From a virus, in IMG/VR virus record IMGVR_UViG_3300025137_000088, positions 1-40,163 of that record: a stretch of DNA of 40,163 nt; one strand, given 5' to 3'. The notes under the pieces are model-generated. The model saw only the letters and a list, made by a program, of their open reading frames with translations, made no database searches and was not told the origin of the DNA. Shown here in pieces: positions 1-40,163 of the stretch. Made by a program: the position numbers and the translations under genes. The number at the start of each line of letters is the position of its first letter. Position 1 is the stretch's first letter.

Positions 1-1934
1 TGGGCGTGTTTGAGGGCAACTTCTTGCCGAGGCCCGATGTTGTATCGTCGGTCTTCTGCTTCTTCTAAGTTCACAGCGTCTAATCTGTTCGTTAAAAAGA
101 TAAAGTTTGTATAGCTCGGTACTTCGTGTTGATTAGATCGCATACCCCGAATGGTTTGCGTAGGCTCAGTGATTTGGTTTTTAAGCTTGTCAGCAATTTT
201 TAATGCGCCTTGAGATGCCGATCCCATGTGAAACTCGTCTACCACTAAAAACAAAGCGGTACGCATGTAGTGATTGAATTGTTCTTCTATGTTTTGTAGA
301 GCCTTCATTGGAACGTGTGCGTTACCAAACAAAGGCCTAAGGATTCTGCTGTAGAACAAACCTTTGCCGGTTCCTTGAACGCCGGTTAGCACCCAAGACA
401 CACCTGTTTTTTGTTTTGTTTGAAAGATGTATGCAAGCCAGTTGATCATCCGCTCAAACTCTTCGTCGCCATTACCAAGCATGTGATGCATGATTTTGTA
501 GATGGTTGGGCAACATTCTTGCAACTGAATACCTTCACCGACTGATAGAGGTTTGTCGGGGCCGGTAGCGTTCAACATTAAATCAGTTTGGCGGTACATG
601 TTGATGCTGTACGGCATGTTGACGAGTTGCACGGTGTCTTTAGTTTGAGTGGGGTCAAAGACTACCTTTGCTTCTGGGACAAAATCTGGTGCAGGGCGAC
701 CGTGACTTAACATGAACCCTTCGATACTTGCCTTGTTTAAGGGAGTTAATGGAAAGTCGCTGTCGAATTGATTAGCGTTTGGATCAAACAAACCAGCATA
801 AAAAACGTCAGTGTAGAAATCTCTTATTGCAATTGGTCTACGGGCCTGACCTTTTTCAGTTATTGTTTCTTCATAGATTTCAAAGATGCTAAGAAAGAAA
901 TCTGGGTCAGCTTTTTCAATTTCAAAGATTGGTTCATCTTTGAAGTTGTACATGTATGTTGGCGAAGTGAGATTAAAGTAGTAAGCATTACTGTCGCCGC
1001 CGTTGATGTTGCATCGAATAAAAGGCGAAGCACTGTCATCAGATACAGCGATCAAGACTTTATCTGGGTTGGTAAGAATAGACTCCATTCGGTAGTTAAC
1101 TTGGGCGGTTTGAAGCTTTTCTTGTTTTTGTGACATACCGGCGTCACTACGCAGTTGGTTCTTCTTCTTTTTGCTTACAGTGAAATAAGTCTCCCGACTA
1201 ATGCCACTCATCAAAGGTGCAAGGTCTAAGGTCTCCTGTTCTTTTATTACTAAGGCAGTTCGGTCTTCGTCATCAGAAAACGGATTTAGCGGAGCGCCGT
1301 CCGTGAATGTTGGCGGAGCAATGAATATCAGCTTGCTGTTGTCAGCAACGCTAGTATCCAGGGCATACTTGAGTGACTGACCGTTGACTGACAAATCAAT
1401 TTGGCTTTCAAACAGTTCGCTGGTGTGATTGGTGTGTTGTAGCCACAGCTTGATAGTTGCTGGTGGCATAGGGACAGATAACATAAAGAACAGGTGCATT
1501 GAGTACGTGGGCTTCATACCAAATGATGAAGATGCTTGAGCGATGAAACTTACGTTATGTAACTCAGGCGGAAGCTCAGAAATAATAATGTTTGCGATGT
1601 GCTCAACATGCAGCTTGGTCAAAGCAGCAGCGCCAAAGGGCATTTGGGGTAGCGTTAAGTTATCTATATCTAAAACAAGCAAGTCGCTGTAAGCAGTGCG
1701 ATTTGATTGGCCTTTGCGCGATTCGTTTTTTAGTGGTTTTTTTAGGCCACCTTTGATTAAGCAGTGACCTGATGCTGCGTGAACCTTTAAAGTATCAAAC
1801 AGCTCGTTTATGGTGGTTACTTCTGTGTGATGACTGTCAACTTCAGTGACAAGTGGATAAGGTCTCGATCTGGTTGCTGTGAAAGTTTTTGCTAGAGGCA
1901 GGCCGTTACACGCAGCTAGAAAGCTCAACTGCAT
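1..1934 (-). CDS. Primase-helicase (AEP-type primase plus SF3-like/DUF5906 helicase), 3' end cut by window edge
   Basis: I translated 644 residues by hand; the gene runs off the left edge. The N-terminal half has an archaeo-eukaryotic primase (AEP)-like signature: DLLVLDIDN at residues 84-92 (acidic pair D89/D91), then YSMHLFF at 144-150 (candidate S-x-H motif). The C-terminal half has a helicase ATPase: Walker A GVQGTGKG (518-525), Walker B LFLVVDEFHMG (561-571), sensor-like FIFLTNR (611-617) and DRRY (627-630). This arrangement matches the NrS-1 polymerase/DUF5906 group of phage and plasmid primase-helicases, expected to unwind the fork and make primers. The ATG at 1934 has an AAGGAG SD 5-6 nt upstream. 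The gene is the last one visible in the leftward operon, after csrA and the polymerase. Confident for the helicase; the primase assignment rests on short motifs. Confidence 0.85.
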   Translation of the reverse strand, partial: MQLSFLAACNGLPLAKTFTATRSRPYPLVTEVDSHHTEVTTINELFDTLKVHAASGHCLIKGGLKKPLKNESRKGQSNRTAYSDLLVLDIDNLTLPQMPFGAAALTKLHVEHIANIIISELPPELHNVSFIAQASSSFGMKPTYSMHLFFMLSVPMPPATIKLWLQHTNHTSELFESQIDLSVNGQSLKYALDTSVADNSKLIFIAPPTFTDGAPLNPFSDDEDRTALVIKEQETLDLAPLMSGISRETYFTVSKKKKNQLRSDAGMSQKQEKLQTAQVNYRMESILTNPDKVLIAVSDDSASPFIRCNINGGDSNAYYFNLTSPTYMYNFKDEPIFEIEKADPDFFLSIFEIYEETITEKGQARRPIAIRDFYTDVFYAGLFDPNANQFDSDFPLTPLNKASIEGFMLSHGRPAPDFVPEAKVVFDPTQTKDTVQLVNMPYSINMYRQTDLMLNATGPDKPLSVGEGIQLQECCPTIYKIMHHMLGNGDEEFERMINWLAYIFQTKQKTGVSWVLTGVQGTGKGLFYSRILRPLFGNAHVPMKALQNIEEQFNHYMRTALFLVVDEFHMGSASQGALKIADKLKNQITEPTQTIRGMRSNQHEVPSYTNFIFLTNRLDAVNLEEAEDRRYNIGPRQEVALKHA

Positions 1935-1964
1935 ATTTTACTCCTTCGTTACGCAGTTAGAAAT

Positions 1965-1979
1965 AGTATCGTTAGTACT
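1965..1979 (-). promoter_or_regulatory. Copy A of the AGTAC palindromic element, upstream of the primase gene
   Basis: On the minus strand this reads AGTACTAACGATACT followed by ATT. It matches the copies at 4521, 14437 and 21511 (consensus AGTACTAnnnnTACTATT), with one mismatch between the 5-bp arms. It overlaps the csrA stop codon and lies about 30 nt before the primase start. Probable operator or promoter component; function inferred from recurrence only. Confidence 0.5.
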
Positions 1980-2154
1980 AGAGCCGGTCAATTTTTTTTC
2001 TTTCGGGGCGTTCTATTTTTACCTCCTTTGGTGCGTCGAACAGTATACGGACTTGATTGCGGTCAATTCGTTTTATGGTCAGCACGATAGTTTGATCTTC
2101 AAGAGATATTTCTACTTGTTCGCCAATCTTTCGTGTCAGGACTAGAGAAGTCAT
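1978..2154 (-). CDS. csrA: CsrA/RsmA-family RNA-binding translational regulator
   Basis: A 58-residue protein with the CsrA fold signature throughout: LVLTRKIGEQ at the N terminus, NQVRILFDAPKEVKIER in the middle, and a short charged tail. The two arginines that contact RNA in characterised CsrA (in LTR and in the VxR segment after APKEV) are both present. CsrA dimers bind GGA in hairpin loops, usually over the SD, and block or stabilise mRNAs. The start is the ATG at 2154, which overlaps the polymerase stop (ATGA); upstream in-frame starts would extend into the polymerase gene and add residues CsrA lacks. It lies between the polymerase and primase genes, so it is made with the replication proteins. 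Four left-arm genes carry matching SD hairpins. Host regulation is also possible. Confidence 0.93.
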   Translation of the reverse strand: MTSLVLTRKIGEQVEISLEDQTIVLTIKRIDRNQVRILFDAPKEVKIERPERKKIDRL

Positions 2155-3950
2155 TTTGAATAACATGTATCCCATCCACCTTCAGCATCTAAAGGTAGAT
2201 TCGGTGCCCATGAAGGGGCGGTGCGCATGATGGAGAGCATGGTATCCATTCGTTCCTCTGGCTTGTTATCGTCTCCGATTGCAATGATCTCATCATGGAC
2301 TGTTAAAACAACCTCAAATTCTGGTAACTGTTGTATAGCGAGCATTTGTTCGCAGATCACAATCCGAGCTAAAGCTTGAACTATGTTTTCAGTGATCTTT
2401 CCACCGTAAGTGAACTCTGTTTTGCTATTAACTTTATAGGACAGCTTACCGTTTTCTAAAAGTTCAAGACCGTGGTAACGAAGCCCTAAACCATTAGGCA
2501 TCATGATTGCTGAAGGCGCTGCCTGCAGACACTTGTACTGGTAGGCAAATCTTTCACCGTTACAAAGGGTTAAAGCTTGCCTCAATATACGCTCGGACTG
2601 TTCCCAGAGCGCTGGTATACCAGCGTAGTTGGCGCGATATGCGTTAACAGCTTCAAGGCACTCTTCAAATGGCAGATCAATCTTTGCTGCTTTTAAGGTA
2701 GCCATGAATTTTTGAGCGCCCATGCCGTAGCCAAGGCCTAAGATTGCAGTCTTGCCGACAAACCGTTCGACTTCATTAGCCTTGGTGATAGGGCGGTTGT
2801 AAAGATCGCTAGCAAATGCTGAGTAAACATCTGCTCCGTAGTAATACATTTCCAATAGATTGTCTTGGTCTGCAAGCCAAGCAAGCATCCGAGATTCGAT
2901 GTTTGAAAGGTCAGCCACGTACATAAGCTTGCCTTCGGGCGCTTCCAGTACGCGTCTTAGCTCGCTGCCGCGAGGTAGGTTTTGCAGGTTTATTTTTTCG
3001 GTGCCCCCAAATCGGCCAGTGTGGGCCGCGTAATAACGTAGCGGGGCGGGGATGCAGCCTTCAGCGTTTGTGCTGTCGATGAAGCGTTGGGCGCGAGTCT
3101 CATTGAGACGACTCTTTACTGCTTCACGACCGGCGAACACATGGGCGAACTCAGGGTTCTTTTGTGTCCATTGCCGAAAGGCTGCATCGTTTTTACCGAA
3201 GGCAGGGATTTTTTTGCCAGTAGTGGGGCTCGTCTTGGTAGGTACTGTGAGGCCCTGCTCTTCGGCCCATGCTGCGAATTTTTGGTTACTTGCCAAGGTG
3301 CTACGGTCTAGGCCCGATTGTTCGATGGCGGTGGTGCTTGCTTGAACTGCTGCGTCCAAGAACGACTGTGTCTTTTCTATGTTCACGACGATCTTTGGTT
3401 CGCAAAACATACGCGTAGTGAGATCAATTACCTCCATCTCAATATCAGGGTATTTGACCCTGAGTTCGTGATAGATGGCGTAGGTAAGATCGACATCTTG
3501 AATGCAGTAGCCTGCGAGTGAGTCTTCGATGTCTGGTGGTAAGTCGTATATGCCTTTGGCATTGACTAACTCTTCGCCTTTACGCATGGACTCATCATTA
3601 GGAAAGCATCGTACAGCCACATCTTTTAGACGGGCTGATTGCCCAGGCCAACGGCCACGAGCCATTGCTGCGGTGTCCATGTAGTACATTGGTTTATGGT
3701 TGTACAGTTGGGTAAGCAGATAGCCGTCAAATGGTGTGTTGTGGCACACCAGCATGGCTTCTTCCCAATTGATGTCGTCGAGTGCTGCTTCTGTTTCGTC
3801 TTCACCAAACCATTCAGTTGGCTCGTCGTTTACCTTGATCCCTACACCCCACACTTTGAACATAGGGTGCTTGATGTACTCCATTACGGACATCTTGGTG
3901 AGCGAGACTTTAGGGTCGTAGTAGGTTTCAAAGTCGAGTGTTACGAGCAT
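2151..3950 (-). CDS. Family A DNA polymerase with 3'-5' exonuclease
   Basis: 599 residues, the replicative polymerase. Proofreading domain: exo I LDFETYYD (D6, E8), exo II VCHNTPFDGY (68-77), exo III YCIQDVDLTYAIY (148-160). Polymerase domain: TGRFGG...NLQNLPRG (311-328), motif A VADLSNIESR (D347, E352), motif B RFVGKTAILGLGYG (396-409) and motif C VHDE (551-554). There is no 5'-3' exonuclease domain, as in T7 polymerase. The position equivalent to E. coli Pol I Phe762 is Leu404, a variant known from environmental phage polymerases. It overlaps the upstream small gene by 10 nt and csrA by 4 nt, so the three are translationally linked. Confidence 0.96.
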   Translation of the reverse strand: MLVTLDFETYYDPKVSLTKMSVMEYIKHPMFKVWGVGIKVNDEPTEWFGEDETEAALDDINWEEAMLVCHNTPFDGYLLTQLYNHKPMYYMDTAAMARGRWPGQSARLKDVAVRCFPNDESMRKGEELVNAKGIYDLPPDIEDSLAGYCIQDVDLTYAIYHELRVKYPDIEMEVIDLTTRMFCEPKIVVNIEKTQSFLDAAVQASTTAIEQSGLDRSTLASNQKFAAWAEEQGLTVPTKTSPTTGKKIPAFGKNDAAFRQWTQKNPEFAHVFAGREAVKSRLNETRAQRFIDSTNAEGCIPAPLRYYAAHTGRFGGTEKINLQNLPRGSELRRVLEAPEGKLMYVADLSNIESRMLAWLADQDNLLEMYYYGADVYSAFASDLYNRPITKANEVERFVGKTAILGLGYGMGAQKFMATLKAAKIDLPFEECLEAVNAYRANYAGIPALWEQSERILRQALTLCNGERFAYQYKCLQAAPSAIMMPNGLGLRYHGLELLENGKLSYKVNSKTEFTYGGKITENIVQALARIVICEQMLAIQQLPEFEVVLTVHDEIIAIGDDNKPEERMDTMLSIMRTAPSWAPNLPLDAEGGWDTCYSK

Positions 3951-4123
3951 TCGTCTTTAGCCCCTACATGTTCTAGAGGCCAGATCGCGGCGCTCAGTCT
4001 TGCTGCTGCTTCTTCTAAAATCGTTGCTGTTTCGGAATTCTCATCGATTATTCTGTAGGCAGATGCCATTTGATTAAGGGTTTCCGCTAACTTTTCGGTA
4101 GTCATGTCTTTATATTTTTTCAA
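3941..4123 (-). CDS. Small protein, paralogue of the upstream 63-aa gene
   Basis: 60 residues, predicted helical, with no family I recognise. Its N terminus, MKKYKDMTTEKLAETL, resembles the upstream neighbour (MKNVEDLTAQELIGEL), and both continue with ILEEAA/ILVEAA about 30 residues later. The two look like a tandem duplication. Its start overlaps the upstream stop by 4 nt and its end overlaps the polymerase start by 10 nt, so it is in the replication operon. A polymerase accessory role is possible from position alone. Confidence 0.75.
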   Translation of the reverse strand: MKKYKDMTTEKLAETLNQMASAYRIIDENSETATILEEAAARLSAAIWPLEHVGAKDECS

Positions 4124-4311
4124 TGGAAACTCCTACCACCGTCGCGGACAGGTTCGTGAGTGTCTGCATTGAAGTATTGAGCGCGTAATGCAGCTTCAAC
4201 CAGTATTTCTGGTGTGCGTTTGTCCAGAGGCTGTGTTGCTATAAACCACCCAGCAATGTCGGTGAGTTCCCCAATTAATTCTTGGGCGGTTAGGTCTTCG
4301 ACGTTTTTCAA
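4120..4311 (-). CDS. Small protein of unknown function (tandem paralogue)
   Basis: 63 residues: MKNVEDLTAQELIGEL, then a hydrophobic helix (IAGWFIA), then ILVEAALRAQYF and a charged tail. It shares its N-terminal pattern and the I-L-x-E-A-A motif with the 60-aa gene downstream. ATGA overlaps at both ends tie it to its neighbours. No domain recognised. Confidence 0.75.
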   Translation of the reverse strand: MKNVEDLTAQELIGELTDIAGWFIATQPLDKRTPEILVEAALRAQYFNADTHEPVRDGGRSFH

Positions 4312-4517
4312 AATAGATCCTTAGCATCCTGCTCTTGTCTATGGGCATAGATCGATGCTTCCATTTGCTGGAAGTTACGAACTAACTCTTGATGCAGTTC
4401 TGGTCGGCGGCTTTTGAGCCACACATGCGTGAACTGCAGTAACTCATGCGAATTAATATCGCGGTCTAAGTGCGGTTTGATCTCATCACTTAGCTCTAAG
4501 TATTCGTCTTTGTTCAA
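4308..4517 (-). CDS. Small charged helical protein, TTG start behind an SD hairpin
   Basis: 69 residues if it starts at the TTG at 4517 (MNKDEYLELSDEIKPH...). I prefer this start because a clear AGGAG SD lies at 4525-4529, seven nucleotides upstream. An upstream TTG at 4547 would add ten residues but has no SD and overlaps the end of the preceding gene. The SD lies in the loop of the perfect hairpin AGTAC-TAGGA-GTACT (4521-4535). The protein is helical, rich in Glu, His and Arg, and ends in KDLF. No family recognised. It overlaps the next gene by 4 nt. Confidence 0.75.
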   Translation of the reverse strand: MNKDEYLELSDEIKPHLDRDINSHELLQFTHVWLKSRRPELHQELVRNFQQMEASIYAHRQEQDAKDLF

Positions 4518-4520
4518 AAT

Positions 4521-4535
4521 AGTACTCCTAGTACT
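4521..4535 (-). promoter_or_regulatory. SD-sequestering hairpin with GGA loop; also copy B of the AGTAC element
   Basis: The minus strand reads AGTAC-TAGGA-GTACT: a 5-bp perfect stem with a loop containing GGA, and the SD of the 69-aa gene runs through the loop. The sequence UACUAGGAGUA resembles the CsrA consensus RUACARGGAUGU. It also matches the AGTACTAnnnnTACTATT element seen at 1965, 14437 and 21511, so it may act as DNA operator, RNA hairpin or both. Confidence 0.6.
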
Positions 4536-4543
4536 TGATTTAC

Positions 4544-4720
4544 TCAAAAGAGATCGTGGCTTACTGGCAGTTCTACATCGTGATCGCAGCAGTCGCTGGT
4601 CACTTCATAGAAGCGTTCGTATGTTATGCCACCCCAGAACTCTACTTTTTCTTCGTAGCTGTCGATTACGGGGTCGCATTCCTGTGAACAGTTAGTGCAG
4701 GTTGGATGTTCTGGGTACAT
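4544..4720 (-). CDS. Small cysteine-rich protein, possible zinc binder
   Basis: 58 residues. The ATG at 4720 overlaps the upstream TAA (TAATG). The sequence begins MYPEHPTCTNCSQEC and later has SDCCDHD, giving C-x2-C plus CC and nearby His, which suggests a single zinc site. It ends in DLF. The TAATG overlap with the zinc-ribbon gene upstream indicates co-translation. No family recognised. Confidence 0.7.
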   Translation of the reverse strand: MYPEHPTCTNCSQECDPVIDSYEEKVEFWGGITYERFYEVTSDCCDHDVELPVSHDLF

Positions 4721-5145
4721 TAGTATTCACCTAAAAGGTCGCGATCTGCGTTGTAAGCACTGTAATCACCTGAGGGGTCGGGATCATTGTGTACAAACTC
4801 TAATTCAGTTGACCATTCGTTGCCGTTGTCCCAAGTTATATTGAGAATGTCGCGTCTTACATTCCAATGGCTTACGTCGTCCCAACAATAGCCATGAGGA
4901 AGATATATTCTCCCGTAAACTATGTCTGAGGATGCTTGTTGTTCTATATATATTTCTTCAGATTCTTGGTCGTTAACGTATTCGTCGTCAAGGTGGGGGT
5001 CTTCGTAAACTTCTGGCTCAAAAGTGTGGCCGCATTCTGGGCACTCGCCAATCGTTGTGCATTCAATATAGTTGCGGCCCATGTCATAGCCACACTCTTC
5101 ACAAGGATTAACGGATGGTGTTTCTGCTGTTACTGCTCCACCCAC
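4720..5145 (-). CDS. Zinc-ribbon protein of unknown function
   Basis: About 141 residues. Near the N terminus there are two Cys pairs, CEECGY and CPECGH, about 20 residues apart: a four-cysteine zinc ribbon. The rest is acidic and Tyr/Trp-rich, ending NADRDLLGEY. The probable start is the GTG at 5145, five nucleotides after AGGAGG (5151-5156); an in-frame GTG at 5151 would lie inside that SD. The start region lies inside the 3' end of the upstream membrane-protein gene. The tail DRDLL also occurs near the C terminus of the JAB protein (6501-7268), which could mean a shared partner but is a short match. Function unknown. Confidence 0.8.
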   Translation of the reverse strand: MGGAVTAETPSVNPCEECGYDMGRNYIECTTIGECPECGHTFEPEVYEDPHLDDEYVNDQESEEIYIEQQASSDIVYGRIYLPHGYCWDDVSHWNVRRDILNITWDNGNEWSTELEFVHNDPDPSGDYSAYNADRDLLGEY

Positions 5146-5414
5146 ATCCACCTCCTATAAGGAAACTTTTTGACTTTAACGAACGACAGTTTTTCGTGTC
5201 GCATGGTGCGTTTCATAACGAACAGCACGACTGATACAACTAAGCCACCAAGTAGCGCAGCCATCATGCCGCTGAACGTGCCAGCGAAAACGATGATCAA
5301 AAAGAATGTGATGAGCACATCGAACAAGATGTCGTAGGTGATTACTTTGCGCACACCAAACTTGAATAATAAGAACAACATGCCTGCGGCAGCGATTAGT
5401 CCAGCTAAGATCAT
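5130..5414 (-). CDS. Small membrane protein, about three transmembrane segments
   Basis: 94 residues with hydrophobic segments at about 2-18, 29-46 and 48-66, then a basic tail (MKRTMRHEK, KVKKFPYRR) expected on the cytoplasmic side. Its ATG overlaps the stop of the 45-aa reading frame upstream (ATGA), and its last codons overlap the start of the zinc-ribbon gene. It could be an early membrane effector or a holin-like protein; the sequence does not decide. Confidence 0.8.
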   Translation of the reverse strand: MILAGLIAAAGMLFLLFKFGVRKVITYDILFDVLITFFLIIVFAGTFSGMMAALLGGLVVSVVLFVMKRTMRHEKLSFVKVKKFPYRRWMWVEQ

Positions 5415-5548
5415 TGGTCTTTGTCCTCTTCTTCTTTAGTTTGTTGATTGGCTAGAGTCTTCAGGTGGTTCTGGATCTCCAGAGCTATCTCCATGAACGT
5501 GTCCAGTTCTTCGCCTTCCAGTATCAGTTTCATCTCTAGCTGTTTCAT
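5411..5548 (-). CDS. Small acidic helical protein, overlapping another frame
   Basis: 45 residues, MKQLEMKLILEGEEL at the start and TKEEEDKDQ at the end, strongly helical and acidic. ATG at 5548; the stop overlaps the next gene as ATGA. An AAGAGA sequence lies about 8 nt upstream. Its composition and 3' coupling make it the more convincing coding frame here. It lies almost wholly inside the 5436-5618 frame, so the two may be a true overlapping pair or only this one may be real. Confidence 0.6.
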   Translation of the reverse strand: MKQLEMKLILEGEELDTFMEIALEIQNHLKTLANQQTKEEEDKDQ

Positions 5549-5618
5549 GTTCGTTGTCTCTTAGAAATTGGCGGATTGTTAGGTAGGTCAGTACGAATTG
5601 AATTATTTTTTGGATCAT
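5436..5618 (-). CDS. Possible 60-aa protein coupled to the E2 gene; mostly overlaps another frame
   Basis: Starts at an ATGA overlap with the stop of the E2-like gene. The first 20 residues (MIQKIIQFVLTYLTIRQFLR) look like a short membrane or amphipathic helix. The remainder is a low-quality Gly/Asp/Pro/Ser-rich stretch that coincides with the well-formed acidic frame at 5411-5548. Either a short membrane peptide with an uninformative tail or a chance frame. Confidence 0.35.
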   Translation of the reverse strand: MIQKIIQFVLTYLTIRQFLRDNEHETARDETDTGRRRTGHVHGDSSGDPEPPEDSSQSTN

Positions 5619-6499
5619 GCTGCTTCAGCGTGTTGTTGGACTTTGGGCCAGTTGGCGGCGAACCTACCGGCTCCATCGTGGGGGTTATAGCTTTCCATGA
5701 ACATCGCGAGGACTGTCACAGCCGTAGGAATGTCGAAGTCGTTGAGCGCTTCATAGATAGGCCCACCGAAATCGCCAAGACACGGGGTGGTTGCATCTGT
5801 CATGTGGGGATGCAATACCTCACGGCCTTCAAAACCTCTGTATCGTGTAGATCCAGCCGCCGCACGGAAAGTTACACGAGAGGTGTTATAAAACCTGTTG
5901 ATATGAAAATCAGCAATGATGCGTGGTATGCGAATGGCTGGATATTCGTCGACGGTGTCGGTGCTTAGTGCAATAGCAGGTGAGAATGTTGCAGATACTT
6001 TGAATTTATTTTTGGCGTATTTATGCTGTCGAAGTTTTAACGAGCCCTTTTTATAGAGGCTATTAAGTCGAAGCTCGTGCTCCCAATCGTTCACTTTGAA
6101 AACATCAACGTGGTTAGATTTGTTGGCAATGTTTGCGCGTTTGAATTTTAGCCGTCGTAAGTTTTCTGTTATTGCGTTATATCTTCCAAAATATTCGTCA
6201 ACATGATTTCGGAAGCGGCGAGCTTCGGCCCGTAGTTCGCGAACTAAGTAATTACGTTCTTTCCGTAAGTGCTCTGCAATCTTTTTGTCAGGGCATATTT
6301 TTAAGTAGTCCCAGTAAGTAGGCGATACGCACGTAGCTGCGTCTAGCTGCCGTTGAGCGCGATGACGTCTGATTTTGGCGTTTCGGTATTTATTACGGTG
6401 CAATTCGGCGGTGTTGGCACAATCAGCTATTTCGATATCGAGCCTATCTAACTCGGCTTCGCTCATATTGATTTCAATTGATTTTGTTAAGGCGTACAT
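5615..6499 (-). CDS. E2-like ubiquitin-conjugating protein with long N-terminal coiled coil
   Basis: 294 residues from the ATG at 6499, one nucleotide after the JAB stop and 9 nt after GGAGAG. Residues 12-125 are charged and predicted coiled coil. The C-terminal part carries an E2 signature: LHPHMTDATTPCLGDFGG at 229-246, with HPH (230-232) in place of the eukaryotic HPN and candidate catalytic Cys240 in PCLG, followed by a helix (PTAVTVLAMFMESYNP). Bacterial E2-like proteins of JAB/E1/Ubl operons show this H-P-H...C-L-G pattern. Its expected role is to take an activated Ubl from the E1 as a thioester and pass it to a target. It is the fourth enzyme-type gene of the cluster and coupled to the JAB gene. 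No RING-type E3 is visible. Confidence 0.82.
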   Translation of the reverse strand: MYALTKSIEINMSEAELDRLDIEIADCANTAELHRNKYRNAKIRRHRAQRQLDAATCVSPTYWDYLKICPDKKIAEHLRKERNYLVRELRAEARRFRNHVDEYFGRYNAITENLRRLKFKRANIANKSNHVDVFKVNDWEHELRLNSLYKKGSLKLRQHKYAKNKFKVSATFSPAIALSTDTVDEYPAIRIPRIIADFHINRFYNTSRVTFRAAAGSTRYRGFEGREVLHPHMTDATTPCLGDFGGPIYEALNDFDIPTAVTVLAMFMESYNPHDGAGRFAANWPKVQQHAEAA

Positions 6500-6500
6500 T

Positions 6501-7268
6501 TTAGTGTTCTCTCCATCCGAATGGGTCGCTGAGTAGGTCACGGTCATCTTCGTAAGGGTCGTAGTAGTAACCGATGTTTTGCTGACCTTGTTGCGCCGTT
6601 ACTTTGTAAGGTGGCGTTTGGCCCAGCGATGGTGCGTTCCAAGATTTGCTATAAACTTTAGGCGCACTTTTCTTGACGTTCTTTTTGATCAGCTTGTCGA
6701 GACGAGATTTAATTGATTTGTCCATCGGAGTTGGTTGGACACAGTTTTGTACGCATTGGTGTATGCAATTGTTCTGAACGTCGTACACATCTACTTTGGA
6801 AGCGCCGCGCTTGTTGTAGATGCCACGGATGAATTGTTTGCATCCGTTTTCTAAGAACTCTTCGATTTGTATTTCGTCTTGGCTCGACGGGCTAACGCCC
6901 ATGTTTACGTGGGAATGACCCCAGTAAAATAGTTTCTCTGACTCTTTGTTGTTTTCTTCTAGCTCGATGACTAGATTGCACAACGTATCGGCTGTGATGT
7001 CTGTCTCAGTACCGTTGACGGTTTGTTCTGGAACATAGATGTCAGTGATTAAGTAGTTGCCATCGTCAAGTGTTTCTACAAGACCAAGCCAACCCACTTC
7101 AGTTTCGACAGCGTTTACGAGGTAGGCAATCATGTCCCAAGCTTCTTGTGTGTAGTACACAGATGGCGGATCTGGGAGGCCCCAGTCATATAAAAGGTCA
7201 GTGGTTGCTGTCATTGACGTACTAGACAGGTCTGCCTGTTTAGGCGCTTGCCATGTCGTCTTGTTCAT
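6501..7268 (-). CDS. JAB/JAMM (Mov34-type) metallo-isopeptidase
   Basis: 255 residues. The JAMM zinc motif is complete: Glu57 in ETEVGW, then GHSH (His118, His120), seven residues, Ser128 and Asp131 (H-x-H-x7-S-x2-D). Enzymes of this family cleave after the C-terminal glycine of a ubiquitin-like protein, either to mature the precursor or to remove it from targets. The catalytic domain covers about 35-170; the rest is a basic linker (KLIKKNVKKSAPK), a Gln/Tyr-rich stretch and an acidic tail with DDRDLL. The start at 7268 has a full AAGGAGG SD and overlaps the E1 stop (ATGA). A stretch with four Cys (CIHQCVQNC plus Cys97) is unexplained. Confidence 0.92.
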   Translation of the reverse strand: MNKTTWQAPKQADLSSTSMTATTDLLYDWGLPDPPSVYYTQEAWDMIAYLVNAVETEVGWLGLVETLDDGNYLITDIYVPEQTVNGTETDITADTLCNLVIELEENNKESEKLFYWGHSHVNMGVSPSSQDEIQIEEFLENGCKQFIRGIYNKRGASKVDVYDVQNNCIHQCVQNCVQPTPMDKSIKSRLDKLIKKNVKKSAPKVYSKSWNAPSLGQTPPYKVTAQQGQQNIGYYYDPYEDDRDLLSDPFGWREH

Positions 7269-7954
7269 ATTGCCTCCTTAGTGCTCATGAGCATTGGTTT
7301 GAAGAAAACGTCGAGTTGTGCGGTGGCACATCCGTCGTTGAGTAGAAAATTCATGAACTCCCACACCGCCATGTTTGCGATAAGCGCAGCGGTAGGGCCA
7401 ACAGAGATACTGGTGCCGCACGGTGACACTTCGGCATCGTCATCACTGATAAGTGAGTCGAACCAAGCAGCACGTTGCTGTCTGTTTTGGGGAGAGAAGT
7501 GAGATATGTTGCCGTGAGTAGCACCCATGCGGGTCTCAAACACTTGCAACAACATGCTGTCGCCACTGGTTGATTGGGCTTCGATGATCTGTCTACGTGA
7601 GGCCATGCTGTCAGTAAGCAGAAACAAGAAGCCGTCGAATTGTCGCTGATCGATGCGTTCGTTTATGAAGCGCATGTTTTGGATCAAGTCGGCAGACACA
7701 CCAAGTTTCTTTTGTGCAAGATCTTTGAGTGCGTTTACTTTGTGCATACCTATGTGCTCGTGCAGATAGGCTTGGTTAGCGAGGTTGTGTGGCTCAACGA
7801 TGTCGTAGTCATACACATTGATGTTGGTAAGGCCCAACTCAATGAGTGACATGAACACACGCGAACCAGTCGCACCGGCACCTACGATATGGATCGGGAA
7901 ATCCTTGTAGTCGTAAGCACGGAAGATCGAATCGTGTCTGATGGTCGATAGCAT
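7265..7954 (-). CDS. ThiF/E1-like Ubl-activating enzyme
   Basis: 229 residues forming one ThiF adenylation domain. Nucleotide loop IVGAGATGS (23-31); acidic residues in VYDYDIVEPHNLANQ (47-61); Lys72; the magnesium Asp equivalent in LLTDSMASRR (Asp115). The Arg of the NLxRQ motif found in MoeB is absent (NLANQ). Candidate thioester Cys179 lies in SPCGTSISVGPTAAL, the position used by ThiF-like E1s. It should adenylate the C-terminal Gly of a Ubl and load it onto Cys179, then onto the E2. No second adenylation domain or separate Ubl-fold domain is present, so it probably acts as a homodimer like MoeB. The start at 7954 follows GAGGA by a normal distance. It overlaps the JAB gene by 4 nt. Confidence 0.92.
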   Translation of the reverse strand: MLSTIRHDSIFRAYDYKDFPIHIVGAGATGSRVFMSLIELGLTNINVYDYDIVEPHNLANQAYLHEHIGMHKVNALKDLAQKKLGVSADLIQNMRFINERIDQRQFDGFLFLLTDSMASRRQIIEAQSTSGDSMLLQVFETRMGATHGNISHFSPQNRQQRAAWFDSLISDDDAEVSPCGTSISVGPTAALIANMAVWEFMNFLLNDGCATAQLDVFFKPMLMSTKEAI

Positions 7955-7963
7955 AGTTAGTCC

Positions 7964-8260
7964 TCAGTGTTTGATTTGAACGGTGGTTTCACCTTCAAGA
8001 ATCGAAACTTGGATGTCTTCGTTACGGGTGTGGTTTACTGGGTGGTATGGGTCATCAACAAGTTCGACGGCCATGCCATACAGTATATTTGCCAGCAAGA
8101 TTTTTTCTTTTTGCTTTGTAGCGGGATCTCTAAAATGAACGCATATGGCCTCTTCCTTTTCCGCAAAAGCCTTTGCGACATCAACAAGAAGATCGGCCAT
8201 ACCTCCAACGGTTATGTTCTTGATTGCTTTCATGCCTGAGGCTTGTTCTTCTTCGGTCAT
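7964..8260 (-). CDS. 98-aa protein of unknown function within the Ubl cluster
   Basis: ATG at 8260 behind an AAAGGAGC SD. It is a mixed helix/strand protein: helix NITVGGMADLLVDVAKAFAEKEEAI, strand and Lys-rich loop (ATKQKEKILLANILYGM), then HTRNEDIQVSILEGETTVQIKH with strand character. It has no Cys motif, zinc motif or signal peptide. It lies between the structured intergenic RNA segment and the E1, nine nucleotides before the E1 start. Its position suggests a partner or substrate adaptor of the conjugation system; I do not recognise a family. Confidence 0.8.
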   Translation of the reverse strand: MTEEEQASGMKAIKNITVGGMADLLVDVAKAFAEKEEAICVHFRDPATKQKEKILLANILYGMAVELVDDPYHPVNHTRNEDIQVSILEGETTVQIKH

Positions 8261-8292
8261 AGACGCTCCTTTGAATTTGAATAACCCGCCTT

Positions 8293-8454
8293 CGACCGCA
8301 CGGACGGGAACGTGTGGCGTGCGCTTACCTATATGCGTAGGTAAGCTCTGGTCTAATTAGGGGCGGGGTAGGACAGTCGCGGTATTGCCGACTCCGAGCG
8401 TGCGGTTAAGGCCCACCATTACTGATGGGCCATACCCCTAAACGGTTGCGGTCG
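8293..8454 (-). ncRNA. Highly structured intergenic RNA segment (candidate cis-element) inside the Ubl operon
   Basis: The 195-nt gap between the second Ubl gene and the 98-aa gene contains nested perfect pairings. An outer 8-bp helix joins 8293-8300 (CGACCGCA) to 8447-8454 (TGCGGTCG). Inside are a 9-bp hairpin, GCTTACCTA/TAGGTAAGC, at 8323-8346 and a 6-bp hairpin, GGCCCA/TGGGCC, at 8410-8431, itself closed by GGTAT/ATACC (8381-8385 with 8432-8436). The layout is a closed multi-branched domain. There is no U-run after the stems, so it is not a simple terminator. Possibilities are a riboswitch-like leader for the E1/JAB/E2 genes, an RNA-processing site, or a stable RNA. I match it to no known class. 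Confidence 0.55.
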
Positions 8455-8455
8455 G

Positions 8456-8671
8456 CTAGTTGCCTTTGGCACCAATTGAATAGATGACGCGGTCGCCGTC
8501 TACCAAGGTGCCGTCGCGATCAACGGTGGCAGAGCCAACTTTGATCTGCCCAGCAGAGTTAGGCTCGATGCCAGCAGCGTCCAACGCATCGCCAACAGTA
8601 GAGCCAGCGGCAAGGCCAACCTCTGTGACTGCGCCTGGAACGCATACAACTTTTACAAATATCTCGGACAT
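8456..8671 (-). CDS. Ubiquitin-like beta-grasp protein 2 (ThiS/MoaD-like), tail -GAKGN
   Basis: 71 residues with the ThiS/MoaD/Ubl pattern: strand IFVKVVCVPGAVTEVGL, STVGDALDAAG helix, then a strand pair and LVDGDRVIYSIGAKGN at the C terminus. L-x-D-G-D-x-V before a Gly-rich tail is the beta-grasp sulfur-carrier/Ubl hallmark. The tail ends Gly-Asn, so one residue would have to be removed (the JAB enzyme is a candidate) to expose Gly for activation. It is a paralogue of the Ubl upstream. ATG at 8671; its AGGAGG SD lies in the loop of a perfect hairpin (8676-8690). As substrate of the E1/E2 pair it would form a phage-encoded modifier; a sulfur-carrier role is the alternative. Confidence 0.88.
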   Translation of the reverse strand: MSEIFVKVVCVPGAVTEVGLAAGSTVGDALDAAGIEPNSAGQIKVGSATVDRDGTLVDGDRVIYSIGAKGN

Positions 8672-8675
8672 GGGT

Positions 8676-8690
8676 GATACCTCCTGTATC
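8676..8690 (-). promoter_or_regulatory. SD-loop hairpin in front of Ubl 2, candidate CsrA site
   Basis: The minus strand reads GATAC-AGGAG-GTATC: a 5-bp perfect stem with the SD AGGAG as loop, 8 nt before the ATG at 8671. AUACAGGA fits the start of the CsrA consensus RUACARGGA. CsrA binding or the hairpin itself would limit translation of the Ubl. Confidence 0.6.
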
Positions 8691-8699
8691 TAGTGGCGG

Positions 8700-8744
8700 G
8701 TTTAGGGTTCTAGAACTTAGTGCCACGGTCTAAGGTCTAGGGTT
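8700..8744 (-). repeat. CTAGACCTTAGACC repeat with a degenerate second copy
   Basis: On the minus strand, CCCTAGACCTTAGACC (8727-8742) is followed by the degenerate copy CTAGAACCCTAAACC near 8700-8714. The same 16-mer occurs at 8975-8990 and 12083-12098, each time in a gap just upstream of a small leftward gene. Function unknown. Confidence 0.6.
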
Positions 8745-8749
8745 CTTTG

Positions 8750-8965
8750 TTAGCCATACATAAAACAGATAAATACTCTGTCACCGTCGTAAACTAACTG
8801 ATCGAAGTCGTTACTTTTGCCGTTTTTTGTGAGAACTGAAGATCGATAGCGAAGTAGTTTTGAATTAATTAGATTGGCTTTAAGACATAGGTCTAAAACA
8901 GAAGTTGGCGAATCGAATTCGACTTCTATGAAAGCGCCTGGGATGCGCCCTATTAATGCTTTCAT
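8750..8965 (-). CDS. Ubiquitin-like beta-grasp protein 1, tail ending in Gly
   Basis: 71 residues, the same length as Ubl 2 and clearly related: IPGAFIEVEF against VPGAVTEVGL, then TSVLDLC against STVGDAL, and LVYDGDRVFICFMYG against LVDGDRVIYSIGAKGN. The protein ends in Tyr-Gly, so its terminal Gly is already exposed and could be adenylated without processing. The ATG at 8965 is preceded by GGAGGACAG (a strong SD) and by a copy of the CTAGACC repeat. It is the first Ubl gene of the cluster. The two tails suggest different fates: one ready for use, one needing maturation. Confidence 0.83.
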   Translation of the reverse strand: MKALIGRIPGAFIEVEFDSPTSVLDLCLKANLINSKLLRYRSSVLTKNGKSNDFDQLVYDGDRVFICFMYG

Positions 8966-8974
8966 CTGTCCTCC

Positions 8975-8993
8975 GGTCTAAGGTCTAGGGGTT
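8975..8993 (-). repeat. CTAGACCTTAGACC repeat before Ubl 1
   Basis: The minus strand reads CCCCTAGACCTTAGACC directly before the GGAGG SD of the Ubl 1 gene. Shared with 8727-8742 and 12083-12098. Confidence 0.6.
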
Positions 8994-8998
8994 AGCGC

Positions 8999-9520
8999 TC
9001 ATGACACTGTCTGCATCAGCACATACGCCAGAGATAAAGCGGATGCAGTACCAAGCACACTGGCTACATAGTGGTAGCTGAATGAGTTACGGGGTAAATC
9101 AACCCGTGGTGCAGGTTGTTGTGGTTTAACAACAGGGCGTTCGATTGCTTTCTTCGGTGTTGGGGCGCGCGGCGGCATGATGCTTTTAGTTGGCTTTTGG
9201 CTCTTGAGCCATTTTTGATGCATAGCGCGATTGTGTTTTCTGACAGCCGTGAACTCTGCGTGGGTAGAAATCCTGTACAGGTCACGCTCTATTTGTGTGA
9301 AGTAACCTTTACTGGTGCAACTTGAACTGATCCAGTTGCGTAGTTGTGCAAGATTCTTTGGCTTTGACACATCACTAGCCGGTATCAGTTTGTTTATCTG
9401 ACGCAAGGAGGCCCTGCCCCCCAGTGCGTCTAAGATTCCATACAACTTAGCGGCCCTACTGGTCTGTCGAGGCGGCTGTGGTGCGATTGATTGCATAGTT
9501 CTGAGTATTGGCAATGCCAT
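8999..9520 (-). CDS. Winged-helix-like protein with C-terminal membrane anchor, head of the Ubl cluster
   Basis: 173 residues. About 22-90 look like a winged helix-turn-helix: AAKLYGILDALGGRASLRQI (helices), then an Arg/Ser-rich helix and the wing-like GYFTQIERDLYRIS. A Pro/Lys-rich linker (110-140) follows, and the last 25 residues (YHYVASVLGTASALSLAYVL) are a single hydrophobic helix typical of a tail anchor. ATG at 9520 with AGGAG 8 nt upstream. It lies just upstream of the Ubl genes and may be part of the same transcript. A membrane-tethered DNA- or protein-binding domain would be unusual. The family is not identified. Confidence 0.75.
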   Translation of the reverse strand: MALPILRTMQSIAPQPPRQTSRAAKLYGILDALGGRASLRQINKLIPASDVSKPKNLAQLRNWISSSCTSKGYFTQIERDLYRISTHAEFTAVRKHNRAMHQKWLKSQKPTKSIMPPRAPTPKKAIERPVVKPQQPAPRVDLPRNSFSYHYVASVLGTASALSLAYVLMQTVS

Positions 9521-9521
9521 A

Positions 9522-9719
9522 CTAGCTACTCCTGTTTTGTGAAAGTTTTGGGTGGTGCCCCGTTTGCGACCACAGGTGGGGCAAGCCTGCGGAACGACTG
9601 ACTAAGTCGTCCTCTGAACTGAGTAAAAGCAATTGGCTAAGTACTTTTGTCCAATATTTCCTTGCCCAGTTACTAAGGTCTTTGCGGTATAAGATTCGAT
9701 TCACAGCGTTGATGTTCAT
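9522..9719 (-). CDS. Small protein of unknown function, possibly frameshifted at its 3' end
   Basis: 65 residues as an open frame. The ATG at 9719 overlaps the upstream stop (ATGA) and the stop lies 1 nt before the next start. The first 40 residues (MNINAVNRILYRKDLSNWAR, then KYWTKVLSQLLLLSSEDDLV) look like a real helical protein. The last 20 residues look non-coding, whereas the +1 frame there reads QACPTCGRKRGTTQNFHKTG and runs straight into the next gene. A sequencing slip, a decayed gene or a programmed shift would explain this. Confidence 0.55.
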   Translation of the reverse strand: MNINAVNRILYRKDLSNWARKYWTKVLSQLLLLSSEDDLVSRSAGLPHLWSQTGHHPKLSQNRSS

Positions 9720-9931
9720 TCCGTTCTCCAGACCCAGTATTCGTCGTCGATTAAGCGGCGTGCGCCTTTATATCCACGGCGTTCTAGTGCTCTGATTAAC
9801 CCTTCGGTTTCTGCTCGGCCACCTGTCTTTACCTTGTCGTCAAGCTCCATTTCTTCGGCAAGCTTTCTGTAATCAGGTCGCTCTTTTGAATACATACGGC
9901 GAGGTAAGCCGTCGCTTTTTTCGATCTCCAT
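9716..9931 (-). CDS. Small charged protein of unknown function
   Basis: 71 residues, rich in Arg, Glu and Lys: SKERPDYRKLAEEMELDDKV, then GLIRALERRGYKGARRLID and the C-terminal EYWVWRTE. Predicted mostly helical and soluble. It is coupled to the next gene by ATGA and lies 7 nt after the preceding gene. No family recognised. Confidence 0.7.
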   Translation of the reverse strand: MEIEKSDGLPRRMYSKERPDYRKLAEEMELDDKVKTGGRAETEGLIRALERRGYKGARRLIDDEYWVWRTE

Positions 9932-9938
9932 TTACTGC

Positions 9939-10172
9939 TCACTTAAAATTTAAGGGGTGGGGGTAAGCTGTACAGTTAGTCAGCCGTTTGATTTCTATAC
10001 GTGGCACATCGAGTGCTGCTGCAATGTCAGTAAGGGAATGTCCTGCGTCATGCATCTCCCACACTTGGACTAAGCTCTCCAGTTGGAACTTGTGATCCAT
10101 TCGCTTTAGCTTCTCCAGTACATAAGCCTTCTTGGCTTTTTGTTGTTTACGGATTGCTACGATCAGGGTCAT
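9939..10172 (-). CDS. Helix-turn-helix protein
   Basis: 77 residues from the ATG at 10172, which lies 2 nt after the stop of the preceding gene. A longer frame from 10253 would overlap that gene and gives unlikely sequence. After a basic N terminus (IRKQQKAKKAYVLEKLKRMD), residues 40-66 form a helix-turn-helix: VWEMHDAGHSLTDIAAALDV then PRIEIKRL. This is the form of a homeodomain-like or sigma-type HTH in small phage regulators. It may control early transcription; the target is unknown. Confidence 0.7.
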   Translation of the reverse strand: MTLIVAIRKQQKAKKAYVLEKLKRMDHKFQLESLVQVWEMHDAGHSLTDIAAALDVPRIEIKRLTNCTAYPHPLNFK

Positions 10173-10174
10173 GG

Positions 10175-10384
10175 TTAGCACGCCGTTATTTGAATGAGGG
10201 TCGTGCCATTGCTTTTCGCATAGGCGGTAACTGTTTCGACGGCTTCTTCCCAAGAAGTAGCACCATCTGCAAAGAAACCGTCTAGGTATTCATTGTCGAA
10301 TACGCACTCGGCGTTGCTGTCTTCATGCCATTCGCCATAGCAATCGACTGCTTGTTCGTTTCTTACAATTGTTTGTTTGTCCAT
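10175..10384 (-). CDS. Small acidic protein of unknown function
   Basis: 69 residues, strongly acidic (WHEDSNAECVFDNEYLDGFF), ending in TTLIQITAC. The start overlaps the previous stop by one nucleotide (TAATG). The composition (many Asp and Glu, aromatic residues) resembles small phage inhibitors or DNA mimics, but that is only a compositional similarity. No family recognised. Confidence 0.7.
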   Translation of the reverse strand: MDKQTIVRNEQAVDCYGEWHEDSNAECVFDNEYLDGFFADGATSWEEAVETVTAYAKSNGTTLIQITAC

Positions 10385-10791
10385 TAGGCGACCTCGTTAG
10401 GTAGTTGCATGTCTTCTGCTAGAAGAAATGCGTACTCCGGTTGACGGGTGACGTTCACGCACATCATTGTCTCTGCGGTGGCACTGTTCAGTTCAAACGT
10501 GAATGCGAGGGTGTCGCCTTCTTGCGCTTGAGCTTTCAGCACAGGTGCAGGGATGTTGTAGCGCTTGTCTTTGCGCCCACCTTTACCAGCTACTACGTTG
10601 AACCGGATGGTGGAGCGGGTGCCGTCAGTGAATACAAGGGGTATCTCTCGTTTGTCACCGGCTTGCATCTCGTCAAAATTGACACCGAAGCATCGAGCTA
10701 AGGCAGCAAGTTCTTTGAAACAATCGGGGCAACCCTTCTTGATCATGGTTTTGGTCAGCGTTTTGCTGACGGGGGGAATGACTCTGTCCAT
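10384..10791 (-). CDS. Protein of unknown function, beta-rich
   Basis: 135 residues. The N terminus has a Cys pair (KKGCPDC) and a helix with a further Cys (ALARCFGVNFDEM). Residues 45-120 alternate strands: REIPLVFTDGTRSTIRFNVV, then a basic GKGGRKDKRY loop, DTLAFTFELN and ETMMCVNVTRQPEY. It ends MQLPNEVA. ATG at 10791 with AAGGA a few nucleotides upstream; the stop overlaps the next ATG. No family identified. Confidence 0.75.
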   Translation of the reverse strand: MDRVIPPVSKTLTKTMIKKGCPDCFKELAALARCFGVNFDEMQAGDKREIPLVFTDGTRSTIRFNVVAGKGGRKDKRYNIPAPVLKAQAQEGDTLAFTFELNSATAETMMCVNVTRQPEYAFLLAEDMQLPNEVA

Positions 10792-10794
10792 TAG

Positions 10795-11157
10795 TTATCC
10801 TTCTACGAAATGTAGGTCGAATGAGTAGTAGGGCTCGGTGTGGCCCCAAGGCCCACGAACCTCCATAGATGTACCGATAGCCCACTCATGTGGGCCTGCT
10901 TCAAACATCACGCACCACGCTTCGCATCCTGTTACCTGCTTCGTTTGCTCTGGTGGCATCAAAGAAATCTCGATGTCCGTGTCGTAGTCACTGAAGTCAG
11001 GGCACTCTCTGACTGCCTTAACCAGTGCTGTATGGAAACCTTTGGCGGCTTCTTCTACGGTGGTGTAAGCACTGCCGTCGTAGTCGATATCGAATACGTC
11101 TTGTACTTCGTCGAAGGCTTTGTCTCGGCTCCAGACTAGTTGTTGAACTGTGATCAT
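10795..11157 (-). CDS. Protein of unknown function; SD inside a GGA-loop hairpin
   Basis: 120 residues from the ATG at 11157, chosen because AGGAGG lies 4-5 nt upstream and the in-frame extension to 11184 would run through that SD. Sequence: MITVQQLVWSRDKAFDEVQD, an acidic middle (CPDFSDYDTDIEISLMPPEQ), then GCEAWCVMFEAGPHEWAIGT and EPYYSFDLHFVEG. It is alpha/beta with no motif I recognise. The stop is 3 nt before the next start. Confidence 0.75.
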   Translation of the reverse strand: MITVQQLVWSRDKAFDEVQDVFDIDYDGSAYTTVEEAAKGFHTALVKAVRECPDFSDYDTDIEISLMPPEQTKQVTGCEAWCVMFEAGPHEWAIGTSMEVRGPWGHTEPYYSFDLHFVEG

Positions 11158-11159
11158 TT

Positions 11160-11171
11160 GTCCTCCTGGAC
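11160..11171 (-). promoter_or_regulatory. SD-loop hairpin, candidate CsrA site
   Basis: The minus strand reads GTCC-AGGA-GGAC, a 4-bp perfect stem around the AGGA of the SD, just before the ATG at 11157. Confidence 0.5.
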
Positions 11172-11192
11172 TTGGGCACGCCATAAGGCGGG

Positions 11193-11222
11193 AACCGAAA
11201 GGAGATAGCCGAAGCTATCTCC
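11193..11222 (-). terminator. Rho-independent terminator with UUCG loop
   Basis: On the minus strand, a 9-bp perfect stem GGAGATAGC/GCTATCTCC (11201-11222) closed by a TTCG tetraloop is followed by TTTCGGTT. It lies just after the stop of the 193-aa gene. The U-run is short, so it may be leaky and attenuate transcription into the Ubl part of the arm. Confidence 0.75.
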
Positions 11223-11235
11223 TCTGGTTGGTTGG

Positions 11236-11817
11236 TTAGGCTGCTGCGCGTTCACGCATTGCCTTGAGTGCAGCTACTGGATCAGGACGCGACAGCTTCT
11301 CTGCAATCTCGTCCATGTGTACTTCTGCGTCGGCGTAGCTACCGCACATGCGCTCAGTTACCCACTCGTCGTCGACAAGCTCGGACGGGTTGAAGTAGAA
11401 GAGTTCAAAGTCAAAGCCTTCGTAGCACTGCAGCATGTTGGTGACGACCAAGTACAATTGGTTGAAGTCAGAGTCGACAACGTCGCGGACATGATCTAGC
11501 TCACACGAGACACCCACCAACTCGCGGGTGTACTCAGTGGGGTCGCAGCCGTAGATCTCGTCGGGAAGGTTGATGCTGTTGTGCAACTTGCGTGCGTTCC
11601 AGCAAACCTTATCCATCAGGTCTTGAACGTAGCCAAGGATCTGAATAGGTATGAACGCTGGGTTCTCTTCAAGAGATGCGGCAAAAGCTTGGAACAAGCG
11701 GTCATCGATGCCGCCATCGAGAGACGAGATATACTTAGCCACATGGACTTTCTTACCGGATCGCTCTGTCATTGCTTGAGCGGCTGAAGGGATAAATGTG
11801 TATTGATCAATGGTCAT
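11236..11817 (-). CDS. 193-aa protein of unknown function; SD inside a GGA-loop hairpin
   Basis: 193 residues, acidic, mixed helix and strand: KVHVAKYISSLDGGIDDRLF near the N terminus, VSCELDHVRDVVDSDFNQLY in the middle, a Tyr/Phe-rich segment (CYEGFDFELFYFNPSEL) and a helical C terminus ending AALKAMRERAAA. ATG at 11817, with AGGAG 8 nt upstream in the loop of a perfect hairpin. It is followed by the terminator at 11193-11222, so it ends a transcription unit. Its size and strong ribosome-binding site (RBS) suggest an abundant early protein. No family recognised. Confidence 0.8.
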   Translation of the reverse strand: MTIDQYTFIPSAAQAMTERSGKKVHVAKYISSLDGGIDDRLFQAFAASLEENPAFIPIQILGYVQDLMDKVCWNARKLHNSINLPDEIYGCDPTEYTRELVGVSCELDHVRDVVDSDFNQLYLVVTNMLQCYEGFDFELFYFNPSELVDDEWVTERMCGSYADAEVHMDEIAEKLSRPDPVAALKAMRERAAA

Positions 11818-11821
11818 AGTG

Positions 11822-11835
11822 TGTACTCCTGTACA
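11822..11835 (-). promoter_or_regulatory. SD-loop hairpin, best candidate CsrA site
   Basis: The minus strand reads TGTAC-AGGA-GTACA, a 5-bp perfect stem with an AGGA tetraloop that is the SD of the 193-aa gene. GUACAGGA is close to the SELEX-derived CsrA consensus RUACARGGAUGU. Confidence 0.65.
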
Positions 11836-11884
11836 AAATTATTAAGAGCGTCATGCTCAAAAATGTTCTTGAACGTGGGGCGCG

Positions 11885-12067
11885 TTAGCGACCTACGCTC
11901 TCGCTTTCTTCGATAGTATCTAAGCTACTAGTACCGTTCATACTAATACTTTGTAGCAAAAGACTGAGGTCAACGTCAAGAGAATCTGTGTATGGATTGT
12001 GGTCATTCACCAAATCCCAGCGCTCTTGATGCAGGTTTAGGGGTTGCGATGCATAGTCATAGGTCAT
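11885..12067 (-). CDS. Small protein of unknown function
   Basis: 60 residues, MTYDYASQPLNLHQERWDLV at the start, then Asp/Ser/Leu-rich (SLDVDLSLLLQSISMNG), ending SESVGR. ATG at 12067 with GGAG 8 nt upstream and a CTAGACC repeat just before that. Acidic, no motif. It lies between the small membrane-protein gene and the 193-aa gene. Confidence 0.6.
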   Translation of the reverse strand: MTYDYASQPLNLHQERWDLVNDHNPYTDSLDVDLSLLLQSISMNGTSSLDTIEESESVGR

Positions 12068-12082
12068 AGGTCAGTCTCCAAA

Positions 12083-12100
12083 GGTCTAAGGTCTAGGGTC
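12083..12100 (-). repeat. CTAGACCTTAGACC repeat, third copy
   Basis: The minus strand reads GACCCTAGACCTTAGACC, shared with 8727 and 8975. Here it overlaps the stop codon of the 50-aa membrane-protein gene and precedes the SD of the 60-aa gene. Confidence 0.6.
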
Positions 12101-12245
12101 TACGGTTGGTTAGCCAGAGGGCCAACCCACCGATCAGAAAGACGAAAATTGCTATGTAAAAGCTTGCCGTATACATGCCCATTACAATTGGGAATAAGAG
12201 CAAAGCTAGTACTGTGGATACTAAAAATTCAAGGAAGAATTTCAT
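12093..12245 (-). CDS. 50-aa membrane protein, two transmembrane segments
   Basis: Short frame read directly from the sequence: it begins MKFFLEFLVSTVLALLLF, has a turn around PIVMGMYTASF, then a second hydrophobic helix (YIAIFVFLIGGLALWL) and ends TNRRP. The ATG at 12245 lies 3 nt after the stop of the preceding gene, suggesting translational coupling. Two hydrophobic helices and a basic tail suggest an inner-membrane protein of early infection. No family recognised. Confidence 0.7.
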   Translation of the reverse strand: MKFFLEFLVSTVLALLLFPIVMGMYTASFYIAIFVFLIGGLALWLTNRRP

Positions 12246-12248
12246 AAG

Positions 12249-12476
12249 TCACCGAGCGTAAGTGGTGTAGTCGACAGCGGCAGAAAGCGCAGTGCTGTCG
12301 TCGATTGAGTCAATGGCATCTTCGATGTCCATGATTGCGAAAGTCAGAACAACAGCAGCTACATCGAAGGCAGCTTCGCGGGGGTTCTGTTTCACGTAAT
12401 CAATGAAGCGTCGGCCAAGGGTTTTAGCTTCTTGCACGGCAGGGCCAGATTTAGATTTGATATCGTCAAAGTTCAT
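12249..12476 (-). CDS. Small protein of unknown function
   Basis: 75 residues: charged helix (MNFDDIKSKSGPAVQEAK), RRFIDYVKQNPREAAFDVAA, a moderately hydrophobic helix (AVVLTFAIMDIEDAIDSI) and a short tail. It overlaps the upstream stop by one nucleotide (TAATG). Possibly membrane-associated. No domain recognised. Confidence 0.7.
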   Translation of the reverse strand: MNFDDIKSKSGPAVQEAKTLGRRFIDYVKQNPREAAFDVAAVVLTFAIMDIEDAIDSIDDSTALSAAVDYTTYAR

Positions 12477-12778
12477 TACGCAGCCTCTTGTTGGTTGTGG
12501 TCAAAGGACATTTCGGTCTGGGACAGAGGGTGATTGAGTCTGGTCATTCCTTTACGGACAATTGTCCAAAGTTCAGGGTCTATGTGCCCCATGCACAGGA
12601 CAGCAGAGATAAACGTACAGAGATGTTTGTTGGGCACTCGCTTATGAAAGCGCCAGACAGTGCCGCAGTCTTCTTGAGCGTAGACTGTTCGATCTGGTTG
12701 AGGTACGCCGGTACTACCAAGTCCTTCGTCTTGGAGTATGTTAGGGCGGACATCTTCGATTGTGATTCGATGGGTCAT
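12476..12778 (-). CDS. 100-aa protein of unknown function next to the iteron region
   Basis: 100 residues: MTHRITIEDVRPNILQDEGL, then EDCGTVWRFHKRVPNKHLCT, a hydrophobic helix (FISAVLCMGHIDPELW) and a His/Gln-rich end. ATG at 12778 with AAAGGA six to seven nucleotides upstream. It is the first leftward gene after the iteron region, a place where an initiator or regulator would fit, but I see no DNA-binding motif. Confidence 0.7.
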   Translation of the reverse strand: MTHRITIEDVRPNILQDEGLGSTGVPQPDRTVYAQEDCGTVWRFHKRVPNKHLCTFISAVLCMGHIDPELWTIVRKGMTRLNHPLSQTEMSFDHNQQEAA

Positions 12779-12841
12779 CGTTGTTCCTTTAAGTTGTAAA
12801 AAGCACAGTTGTTAATGACCATTTGGACTGTTAAGGCCAAA

Positions 12842-13156
12842 TGTGTGTCAAGTTTTGGGGTGTGTGCCAAGTTTTGGGGGGGTGTGTGCCAAAATGTGTG
12901 CCACTTTAAGTGGTTGATATTTATGACAAAAGCCAATGTGTGCCATGTGTGCCATGTTTTTTAGGGTTAGTAAAAAATCAATTGTTTTTTAATAAAGTAT
13001 GTTTCTAGTTTTTAAGGGGTTGTTTTTCTTGGCACACATGGCACACATGTGTGAAAAACTAGAGAATACGTATGTAAATCAGGAGCTTAAGTGTGTGTCA
13101 AAACTCAGGTATGTTTTTGGCACACAGGTCAGAAAAAGTGACACACATGACACACA
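12842..13156. other. Iteron array with AT-rich core: candidate replication origin or control region
   Basis: No gene is credible in 12779-13158. The stretch carries twelve copies of TGTGTG(C/T)CA. Plus orientation: 12842, 12861, 12883, 12895, 12937, 12946, 13092. Inverted: 13030, 13039, 13118, 13139, 13148. Two pairs abut exactly (12937/12946 and 13030/13039) and face each other across an AT-rich core (12955-13029) with long T and A runs. Iterons flanking an easily melted core are typical of initiator-dependent origins. The position between the leftward-only and rightward-only gene blocks also fits a regulatory hub. Confidence 0.7.
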
Positions 13157-13158
13157 CC

Positions 13159-13422
13159 CTATCGGGCGGCGCGGCGTCGCTTGATCTTGGAGATGTGGCG
13201 TTTAGTGCGTCGTATTTCAAACTGCATCGGTTCTAAGGTGTCCCAGAACACGGTGAGCAGTAGAGCGGAGGTGAGGAACAGTAGTCCAAGGACTATAGCT
13301 CCGTGTTTTAGGGCGAAAGCGCCTATGATGGACAGGGCTATTACGCAGGTCAGTTGGATAGAGATGTAAAGCGCCTCTACAATGTAGATCCCTATTAGGC
13401 GTAAGTACTGTTGGGTAAGCAT
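13159..13422 (-). CDS. Membrane protein with basic C terminus
   Basis: 87 residues from the ATG at 13422, with GGAGA 6 nt upstream; a longer frame to 13539 would overlap the preceding gene and give low-quality sequence. Two or three hydrophobic segments (LIGIYIVEALYISIQLTCVI, IVLGLLFLTSALLLTVFW) are followed by a very basic tail (RRTKRHISKIKRRRAAR). The topology suggests an inner-membrane protein with a cytoplasmic basic tail. Its stop is the first base next to the iteron array. Confidence 0.75.
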   Translation of the reverse strand: MLTQQYLRLIGIYIVEALYISIQLTCVIALSIIGAFALKHGAIVLGLLFLTSALLLTVFWDTLEPMQFEIRRTKRHISKIKRRRAAR

Positions 13423-13432
13423 TAGTGTCTCC

Positions 13433-13684
13433 TTATACGATGTTGTCGATGGCCCACTCAGCCATGTCATAGCCGACGTAGGCAGCGCCGATGTTGATTG
13501 CCCAGCCTGCTGCGTAGAGCTTGGGTTGCTCAGTCGCAACTCGTCGTTCTATTTCAGCTTGGATCAGTGCTAAAGCACCCGCCTTCTTCAAACTCCATTT
13601 CATATCTAAGGTCACTCGTCTAAGGCCTAAGAGTTCGTTGGTAGTTAGGTTCTTGAGGTTTTGCATAGCGTTCTTGATGTTCAT
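13433..13684 (-). CDS. First leftward gene, small protein of unknown function
   Basis: 83 residues from the ATG at 13684, chosen because GGAG lies 6 nt upstream; upstream in-frame ATGs have no SD. Basic helical N-terminal half (NLKNLTTNELLGLRRVTLDM, KKAGALALIQAEIERRV), then a Gly/Ala-rich weakly hydrophobic segment (AAGWAINIGAAYVGYDMAEW). Coupled to the membrane-protein gene 10 nt downstream. No family recognised. Confidence 0.7.
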   Translation of the reverse strand: MNIKNAMQNLKNLTTNELLGLRRVTLDMKWSLKKAGALALIQAEIERRVATEQPKLYAAGWAINIGAAYVGYDMAEWAIDNIV

Positions 13685-13708
13685 GATGTGCTCCATTTGA
13701 TTACACAA

Positions 13709-13951
13709 ATGTCAATGACCGGCTAACGCGTAGCGGGAGACGGGGTTACTGAGACAAGGTTCCAAGGTCGGAAAACAAAACAAGGTTCCAATATCGGGAA
13801 TCGGGGGAAGGGGGCGACCGTAGGGCGCGGGGGGAGATAGTGTCTCAGCGATTCTCGAAACATTTTTCAAATTTTTTTTCTAAAAAATTCAGCCTAGTAC
13901 TAAGGCTACTTATCGGTAGACTAAAGCGTTCCCCCGCAACACTTTGTGTCT
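13709..13951. promoter_or_regulatory. Divergent control region between the two arms
   Basis: 243 bases without a gene. Contents: two direct copies of ACAAGGTTCCAA (13754-13765 and 13780-13791, 26 bp apart); an 8-bp inverted pair CTGAGACA/TGTCTCAG (13749-13756 and 13841-13848); G-runs at 13796, 13803, 13810, 13823 and 13829 that could form a quadruplex; a T-rich stretch at 13860-13882; and a copy of the AGTAC element at 13896-13910. This is where rightward transcription of the packaging and structural genes should begin. Exact promoters are not clear to me. Confidence 0.55.
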
Positions 13952-14434
13952 ATGGCTTCTGGAACCCAACTTCTTACGTGCGTCATCTGTAAAAAAGACA
14001 AACGGCCAAAAGACTTTTCAAAAACAGACGGTGGCAAATACCTGAAGAAGCGCTGCCGCGACTGCGTCCAAGACAATAATCGGCGCGTATATAGCGGCAC
14101 GTATCAACAATATCTAATGCGCCTGAGTTACAGCCTTAAGTACGCACGTAAAAAAGAAGGTGTGGAGTGGGCTATTGAGTCCGAAGACTTAGCCGACCTG
14201 TGGCAATTGCAAAAAGGCCGGTGTGCAATAACAAATGTCATTATGACCCACCACCGAGACGGCAACGGTAACAAAGCTTTCAACGCGTCCATTGATCGAA
14301 TCAACCCAGAGGTTGGTTACGTACGGGAAAACGTGCAGCTAGTGTGCTACGCGGTAAACATTTTGAAGGGTTCTTTGACCCCTGACGAATTCTTCTTCTG
14401 GATCAAGTCTATATATGAACACTCTTGCGATTAA
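13952..14434 (+). CDS. HNH endonuclease-like protein with N-terminal zinc ribbon
   Basis: 160 residues from the ATG at 13952 (a GTG two codons earlier is possible). N-terminal zinc site: CVIC (10-13) and CRDC (35-38). The C-terminal part has the HNH-type pattern seen in phage nucleases: GRCAITNV (89-96), NASIDRINPEVGYVRENVQL (111-130) and an Asn-containing helix (VCYAVNILKG). HNH nucleases next to terminase genes often aid genome packaging; a homing or restriction-type role is the alternative. It is the first gene of the rightward block, immediately before the terminase genes. Confidence 0.8.
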   Translation: MASGTQLLTCVICKKDKRPKDFSKTDGGKYLKKRCRDCVQDNNRRVYSGTYQQYLMRLSYSLKYARKKEGVEWAIESEDLADLWQLQKGRCAITNVIMTHHRDGNGNKAFNASIDRINPEVGYVRENVQLVCYAVNILKGSLTPDEFFFWIKSIYEHSCD

Positions 14435-14435
14435 A

Positions 14436-14453
14436 AAGTACTAACAGTACTAT
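14436..14453 (+). promoter_or_regulatory. Copy C of the AGTAC palindromic element
   Basis: AGTAC-TAACA-GTACT followed by ATT, with perfect 5-bp arms, ends 9 nt before the ATG at 14460. It shares 18 of 20 positions with the copy at 21510-21529. There is no SD in front of that ATG, so the element may set the start of transcription or translation here. Confidence 0.6.
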
Positions 14454-14459
14454 TCGCGT

Positions 14460-14705
14460 ATGAGCCATATCGAAATGTTATCTATCGACGGGCTGGAATT
14501 TGCTGTTTTAGGTACCGGCCACACGATCTGCGGCGACGAAGTGCTGATTTATGACGGATATGTCGTCGAGGCGCTGGATTTTTGCGCTGACGAGTACCTT
14601 GAGCAGTTAGAAAGCGCAGGCATGGCGCATATGGCTCCTATATTTATCTATTTAGACAAAGGTGTGCGTGCAGAAATCTGCGGAACCAACAGAAGCCTCC
14701 ACTGA
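14460..14705 (+). CDS. 81-aa protein of unknown function
   Basis: 81 residues: MSHIEMLSIDGLEFAVLGTG, HTICGDEVLIYDGYVVEALD, then an acidic helix (CADEYLEQLESAGMAHMA) and a short tail. Mostly beta in the first half, acidic. It lies between the HNH nuclease and the small terminase and overlaps the latter by about 38 nt. No SD is seen; the AGTAC element lies directly upstream. No family recognised. Confidence 0.65.
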   Translation: MSHIEMLSIDGLEFAVLGTGHTICGDEVLIYDGYVVEALDFCADEYLEQLESAGMAHMAPIFIYLDKGVRAEICGTNRSLH

Positions 14706-15177
14706 TGTAGTCGAATTCCAATCGCACATGGCCTATATGGGCCTAAGCCTTGGAGATTTGACCGTTCAGCAAGAGAAATTAGTGATGCTCGTGCTAAGTG
14801 GTATGAGTGTAGCTGCTGCTGGGCGTGGTGCGGGATACACCAATGCTAATGCAGTCTATGAAGCTATAAAACGGCCAAAAGTAGCACAAGCGTTAGAGTA
14901 TTTTCGCGAGCAGATGCGCGAAGAAGTGAAATTTACGGCGGCAAACGCCCACATCATGTACATGGACGCCTATCAAGCCTCTGCCACCGCTACTGAAATG
15001 AAGAACACCGTCGATAGTTTAGTAAAACTGCACGGTTTGACCACACCAGACAACGCAACGCAGGTAAACATCAACATCGACACCACGCCCAAGCAGTTGG
15101 AGCGGATGTCGGATGAAGATCTGTTGAAGATCGCGGGTAAAGACGCTTCTTACCTAGAACCTGCCTCAGATGACTGA
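14668..15177 (+). CDS. terS: Terminase small subunit
   Basis: 169 residues if it starts at the GTG at 14668, preceded by AAAGG at 5 nt. Residues 30-75 contain the DNA-binding helix-turn-helix of small terminases (LTVQQEKLVMLVLSGMSVAA, AGRGAGYTNANAVYEAIKRP), then a long helical oligomerisation region (ALEYFREQMREEVKFTAANA) and an acidic C terminus that should contact the large subunit. It recognises the packaging site. It directly precedes and overlaps the large terminase by 8 nt. The exact start is uncertain: GTG codons at 14662 and 14668 and an ATG at 14728 are all in frame. Confidence 0.82.
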   Translation: MQKSAEPTEASTDVVEFQSHMAYMGLSLGDLTVQQEKLVMLVLSGMSVAAAGRGAGYTNANAVYEAIKRPKVAQALEYFREQMREEVKFTAANAHIMYMDAYQASATATEMKNTVDSLVKLHGLTTPDNATQVNINIDTTPKQLERMSDEDLLKIAGKDASYLEPASDD

Positions 15178-16813
15178 GGTTCGGCAACAGCAGTGTAGGC
15201 GCTGTAAGAACCTTCACCCTGAGACTTTGTATTCAGGGCGCGACGGGTTCTGTGTGTACTGTAAAGCGGATGAAGCTGAGGCTATGCCGTCACCGGCTGC
15301 GCCAAGCGCGGAACAACTAGCGCAGCAGAGTGTTGAAGAGAAGGCGCGTGCTGAGTTAGCGATGAGATTGCTGACGCGTAAGCGTCTACTACCTTTTGTT
15401 GAGCGGTTTAATGCCGATTATCAGGCGGGGTGGGTACATAAAGATGTATGCAGAAGACTTGAAGAGTTTAGTCGCAAGGTTGTGGCGAAAGAGTCGCCTA
15501 GACTTATGTTATTCCTACCTCCACGGCACGGTAAGTCCACACTGGCGTCAATTGCGTTCCCAGCTTGGCACCTTGGGCGTAACCCCCAGCATGAGTTTAT
15601 ATCGTGCTCGTACAGTGGCTCTTTGGCTATGGGATTTAGCCGAAAGGTGCGAGGATTACTTAGAGAACCTACTTATAAAACTGGTTTCAAAACTAGACTC
15701 GATCCTGAATCACAGTCGGCTGAGGCTTGGCTTACTACTGCTGGCGGCGGTTTTGTTGCTGCTGGTGTGGGTGGCGGTATCACTGGTAAGGGTGCTCATG
15801 TCCTAGTAATCGATGACCCTGTAAAGAACCGTGAAGATGCAGAAAGTCAAAACAATAGAGACGCAAACTGGGACTGGTACACCTCGACGGCGTATACCCG
15901 TCTGGCTCCAGGTGGTGGGGTTCTCGTTATTCTTACTCGGTGGCACGATGATGATCTTGCCGGTCGCCTATTAAAAGCAGGCACTGAGGGCGGTGACGAT
16001 TGGGAAGTTGTTCGATACCCCGCGATAGCAGAAGAAGACGAAGAGTTCCGAGGCACAGGTGATGCTCTGCACCCAGAGCGTTATAACGTCGAGTCCCTAG
16101 ACCGTATACGAAAGGCGGTTGGCCCTAGAGATTGGTCAGCGCTCTATCAGCAGAACCCCGTAGCCGATGACGGTGAGTACTTTACCCGCGACATGATCCA
16201 GTACTACGAGGCCGAAGACGTAGACATGGACGCTATGCGTTATTACTGCGCTTGGGACTTAGCCATTGGTAAGAACGACCGTAACGACTATTCGGTCGGC
16301 ATGGTTATCGGGGTCAATGAGTTTGATGAGTTGTTCATTGTCGACGTTGTGCGCGGACGCTTCGATGGCTTTGAGATCGTAGAGCGCATCCTAGATCTAT
16401 ATGAAGAGTGGAAGCCGTCGATGATCGGGATTGAGAAAGGCCACATCGAGATGGCACTAGGGCCTTTCTTAGAAAAACGAATACACGAACGTGGTTTGTA
16501 TGAGGCTTATATCAAAGACCTTAAGACGGGCCGCAGAGATAAAGAAGCACGAGCGCGAGCAATCCAAGGACGGATGCAGCAGGGCATGGTGTATTTCCCG
16601 AAAGACGCAGTATTCACGGGGCCGTTGGTGGCTGAGTTGTTGCGTTTTCCAGGCGGTGTACACGATGACCAAGTAGACGCATTGGCGTGGTTGGGTTTGA
16701 TGATGACGGAGTTTGCTTCTTACCAAGCTCCCGTATTCAGGGAGCCGTCATGGCGAGATCGTCTTGAGTACTACACATCGACTCCTAAATCCAAATCGGC
16801 AATGAGCGCTTAA
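15170..16813 (+). CDS. terL: Terminase large subunit with N-terminal zinc ribbon
   Basis: 547 residues. ATPase: Walker A PPRHGKST (117-124), Walker B VLVIDD (211-216) and an ILTRWHDDDLAGR segment (254-266). RNase H-like nuclease: AWDLAIGKNDRND (Asp363), IGIEKG (Glu422) and GGVHDDQVDALAW (Asp499-Asp503). It drives DNA into the prohead and cuts the concatemer. Unusually, the first 32 residues contain CRRC and CVYC (Cys 9, 12, 28, 31), a small zinc ribbon that most TerL proteins lack and that resembles the one at the front of the HNH protein two genes upstream. The start overlaps the small terminase. Confidence 0.96.
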   Translation: MTEVRQQQCRRCKNLHPETLYSGRDGFCVYCKADEAEAMPSPAAPSAEQLAQQSVEEKARAELAMRLLTRKRLLPFVERFNADYQAGWVHKDVCRRLEEFSRKVVAKESPRLMLFLPPRHGKSTLASIAFPAWHLGRNPQHEFISCSYSGSLAMGFSRKVRGLLREPTYKTGFKTRLDPESQSAEAWLTTAGGGFVAAGVGGGITGKGAHVLVIDDPVKNREDAESQNNRDANWDWYTSTAYTRLAPGGGVLVILTRWHDDDLAGRLLKAGTEGGDDWEVVRYPAIAEEDEEFRGTGDALHPERYNVESLDRIRKAVGPRDWSALYQQNPVADDGEYFTRDMIQYYEAEDVDMDAMRYYCAWDLAIGKNDRNDYSVGMVIGVNEFDELFIVDVVRGRFDGFEIVERILDLYEEWKPSMIGIEKGHIEMALGPFLEKRIHERGLYEAYIKDLKTGRRDKEARARAIQGRMQQGMVYFPKDAVFTGPLVAELLRFPGGVHDDQVDALAWLGLMMTEFASYQAPVFREPSWRDRLEYYTSTPKSKSAMSA

Positions 16814-16815
16814 CA

Positions 16816-18936
16816 ATGGCTTACCAAAACAAAAAACGTAGATCCATGTCCGTTGGCGAAGAGTCGCTGATTGCAAGCACGCAGTGGGATCGATACGAAC
16901 GCGCCAGAGATAACGGTCACCTTGAATACATAGAGATGGCTAAGCGTTGTGATGCTTACTATCAGGGCGACCAGTGGGATGAACAAGACGCTGCGATGCT
17001 AGATGCAGAGGGCAGACCGGCGCTCACGATCAACACCATCCTGCCCACTATTAATACTGTACTGGGCGAACAGTCCACACGCCGTGCAGACATCCAGTTC
17101 AAGCCACGCCGTGCAGGTAGCGAAGAAGTAGCTGACACCCTTAACAAGTTGTACATGCAGATTGCAGATAACAACAAGTTGGATTGGGTAGAGCAGCAGG
17201 TATTCAGTGACGGTTTAATCATGGACGGTCGTGGGTACTTTGACTGTCGTATTGATTTCAGTGATCACGTAGAGGGTGAGATCCGTATCACGGCAAAAGA
17301 CCCGTTAGACATTCTTATTGATCCAGATGCTAAAGAGTATGACCCAAAGACATGGAACGAGATCTTTGAAACCAAGTGGATGACGCTTGATGAAATCGAA
17401 GAGATGTACGGGCCTAAGAAAGCAGAGGACTTACAGTTTATTGCAGAGAACGGTAACACCTTTGGGCGCGACTCTGTTGAGTACGAAGAGACCCGTTACG
17501 GTGACACCGAAAGCGCTGACGATTACTTGGGTAGTTCTGTTGACGCGGAAGATTATAAGAACGTCAGGGCCTTGCGGGTTATTGAGCGGCAGCACCGTAA
17601 GATCACACGCATCGACTGTTTTGTAGACCCCGAAACAGGGGACGCTAGACCGGCACCAGAGGCGTGGAACGACCGAAAGATCAAAAAGTTCGCCAAAGAG
17701 TACGGACTGTCAGTCATCAACAAGATGCAGAAGAAGGTTCGATGGACTGTGACCTGCGACAAGGTGGTCTTACACGATGACTGGTCACCCTATAGTGACT
17801 TCACGATTGTTCCGTACTTTGCCTATTTCCGTAGAGGCCGTCCGTTCGGAATGGTTCGTAACCTACTGTCTCCACAGGAGCAGTTAAACAAGATCAGTAG
17901 CCAAGAGCTTCATATTGTAAACACCACCGCAAACAGTGGCTGGATGGTAGAGACAGGCTCGCTGGTTGGTATGACCGCTGACGATCTTGAAGAGCACGGT
18001 GCTGAGACGGGGTTGGTGATCGAGTACGCCCGTGGCACAAATCCGCCTGCGAAAATTAGCCCTAATACTATTCCTACAGGTTTAGACCGTATCGGTCAGA
18101 AAGCAGCGGCGAACATTCAGGCCATCAGCGGTATCAACGAGTCGATGTTGGGTACGGATAGCTCTGAAGTGTCTGGTATTGCTATTCAGGCCAAGCAGAA
18201 CCGTGGCGCGATCATGATTCAGGTGCCACTGGATAACCTGCGTAAGACTCGCCACTACTTGGCTGAGAAGATTCTTAACTTGGTGCAGACGTTCTATACC
18301 GAAGAGCGCGTCATTCAAGTGACTAATGACGCCGACCCGCTGAAGCCCCGCGAACCTATGGTCATCAACGAGATGTCTCCTGAAGGCACGATCATTAATG
18401 ACCTGACGTTAGGTGAGTACGACGTTGTCGTTGCGACCGCACCTGCGCGCGATTCGTTTGATGAGGTTCAGTTTGCTGAGGCGCTTAACTTGCGTCAGGT
18501 AGGCGTGGCGATCCCAGACGATGCAATTATCGAATACTCACACCTTGCTAAGAAGGGCGAGCTTGCCAAGCGCATCCGTGTGCTCACGGGCGTAGAGAAG
18601 ACTCCAGAGCAGCAGCAAGCCGCACAGATGCAGCAGCAGATTCAGATGCAACAGGTACAGCTTGAGCTAGAGAAGATGCAGGCCGAGGTTCAGAAGCTTA
18701 ACTCTGAAGCTGCGATCAATATCTCTAAGGTTCAAGACACCACCGACGTTCAGCCGCAAATGCGTATGGCTGAACTCCAAGCGAAGATCGAAATGAAGAT
18801 GCAAGAACTGCAGCTTCGTCGTGAGCTAGCTGATTTAACTAACGAAGTTAGAACGAATCAGCAACAGACCCAAGCCGCCGCAAGGATTGCAACTACTGCA
18901 ATGCAAACCGGCGTCAAGAACCGTCCAACACAATAG
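16816..18936 (+). CDS. Portal protein, P22-like family
   Basis: 706 residues. The N-terminal region (WDRYERARDNGHLEYIEMAK, YYQGDQWDEQD, then RPALTINTILPTINTVLGEQ) is characteristic of P22-type portals. The body continues with DPLDILIDPDAKEYDP and a LLSPQEQLNKISSQELHIVN segment at the tunnel-loop region. The last 120 residues are a Gln/Met-rich helical region (QQQAAQMQQQIQMQQVQLEL) that could form the C-terminal barrel. The portal is the dodecameric DNA channel at the head vertex. It starts 2 nt after the large terminase stop, without a clear SD. Confidence 0.94.
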   Translation: MAYQNKKRRSMSVGEESLIASTQWDRYERARDNGHLEYIEMAKRCDAYYQGDQWDEQDAAMLDAEGRPALTINTILPTINTVLGEQSTRRADIQFKPRRAGSEEVADTLNKLYMQIADNNKLDWVEQQVFSDGLIMDGRGYFDCRIDFSDHVEGEIRITAKDPLDILIDPDAKEYDPKTWNEIFETKWMTLDEIEEMYGPKKAEDLQFIAENGNTFGRDSVEYEETRYGDTESADDYLGSSVDAEDYKNVRALRVIERQHRKITRIDCFVDPETGDARPAPEAWNDRKIKKFAKEYGLSVINKMQKKVRWTVTCDKVVLHDDWSPYSDFTIVPYFAYFRRGRPFGMVRNLLSPQEQLNKISSQELHIVNTTANSGWMVETGSLVGMTADDLEEHGAETGLVIEYARGTNPPAKISPNTIPTGLDRIGQKAAANIQAISGINESMLGTDSSEVSGIAIQAKQNRGAIMIQVPLDNLRKTRHYLAEKILNLVQTFYTEERVIQVTNDADPLKPREPMVINEMSPEGTIINDLTLGEYDVVVATAPARDSFDEVQFAEALNLRQVGVAIPDDAIIEYSHLAKKGELAKRIRVLTGVEKTPEQQQAAQMQQQIQMQQVQLELEKMQAEVQKLNSEAAINISKVQDTTDVQPQMRMAELQAKIEMKMQELQLRRELADLTNEVRTNQQQTQAAARIATTAMQTGVKNRPTQ

Positions 18937-18944
18937 GAAATTCC

Positions 18945-19970
18945 ATGTCAGACGAAAACGAAATCGTAGAAACAACTGTAATGCCTGGGGCGGATGCCGC
19001 TGAACCTGTACAGGAAACGCTGGATTTAAACTTTGGCCTTGGCGAAGAGGTAGACGATGCGCAAGAACCCGCTGAAGAAGTGGAAGAAGACGTTGTCGAA
19101 GAGACAGAGGCGGCTGTTACGGAAGAAGAAGAGGTAGACGATGACTCCGATGAAGAAGAAGCGGATGACGATGTTGCTGAAGAAGAAGTTACCGCTGAAG
19201 CCGACGAACCCGCCGCTCAAGAAGAAGTAGACCCTGCGCCCAAGAAGCCAATGGTGCCAAAAGCTCGATTAGACGAAGTGCTATCGAAGCAAAAGGCCCT
19301 GCAAAAGCAGCTAGATGACATGAAAGCTGCGCAAGAAGTGGCTGAGAGTGCGCCCGAAGAGTACGACTTCGCTACGAAAGAGGTGGAGTACCAGACTTTA
19401 GTACTCGACGGTGAGGCAGATAAGGCGGCTGCACTGCGTCAAGAGATGCGGAAAGCAGAGCGAGAGCAGATTGCCTTTGAAATGCGTCAAGAGATGACCC
19501 AAACGGTCAATCAAAACCAGCAAGCGACCGCCTTACAGACTGCAGCAAGCGACTTGGAAGCTAATTTCCCAGTCTTTGACCAGAATTCTGAGGTCTATAA
19601 CGCTGAATACACCCAAGAAGTAATCGATTTACGTGATGCGTTCATCACACAAGGACACGGGGCGGTTGAAGCCCTGAGTAAAGCGGCCAATTTTGTGGTT
19701 AAAAGCCACGATTTGGTCGAAACACCCGCCGAAGAAGGCTCGACTTTAGGAGGCCAAAAGGCCCCTGCAGTTCAACAGGACGAAGTGGCACGGAAACGCT
19801 CTCAAGTTAGTAAAAAACTTAAGGCTGCTGAGGCTCAACCACCGGAATTACCAGGCGAAAGCTCTGCTAATCGAGGTGATAAAGGTCTCGATGTGAGTTC
19901 CATGTCTGAAGAAGAGTTCAATGCGCTACCCGAGGCCACGTTAAAGCGGCTTCGGGGCGACATTTTGTAG
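18945..19970 (+). CDS. Capsid scaffolding protein
   Basis: 341 residues. The first 95 are extremely acidic (runs of Glu and Asp with Val). Then comes a basic Pro-containing stretch (APKKPMVPKARLDEVLSKQK), a coiled coil (LQKQLDDMKAAQEVAESAPE and around 160-200), and a basic C-terminal third ending TLKRLRGDIL, where scaffolds usually bind the coat. Position between portal and major capsid protein and the charge layout are typical. SD TAGGA before the ATG. No protease domain is visible. Confidence 0.85.
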   Translation: MSDENEIVETTVMPGADAAEPVQETLDLNFGLGEEVDDAQEPAEEVEEDVVEETEAAVTEEEEVDDDSDEEEADDDVAEEEVTAEADEPAAQEEVDPAPKKPMVPKARLDEVLSKQKALQKQLDDMKAAQEVAESAPEEYDFATKEVEYQTLVLDGEADKAAALRQEMRKAEREQIAFEMRQEMTQTVNQNQQATALQTAASDLEANFPVFDQNSEVYNAEYTQEVIDLRDAFITQGHGAVEALSKAANFVVKSHDLVETPAEEGSTLGGQKAPAVQQDEVARKRSQVSKKLKAAEAQPPELPGESSANRGDKGLDVSSMSEEEFNALPEATLKRLRGDIL

Positions 19971-19982
19971 TAAGGAACAAAA

Positions 19983-20282
19983 ATGGCGGACGGAAGCATA
20001 AAAATCCCTACGTGGGCATTACCTTTGATGATTGGCGCGTTGACGATAGCGGCCAGCTATGGCGTTTTACAAGCTAACACTGCTCACGCTAACGAAGATC
20101 GCGAACGTATTTCGCAGATAGCAGAGCAAGCTGCGGCAAAGGCTCAGGCCAACGGGCAAGCACAGGCAGTGACGAGCGCCAAAGTGGAAGCCATAGTGGA
20201 TTCGTTGGCTCGGCAGGAAAAAATCCAAGAGAAAACGAACGAGCAAATCCAAGCCTTGGTGTCAGCGCTCTTGGCGAAATAG
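19983..20282 (+). CDS. Small membrane-anchored coiled-coil protein
   Basis: 99 residues: a basic start (MADGSIKIPTW), one transmembrane helix (ALPLMIGALTIAASYGVL, about 12-29), then a long Ala/Gln/Glu coiled coil (ERISQIAEQAAAKAQANGQA) to the end. Such N-anchor/coiled-coil proteins include phage Rz-type spanin subunits and small holin-like proteins, but the position between scaffold and capsid genes is not the usual lysis site. SD AAGGAA 5 nt upstream. Confidence 0.75.
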   Translation: MADGSIKIPTWALPLMIGALTIAASYGVLQANTAHANEDRERISQIAEQAAAKAQANGQAQAVTSAKVEAIVDSLARQEKIQEKTNEQIQALVSALLAK

Positions 20283-20305
20283 AGTACGACCCCGCAAACC
20301 CGAAG

Positions 20306-20557
20306 TTGTTCTGCGACTTACGTGAGTGGCGGATGCTGGAGTTGATCAACCCCCCATCTAAGAGGCATTCGGTAGCCAAGGATTGGCTGCGCTTCAACCA
20401 TAAGCAATGTGGCTATGGGGGGCAGATCTACATCCAGAATTCTATGCCGCGAATTTTGGGCACCGCTCATCAGCTCGATGTGGAGCTTCTAACGTGGGAG
20501 TTAGTGAAACCGAAAGCGGTCAAATCTCAAACGGTCAAAAAGAAGGCTCGCATATGA
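20306..20557 (+). CDS. Protein of unknown function, start uncertain
   Basis: 83 residues from a TTG at 20306. The reading frame upstream continues in good protein-like sequence (SALGEIEYDPANPKLFCDLR) into the 3' end of the previous gene without an ATG, GTG or TTG. The true start may therefore be a rare codon such as the ATA at 20279, or expression may involve a shift from the previous gene. Core: EWRMLELINPPSKRHSVAKD, HKQCGYGGQIYIQ, then a Lys-rich tail (KSQTVKKKARI). It overlaps the next gene by 4 nt (ATGA). Confidence 0.6.
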   Translation: MFCDLREWRMLELINPPSKRHSVAKDWLRFNHKQCGYGGQIYIQNSMPRILGTAHQLDVELLTWELVKPKAVKSQTVKKKARI

Positions 20558-20793
20558 CGATGATGATTTTCGTTCTTATCGTTGTGATCGGGGGCCGTCC
20601 GACTGGTGAAGAGTTCTACTTCCAAGAATTAACGTCATGTCTTCGATTTTCGGACAGTTTGAACAACCAATCTGTGACGTTAACGAATGGGGGCCGAAAC
20701 AGATTCTTTGAAACCTACTGCCGCGTAAGAGAGATAGCTACGGCGGACGCGGGTACTAAGATTTTGTTTCGTGACATTAAAGACGATGACTAG
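20554..20793 (+). CDS. Small membrane or secreted protein of unknown function
   Basis: 79 residues from the ATG at 20554, overlapping the preceding stop (ATGA). A hydrophobic N terminus (MTMMIFVLIVVIGG) could be a membrane anchor or signal peptide, followed by a polar domain with two Cys (LTSCLRFSDSLNN and FETYCRVREI) that could form a disulfide in the periplasm, ending DIKDDD. The layout suggests an envelope-exposed protein; no family named. Confidence 0.65.
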   Translation: MTMMIFVLIVVIGGRPTGEEFYFQELTSCLRFSDSLNNQSVTLTNGGRNRFFETYCRVREIATADAGTKILFRDIKDDD

Positions 20794-21047
20794 TGGATGC
20801 CGCTGGTGTTGACCCGCCGCCAAGCACCAGCGCAGCAGCAGTGCGTCACTACGAGGAGCTGGCGTCCAAGCTCAACAAGGTCGTTGATACGCAGAGAGTC
20901 TCGCAGGTTACGCACTCTTATTCGCTCAGATGGGAGCAGTACAAAGTTACCCAATTTGCGGAGCTGTACTACAGCTATGCGGATGGAGCGATCTCAGTGA
21001 AGCATCTCAAAAGCGAAGAGACTCAGATTGTGAACCTACAGGCTTAG
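20793..21047 (+). CDS. 84-aa protein of unknown function
   Basis: Starts at a GTG that overlaps the previous stop by one nucleotide (TAGTG). A Pro/Ala-rich N terminus (DAAGVDPPPSTSAAAVRHYE) is followed by a helix (LASKLNKVVDTQRVSQV) and a Tyr-rich part (FAELYYSYADGAISV). No recognised domain. It is part of a chain of small coupled genes between scaffold and capsid. Confidence 0.65.
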   Translation: MDAAGVDPPPSTSAAAVRHYEELASKLNKVVDTQRVSQVTHSYSLRWEQYKVTQFAELYYSYADGAISVKHLKSEETQIVNLQA

Positions 21048-21049
21048 TA

Positions 21050-21172
21050 ATGGACAAGGTCATGCTTACCTGTATGAAGTGCAAGAAGAAAAGACCTCTG
21101 GACGCGATGTGCCACTTGTGGGGGAAGACTCTGTGCCCTAAGTGCGTAAGCAAAAAATTAATCGGCTGCTAA
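21050..21172 (+). CDS. 40-aa zinc-ribbon protein
   Basis: MDKVMLTCMKCKKKRPLDAM opens the protein, followed by LCPKC near residues 29-32: two C-x2-C pairs, a complete minimal zinc ribbon with a basic middle. The ATG at 21050 overlaps no gene and follows the previous stop by 2 nt. It could bind nucleic acid or a protein partner. Confidence 0.7.
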   Translation: MDKVMLTCMKCKKKRPLDAMCHLWGKTLCPKCVSKKLIGC

Positions 21173-21198
21173 GGCCATCAGCAATATAGAGGTAACAG

Positions 21199-21486
21199 AT
21201 GAGTGAGAGAGACCCAAGGTTAGCCAGAGCCGGTGTCAGTGGTTATAACAAACCGAAAGCCACGCCTAAGCATCCAAAGAAGTCCCACATCGTGGTGGCT
21301 AAGGAAGGCGACAAGATAAAAACCATCAGGTTTGGCGAGCAGGGAGCAAGTACTGCTGGTAAGCCGAAAGCTGGAGAGTCCGAGCGGATGAAAAAGAAGC
21401 GTGCCAGTTTCAAATCCCGCCACGGAAAGAACATCGCCAAGGGAAAAATGAGCGCCGCCTATTGGGCAAATCGCGTCAAATGGTAA
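21199..21486 (+). CDS. Conserved basic phage protein
   Basis: 95 residues, very basic: MSERDPRLARAGVSGYNKPK, then HPKKSHIVVAKEGDKIKTIR and FGEQGASTAGKPKAGESERM, ending MSAAYWANRVKW. I recall near-identical patterns (DPRLARAGVSGYNKPK and SHIVVAKEGDKIKTIRFGxQG) in many podoviruses and other marine phages, of unknown function, usually near capsid genes. The charge suggests DNA or capsid binding. SD AGAGGT upstream. Confidence 0.85.
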   Translation: MSERDPRLARAGVSGYNKPKATPKHPKKSHIVVAKEGDKIKTIRFGEQGASTAGKPKAGESERMKKKRASFKSRHGKNIAKGKMSAAYWANRVKW

Positions 21487-21510
21487 CGCCATATAAGGCT
21501 TGATACTTCA

Positions 21511-21712
21511 AGTACTAATGGTACTATTTCGTTATCGCCAGACCATGCGAAATTGGTTCGTGTCGTACACGTTAAAACCGTACACCGCCTGTAAAGGCGT
21601 TAAACCTTCCGAGGTCGCCCCTCGTTAATAAGCGCTAGTTCGTCGCCTCACGATACGAGGAAACGGATTAGCCGCTCCAGAAGTCGGCTAAATAAGTAGT
21701 ACCTATGGTACT
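21511..21712 (+). promoter_or_regulatory. Structured leader of the capsid gene, bounded by two AGTAC elements
   Basis: The 258-nt gap before the capsid gene begins and ends with AGTAC-N5-GTACT copies (D at 21511-21525, loop TAATG; E at 21698-21712, loop CTATG). Between them are perfect hairpins: CGTGT/ACACG (21559-21571), CGCCT-GTAA-AGGCG with a GNRA loop (21586-21599), CGAGG/CCTCG (21610-21624), CCTC/GAGG (21646-21660) and the 7-bp TTAGCCG/CGGCTAA (21668-21691). A leader of this kind could stabilise the abundant capsid mRNA, contain the late promoter or act as an RNA regulator. Confidence 0.55.
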
Positions 21713-21744
21713 GGGAATATTTACGTCAATTTATGGAGGCCAAA

Positions 21745-22893
21745 ATGGCTTTAACGAACTTCGGAACGCTTTCGGGCGACCAACTACAGGCGTGGAGCCG
21801 TGACTTTTGGAAAGTCGCACGCAATATGTCTTTTATCAACCAGTTCGCAGGATCTGGTCAGAACGCAATGGTTCAGCGTATTACTGAACTAACCAAGAGC
21901 CAGAAAGGTACTAAGGCAAACATTACGTTGCTTGCTGACATGACTGGTGACGGTATCACTGGCGACAACACCTTAGAAGGTAATGAAGAAGCGCTACGCG
22001 CCTACGACATCACCATTGAGTTGGATCAGCTACGCTTTGCAAACCGCATCGCTGGCCGTATGACCGACCAGAAGACTGTTGTTAACTTCCGTGAGCAGTC
22101 CCGTGACGCGCTTGCCTATGCAATGGCTGATCGCATGGATCAGTTGGCGTTCTTGACGCTGTCTGGTGTTGCTTACACAAGCAAAACTAATGGCGCTCTG
22201 CGTACTACTTCTAGTAGTGCAGGTCACGAGTTGGTAGACCTTGAGTTTGCTTCAGACGTTTCTGCCCCTACGAGTGCTCGCCATCGTCGCTGGGATGCGA
22301 CTAGTGGTTTGGTAGCCGGTGCAACTAACGCTGTTGCTGCTACTGACAAGATCTCTTACGAGTGCATCGTAAACCTCAAAGCGTTTGCCAAGGATAATTA
22401 TATCCGTGGTCTACGTGGCGCTGGTAACGAAGAAGTCTTCCACATGTTTGTAACACCTCAGCAAATGGCGAGCTTGAAGCTAGACGCTTCTTTCTTGGCT
22501 AACGTGCGTAACGCAGGTGTCCGTGGTCAAGCTAACAGCCTGTTCTCAGGTTCAAGCAGCTTGATGGTAGACGGCGTAATGATCCACGAGTTCCGACATG
22601 TGTTTAACACTGCTGGCGCTACAAGCGGTTCATCTAGCAACGCAGGTGCTGCTGGCTACAAGTGGGGTGCAGGTGCCGATGTAGACGGTGCTCGCGCACT
22701 GTTCTGTGGCGCACAAGCTCTGGCAATGGCTGATATTGGCAACCCTGAGATTGTTGAAGATACCTTCGACTACTCAAACCAAGCTGGTATCTCCATCGGC
22801 AAGATCTTCGGTTTACGCAAGCCTAAGTACAACAGCGACGTAAGTGGCAACGTACAGGACTTCGGCGTAATCGCGCTCGATACAGCCGTATAA
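21745..22893 (+). CDS. Major capsid protein, N4-gp56 type
   Basis: 382 residues from the ATG at 21745, preceded by GGAGG at 5-6 nt; the in-frame ATG four codons earlier overlaps this SD. Characteristic segments: LQAWSRDFWKVARNMSFINQ, ANITLLADMTGDGITGDNTL, AYDITIELDQLRFANRIAGR, REQSRDALAYAMADRMDQLA and a late VFHMFVTPQQMASLKLDASF. This is the N4-gp56-family HK97-fold coat protein. It is flanked by a long structured leader and a strong terminator, consistent with very high expression. Confidence 0.94.
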   Translation: MALTNFGTLSGDQLQAWSRDFWKVARNMSFINQFAGSGQNAMVQRITELTKSQKGTKANITLLADMTGDGITGDNTLEGNEEALRAYDITIELDQLRFANRIAGRMTDQKTVVNFREQSRDALAYAMADRMDQLAFLTLSGVAYTSKTNGALRTTSSSAGHELVDLEFASDVSAPTSARHRRWDATSGLVAGATNAVAATDKISYECIVNLKAFAKDNYIRGLRGAGNEEVFHMFVTPQQMASLKLDASFLANVRNAGVRGQANSLFSGSSSLMVDGVMIHEFRHVFNTAGATSGSSSNAGAAGYKWGAGADVDGARALFCGAQALAMADIGNPEIVEDTFDYSNQAGISIGKIFGLRKPKYNSDVSGNVQDFGVIALDTAV

Positions 22894-22902
22894 GCGGTTT
22901 GG

Positions 22903-22928
22903 CCCCCTCTTCGGAGGGGGTCTTTTTT
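22903..22928 (+). terminator. Strong Rho-independent terminator after the capsid gene
   Basis: A 7-bp stem CCCCCTC/GAGGGGG with a TTCG tetraloop, followed by TCTTTTTT, starts 9 nt after the capsid stop. It is a textbook intrinsic terminator and probably sets the capsid mRNA apart from the genes downstream, with readthrough for the tail genes. Confidence 0.95.
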
Positions 22929-22939
22929 GAGGAACAAAC

Positions 22940-23398
22940 ATGTTCGGATTTGGCCGTAAAAAGAAAGACCGAAAGGTAAGAACACAGACTACTGCCGAGC
23001 GTAAAAGAGGTGGTAATAGCCCCGCAGCGCGTAGAGCAGCATCGAAGTCTACAGTACGCAGCCGCCCATCAGCTTCGGCTTATGCATCCGTAGAGAAACC
23101 GCCTGCGACTAAACCAAAGTCACCTACGACTAAGGCCAAGGTAAAAACCCCGACTAAAAGCGAAACCCGCAAAGCGGTAGCGGCAAAGGAAAACATTGCG
23201 GCTACAGCGAGCAAGGTAACAGGTAGCAAAAAGACCAAAGGTGGTGACTACAAGACTTACGCGAAGGGAAGTACAGCCGCGCAGAGTTTCAGGGCCAAGT
23301 ATGCCGCTGCAATGGCAGAAAATAAGAAGCTAAAAAAGGCAGGGAAGCCCACTAAAAAGACGTTCACTTGGAACGGTAAAAAATACGCAACTAAATAA
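22940..23398 (+). CDS. Lys/Ala-rich basic protein of the virion module
   Basis: 152 residues, extremely basic and low-complexity in residues 1-100 (Lys, Thr, Ala, Pro repeats such as KPKSPTTKAKVKTPTKSETR). The C-terminal part is a compact conserved-looking domain: DYKTYAKGSTAAQSFRAKYA and KTFTWNGKKYATK. The second motif (SFRxxxA...TFxWxGxxY) is shared by small proteins next to capsid genes in many phages. It may bind packaged DNA or the capsid interior. SD GAGGA upstream, just after the terminator. Confidence 0.75.
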   Translation: MFGFGRKKKDRKVRTQTTAERKRGGNSPAARRAASKSTVRSRPSASAYASVEKPPATKPKSPTTKAKVKTPTKSETRKAVAAKENIAATASKVTGSKKTKGGDYKTYAKGSTAAQSFRAKYAAAMAENKKLKKAGKPTKKTFTWNGKKYATK

Positions 23399-23408
23399 AA
23401 GGTAAACC

Positions 23409-23810
23409 ATGAAGGTAGTTTCTAATGAAGATTTACGTGTAGCCACTTTGTCAGGCAGCGTATTTATGTTTATTGCAGGTGAGCCAACAGAGTGCTCTGA
23501 CGAGATCGGATTGGCGGCTATGCAAATGGGCGCAAAATCTGCCGATGCAGGCACGGTTGAAGAAACGCCTGCTGTAACTGCGGATGAACCAGAGCCAGAG
23601 AGGGCGAACTGGTACGGCGAAGCTGAGCCTGAAGAAGATACTCCACCCGCAGATTTGGTGGCGGCGATGGAAGCTCTTATCGCGGAAGGTGACCCTAACA
23701 ATTTTAAAGCGGACGGTGGCCCTAAAGCAGCCGTCATTAATAAGGCCGTAGGCCGCACGGTTTCTACCAGCGAGCGCGAAGCAGCTTGGGAAGAAGCTCT
23801 TAATAATTAG
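23409..23810 (+). CDS. Acidic virion-module protein of unknown function
   Basis: 133 residues. The N-terminal half has a beta-type start (MKVVSNEDLRVATLSGSVFM) and an Ala/Gly helix (CSDEIGLAAMQMGAK). The middle is Glu/Pro-rich (linker). The C-terminal segment DLVAAMEALIAEGDPNNFKA and AVINKAVGRTVSTSEREAAW is a helical domain I have seen in phage proteins next to the coat gene. Possibly a head-completion or decoration protein. Confidence 0.65.
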   Translation: MKVVSNEDLRVATLSGSVFMFIAGEPTECSDEIGLAAMQMGAKSADAGTVEETPAVTADEPEPERANWYGEAEPEEDTPPADLVAAMEALIAEGDPNNFKADGGPKAAVINKAVGRTVSTSEREAAWEEALNN

Positions 23811-23818
23811 AGGCTGAT

Positions 23819-24532
23819 ATGACTGTAACTGTTGATAGCGTTGTAAATAGGGTTCAAGTAATCCTTCAAGACACCACGGGTATTCGGTGGCCTGTTACAT
23901 CTGAGTTGGTGCTGTTTATTAACGATGCTCAAAGAGAGATAGCACTATTAAAGCCTGATGCTAGCGCAACGACTTCAAACGAGCAGTTAGTTACTGGCAC
24001 AAGGCAAACGCTACCTACTGGTGGTAATCGCCTTCTCCGTGTTGTACGAAACATGTCTGGTACTGCCAGCAGTTCAACGGGCAAACGCGCAGTTAGATTG
24101 GTTTCTCGCGAAATACTCGATGCTCAAACTCCAAACTGGCATGACGCTACTGTGTCCTCTGGTACTGATGCGGCACACACCACCGAGATAAAACACTACA
24201 TATACGATGAGCAAAACCCTCGCGTTTACTATGTATACCCAGGCGTTGCAGGTAATGCGTTTGCCGAGGTCGTGTTCTCAGCTAACCCATCGACAGTAGC
24301 TGCGGGTGGCAATTTATCGATCCCTGACATCTACGGAAATGCAGTGACGGATTATGTGCTCTTTAGGGCCTACACCAAAGATGCAGAATATGCAGGTAAC
24401 AATCAACGTGCCAGCACGCATTACAACTTGTTTATTAATTCTGTTACTGGAAAGGGTCAGATCGACATCATTACCTCTCCGAATACAGACCTAAACCAAG
24501 GCGTAACACTACCGTCTCAAGCGCAGGGGTAA
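23819..24532 (+). CDS. Head-tail adaptor-like protein
   Basis: 237 residues. The N-terminal helix pair VDSVVNRVQVILQDTTGIRW and ELVLFINDAQREIALLKPDA is typical of phage adaptor (connector) proteins that sit under the portal. The later part is beta-rich (HYIYDEQNPRVYYVYPG, FAEVVFSANPS) with a conserved-looking DYVLFRAYTKDAEYAGNNQR helix. It follows the coat gene and is followed by another connector-type gene, as in other podoviruses. I believe it belongs with the DUF6682-type adaptors. Confidence 0.75.
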   Translation: MTVTVDSVVNRVQVILQDTTGIRWPVTSELVLFINDAQREIALLKPDASATTSNEQLVTGTRQTLPTGGNRLLRVVRNMSGTASSSTGKRAVRLVSREILDAQTPNWHDATVSSGTDAAHTTEIKHYIYDEQNPRVYYVYPGVAGNAFAEVVFSANPSTVAAGGNLSIPDIYGNAVTDYVLFRAYTKDAEYAGNNQRASTHYNLFINSVTGKGQIDIITSPNTDLNQGVTLPSQAQG

Positions 24533-24535
24533 TGA

Positions 24536-25216
24536 ATGGCTTCGTATGAGTCGTTACTGTCAGAGATCATTCCGATGGTGCCAAGTTGCACAGATACGCT
24601 CATAGAGCAAAACATCCGTGCAGCAGTTATTGAGCTTTGTGAAAAGTCCAAGGTATATCAGGTTGAGTTAGACCCACTCACTACGGTTGCGAACACTTAC
24701 GCTTACGATCTAGAACCGCCGAGTGGGACAGTAGTACACGAGATCGTTTGGGTCTCCTATAACGGTGATGACCTTGAAGCTGCGACCACTGCGCTTATCG
24801 AGCAGCGCAAACCACGTTGGCGAGATCAGGGTAACGAAGGTACGCCTGAGTATTTTGTAAGGCAGTCAACGACATTGTTTAACTTGGTGCCAATACCAAG
24901 TGTGACTGCAGCCAACAGCGTATTGATGCGCGTCATCTTAAAGCCAACGCATACCTCCACTTCCTGCAGCGATGACGTAATGAATGACTATCGCGACACC
25001 ATTATCAACGGCGCGATTTACAGACTTTTGCGTATTCCTGGGCGGGAGTGGACAGATTATCCAGGGGCACAAGTTTATGGATCTTTATTTTTAGAAGGTC
25101 TGGCAGAAGCTGAAGGCCGTGCATTACAGAAAGAAACAAGAGTAGCTAGGAAGGTTAGGTATGGCGGTGCAGGAGGTATTTACAGGGTTGGCGCACTCGC
25201 CTACTCAAAACGATGA
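24536..25216 (+). CDS. Connector or tail-tube-type protein
   Basis: 226 residues. The N-terminal helices (LLSEIIPMVPSCTDTLIEQN, IRAAVIELCEKSKVYQVELD) again look like an adaptor or gatekeeper protein. The middle is beta-rich with HEIVWVSYNGDDLEAATTAL, and a DYRDTIINGAIYRLLRIPGR helix follows. The DxxxxxxNGAxxRL pattern occurs in podovirus tail-tube or stopper proteins. The gene starts 3 nt after the previous stop and overlaps the next by 56 nt. Confidence 0.7.
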   Translation: MASYESLLSEIIPMVPSCTDTLIEQNIRAAVIELCEKSKVYQVELDPLTTVANTYAYDLEPPSGTVVHEIVWVSYNGDDLEAATTALIEQRKPRWRDQGNEGTPEYFVRQSTTLFNLVPIPSVTAANSVLMRVILKPTHTSTSCSDDVMNDYRDTIINGAIYRLLRIPGREWTDYPGAQVYGSLFLEGLAEAEGRALQKETRVARKVRYGGAGGIYRVGALAYSKR

Positions 25217-25625
25217 ACGCGAGATTGAACCAGTTGTTGGTGATATTCGTAAAGACTGGGATAGCGTGCGCCCTTGTATTGAGTGGATTTTACAGAATCA
25301 GCCGCAGTTATCGTTCCGACCTGAAGATGTCTACGCAGAGATTGTTTCCGGTCACGCCGTCTACTGGAAATCGGTGGACGGATTTGTTGTCACGACTGTT
25401 GAAGTGGATGGATTCACATCCAAGAAGACCCTCCATTGCTGGCTGGCTTGGTCGGAACAGCGGGGGCAGAAGACGGTTTTGAAACACTATCCGTTTTTTC
25501 AGAGGGTGGCGGCAGATGCAGGGATGGAGGCGTTAGAAGTCAGAACGCCTCACTCTGGAATGGAACAGGTGTTATTAGACGCTGGTTGGAAGCTAGACAC
25601 TGTTGTTTATCGATTAGAGGTATAG
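25161..25625 (+). CDS. GNAT-like internal virion or assembly protein
   Basis: 154 residues. Layout resembles an acetyltransferase fold: strand-helix start (DIRKDWDSVRPCIEWILQNQ), SGHAVYWKSVDGFVVTTVEV strands, then FFQRVAADAGMEALEVRTPH and a final AGWKLDTVVYRLEV strand. T7 gp13, which has a GNAT-like fold, sits at a similar place before the internal core genes. No clear acetyl-CoA loop, so an assembly role is more likely than catalysis. The start overlaps the previous gene. Confidence 0.55.
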   Translation: MAVQEVFTGLAHSPTQNDEREIEPVVGDIRKDWDSVRPCIEWILQNQPQLSFRPEDVYAEIVSGHAVYWKSVDGFVVTTVEVDGFTSKKTLHCWLAWSEQRGQKTVLKHYPFFQRVAADAGMEALEVRTPHSGMEQVLLDAGWKLDTVVYRLEV

Positions 25626-25627
25626 AG

Positions 25628-26341
25628 ATGGGCAGTAAGCCAAAGCAACAAGATTATCAAGCGACAGACGCTGAGAAGACTTCGGCGGGTGTCGCTAAAG
25701 CCGAGTACGACAAGTTCAAAAAGCTTTACGGCCCTTTGCTGCGAGATATGCGAGACCAGTCAAAAAGTACCGACCCCACTCGCCAGTTACGTGCAAGGGC
25801 TAACGCCGACACTATGCAAGCTTTGACCCAGAACCCTACTTATCAGGGTACGCAGGCTTTATCTCAATCAGGTGAAACAGCGCAGGCTTTACAAGGCCAG
25901 CTTGGTCAAGCCAGTGCAAAAGGTAAAGCAATAGAGAACACGCTACAGACTAACGTGCTTGGTACCGCACGCGGGCAGGCTGCTGACGCTCAGAGCGGCA
26001 TGGCACAAGCTTCAAATATGGCTACGAGTAACGCCTTAAATAAAGCGGCGGCTACTCAAATGACCCGTAACGCACGTAACGCTGCCGCCGCGCAAGTAGG
26101 AACTACTTTGGTAGCCCAAGGCCTTAGCAATATGCAGACACGCGGTGCGAAGGCCCCGACAGATGCTCAAGGCAATCGATTAGCGGGGCCTCCTCAAGAA
26201 GCACGCGGAAGTTTCTTTGCACCAGTTAATTCGCAGGGGCAAAAGGCTTTGTCGATTGTAAACCGCGCTAATTATTCAGGCACGCTAAACGATCCTCAGA
26301 ACCCCTTTAGTCCTTTTGCTTATAAAAGTGGAGGCGGGTAA
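25628..26341 (+). CDS. Internal virion protein (Gln/Ala-rich)
   Basis: 237 residues from the ATG at 25628; a longer frame lies inside the previous gene. Helical, Ala/Gln-rich: KTSAGVAKAEYDKFKKLYGP, LRARANADTMQALTQNPTYQ, AKGKAIENTLQTNVLGTARG, NALNKAAATQMTRNARNAAA. The C terminus is Gly/Pro/Asn-rich. Such proteins precede the large ejection proteins in T7-like tail/core modules. It overlaps the next gene by one nucleotide (TAATG). Confidence 0.7.
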   Translation: MGSKPKQQDYQATDAEKTSAGVAKAEYDKFKKLYGPLLRDMRDQSKSTDPTRQLRARANADTMQALTQNPTYQGTQALSQSGETAQALQGQLGQASAKGKAIENTLQTNVLGTARGQAADAQSGMAQASNMATSNALNKAAATQMTRNARNAAAAQVGTTLVAQGLSNMQTRGAKAPTDAQGNRLAGPPQEARGSFFAPVNSQGQKALSIVNRANYSGTLNDPQNPFSPFAYKSGGG

Positions 26342-26925
26342 TGGCTTACGGATTTCAAAGTGAGTATGAAGATAACGCAGGGCTAGGCCTTGGGGGGACA
26401 AGCGCAATACCAAATGTTACGGATCCAGAAAAGACATATGCGGATATAACGCGAAACGAATACATGGATTTTCTGCGCGACTACGGTGATTTTGAGAAAG
26501 ACCTTATTACTAAGGCTCAAAGTGACACTTCTTTGATTGATGCCGCAAAGGAAGATTCGGTTGCAGCAGAAGGGCTCGCTTCCGGTATGGCTAGTAGAAA
26601 CGCACAGCGTTTTGGGGTGCAGCTAACTCCTGCACAGCGTCAACAACAGTCGGCAGGGTTGCAAAGAGCAAACACCTTGGGATCGATTCAAGCTGTGTCT
26701 GATGCGCGTATTGCACAACGCGAGTCGAATCAAAGATTGCTGTCGGATCTTATAAATATTGGACAGGGCGTTAATCGCGCTTCGCAGTCGCAGCTAGGGA
26801 GTGCAGCAGGTAATGCATCGCAGCGACAGCAGGCTTACCGAAACGCTAAGGCACAATCGCAAGCACAGACTTACAGCACGATTGGTGGTCTGGCTTCCGC
26901 AGCAATAATCGCGCTGGCGATCTAG
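26341..26925 (+). CDS. Internal virion protein, T7 gp14-like
   Basis: 194 residues, polar and Gln/Ala-rich, with residues 85-125 strongly helical (RFGVQLTPAQRQQQSAGLQR) and a C-terminal hydrophobic helix (TIGGLASAAIIALAI). T7 gp14, the first ejected protein, is similarly Ala/Gln-rich and goes into the outer membrane. The TAATG overlap links it to the previous gene. Assignment by position and composition. Confidence 0.65.
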   Translation: MAYGFQSEYEDNAGLGLGGTSAIPNVTDPEKTYADITRNEYMDFLRDYGDFEKDLITKAQSDTSLIDAAKEDSVAAEGLASGMASRNAQRFGVQLTPAQRQQQSAGLQRANTLGSIQAVSDARIAQRESNQRLLSDLINIGQGVNRASQSQLGSAAGNASQRQQAYRNAKAQSQAQTYSTIGGLASAAIIALAI

Positions 26926-26934
26926 GACAAAAAC

Positions 26935-29379
26935 ATGGCGACTATAGGCGATTCAATTTTAGGCGCTTTGCAAACGGTGCAGGCTGGTAACCAAAACCGT
27001 TTTGATAACGCTTATAAGAACAGAGTTTTAGATCTAGATAACCGCGAGCTTGCGGAGAAGAGAAGGCAGTTTGACCTTGCAAGCGCAGCAGACGCAAGGA
27101 CTGCATCTTTAGGCGAGAGAGAAGCCACGTTAGCTGAAAGCACCCTTGCGGAAAACAAGCGGCAGTTCGATGCGAATACTAAATTAAACGAACGGAACGC
27201 ATCCAATAACGAAGAGATTACGCGGCAAGCAGGCGTAAAGCTTGACAGCCTTGAAGCAACTGAATACGCAACAAACACTGCAAGACGTTTTTATTCTGGT
27301 GGCTTTTTAAACACAGATGCTACGAACCTTGGGGATGGTTTTTTTGATCGTGACCAAGACGGGCGTTTAAAGAACCGTAACGAAGTCATTGATCTTTTGA
27401 ATCTGAACACAGAAGCGCTGATTTCAGATTTTGGCAACGGACAGTTCAAAGACATGGAAGTTGCTGGATTTGAATATGACAAAGACAAAGGTACTACTAA
27501 GGTGTTGTTGCGTGGACGCGGCACCGATGAAGAAGTAGTACCAGCAACTGCGGGGGCTTCAAACTCTCCTGAAGACCCTGTCATCGAGCTAACAGAAGAT
27601 CAGTTTAGAAACTACACAAGACGCCAATGGTCTGTAGAAGTCGCACCTGAAATCGACTCAACACAGGTAGATCTAAGCGCGGTTCAGCGGGGGAATTTAG
27701 TACAAGCCTCTCGCCTAGCAAAAGTAGAGCAGGACATACAACGCGCTGTGACGGCCAAAGTTGCTCAAGCAGGACAGCCAGCTTTATTACGTCAAGTTAC
27801 TCAAGACCTTGCAGATACCGAAGGTGATCCCCAAGCACGAGCCGCTTTGCTCGACTCGTTAGGTATAGACCCCGCGCAGTTTGACACCCCAACGGAAACA
27901 GTAGATCCAACGCAACAGTACTTAGGCCCAGATAGCCCGATACGCGACCCGCTATCAGATCAGCCGATGGTGGCATCGATGTCAGCAATGGCAGGTGGCC
28001 CCACTATGCTTTTTAAAAATAAAGGCGAGCAGCAGACCGAGTTTCCAAATTTGGTTGCTGAGCTACAGCAGAACTTTAAAGAAAGCGAGGATATGCAGTC
28101 TGGGGAGGGGTTAACGGGTCGTCGTATGACTGGCCAAGAACGCTCTAAACGACAGACTGAACTTGATGCGCGTCGAGCCGAGCTTGTAGAAAACATACCT
28201 AACGAGATAGCCAAACGAAAAGTAGCTCGCGAAGCGTATGCGCAGCAGTTAAATAAACAACGCATTTCGCAGCCGCAAGTCGATAAGGCACTAGCACAGT
28301 ATGACGCTTACATAGCTCAGCTAGAGGGTTACATCCCTGTACAAGAAAAAGCTGCGGTCGATATTGCTGCTGAAATTGGAAAGCTGTCGGAGATGTCCCC
28401 TCAGCAACTAGAACAAGCGATTGCTTCTGGCAGTGTTCCAATTACTGAGGAACAAATTGGCAACATCAGAAAACACTTAACTGATAAACAAGTTCGGAGC
28501 GCGGTAGATTTAGCGCGAGAGCCAATAACGACTCAAATAGCCGCGTTCACTAGCATAGCGGTAACTGCGCAAGATGCTGGCACGCGTCTAAGTGCTATGA
28601 ACAGTCTGACTAATATATTAGATACAGGCTCTGCGACGTTGACTCAGAACCAACAACTTGAAGCTATAGATCGTGCTGAAGGACGGGCGATAGAAAGACA
28701 AACGGCAGCGGATGATCGTACTGACGCGGCTGCGGATCGAGCACAGACTACTAGAGACGAGACCAATGCCGCTGTAAAACCTGTTCGGCAGGCGTTACAA
28801 ACCGCGTTCATACCTACTAAACGCCCAGATATGACCGGCTTGACTGAAAAACAAATGGAAGCCGCTGAAACTTTATACGACGAACGTGCAACTCTGCGCG
28901 AGAAAGTCACAGCGTTGTGGAACGGTGGAGCGGGTCAAGATGCGTTGGCCGGTATGCAGAACACAGCGGCCAGCCAAATGGAACGGCAGGAATTTGGAAA
29001 AGTATTTAACGGGGCCGCAACCGCTTCGATAGCTGCTTTGATTGCCCGTAAACGCAATTCTGAGATCGATTGGGACTGGCAAAGGGTTGGTGAATTTGTT
29101 TTTGGCGAAGACGTTGTTGACACTTTTAGAGATGTTGGCCTTGCCGATGACGAATTATCTACTAGCGAGATACGCACTTCTGACACCAGCTTTCAAAATT
29201 TGGAAGTTGAGAAAGATAAGAACGGCGTGCCAATTATGTATCGAATCAAGAACCCTGATGGCGGGGTATATCGAGGTGGCGTCACCCCACGAGATCTTGT
29301 TCGCGAGTTAGGTAATGACGCTTACTCTGTGTTCCAAGATCAGTTAGCAGCCGCAAATAAAATAGACAGACGGGGATAG
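26935..29379 (+). CDS. Internal virion protein, T7 gp15-like
   Basis: 814 residues, mostly helical with long charged coils: LDNRELAEKRRQFDLASAAD, KVEQDIQRAVTAKVAQAGQP, ARRAELVENIPNEIAKRKVA, RAEGRAIERQTAADDRTDAA. Residues 100-220 form a more globular part (NLGDGFFDRDQDGRL, VLLRGRGTDEEVVP). Size and order (before a roughly 2,000-residue protein) match the T7 gp15/gp16 pair that builds the ejection tunnel across the periplasm. SD TAGGA upstream. Confidence 0.75.
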   Translation: MATIGDSILGALQTVQAGNQNRFDNAYKNRVLDLDNRELAEKRRQFDLASAADARTASLGEREATLAESTLAENKRQFDANTKLNERNASNNEEITRQAGVKLDSLEATEYATNTARRFYSGGFLNTDATNLGDGFFDRDQDGRLKNRNEVIDLLNLNTEALISDFGNGQFKDMEVAGFEYDKDKGTTKVLLRGRGTDEEVVPATAGASNSPEDPVIELTEDQFRNYTRRQWSVEVAPEIDSTQVDLSAVQRGNLVQASRLAKVEQDIQRAVTAKVAQAGQPALLRQVTQDLADTEGDPQARAALLDSLGIDPAQFDTPTETVDPTQQYLGPDSPIRDPLSDQPMVASMSAMAGGPTMLFKNKGEQQTEFPNLVAELQQNFKESEDMQSGEGLTGRRMTGQERSKRQTELDARRAELVENIPNEIAKRKVAREAYAQQLNKQRISQPQVDKALAQYDAYIAQLEGYIPVQEKAAVDIAAEIGKLSEMSPQQLEQAIASGSVPITEEQIGNIRKHLTDKQVRSAVDLAREPITTQIAAFTSIAVTAQDAGTRLSAMNSLTNILDTGSATLTQNQQLEAIDRAEGRAIERQTAADDRTDAAADRAQTTRDETNAAVKPVRQALQTAFIPTKRPDMTGLTEKQMEAAETLYDERATLREKVTALWNGGAGQDALAGMQNTAASQMERQEFGKVFNGAATASIAALIARKRNSEIDWDWQRVGEFVFGEDVVDTFRDVGLADDELSTSEIRTSDTSFQNLEVEKDKNGVPIMYRIKNPDGGVYRGGVTPRDLVRELGNDAYSVFQDQLAAANKIDRRG

Positions 29380-29380
29380 A

Positions 29381-32300
29381 GTGGCTGACCCAGTAGCGGA
29401 CTTTTTAAACGCACAGTACGGAGAAGAAGCAAAGGCAAATCTGCAAAGAGCGCCTACGCCTTTTCAACGGGGCGATTCTGGAAAGTTTACAGACACCCTA
29501 AAGCGCGGTGTCCGTTCTGGCGTCGAGAGCATGTCTGCTGATGTTGATTACTTTCAGGCGCTTGCTGGTACGTTAGTTGGCGCTGATGAATTCGCTGCAG
29601 AAAATATCCGTCAAGCTAGGCGCAATGAAGAGTTGTCATCTAGTCACATGCAAGGGCTTGAGTCTTTCAGTGACTTTATAGATCAGCCTACGGTTGAAGG
29701 CTTTTTTAGCCAAGTAGCGAGCGGCGTCGGTCAACTTGTTCCATCGGCAATTAGCACAGTAGCTGGGGCAGGAGTTGGCGCAGCAACTGCTTTCGCTGGC
29801 AGCGCTGTTCTTTCAAGCTCTGGAAAACTCGCAGCTAAAAATCTTATCCGAGAGTCGTTAGATAAAACGGCGAGGGGATTAGCAGATGTTGATGATAGGG
29901 AGATCGCGCAAAGCGCTTTTCAACTCTATAGAGAGGAAGCCCGAAAGGCGGCTTTAAAGGGAGCCGGTGAAGCGGCGGGCAGAGGCGCTTTAGTTGGCGC
30001 GGGTGCGTCAGAGTACGTGCCATTAGCAGGGGGGAATCTCAGCGAATCTTTGGAGTCTGGCAGAGAGCTAGATCCACTTGAGGCTATCCGTGCGGGTCTA
30101 ATTGCAGCGCCTCAAGCAGCAATTGGTGTAGGTGGCGAAGTAGCGTTGCTCAAACTGGTCGGGGATAAGGCAAAAAAATTATCGACTGGGAAATCGTCGG
30201 TTATGGGGCGGTTAGCCACTGACATAACTGAGGGCTTCCTCCGTGGCGGTGCAATTGAAGCCGGTACAGAAGTTGCTCAAGAAGGTATATCTGTAGCAAA
30301 TCGTTCCTTGATGGACGAGAACTTCACCGCTCAAGACGCTCAGATGAGATTGGGGCAAGCAGCCTTTGCCGCCTTCTTTGGTGGTGGCGCGGCGGGTAGT
30401 GCAGCAGCAGGTATCGGGGGTGCAGCTAGGGAAGTTATTAATTCGCCTGAAACTTTAAACGGTGTGATGGATAAAGCCCGTGGATTTTTGGATCAAGGCA
30501 GAGAACAGCAGGTAGATGAACAAAGCACTTTAGAACAGATTGGTGAGCCTGCCGCCGAATTTACAGATCAAGAACCGCAAGCTGATGTAAACGCGCAACT
30601 TGAAGCAATGCTTGATCCAAAAAGAGCTAAGTTCGCAGTATGGATAGAAGGCTCAGAACCAGCTTTGAATGTTTCTGGCAGTGGCAAGATAAACGCAAAC
30701 TTAGAGATCAACGGCCAGAAAGTTGCAGGGGCGTTTATTCCAGGTCGAGGTACCATAATTTCCCCGTATGCCGATGTAGTTGACGGTGTAATAAAAGGCG
30801 GGGCGTCAGATCTAGTGCTCGCTAGCGCATTAGGTTACGGCTCTCCAAAACCCGCAGAGGGTGCTGATCGTGTAGTGCAAGTCCTTACCTCTGATGGTCG
30901 CGTTATCTCTGAAGAAGCCGTAAACGAAGATACTTTGCCTGCGGCTGTTACTGCTGCTCAAGGAATTATCAATCCTGAGAAGGGCGACACATTCAAAATC
31001 CTAGATGTCAAAGATGCGCTTCGTGCTAGAAAACAGCGTCTCGCTGAGGAACAAGAACCAGTTGTCCGAAACTTGGATTTGCCTGACGAAGTGATAGATG
31101 CTTTTGAAGGTACAGATCTAAGTGATCCGTCATTTAATATTGATGAATTAGACACATATCGAACTAACGATTACAAACCAAGAACTCGAAATAAAGAAGG
31201 CGTGTTCCCTATTTTTCGGGGTACGAAAGCTTTGAGACGGCGTTTTGATGAATTATTTCCAGAAGGATTTGCCACAACCATAACAGATGTTTTTTCTGAA
31301 AGTTCAACGACGCTATCAAGATCTGCTAAGCAAAAAGCCCGTAATCAATTTCAGCAGGAAGTTGGAGACCCTAGTGACCCAGTGGTCAGGGCCGCAATGG
31401 CAGAAGCAATAAGTGATGCTGCTCAAGCAGATATATCTGACACCGCGAAAAAAATAAGAGCGTTTCTAGCAACTTTCTCTGCAGCTAACAGTCGTTGGGG
31501 TACAGATTTTTATGGGGGTATGTCCGACGCCGCTATTCAAAAAGCTATTGAGCTTGCAGAAGCGAACGTAGAAGTTGAAATTATCCCGCCGAATAAACAG
31601 GTCGCTGGCACACAATCAGCTAGCAATGGCGCTTACACTATAAATGCCCGAAATTTTGAAAACGAAGTTTTTACAACTCGCGCCCTAAAGGACGGTGAGC
31701 AAGTTATACAGCGGGTTCTGTTACCAGAGTTTCTGCGTAACGAGGTAACTCAGGCATCACAACTGCCAGAGCAGTATCGTAACGTAACTGTGGTTCGTCC
31801 AGATGGAAAAAGAACTTCTGTCAGCTTGGTATCGTTGGCGAATGCGGGTAGGCGTATTGATCAGGTTCGGAACCCTGAAGGCGTACAGACTGCTGGTACC
31901 GGACTTCTTGCGATGGTGGGTGAACTGATAGCAAACGGCTATGAGGTCACAATAGAAGATCAAAACCTAACGCAAGATTCGCCATTAGGTGTAACCAATA
32001 TACCAGCGGATTTACAGGCTCTTCGCGATGAAGATGCGCAGAGCGGCTCTGCTACCACTGGTGCAACTGACGAGCGCACTTTACTTGATGCGGTTATGCG
32101 AGCGGCTGCAGAACCGACTGTAAGCAATATGCTTAGGATAGGTGACTTTGCTGGTACGACGGCTGGCTTTCAAGATGGATCACCAATTACGATCCGAGAG
32201 TTACTTCAACAAGTTACGCCTGAGATAACTACGACTGTTCCAAACGAACGAGAAACTAGAAGCCCTGTGTTTCCTGCGCCATCGACAGGTAAAAGAGCCA

Positions 32301-35300
32301 ATTCTCGCATTATAGATTACCCCGACACTCAGGCTGAGTTCCCAGAATCAGGCGTTGTTCAGGTTAGAAACCGAGCGCAAAGAGTTGGCGGCGCACCGAC
32401 CAACGAGACTATTACCGATGCAGGTGGTGCGAACCAAGGTTTTGACACCGCCGAGGGAGAGGGCGACAGAGCTTCAGGTGAGATACAGGCTTTTAGTCGC
32501 GAGACAGGCAGTGCCTTAATAGATGACGTAGCAGCGCCAACTCATCGCTATTCGACATTTTCATCACGGCGAAAAGCTACAGTTAACGCGCCGTTGTCAG
32601 ATTCAAAGAATCGCCGTGACACTCCTGCTTTAGTAATTAATGTTTTAAACGCTGCTGTTGCAAAACTGGGTATGAAACGACCTACAGATCTGTTTCTTGC
32701 GTCGCAACTATCTGGCCTGTCCCGCCCTCAAATGTTAGAGAAGCTGAACCTGCAAATAGCTGATCCTTTAGTAGCACTAAGAATTTTTGATCATTTTGTC
32801 GCGTTGATGGAGTCTGAGTCCGGTCTAGGCCGCATGATTGGTTTTGCTGACGCTAATTTTATCTTAGTGAACGATCTAAAGACTTCTAATAATTTAGAAA
32901 CCGCGTTAGTCGCAGCACATGAGTTAGGCCACGCGTTTTTTAGAGAAGAAATTGACAGTCTGTCTGACAAACCTATTTTTAAAAGGTTGTGGGCAGCTTA
33001 CCAAACGTCACTAAAAGATCCTGCGGTTAACGAAGTTTACAGTGGGCCATTAGGTTTTGAAGAGTGGTACGCGGATCAAATAGGTGCGTGGTCTTTTGGG
33101 GAGTACCGTAACCAAAAAGCATCAAACTTGGTGGACAGTTACTTCAAAAAGCTCGTGACCAAGTTGCGCGAAATGTTCAAAGGCGTTCGCGCTTCGTTAC
33201 AACGACGTATGGGTAAAGTGGATGTTACTTTTGAAAGCTATATGCAAGGCGCTGTTCGATCTAGTCTGACCAATAATAGTGCAAACCAACAAACGGCTTC
33301 CCGTGCGGCAAGCTCGGCAGGCGGCGTTATTACGCAAGCGCATGTTCGTAACTTGGATGCACTTGCTGAGATCGATGGCTTGAGGGGTACGACATTAGCG
33401 AATCAAATCAGAGAGATAGTTTCGGGGTTGCGTAATAACCCAGCAATGAATCCAATACGAAAGTTTTTCTATACTGCTGATTCTTATCTTCGATCTATCG
33501 CAAATGACGACATAGCTAATATGTTTTACCGCGAGGCTCAAAAAGAAGGTTCTGGCGGTAGCATCGGGATGTTGAAAAGACGCGAACGTGCTTTGAAACG
33601 ACTACGGAAAAAGTTTCAAGATGAAGTAGGCGATTTGAATGATGCATCCGTCAGAAGCGCTGTTGAAAGGGCAGCGACCGATGACGTTGATTCTGCCCTT
33701 GATGCAGAGGCCTTAAACGTCAGGCAGTTTTTGCGTGGGGTGTACAGTTCTTACATTATTCCAGCGCAACGCAACTTTTCTGAAGGTAACGGTGATTTAC
33801 GTATAGATTTTGCTGCGGACTATTTCCCTGTAGTTCACAACTTGTTGGCGGTTTCAGAGAACTCCGATGCTTATTTAGAGTTGCTTCAGGAGTACAACCC
33901 TGATGTTGACGAGAAGGTTTTGGTGAGCGCAGTCGAAAAGATGACGGCTTATCAAAACGCTGTTAACAATCAAGATTTAACAGCACCTACTTTAGACCCC
34001 GCTTCTAACATACAAGAATCTAGGGTGCTTACTGCGAACATACCTATTACGGTGCTTCAAGAAGAAGGTTTTCTGGTAGACCCTTCAGATGCTCTTCAGC
34101 TGTACTTGAGTCAGTTAACAAAACGAGTCGAGTGGAATAGAGCAACCCGCGACGAAAAAGGTAATGATATTTTAGGCCCACAGTTAGAGCAGCTAGGCCC
34201 TAAACAAAGGAAAGATGCACAAGACGTTATCAATGCTTATTTAGGCTATGGTAATCAATCAATGAGTCCGCATTGGCGAAAGATTCAAAGTTACGTTGCC
34301 GCCGCAAACTACACCCTGTTGTTGCCTTTAGCGGTCATTGGATCTTTGCCAGAATTAGCAGGGCCAATTATTAACTCAAAAGAATTTAGCGCATTAGAAT
34401 ATTCGTTTAGAACGATGAAAGAGTCTTTGACTCGATCTGAGATAAAAGAATTAGCTGAAGACATTGGTGTGGTATCCAATGACGCACTGGCTAACGGGTA
34501 TATTACCGTAGCCGAGCAAGAACATTTAGATCCAGGCGCTCGTAGATGGACAGACACGTTCTTTAGAGTGACGTTTTTAGAGCAATATACAAACTTCACA
34601 CGTACTTGGGCCACGGGTATGGGCGTGCAGTTTCTTATTCGGCACGCAGAGAACCGATCAAACAATCCCAATTCGGCACGGTATTTAGAAGATTTAGGTG
34701 TCTCTCCTGCAGATGTTCGTGCGTGGGTAGCTGACCGTGACATAACCACGGAATCTGGCAAGCGAGTAAGCGACGCGCTCTACAAGTTTGTCGAAAGCTC
34801 TATTCTTAGACCGAATGCAGCCGAGCGCCCTATATGGGCGTCAGATCCGCGCTTTATGTTGATATGGCAATTGAAATCATACTTCTATGCGTTTCACAAA
34901 GTAATTACTTCAGGGGTTTTAAACGAACTAGAAGCCCGTAATCGGACTGCTAGCGGTAGCGAGCAAAAAGTAAAAAATGGCATGGCATTGTTAGGACTGG
35001 CAGCAGTCGCAACTATGCCTCTTGCAATGATGGGGATGGAGTTACGCGAGTATATAAAAGATGCTACCGCTGAAACTTTGACTTTGGGATTTAACGAAAA
35101 GAATTTTTATCGCACCGACAATATGTCTTGGGGTAATTATCTATCTACCGCACTTGAGAAGACTGGCGTGTACGGGCCTTTAGGCATTGTCTTGATGGCT
35201 AAGCAGAGTTCTGAGTGGGGGCAAGGGGGTGTTGCTACTTTATTGGGGCCAACCGCAGAAACCGTTGAACAGTTTATGCAGGACGGTTTTCAGGTTATCC

Positions 35301-35338
35301 CAGATCGATTGCTGCCTGTTTATAGTTATTTGTATTAG
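29381..35338 (+). CDS. Giant internal virion/ejection protein with zinc-peptidase motif
   Basis: 1,985 residues from the GTG at 29381, one nucleotide after the previous stop. Residues 100-145 and 280-350 are Ala/Gly-rich hydrophobic segments (TVAGAGVGAATAFAGSAVLS; GQAAFAAFFGGGAAGSAAAG) that could insert in membranes. About 1,178-1,185 reads AAHELGHAFFREE, an HExxH zinc-peptidase site (His1180, Glu1181, His1184), with FEEWYADQIGAW about 45 residues later supplying a plausible third ligand. The end (WQLKSYFYAFHKVITSGVLN...YLY) resembles C termini of polyvalent ejected phage proteins. Expected role: ejected with DNA, forms a channel, and perhaps cleaves a host protein or opens the envelope. Confidence 0.8.
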   Translation: MADPVADFLNAQYGEEAKANLQRAPTPFQRGDSGKFTDTLKRGVRSGVESMSADVDYFQALAGTLVGADEFAAENIRQARRNEELSSSHMQGLESFSDFIDQPTVEGFFSQVASGVGQLVPSAISTVAGAGVGAATAFAGSAVLSSSGKLAAKNLIRESLDKTARGLADVDDREIAQSAFQLYREEARKAALKGAGEAAGRGALVGAGASEYVPLAGGNLSESLESGRELDPLEAIRAGLIAAPQAAIGVGGEVALLKLVGDKAKKLSTGKSSVMGRLATDITEGFLRGGAIEAGTEVAQEGISVANRSLMDENFTAQDAQMRLGQAAFAAFFGGGAAGSAAAGIGGAAREVINSPETLNGVMDKARGFLDQGREQQVDEQSTLEQIGEPAAEFTDQEPQADVNAQLEAMLDPKRAKFAVWIEGSEPALNVSGSGKINANLEINGQKVAGAFIPGRGTIISPYADVVDGVIKGGASDLVLASALGYGSPKPAEGADRVVQVLTSDGRVISEEAVNEDTLPAAVTAAQGIINPEKGDTFKILDVKDALRARKQRLAEEQEPVVRNLDLPDEVIDAFEGTDLSDPSFNIDELDTYRTNDYKPRTRNKEGVFPIFRGTKALRRRFDELFPEGFATTITDVFSESSTTLSRSAKQKARNQFQQEVGDPSDPVVRAAMAEAISDAAQADISDTAKKIRAFLATFSAANSRWGTDFYGGMSDAAIQKAIELAEANVEVEIIPPNKQVAGTQSASNGAYTINARNFENEVFTTRALKDGEQVIQRVLLPEFLRNEVTQASQLPEQYRNVTVVRPDGKRTSVSLVSLANAGRRIDQVRNPEGVQTAGTGLLAMVGELIANGYEVTIEDQNLTQDSPLGVTNIPADLQALRDEDAQSGSATTGATDERTLLDAVMRAAAEPTVSNMLRIGDFAGTTAGFQDGSPITIRELLQQVTPEITTTVPNERETRSPVFPAPSTGKRANSRIIDYPDTQAEFPESGVVQVRNRAQRVGGAPTNETITDAGGANQGFDTAEGEGDRASGEIQAFSRETGSALIDDVAAPTHRYSTFSSRRKATVNAPLSDSKNRRDTPALVINVLNAAVAKLGMKRPTDLFLASQLSGLSRPQMLEKLNLQIADPLVALRIFDHFVALMESESGLGRMIGFADANFILVNDLKTSNNLETALVAAHELGHAFFREEIDSLSDKPIFKRLWAAYQTSLKDPAVNEVYSGPLGFEEWYADQIGAWSFGEYRNQKASNLVDSYFKKLVTKLREMFKGVRASLQRRMGKVDVTFESYMQGAVRSSLTNNSANQQTASRAASSAGGVITQAHVRNLDALAEIDGLRGTTLANQIREIVSGLRNNPAMNPIRKFFYTADSYLRSIANDDIANMFYREAQKEGSGGSIGMLKRRERALKRLRKKFQDEVGDLNDASVRSAVERAATDDVDSALDAEALNVRQFLRGVYSSYIIPAQRNFSEGNGDLRIDFAADYFPVVHNLLAVSENSDAYLELLQEYNPDVDEKVLVSAVEKMTAYQNAVNNQDLTAPTLDPASNIQESRVLTANIPITVLQEEGFLVDPSDALQLYLSQLTKRVEWNRATRDEKGNDILGPQLEQLGPKQRKDAQDVINAYLGYGNQSMSPHWRKIQSYVAAANYTLLLPLAVIGSLPELAGPIINSKEFSALEYSFRTMKESLTRSEIKELAEDIGVVSNDALANGYITVAEQEHLDPGARRWTDTFFRVTFLEQYTNFTRTWATGMGVQFLIRHAENRSNNPNSARYLEDLGVSPADVRAWVADRDITTESGKRVSDALYKFVESSILRPNAAERPIWASDPRFMLIWQLKSYFYAFHKVITSGVLNELEARNRTASGSEQKVKNGMALLGLAAVATMPLAMMGMELREYIKDATAETLTLGFNEKNFYRTDNMSWGNYLSTALEKTGVYGPLGIVLMAKQSSEWGQGGVATLLGPTAETVEQFMQDGFQVIPDRLLPVYSYLY

Positions 35339-35346
35339 GTGCCAGA

Positions 35347-35730
35347 GTGAACATATTAAGTAGCTTAGTCGCCCCAGTATCAGGGCTGTTAGACAAGGTA
35401 ATCGAGGACAAAGATCAGCGTAATGCTTTGGCCCACGAGATCGCCACAATGTCCGAAAAACATTCCCAAGAAGCACTTAAGGGGCAGCTAGAGATCAACA
35501 AGGTCGAGGCGGCGCACCACAGTATATTTGTTAGCGGATGGAGACCCTCAATCGGTTGGTGCTGTAGTCTGGGTCTTCTTTATCATGTATTGATTGCACC
35601 CATCGCAGGCATATGGGTAGAAGTTCCAGAAATAGATCCGTCGCTTTTGATGACTACTATGACTGGGATGCTTGGGTTAGTAGCAAGCAGATCGTATGAA
35701 AAGACTAAAGGTGTAAGCAGAGAGAAATGA
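35347..35730 (+). CDS. Holin, three-TM (Holin_3TMs) type
   Basis: 127 residues from the GTG at 35347. The N-terminal amphipathic helix (MNILSSLVAPVSGLLDKVI), a soluble helix (AHEIATMSEKHSQEALKGQL), the signature HHSIFVSGWRPSIGWCCSLG (57-76), and hydrophobic helices at about 68-90 and 99-114. The SIFVxGWRPxIGW motif marks this holin family. It makes holes in the inner membrane at lysis. ATGA overlap with the endolysin gene confirms a lysis cassette. Confidence 0.88.
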   Translation: MNILSSLVAPVSGLLDKVIEDKDQRNALAHEIATMSEKHSQEALKGQLEINKVEAAHHSIFVSGWRPSIGWCCSLGLLYHVLIAPIAGIWVEVPEIDPSLLMTTMTGMLGLVASRSYEKTKGVSREK

Positions 35731-36077
35731 GCGAGTACAAGTACTTCAAAACTGACGACTTCGATTGCCAAGAAACGGGCGAAAATCAAATGGTGCCTGA
35801 ATTTATCCACAGGCTGGATGAATTACGCGAAGCGTGCGGCTTTCCGTTCTATATAACTTCTGGTTACAGATCGCCTAGTCACAGCATCGAGTCGGCAAAA
35901 GAAAAGCCAGGGAAGCACGCACATGGCATAGCTGCTGACGTAAAAGTATCTGGCGGCGCTCAACGGCGGGACATTGTAAAGAAGGCCATGATTCTAGGTT
36001 TTGGCGGTGTCGGCGTGGCGAATGGTTTTGTCCATGTGGACATACGGGAAACAACCCCTGTTCTTTGGGTGTACTAA
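35727..36077 (+). CDS. Endolysin, M15-type peptidase
   Basis: 116 residues. Zinc peptidase M15 motifs: ITSGYRSPSHS (43-53), HAHGIAADV (64-72) with His66 and Asp71 as ligands, and FVHVDIR (101-107) with His103 as the third ligand. It cleaves the peptide stems of peptidoglycan. It is a single catalytic domain without a cell-wall-binding module or signal peptide, so release depends on the holin immediately upstream (4-nt overlap). Confidence 0.92.
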   Translation: MSEYKYFKTDDFDCQETGENQMVPEFIHRLDELREACGFPFYITSGYRSPSHSIESAKEKPGKHAHGIAADVKVSGGAQRRDIVKKAMILGFGGVGVANGFVHVDIRETTPVLWVY

Positions 36078-36084
36078 TAGTACT
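36070..36084 (+). promoter_or_regulatory. Copy F of the AGTAC element
   Basis: TGTAC-TAATA-GTACT overlaps the endolysin stop codon and lies 37 nt before the next start. The inner arms GTAC/GTAC are perfect and the outer base differs. A weaker member of the set. Confidence 0.4.
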
Positions 36085-36121
36085 AGCACTAATATAATTC
36101 AGAATCAAATAGGGTTACACA

Positions 36122-36499
36122 ATGGCTTATTCTGACACTTTGAACTACGTCGTAGGGGATACGCTACCGGCGCTTGACCTTACACTTAGGGATAAAAATA
36201 CAGCGGCATCAGGGCTTTCCCTAGACTCTGATAACCCAAATACTTGGGCACCCATCGACATCAGCGGTGCCACCGTTAAGCTACGCCTACGCGAGTTAGG
36301 TAGCACAACAATTGTTGATACGCGTACTTGCTCTATCGTAGGCAGTGGTTCTACAGGCCAATGCACAACTATTTTCGCTACGAACTCCTTTAGTACCGCA
36401 GGTACTTATGAGGGTGAGATTGAGATAACTCATTCCAGCGGCAACATACAGTCAGTCAACGATCTAATTAAATTCAAAGTCAGAGATTCGTTCGACTAA
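36122..36499 (+). CDS. Structural beta-sandwich protein of the tail region
   Basis: 125 residues: VVGDTLPALDLTLRDKNTAA, then WAPIDISGATVKLRLRELGS, a Cys pair (TCSIVGSGSTGQCTTIF) and TAGTYEGEIEITHSSGNIQS. The pattern (GDTLPxLxxTLxD...DISGATVxLRLR) is that of phage BppU/baseplate-like N-terminal domains. Probably a tail or fibre-attachment protein. SD AGGG upstream; overlaps the next start by one nucleotide. Confidence 0.7.
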   Translation: MAYSDTLNYVVGDTLPALDLTLRDKNTAASGLSLDSDNPNTWAPIDISGATVKLRLRELGSTTIVDTRTCSIVGSGSTGQCTTIFATNSFSTAGTYEGEIEITHSSGNIQSVNDLIKFKVRDSFD

Positions 36500-37788
36500 T
36501 GGCTTCTAAGGTCATCATATCGACTACTGATCTGCGAGCGATAGGGTTCACAACCGACGTTCGCTCGTCGGTTACAAGCACGGATATGAAGGTCGAGATA
36601 TTTGTTGACCCCGATCCAAAGAACCAATGGCTCTATGATCAGTTCACGTTTGCTGACAGCCCCGTTTCAGATTTCTCAAAGATTGCAGATACCGATTCGT
36701 TCTCTTTTGCTGACTCCAACCTGACGGATTTCTCAGCCCTCAAAACTGATTCCTTTGCGTTCAGCGATACACCTAGTGTCGTTATGCAATTTGATCGCAG
36801 TTTTACGGACGCGTTTGCTCTAGATGATTTCACAGCGGTTGATGCCATCGTTAAGGACATGGCTAACACCAAAACTAACGTATTCGGTTTCGGTGATGTC
36901 CAAGCGTTTGGTGTTGGCAAAGGATTAGCAGACGCATTTACTTTTGCTGACGCGGTTGATTCTTTTGGGATCGGGAAAGGGCTAACCGATACCCAATCCA
37001 TGACAGAGTCGCTGGCTAGAACAGTTCAGTATTCGCGAGCGTTTACTGATGCTTTTGTCTTGGACGATGCGGCTACCGTAGACGCGTTGCAGAAAAACAC
37101 TGGCGCGCTCAAGCAGAACATTTTCTCGATGGGCGACGTGTTTGGTAGGACGGTTGTATTCAATAGGCAGTTTACCGACAGCGTCACGCCTAGCGAAAAC
37201 CATGCCGCGTCTTTCTCCAAGCCAGCTACTGACTCGTTTAGCGTCTCGGAGGTTCTAAGCCGAGCCGTCACATACAACAGAGCGTTCAGCGACTCTCAAG
37301 GTTTTGGTGACGCAGTGGACGATTACTTTATTGCTAAGGGCTTGTCTGACACCCAGACAATGACAGAAGCGCACGCTTCATCTACTTCATTAGGTAAGAC
37401 CGACAGTTACTCGCTAGCAGATGCTCCTGCTCAATCGTTTGATAAAGCTGCGGCAGACTCACTCTCTCTGTCGGAGTCATTAGCAAGAACCGTTACTTTC
37501 AATAGAACATTTACCGATGCGTTTTCGCTGGACGATTCCGCAACTGTAAATGCTCTTATCAAAGATCATACAAACGTAAAGGCCAACGTATTTAGTTTCG
37601 CTGACAGCCAAGCGTTTGGTTTTAGCAAAGCTGCAACAGACACCTTTTCTTTTGCCGACGATGAAGACATCGAATTCGGCAAAGGACTCTCAGATTCAGT
37701 GTCGATGACTGAAAACTTCAGTTTCGCACTGTTTTCAAACGCGGCGATGAACGCCGCACAACTCAACTCAGCACCGTTCAATGAATAA
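36499..37788 (+). CDS. Repetitive tail protein with (T/S)D-S/A-F-x-x-x-(D/E) repeats
   Basis: 429 residues. After about 45 residues the whole protein is built of short repeats of the form D-(S/A)-F-(S/A/T)-(F/L)-(A/S/D)-(D/E), for example DSFSFADS, DAFALDDF, DTFSFADD. These are grouped into longer units: SLARTVTFNRTFTDAFSLDD-like segments recur near 175, 235 and 330, and ATVDAL...NxF segments near 115, 190 and 350. The regular spacing suggests a beta-repeat fibre or spike shaft. TAATG overlap with the previous gene. Confidence 0.75.
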   Translation: MASKVIISTTDLRAIGFTTDVRSSVTSTDMKVEIFVDPDPKNQWLYDQFTFADSPVSDFSKIADTDSFSFADSNLTDFSALKTDSFAFSDTPSVVMQFDRSFTDAFALDDFTAVDAIVKDMANTKTNVFGFGDVQAFGVGKGLADAFTFADAVDSFGIGKGLTDTQSMTESLARTVQYSRAFTDAFVLDDAATVDALQKNTGALKQNIFSMGDVFGRTVVFNRQFTDSVTPSENHAASFSKPATDSFSVSEVLSRAVTYNRAFSDSQGFGDAVDDYFIAKGLSDTQTMTEAHASSTSLGKTDSYSLADAPAQSFDKAAADSLSLSESLARTVTFNRTFTDAFSLDDSATVNALIKDHTNVKANVFSFADSQAFGFSKAATDTFSFADDEDIEFGKGLSDSVSMTENFSFALFSNAAMNAAQLNSAPFNE

Positions 37789-37803
37789 ATAGGAAGCAAG
37801 ACT

Positions 37804-38232
37804 ATGCAATTTGAAAGCAATATGGCGATGAAAGGTCGATTGACCATCGCTCTCAACGACGAGATCGTTCAAGAAGTAGACAACTTAGTTGTCACCTCAG
37901 GTAAAGGCTATGTAGCCAGCCGCATGAAAGATGCGACCGCTACTGCAATGTCACACATGGCTATTGGTCAGGGAACCGCATCCGCCGCCGCTGGGGATGC
38001 CGCTCTTGGTAATGAGCTTGATCGACGGGGGCTACAGTCCACGACCGTAAATAACGCAGACGTTGTTTATGTGGCTTCATTTACCGCCGGTCAGGGCACG
38101 GGAGCTGTCACTGAAGCAGCGATACTAAATGCCAGTAGCTCAGGAACCATGCTGTGTAGAACTGTGTTCGCAGTTGTGAACAAAGGTGCGAGCGACAGTA
38201 TGACCATTACCTGGACTGTGACCGCATCATGA
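37804..38232 (+). CDS. Conserved tail-associated protein
   Basis: 142 residues: MQFESNMAMKGRLTIALNDE, YVASRMKDATATAMSHMAIG, then GDAALGNELDRRGLQ and AILNASSSGTMLCRTVFAVV, ending SMTITWTVTAS. This pattern (SHMAIGxGTxxxxxGDxxLxxELxR...TMLxRTVF) is common next to podovirus fibre genes; function unknown, probably a small virion protein. SD TAGGA upstream; overlaps the next gene by 4 nt. Confidence 0.8.
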   Translation: MQFESNMAMKGRLTIALNDEIVQEVDNLVVTSGKGYVASRMKDATATAMSHMAIGQGTASAAAGDAALGNELDRRGLQSTTVNNADVVYVASFTAGQGTGAVTEAAILNASSSGTMLCRTVFAVVNKGASDSMTITWTVTAS

Positions 38233-38390
38233 GCCTGCTGTTAGATCTGTTCAACGTCGCAACTGCAGCGGTGGCCCTAGCCTCCGCTGTCACCGCAATA
38301 ACGCCAACCCCAAAGGACGATGCGCTGGTGAGCAAGGCTTACAAGCTGCTGGAATACTTTGCGTTAGTCGTTGGAAAAGCAAAGCAATAG
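38229..38390 (+). CDS. 53-aa hydrophobic protein of unknown function
   Basis: Read directly from the sequence: the ATG at 38229 overlaps the previous stop (ATGA). MSLLLDLFNVATAAVALASA (a hydrophobic or amphipathic helix), then VTAITPTPKDDALVSKAYKL and LEYFALVVGKAKQ. A Pro-containing turn separates two helices. Similar small proteins occur next to fibre genes of other phages; function unknown. Confidence 0.65.
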   Translation: MSLLLDLFNVATAAVALASAVTAITPTPKDDALVSKAYKLLEYFALVVGKAKQ

Positions 38391-38399
38391 GAATTTACA

Positions 38400-40163
38400 A
38401 TGACTGTTAAGTTTACCAACAACGCCAGCACAACTGTCGGCACGGGCATCAATGCGTCAGCTACGTCTTTGACGGTAGCGTCTGCTTCCTCGTTTCCGTC
38501 TTTGTCAGGCGCTGATGACTACTGCTACTTAACTCTTCAAGGGGCGACAAGCACTGCCCGTGAAGTAGTTAAGGCAACGGCGTTGTCGGGTAGTACTTTC
38601 ACGATTGTAAGAGCACAAGATAATACTTCCGCCGCCTCATGGTCGGCGGGGGATATTGTCGAGCTTAGGATGACGGCTGCATTACTCACGGATGTGATTG
38701 ACGCAGCAACAGTAGAAGGGGTGAAGACTAATTTTCAGTACACCCCGACCGCTGGTCAGACAGTTTTTTCTGGGGCGGATAATGCCTCCAACACAATGAT
38801 CATAAACCAAGCTGCTTTGGTCAGTGTGTACATGAACGGTGTGCGTCTCGTGCAAGGCACTGACTACAACGTATCTTCAGCCAACAACACGGTAACCCTG
38901 ACTGCTGGCGCAACTACCGCAGACATCATAGATATAGAAGTCTTTGGTAACTTCACTGGGCAGAGTGGCGCTGCCGTTGCTATAACAGGTGGAGCGATAA
39001 GCGGAGCTTCTGTTGCGGCAACCACTCTCTCTGCAAGCAGCACAGCCACCCTCAACACATTTGTATCTAACAACATCACAGTAAGTGGTGGATCGATCAA
39101 TAACGTCAATATAGGTGCCACCACTGCCGGTACTGGTCGGTTTAGTACTTTAACTACGACAGGAAAGGTAGGTCTTGGGTTATCAAATCCCTCAAGTTAT
39201 TACTCTAAGAATCTAGTAGTTTCGGCAGACGGAGACAACACTGGCGGTATTACAATTGCCGCCCCCGCAACTGACGATACAACCTATCTAGCTTTTGCTG
39301 ATGGTACGTCTGGAGCAGCGACTTACGCCGGTTATGTCGGTTATGCACACAACGGTGACGATCTATTTTTGGGCGCTGGCGGTGCGACCAGGGTAACGAT
39401 TGACAGTTCGGGTGCCACCTTCAGCGGCAGCGTGACTGCTGCTGGTTTGACCAGCAGCACCAGCATTGAAACTACTGGATCAGCTTCAAAGTTTGTTTCT
39501 AACTCATCTAGCTCCGGCGACTACATACGCGTTTACGCTGGCAGCGGCACAGGTAAATGGGATATCTACGGTAACGGTGCAAACTTACGCATTAGCGATA
39601 ATGAAAGTGCGGGGGCTGTTCATATAGATACGAGCGTGGGCATCGGAACAGCGCCCGCAACAAACTTTGATGTGATGGCAGCGGGTGCAAATCAGTGGTA
39701 CATCCGAAACTCAGATGGCTCTGCGCAAAACAATGCAATTGTGTCACTTCGGACAGGCGGGTATTCAAACATAGCTTTAGATGGTGCGACGGTTGATTTG
39801 AAAATTGCTGGTTCGTCAAAGGTGCATTTAGACAGTAGTGGCAACGCCACATTCAGCGGCAACGTAAATGCTGGCGCAGGGCTTAAGCTGTATACAGATG
39901 GCAGTAATAATGCCGTTTTGTATGCGCTAGGTCAGAATAAATCAATGTTCTTTGCTGGTGATGATGCCGGTGTTGGAATTAATGCGCTGGTTTTAGACAT
40001 GCAAAATGGCGGCAACGCCACATTCAGCGGCAGCGTGACTGCAAATGCTGGTAGGTTTGATAACCAAGCCAGTACCCCTGTCAGATTGCACATTAACAAT
40101 AGCGGCACAAACGATTACGCCTCTATCTACGCTGATACAGCAAGCGCCTATAAGAATTTGGTT
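38400..40163 (+). CDS. Tail fibre protein, C terminus beyond the window
   Basis: 588 residues visible, with no stop before the right edge. N-terminal part: MTVKFTNNASTTVGTGINAS, a beta domain, then FQYTPTAGQTVFSGADN and VSVYMNGVRLVQGTDYNVSS, a common phage fibre attachment-type domain. The rest is Gly/Ser/Thr/Asn-rich beta repeats, with the junction motif ATFSG(N/S)V repeated near residues 340, 483 and 540, as in long trimeric fibres. No C-type lectin domain, variable repeat or chaperone is visible within the window. SD TAGGA upstream. Confidence 0.85.
   Translation, partial: MTVKFTNNASTTVGTGINASATSLTVASASSFPSLSGADDYCYLTLQGATSTAREVVKATALSGSTFTIVRAQDNTSAASWSAGDIVELRMTAALLTDVIDAATVEGVKTNFQYTPTAGQTVFSGADNASNTMIINQAALVSVYMNGVRLVQGTDYNVSSANNTVTLTAGATTADIIDIEVFGNFTGQSGAAVAITGGAISGASVAATTLSASSTATLNTFVSNNITVSGGSINNVNIGATTAGTGRFSTLTTTGKVGLGLSNPSSYYSKNLVVSADGDNTGGITIAAPATDDTTYLAFADGTSGAATYAGYVGYAHNGDDLFLGAGGATRVTIDSSGATFSGSVTAAGLTSSTSIETTGSASKFVSNSSSSGDYIRVYAGSGTGKWDIYGNGANLRISDNESAGAVHIDTSVGIGTAPATNFDVMAAGANQWYIRNSDGSAQNNAIVSLRTGGYSNIALDGATVDLKIAGSSKVHLDSSGNATFSGNVNAGAGLKLYTDGSNNAVLYALGQNKSMFFAGDDAGVGINALVLDMQNGGNATFSGSVTANAGRFDNQASTPVRLHINNSGTNDYASIYADTASAYKNLV

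Follow-up and report, generated by a model that had tools for sequence, protein, structure and literature searches.

Complete cassettes that join a ubiquitin-like protein (Ubl) to an E1, an E2 and a JAB peptidase have been discussed mainly as bacterial defence. Here we describe a putative set of this kind in a virus record from IMG/VR (40,163 bases; the whole stretch of DNA analysed, called the window below), in which two small Ubls lie side by side. The question raised by this locus is whether both are modifiers: an earlier note took them for paralogues and proposed either a pre-activated and a latent modifier, or a conjugated Ubl with a non-conjugated decoy or carrier. The genes concerned are the following.

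5615 to 6547, minus strand: E2-like protein with an N-terminal helical hairpin and the motif HPHMTDATTPCLGD (Cys256), assigned from alignments, a model and a link to contig L046
6501 to 7268, minus strand: JAB/JAMM metallopeptidase (PADLOC JAB model, 3.6e-4; weak RPN11 match; alignment)
7265 to 7954, minus strand: E1-like adenylating enzyme of the ThiF family with an invariant Cys179-Gly180 (PF00899, 4.1e-19; alignments; PADLOC E1-E2 models)
7964 to 8260, minus strand: accessory ORF of 98 aa between Ubl2 and E1; relatives have a different ORF or none there
8456 to 8671, minus strand: Ubl2, single-domain ubiquitin-like protein of 71 aa, putative core modifier of the operon; ORF found in every close relative
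8750 to 8965, minus strand: Ubl1, tail-less paralogue of Ubl2, 71 aa (ORF; profile homology; beta-grasp model and Foldseek)

The gene order can be read directly from the sequence. The E1 is 229 aa long, with PF00899 as the sole Pfam family above its cut-off and no rhodanese domain; its score with the NCBIfam PRTRC_ThiF model (33.3 bits, cut-off 144.75) places it outside the PRTRC group. In the JAB protein, Glu57, His118-Ser-His120, Ser128 and Asp131 are invariant in 11 sequences and make up a complete JAMM site. Both proteins are matched by PADLOC (E1-E2 and JAB models), and in Pfam, PHROGs and NCBIfam the two Ubls, JAB and the E2-like protein all stayed below the cut-offs for a named family. 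The Ubl cassette sits in the early gene region of this phage. The structural genes are encoded on the other strand, and the block that contains the operon has a DNA polymerase at its end, which would make a role in host takeover or in conflict with other phages more likely than a role in the virion.

The fourth component probably starts at Met17 (6499), directly after the JAB stop. Its motif LHPHM..PCLGD contains Pro247, His248, Cys256 and Gly258, all invariant in 15 aligned rows, and in its model (pLDDT 89) an extended helical hairpin is followed by a meander of strands, an HPH..C loop and three helices, a predicted order of elements like that of UBC domains. The corresponding stretch of a distant homologue, in L046, is YHPHISSDGRPCWGN, similar in sequence to the classical E2 motif, HPNI..G.ICLD. 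Motif, topology and context together make the protein a strong candidate for an E2. The Pfam UQ_con profile matched this protein in none of the records searched, and a Foldseek search of the PDB with the whole model was dominated by coiled coils with no UBC match; we therefore keep the qualified name 'E2-like'. The best matches in BFVD were unnamed or uncharacterised viral proteins. Identity to the homologue in L001 is 20% in the hairpin, 50% in the UBC-like part and 70% in the motif region, compared with 86% for E1, and the fast-evolving coiled-coil hairpin may serve as a target-recognition arm. In L004 (6043-6994) the E2-like gene appears to be split over two frames, through a frameshift or a sequencing error.

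The two 71-residue ORFs are present as the earlier note described, and their paralogy goes beyond chance, since a profile built from Ubl1 homologues alone recovered homologues of Ubl2 (E = 1.5e-6 to 1e-2). The local alignment of Ubl1 and Ubl2 scores 42, compared with 21.7 +/- 4.1 for shuffled sequences (p ~0.0015). The homology thus holds, but that both have 71 residues is coincidental: when the two are aligned, Ubl1 is shorter at the N-terminus and in the tail and carries an insertion of five residues. The AlphaFold model of Ubl1 (alignment of 20 sequences, pLDDT 79) is a beta-grasp, with 1ryj (Mth1743) as best match in the PDB (Foldseek probability 1.00) and MoaD, MOCS2A, ThiS, TtuB, SAMP1 and ubiquitin as further matches. 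The fold is thus assigned to Ubl1 by its model and to Ubl2 by profile homology; the Pfam matches of Ubl2 (Ub-Mut7C, RnfH, SAMP2) were all weak. On profile homology, the beta-grasp model and its PDB matches, we regard the two as paralogous ubiquitin-like proteins.

What distinguishes them is the C-terminus. The tails are those originally described, ..DGDRVFICFMYG in Ubl1 and ..DGDRVIYSIGAKGN in Ubl2, and are encoded as follows.

8459 to 8473, minus strand: tail codons of Ubl2, Gly-Ala-Lys-Gly-Asn (Asn71 at 8459-8461), invariant in close relatives with synonymous codon changes
8753 to 8773, minus strand: C-terminal end of Ubl1, FICFMYG, lacking KGN, with only seven residues, not nine, following DGDRV

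The condition that the earlier note had set as refuting, homologues in which both tails vary freely or lose the Gly, gave a split result: the GAKGN of Ubl2 is constant, and the tail of Ubl1 varies freely and mostly loses its terminal Gly. GAKGN is the Ubl2 tail in all close relatives. Its invariance must be selected, because all five codons carry synonymous changes and dS is >1 or saturated between several of the phages. A KGN tail is also found on 34 further distinct Ubl modules. Most of them belong to larger marine phages, whose Ubls end in ..ATGSVKGN and occur singly or in head-to-tail arrays of two to four; every junction in these tandem genes (2- to 4-mers) is KGN. Among 46 distinct modules, which were chosen by the KGN motif inside profile-detected Ubls, KGN is followed by a stop codon or by one of a dozen different residues. 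The only profile-detected Ubls without KGN were the tail-less copy of L027/L048 and the bacterial Ubl of L064 (KGG). In the Gly-Gly cousins L063 (IKGG), L064 (VKGG), L047 (EGG) and L009 (SGG), the GG aligns with the GN of the phage proteins, and the cousin in L050 likewise ends in Gly-Gly in the same columns. The conserved end of Ubl2 is therefore Gly-Asn, not Gly or Gly-Gly.

The claim that one residue must come off Ubl2 is doubtful in the light of these data. The Asn is as invariant as the preceding Lys and Gly, occupies the column of the second Gly of the Gly-Gly cousins, and variation starts only after it. Because conservation ends there, in the column that holds the final Gly of the cousins, Asn is possibly the working C-terminus; the simplest and, from the alignments, most likely reading is that Asn substitutes for the last Gly and forms the mature end of Ubl2. 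To our knowledge, E1 substrates have Gly as the rule, and we found no precedent for a reactive C-terminal Asn. The competing proposal, that JAB clips the Asn to leave Gly70 as the reactive residue of a latent Ubl2, with the invariant Asn as part of the JAB recognition site, is possible rather than probable. Known Ubls react through Gly (PMC1779556; also BilA, as summarised in PMC11354881), and the JAB of the operon has all catalytic residues. An invariant residue beyond a cut site would, however, be unusual; the relatives that add one residue, Gly in L007 and L008 (GAKGNG) and Lys in L041 (GAKGNK), still keep the Asn before it, and in the alignment, ending at KG would leave Ubl2 one residue short of the KGG ends of L063 and L064. 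Some marine Ubl genes do carry trimmable residues beyond KGN, from which it follows that cleavage exists in the Ubl family, and this cleavage could equally fall between Gly and Asn. In the gut phages L028-L031 and L042-L045 the Ubl tail is KxD[N/G][A/G], which fits neither the Asn-ended nor the Asn-clipped form in a simple way. Ubls with this KxD[N/G][A/G] ending, which also occur in L062, either stand alone in these gut-type phages or are joined to a conserved domain of ~130 aa.

The Ubl1 sample comprises four sequences from three contigs: among 17 close contigs, the window included, 3 carry the gene, L004 in two copies, and the sequences form a single clade in the tree (support 96/94). Their tails read FICFMYG, AVATGAT, VLTDEPKPYGTQGR and FINNGVKGF plus an extension, which gives homologue ends of TGAT, PYGTQGR, or NNGVKG prolonged by some 20 residues; the terminal Gly is lost in three of the four. 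After the DGDR turn, Ubl1 of the window and of L004a is two residues shorter than Ubl2, and its terminal Gly, besides not being conserved, lies two residues before the position that the ThiS/MoaD-type register requires. The pair of a pre-activated and a latent modifier proposed earlier is accordingly not supported. It is very unlikely that Ubl1 serves as another ready-made modifier, with its terminal Tyr-Gly as the point of conjugation; the Gly end, the retained fold, purifying selection and a strong Shine-Dalgarno sequence of its own would agree with this, but the tail is too short, homologues end in GAT, GTQGR or an extension after GVKG, and most relatives lack the gene. The data agree best with the other alternative of the earlier note, a conjugated Ubl beside a decoy or carrier that is not conjugated, because selection on the tail is strict in Ubl2 and lacking in Ubl1.

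Between the window and L004, dN/dS is ~0.3 for Ubl1, 0.14 for Ubl2 and 0.09 for E1; Ubl1 is under purifying selection that is weaker than that on Ubl2 or E1. That Ubl1 is a decaying duplicate without function is consistent with its patchy occurrence, the degenerate tails and the two L004 copies, which diverge from each other at dN/dS ~1.1. This is nevertheless unlikely given the value between the window and L004, the retained fold, the intact ORF with its strong Shine-Dalgarno sequence and the single old clade. A second tail-less Ubl occurs in L027/L048 (L027 5069-5275), beside a normal Ubl and a tri-Ubl, and the recurrence of tail-less Ubls beside normal ones argues for a function without conjugation. 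The stretch from the DNA-binding-like gene to Ubl2 has variable content, as seen by comparison of L007 and L008: where L007 has Ubl1, its sister phage L008 encodes an unassigned 352-aa protein (4863-5921). In L029, a 75-aa protein (2965-3192) just upstream of a Ubl fusion may be a further tail-less Ubl.

The similarity of Ubl1 to Mth1743, MoaD and ThiS, its closest folds, also bears on whether the Ubls are sulphur carriers of the ThiS/MoaD type for thio-modification instead of protein tags. The E1 is of the ThiF type, and the Ubl of the cousin L064 scores above the Pfam ThiS cut-off, with the ThiS profile ending on its second Gly. Against this, the operon groups the Ubl with neighbouring JAB and E2-like proteins, tandem Ubl precursors exist, and the cassette proteins scanned matched no thiamine, molybdenum or sulphur-transfer enzyme except ThiF-type E1 models; we consider a carrier role highly improbable.

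On balance, the operon probably encodes a phage ubiquitin-like conjugation cascade, in which Ubl2 is the modifier and carries the Asn end, and Ubl1 is a non-conjugated paralogue. The sequence itself shows the gene order, the paralogy, the tail conservation and the JAB catalytic residues; the enzymatic steps, like the Asn end and the part played by Ubl1, we infer as follows. The C-terminus of Ubl2 would be adenylated by E1 and handed, via Cys179, to Cys256 of the E2-like protein, which would attach Ubl2 to a target; JAB would take it off again and, in relatives, cut tandem precursors. The working tail is most likely ..Gly-Ala-Lys-Gly-Asn, with Asn in place of the second Gly as the mature C-terminal residue, and the 71-aa Ubl2 would therefore be made ready to use. 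Ubl1 would be an old paralogue that has kept the beta-grasp, is free of selection on its tail and is not conjugable in the same way; most likely it binds E1, E2 or JAB unattached, as a competitor, a dosage brake or an E2 partner.

The two genes also differ in the sequence around their ribosome-binding sites.

8676 to 8690, minus strand: inverted repeat GATAC-AGGAG-GTATC with the Shine-Dalgarno sequence of Ubl2 in its loop, single exact copy in the window
8969 to 8974, minus strand: Shine-Dalgarno sequence of Ubl1, GGAGGA, read directly, with no inverted repeat around it

Of the Shine-Dalgarno hairpin that had been ascribed to one gene only, the inverted repeat is indeed confined to Ubl2, but both genes have a strong Shine-Dalgarno sequence and the hairpin is thermodynamically weak: by fold alone it reaches -4.2 kcal/mol (z = +0.81). 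The repeat is kept in 9 of 14 close loci inspected; the L017-L020 group lacks it, and in L041 none was seen. One pair changes in a compensatory manner (GACAC..GTGTC in L021/L024), and the covariation was reached by 27 of 500 shuffles, which with so few sequences is no more than suggestive. An RNA hairpin and a DNA palindrome or operator are indistinguishable here, an operator being possible.

Prokaryotic Ubl operons and tandem Ubls are already known: Ubl-E1-E2-JAB operons were described as types 6a-6e, with tandem Ubls in type 6e, by Iyer, Burroughs and Aravind in 2006 (PMC1779556). The window resembles type 6 in its stand-alone small Ubl, ThiF-like E1 without rhodanese, adjacent JAB and E2-like protein, and differs in the phage genomes, the Gly-Asn tail instead of Gly, the tail-less Ubl paralogue and the long helical hairpin of the E2-like protein. 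The antiphage system BilABCD, as summarised in PMC11354881, likewise comprises four genes (E1, E2, JAB/JAMM and Ubl), and its JAB exposes the modifier C-terminus; BilA consists of two fused Ubl domains with a reactive Gly, whereas the window has two separate, phage-encoded single-domain ORFs and hence lies outside Bil as so described. CBASS Cap2 (E1-E2) and Cap3 (JAB) are similar in that the PADLOC models match and Cap2 is among the PDB matches, but no CD-NTase was seen in the window operon, E1 and E2 are separate genes, and the operon has its own Ubl. The crAss001 gp76-gp78 and Flavobacterium phage Fpv3 ThiF loci share an E1, a JAB and an E2-like neighbour with HSH..C, although E1 identity is only 25-27%, and the candidate Ubl domain of Fpv3 ends in Gly-Gly inside a larger protein. 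Neither Ubl1 nor Ubl2 was found in the named phage genomes searched; a Ubl1-specific scan returned L004 again and nothing else, and scans with alignments of the E2-like protein and of Ubl2 added no close relatives to those already in hand. One scan of bacterial genomes found only three distant cassettes. The Rubrobacter metagenome-assembled genome L063 (3497-5680) has a complete E2-JAB-E1-Ubl cassette, the Ubl ending in IKGG plus a long extension. In the open-access literature searched, we met no account of phage Ubl cassettes that combine Gly-Asn tails with a tail-less partner.

That phages of several kinds own Ubl cassettes raises the question of what is tagged in the host. The invariant Gly-Asn tail offers a direct test of the long-held rule that E1 substrates end in Gly, the tail-less Ubl1 is a natural competitor for study, and the minimal set of Ubl2, E1, E2-like protein and JAB is small enough to be rebuilt in vitro. 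More tentatively, we suggest a phage Ubl family that might be activated and conjugated via a C-terminal Asn, with poly-Ubl precursors cut after Asn and a recurring tail-less paralogue that would regulate the cascade while staying unattached itself. The head-to-tail Ubls of the marine relatives, with their invariant junction tail and one fused extension, recall polyubiquitin and ubiquitin-ribosomal fusions, differing in the junction (KGN instead of GG) and in the JAB-type peptidase of the operon. The extension follows a tetra-Ubl in L035 (7905-9056), and a protein that by eye resembles it is encoded by a separate small gene beside the Ubls of L027 (4750-5049), an arrangement comparable to the ubiquitin-ribosomal protein fusions.
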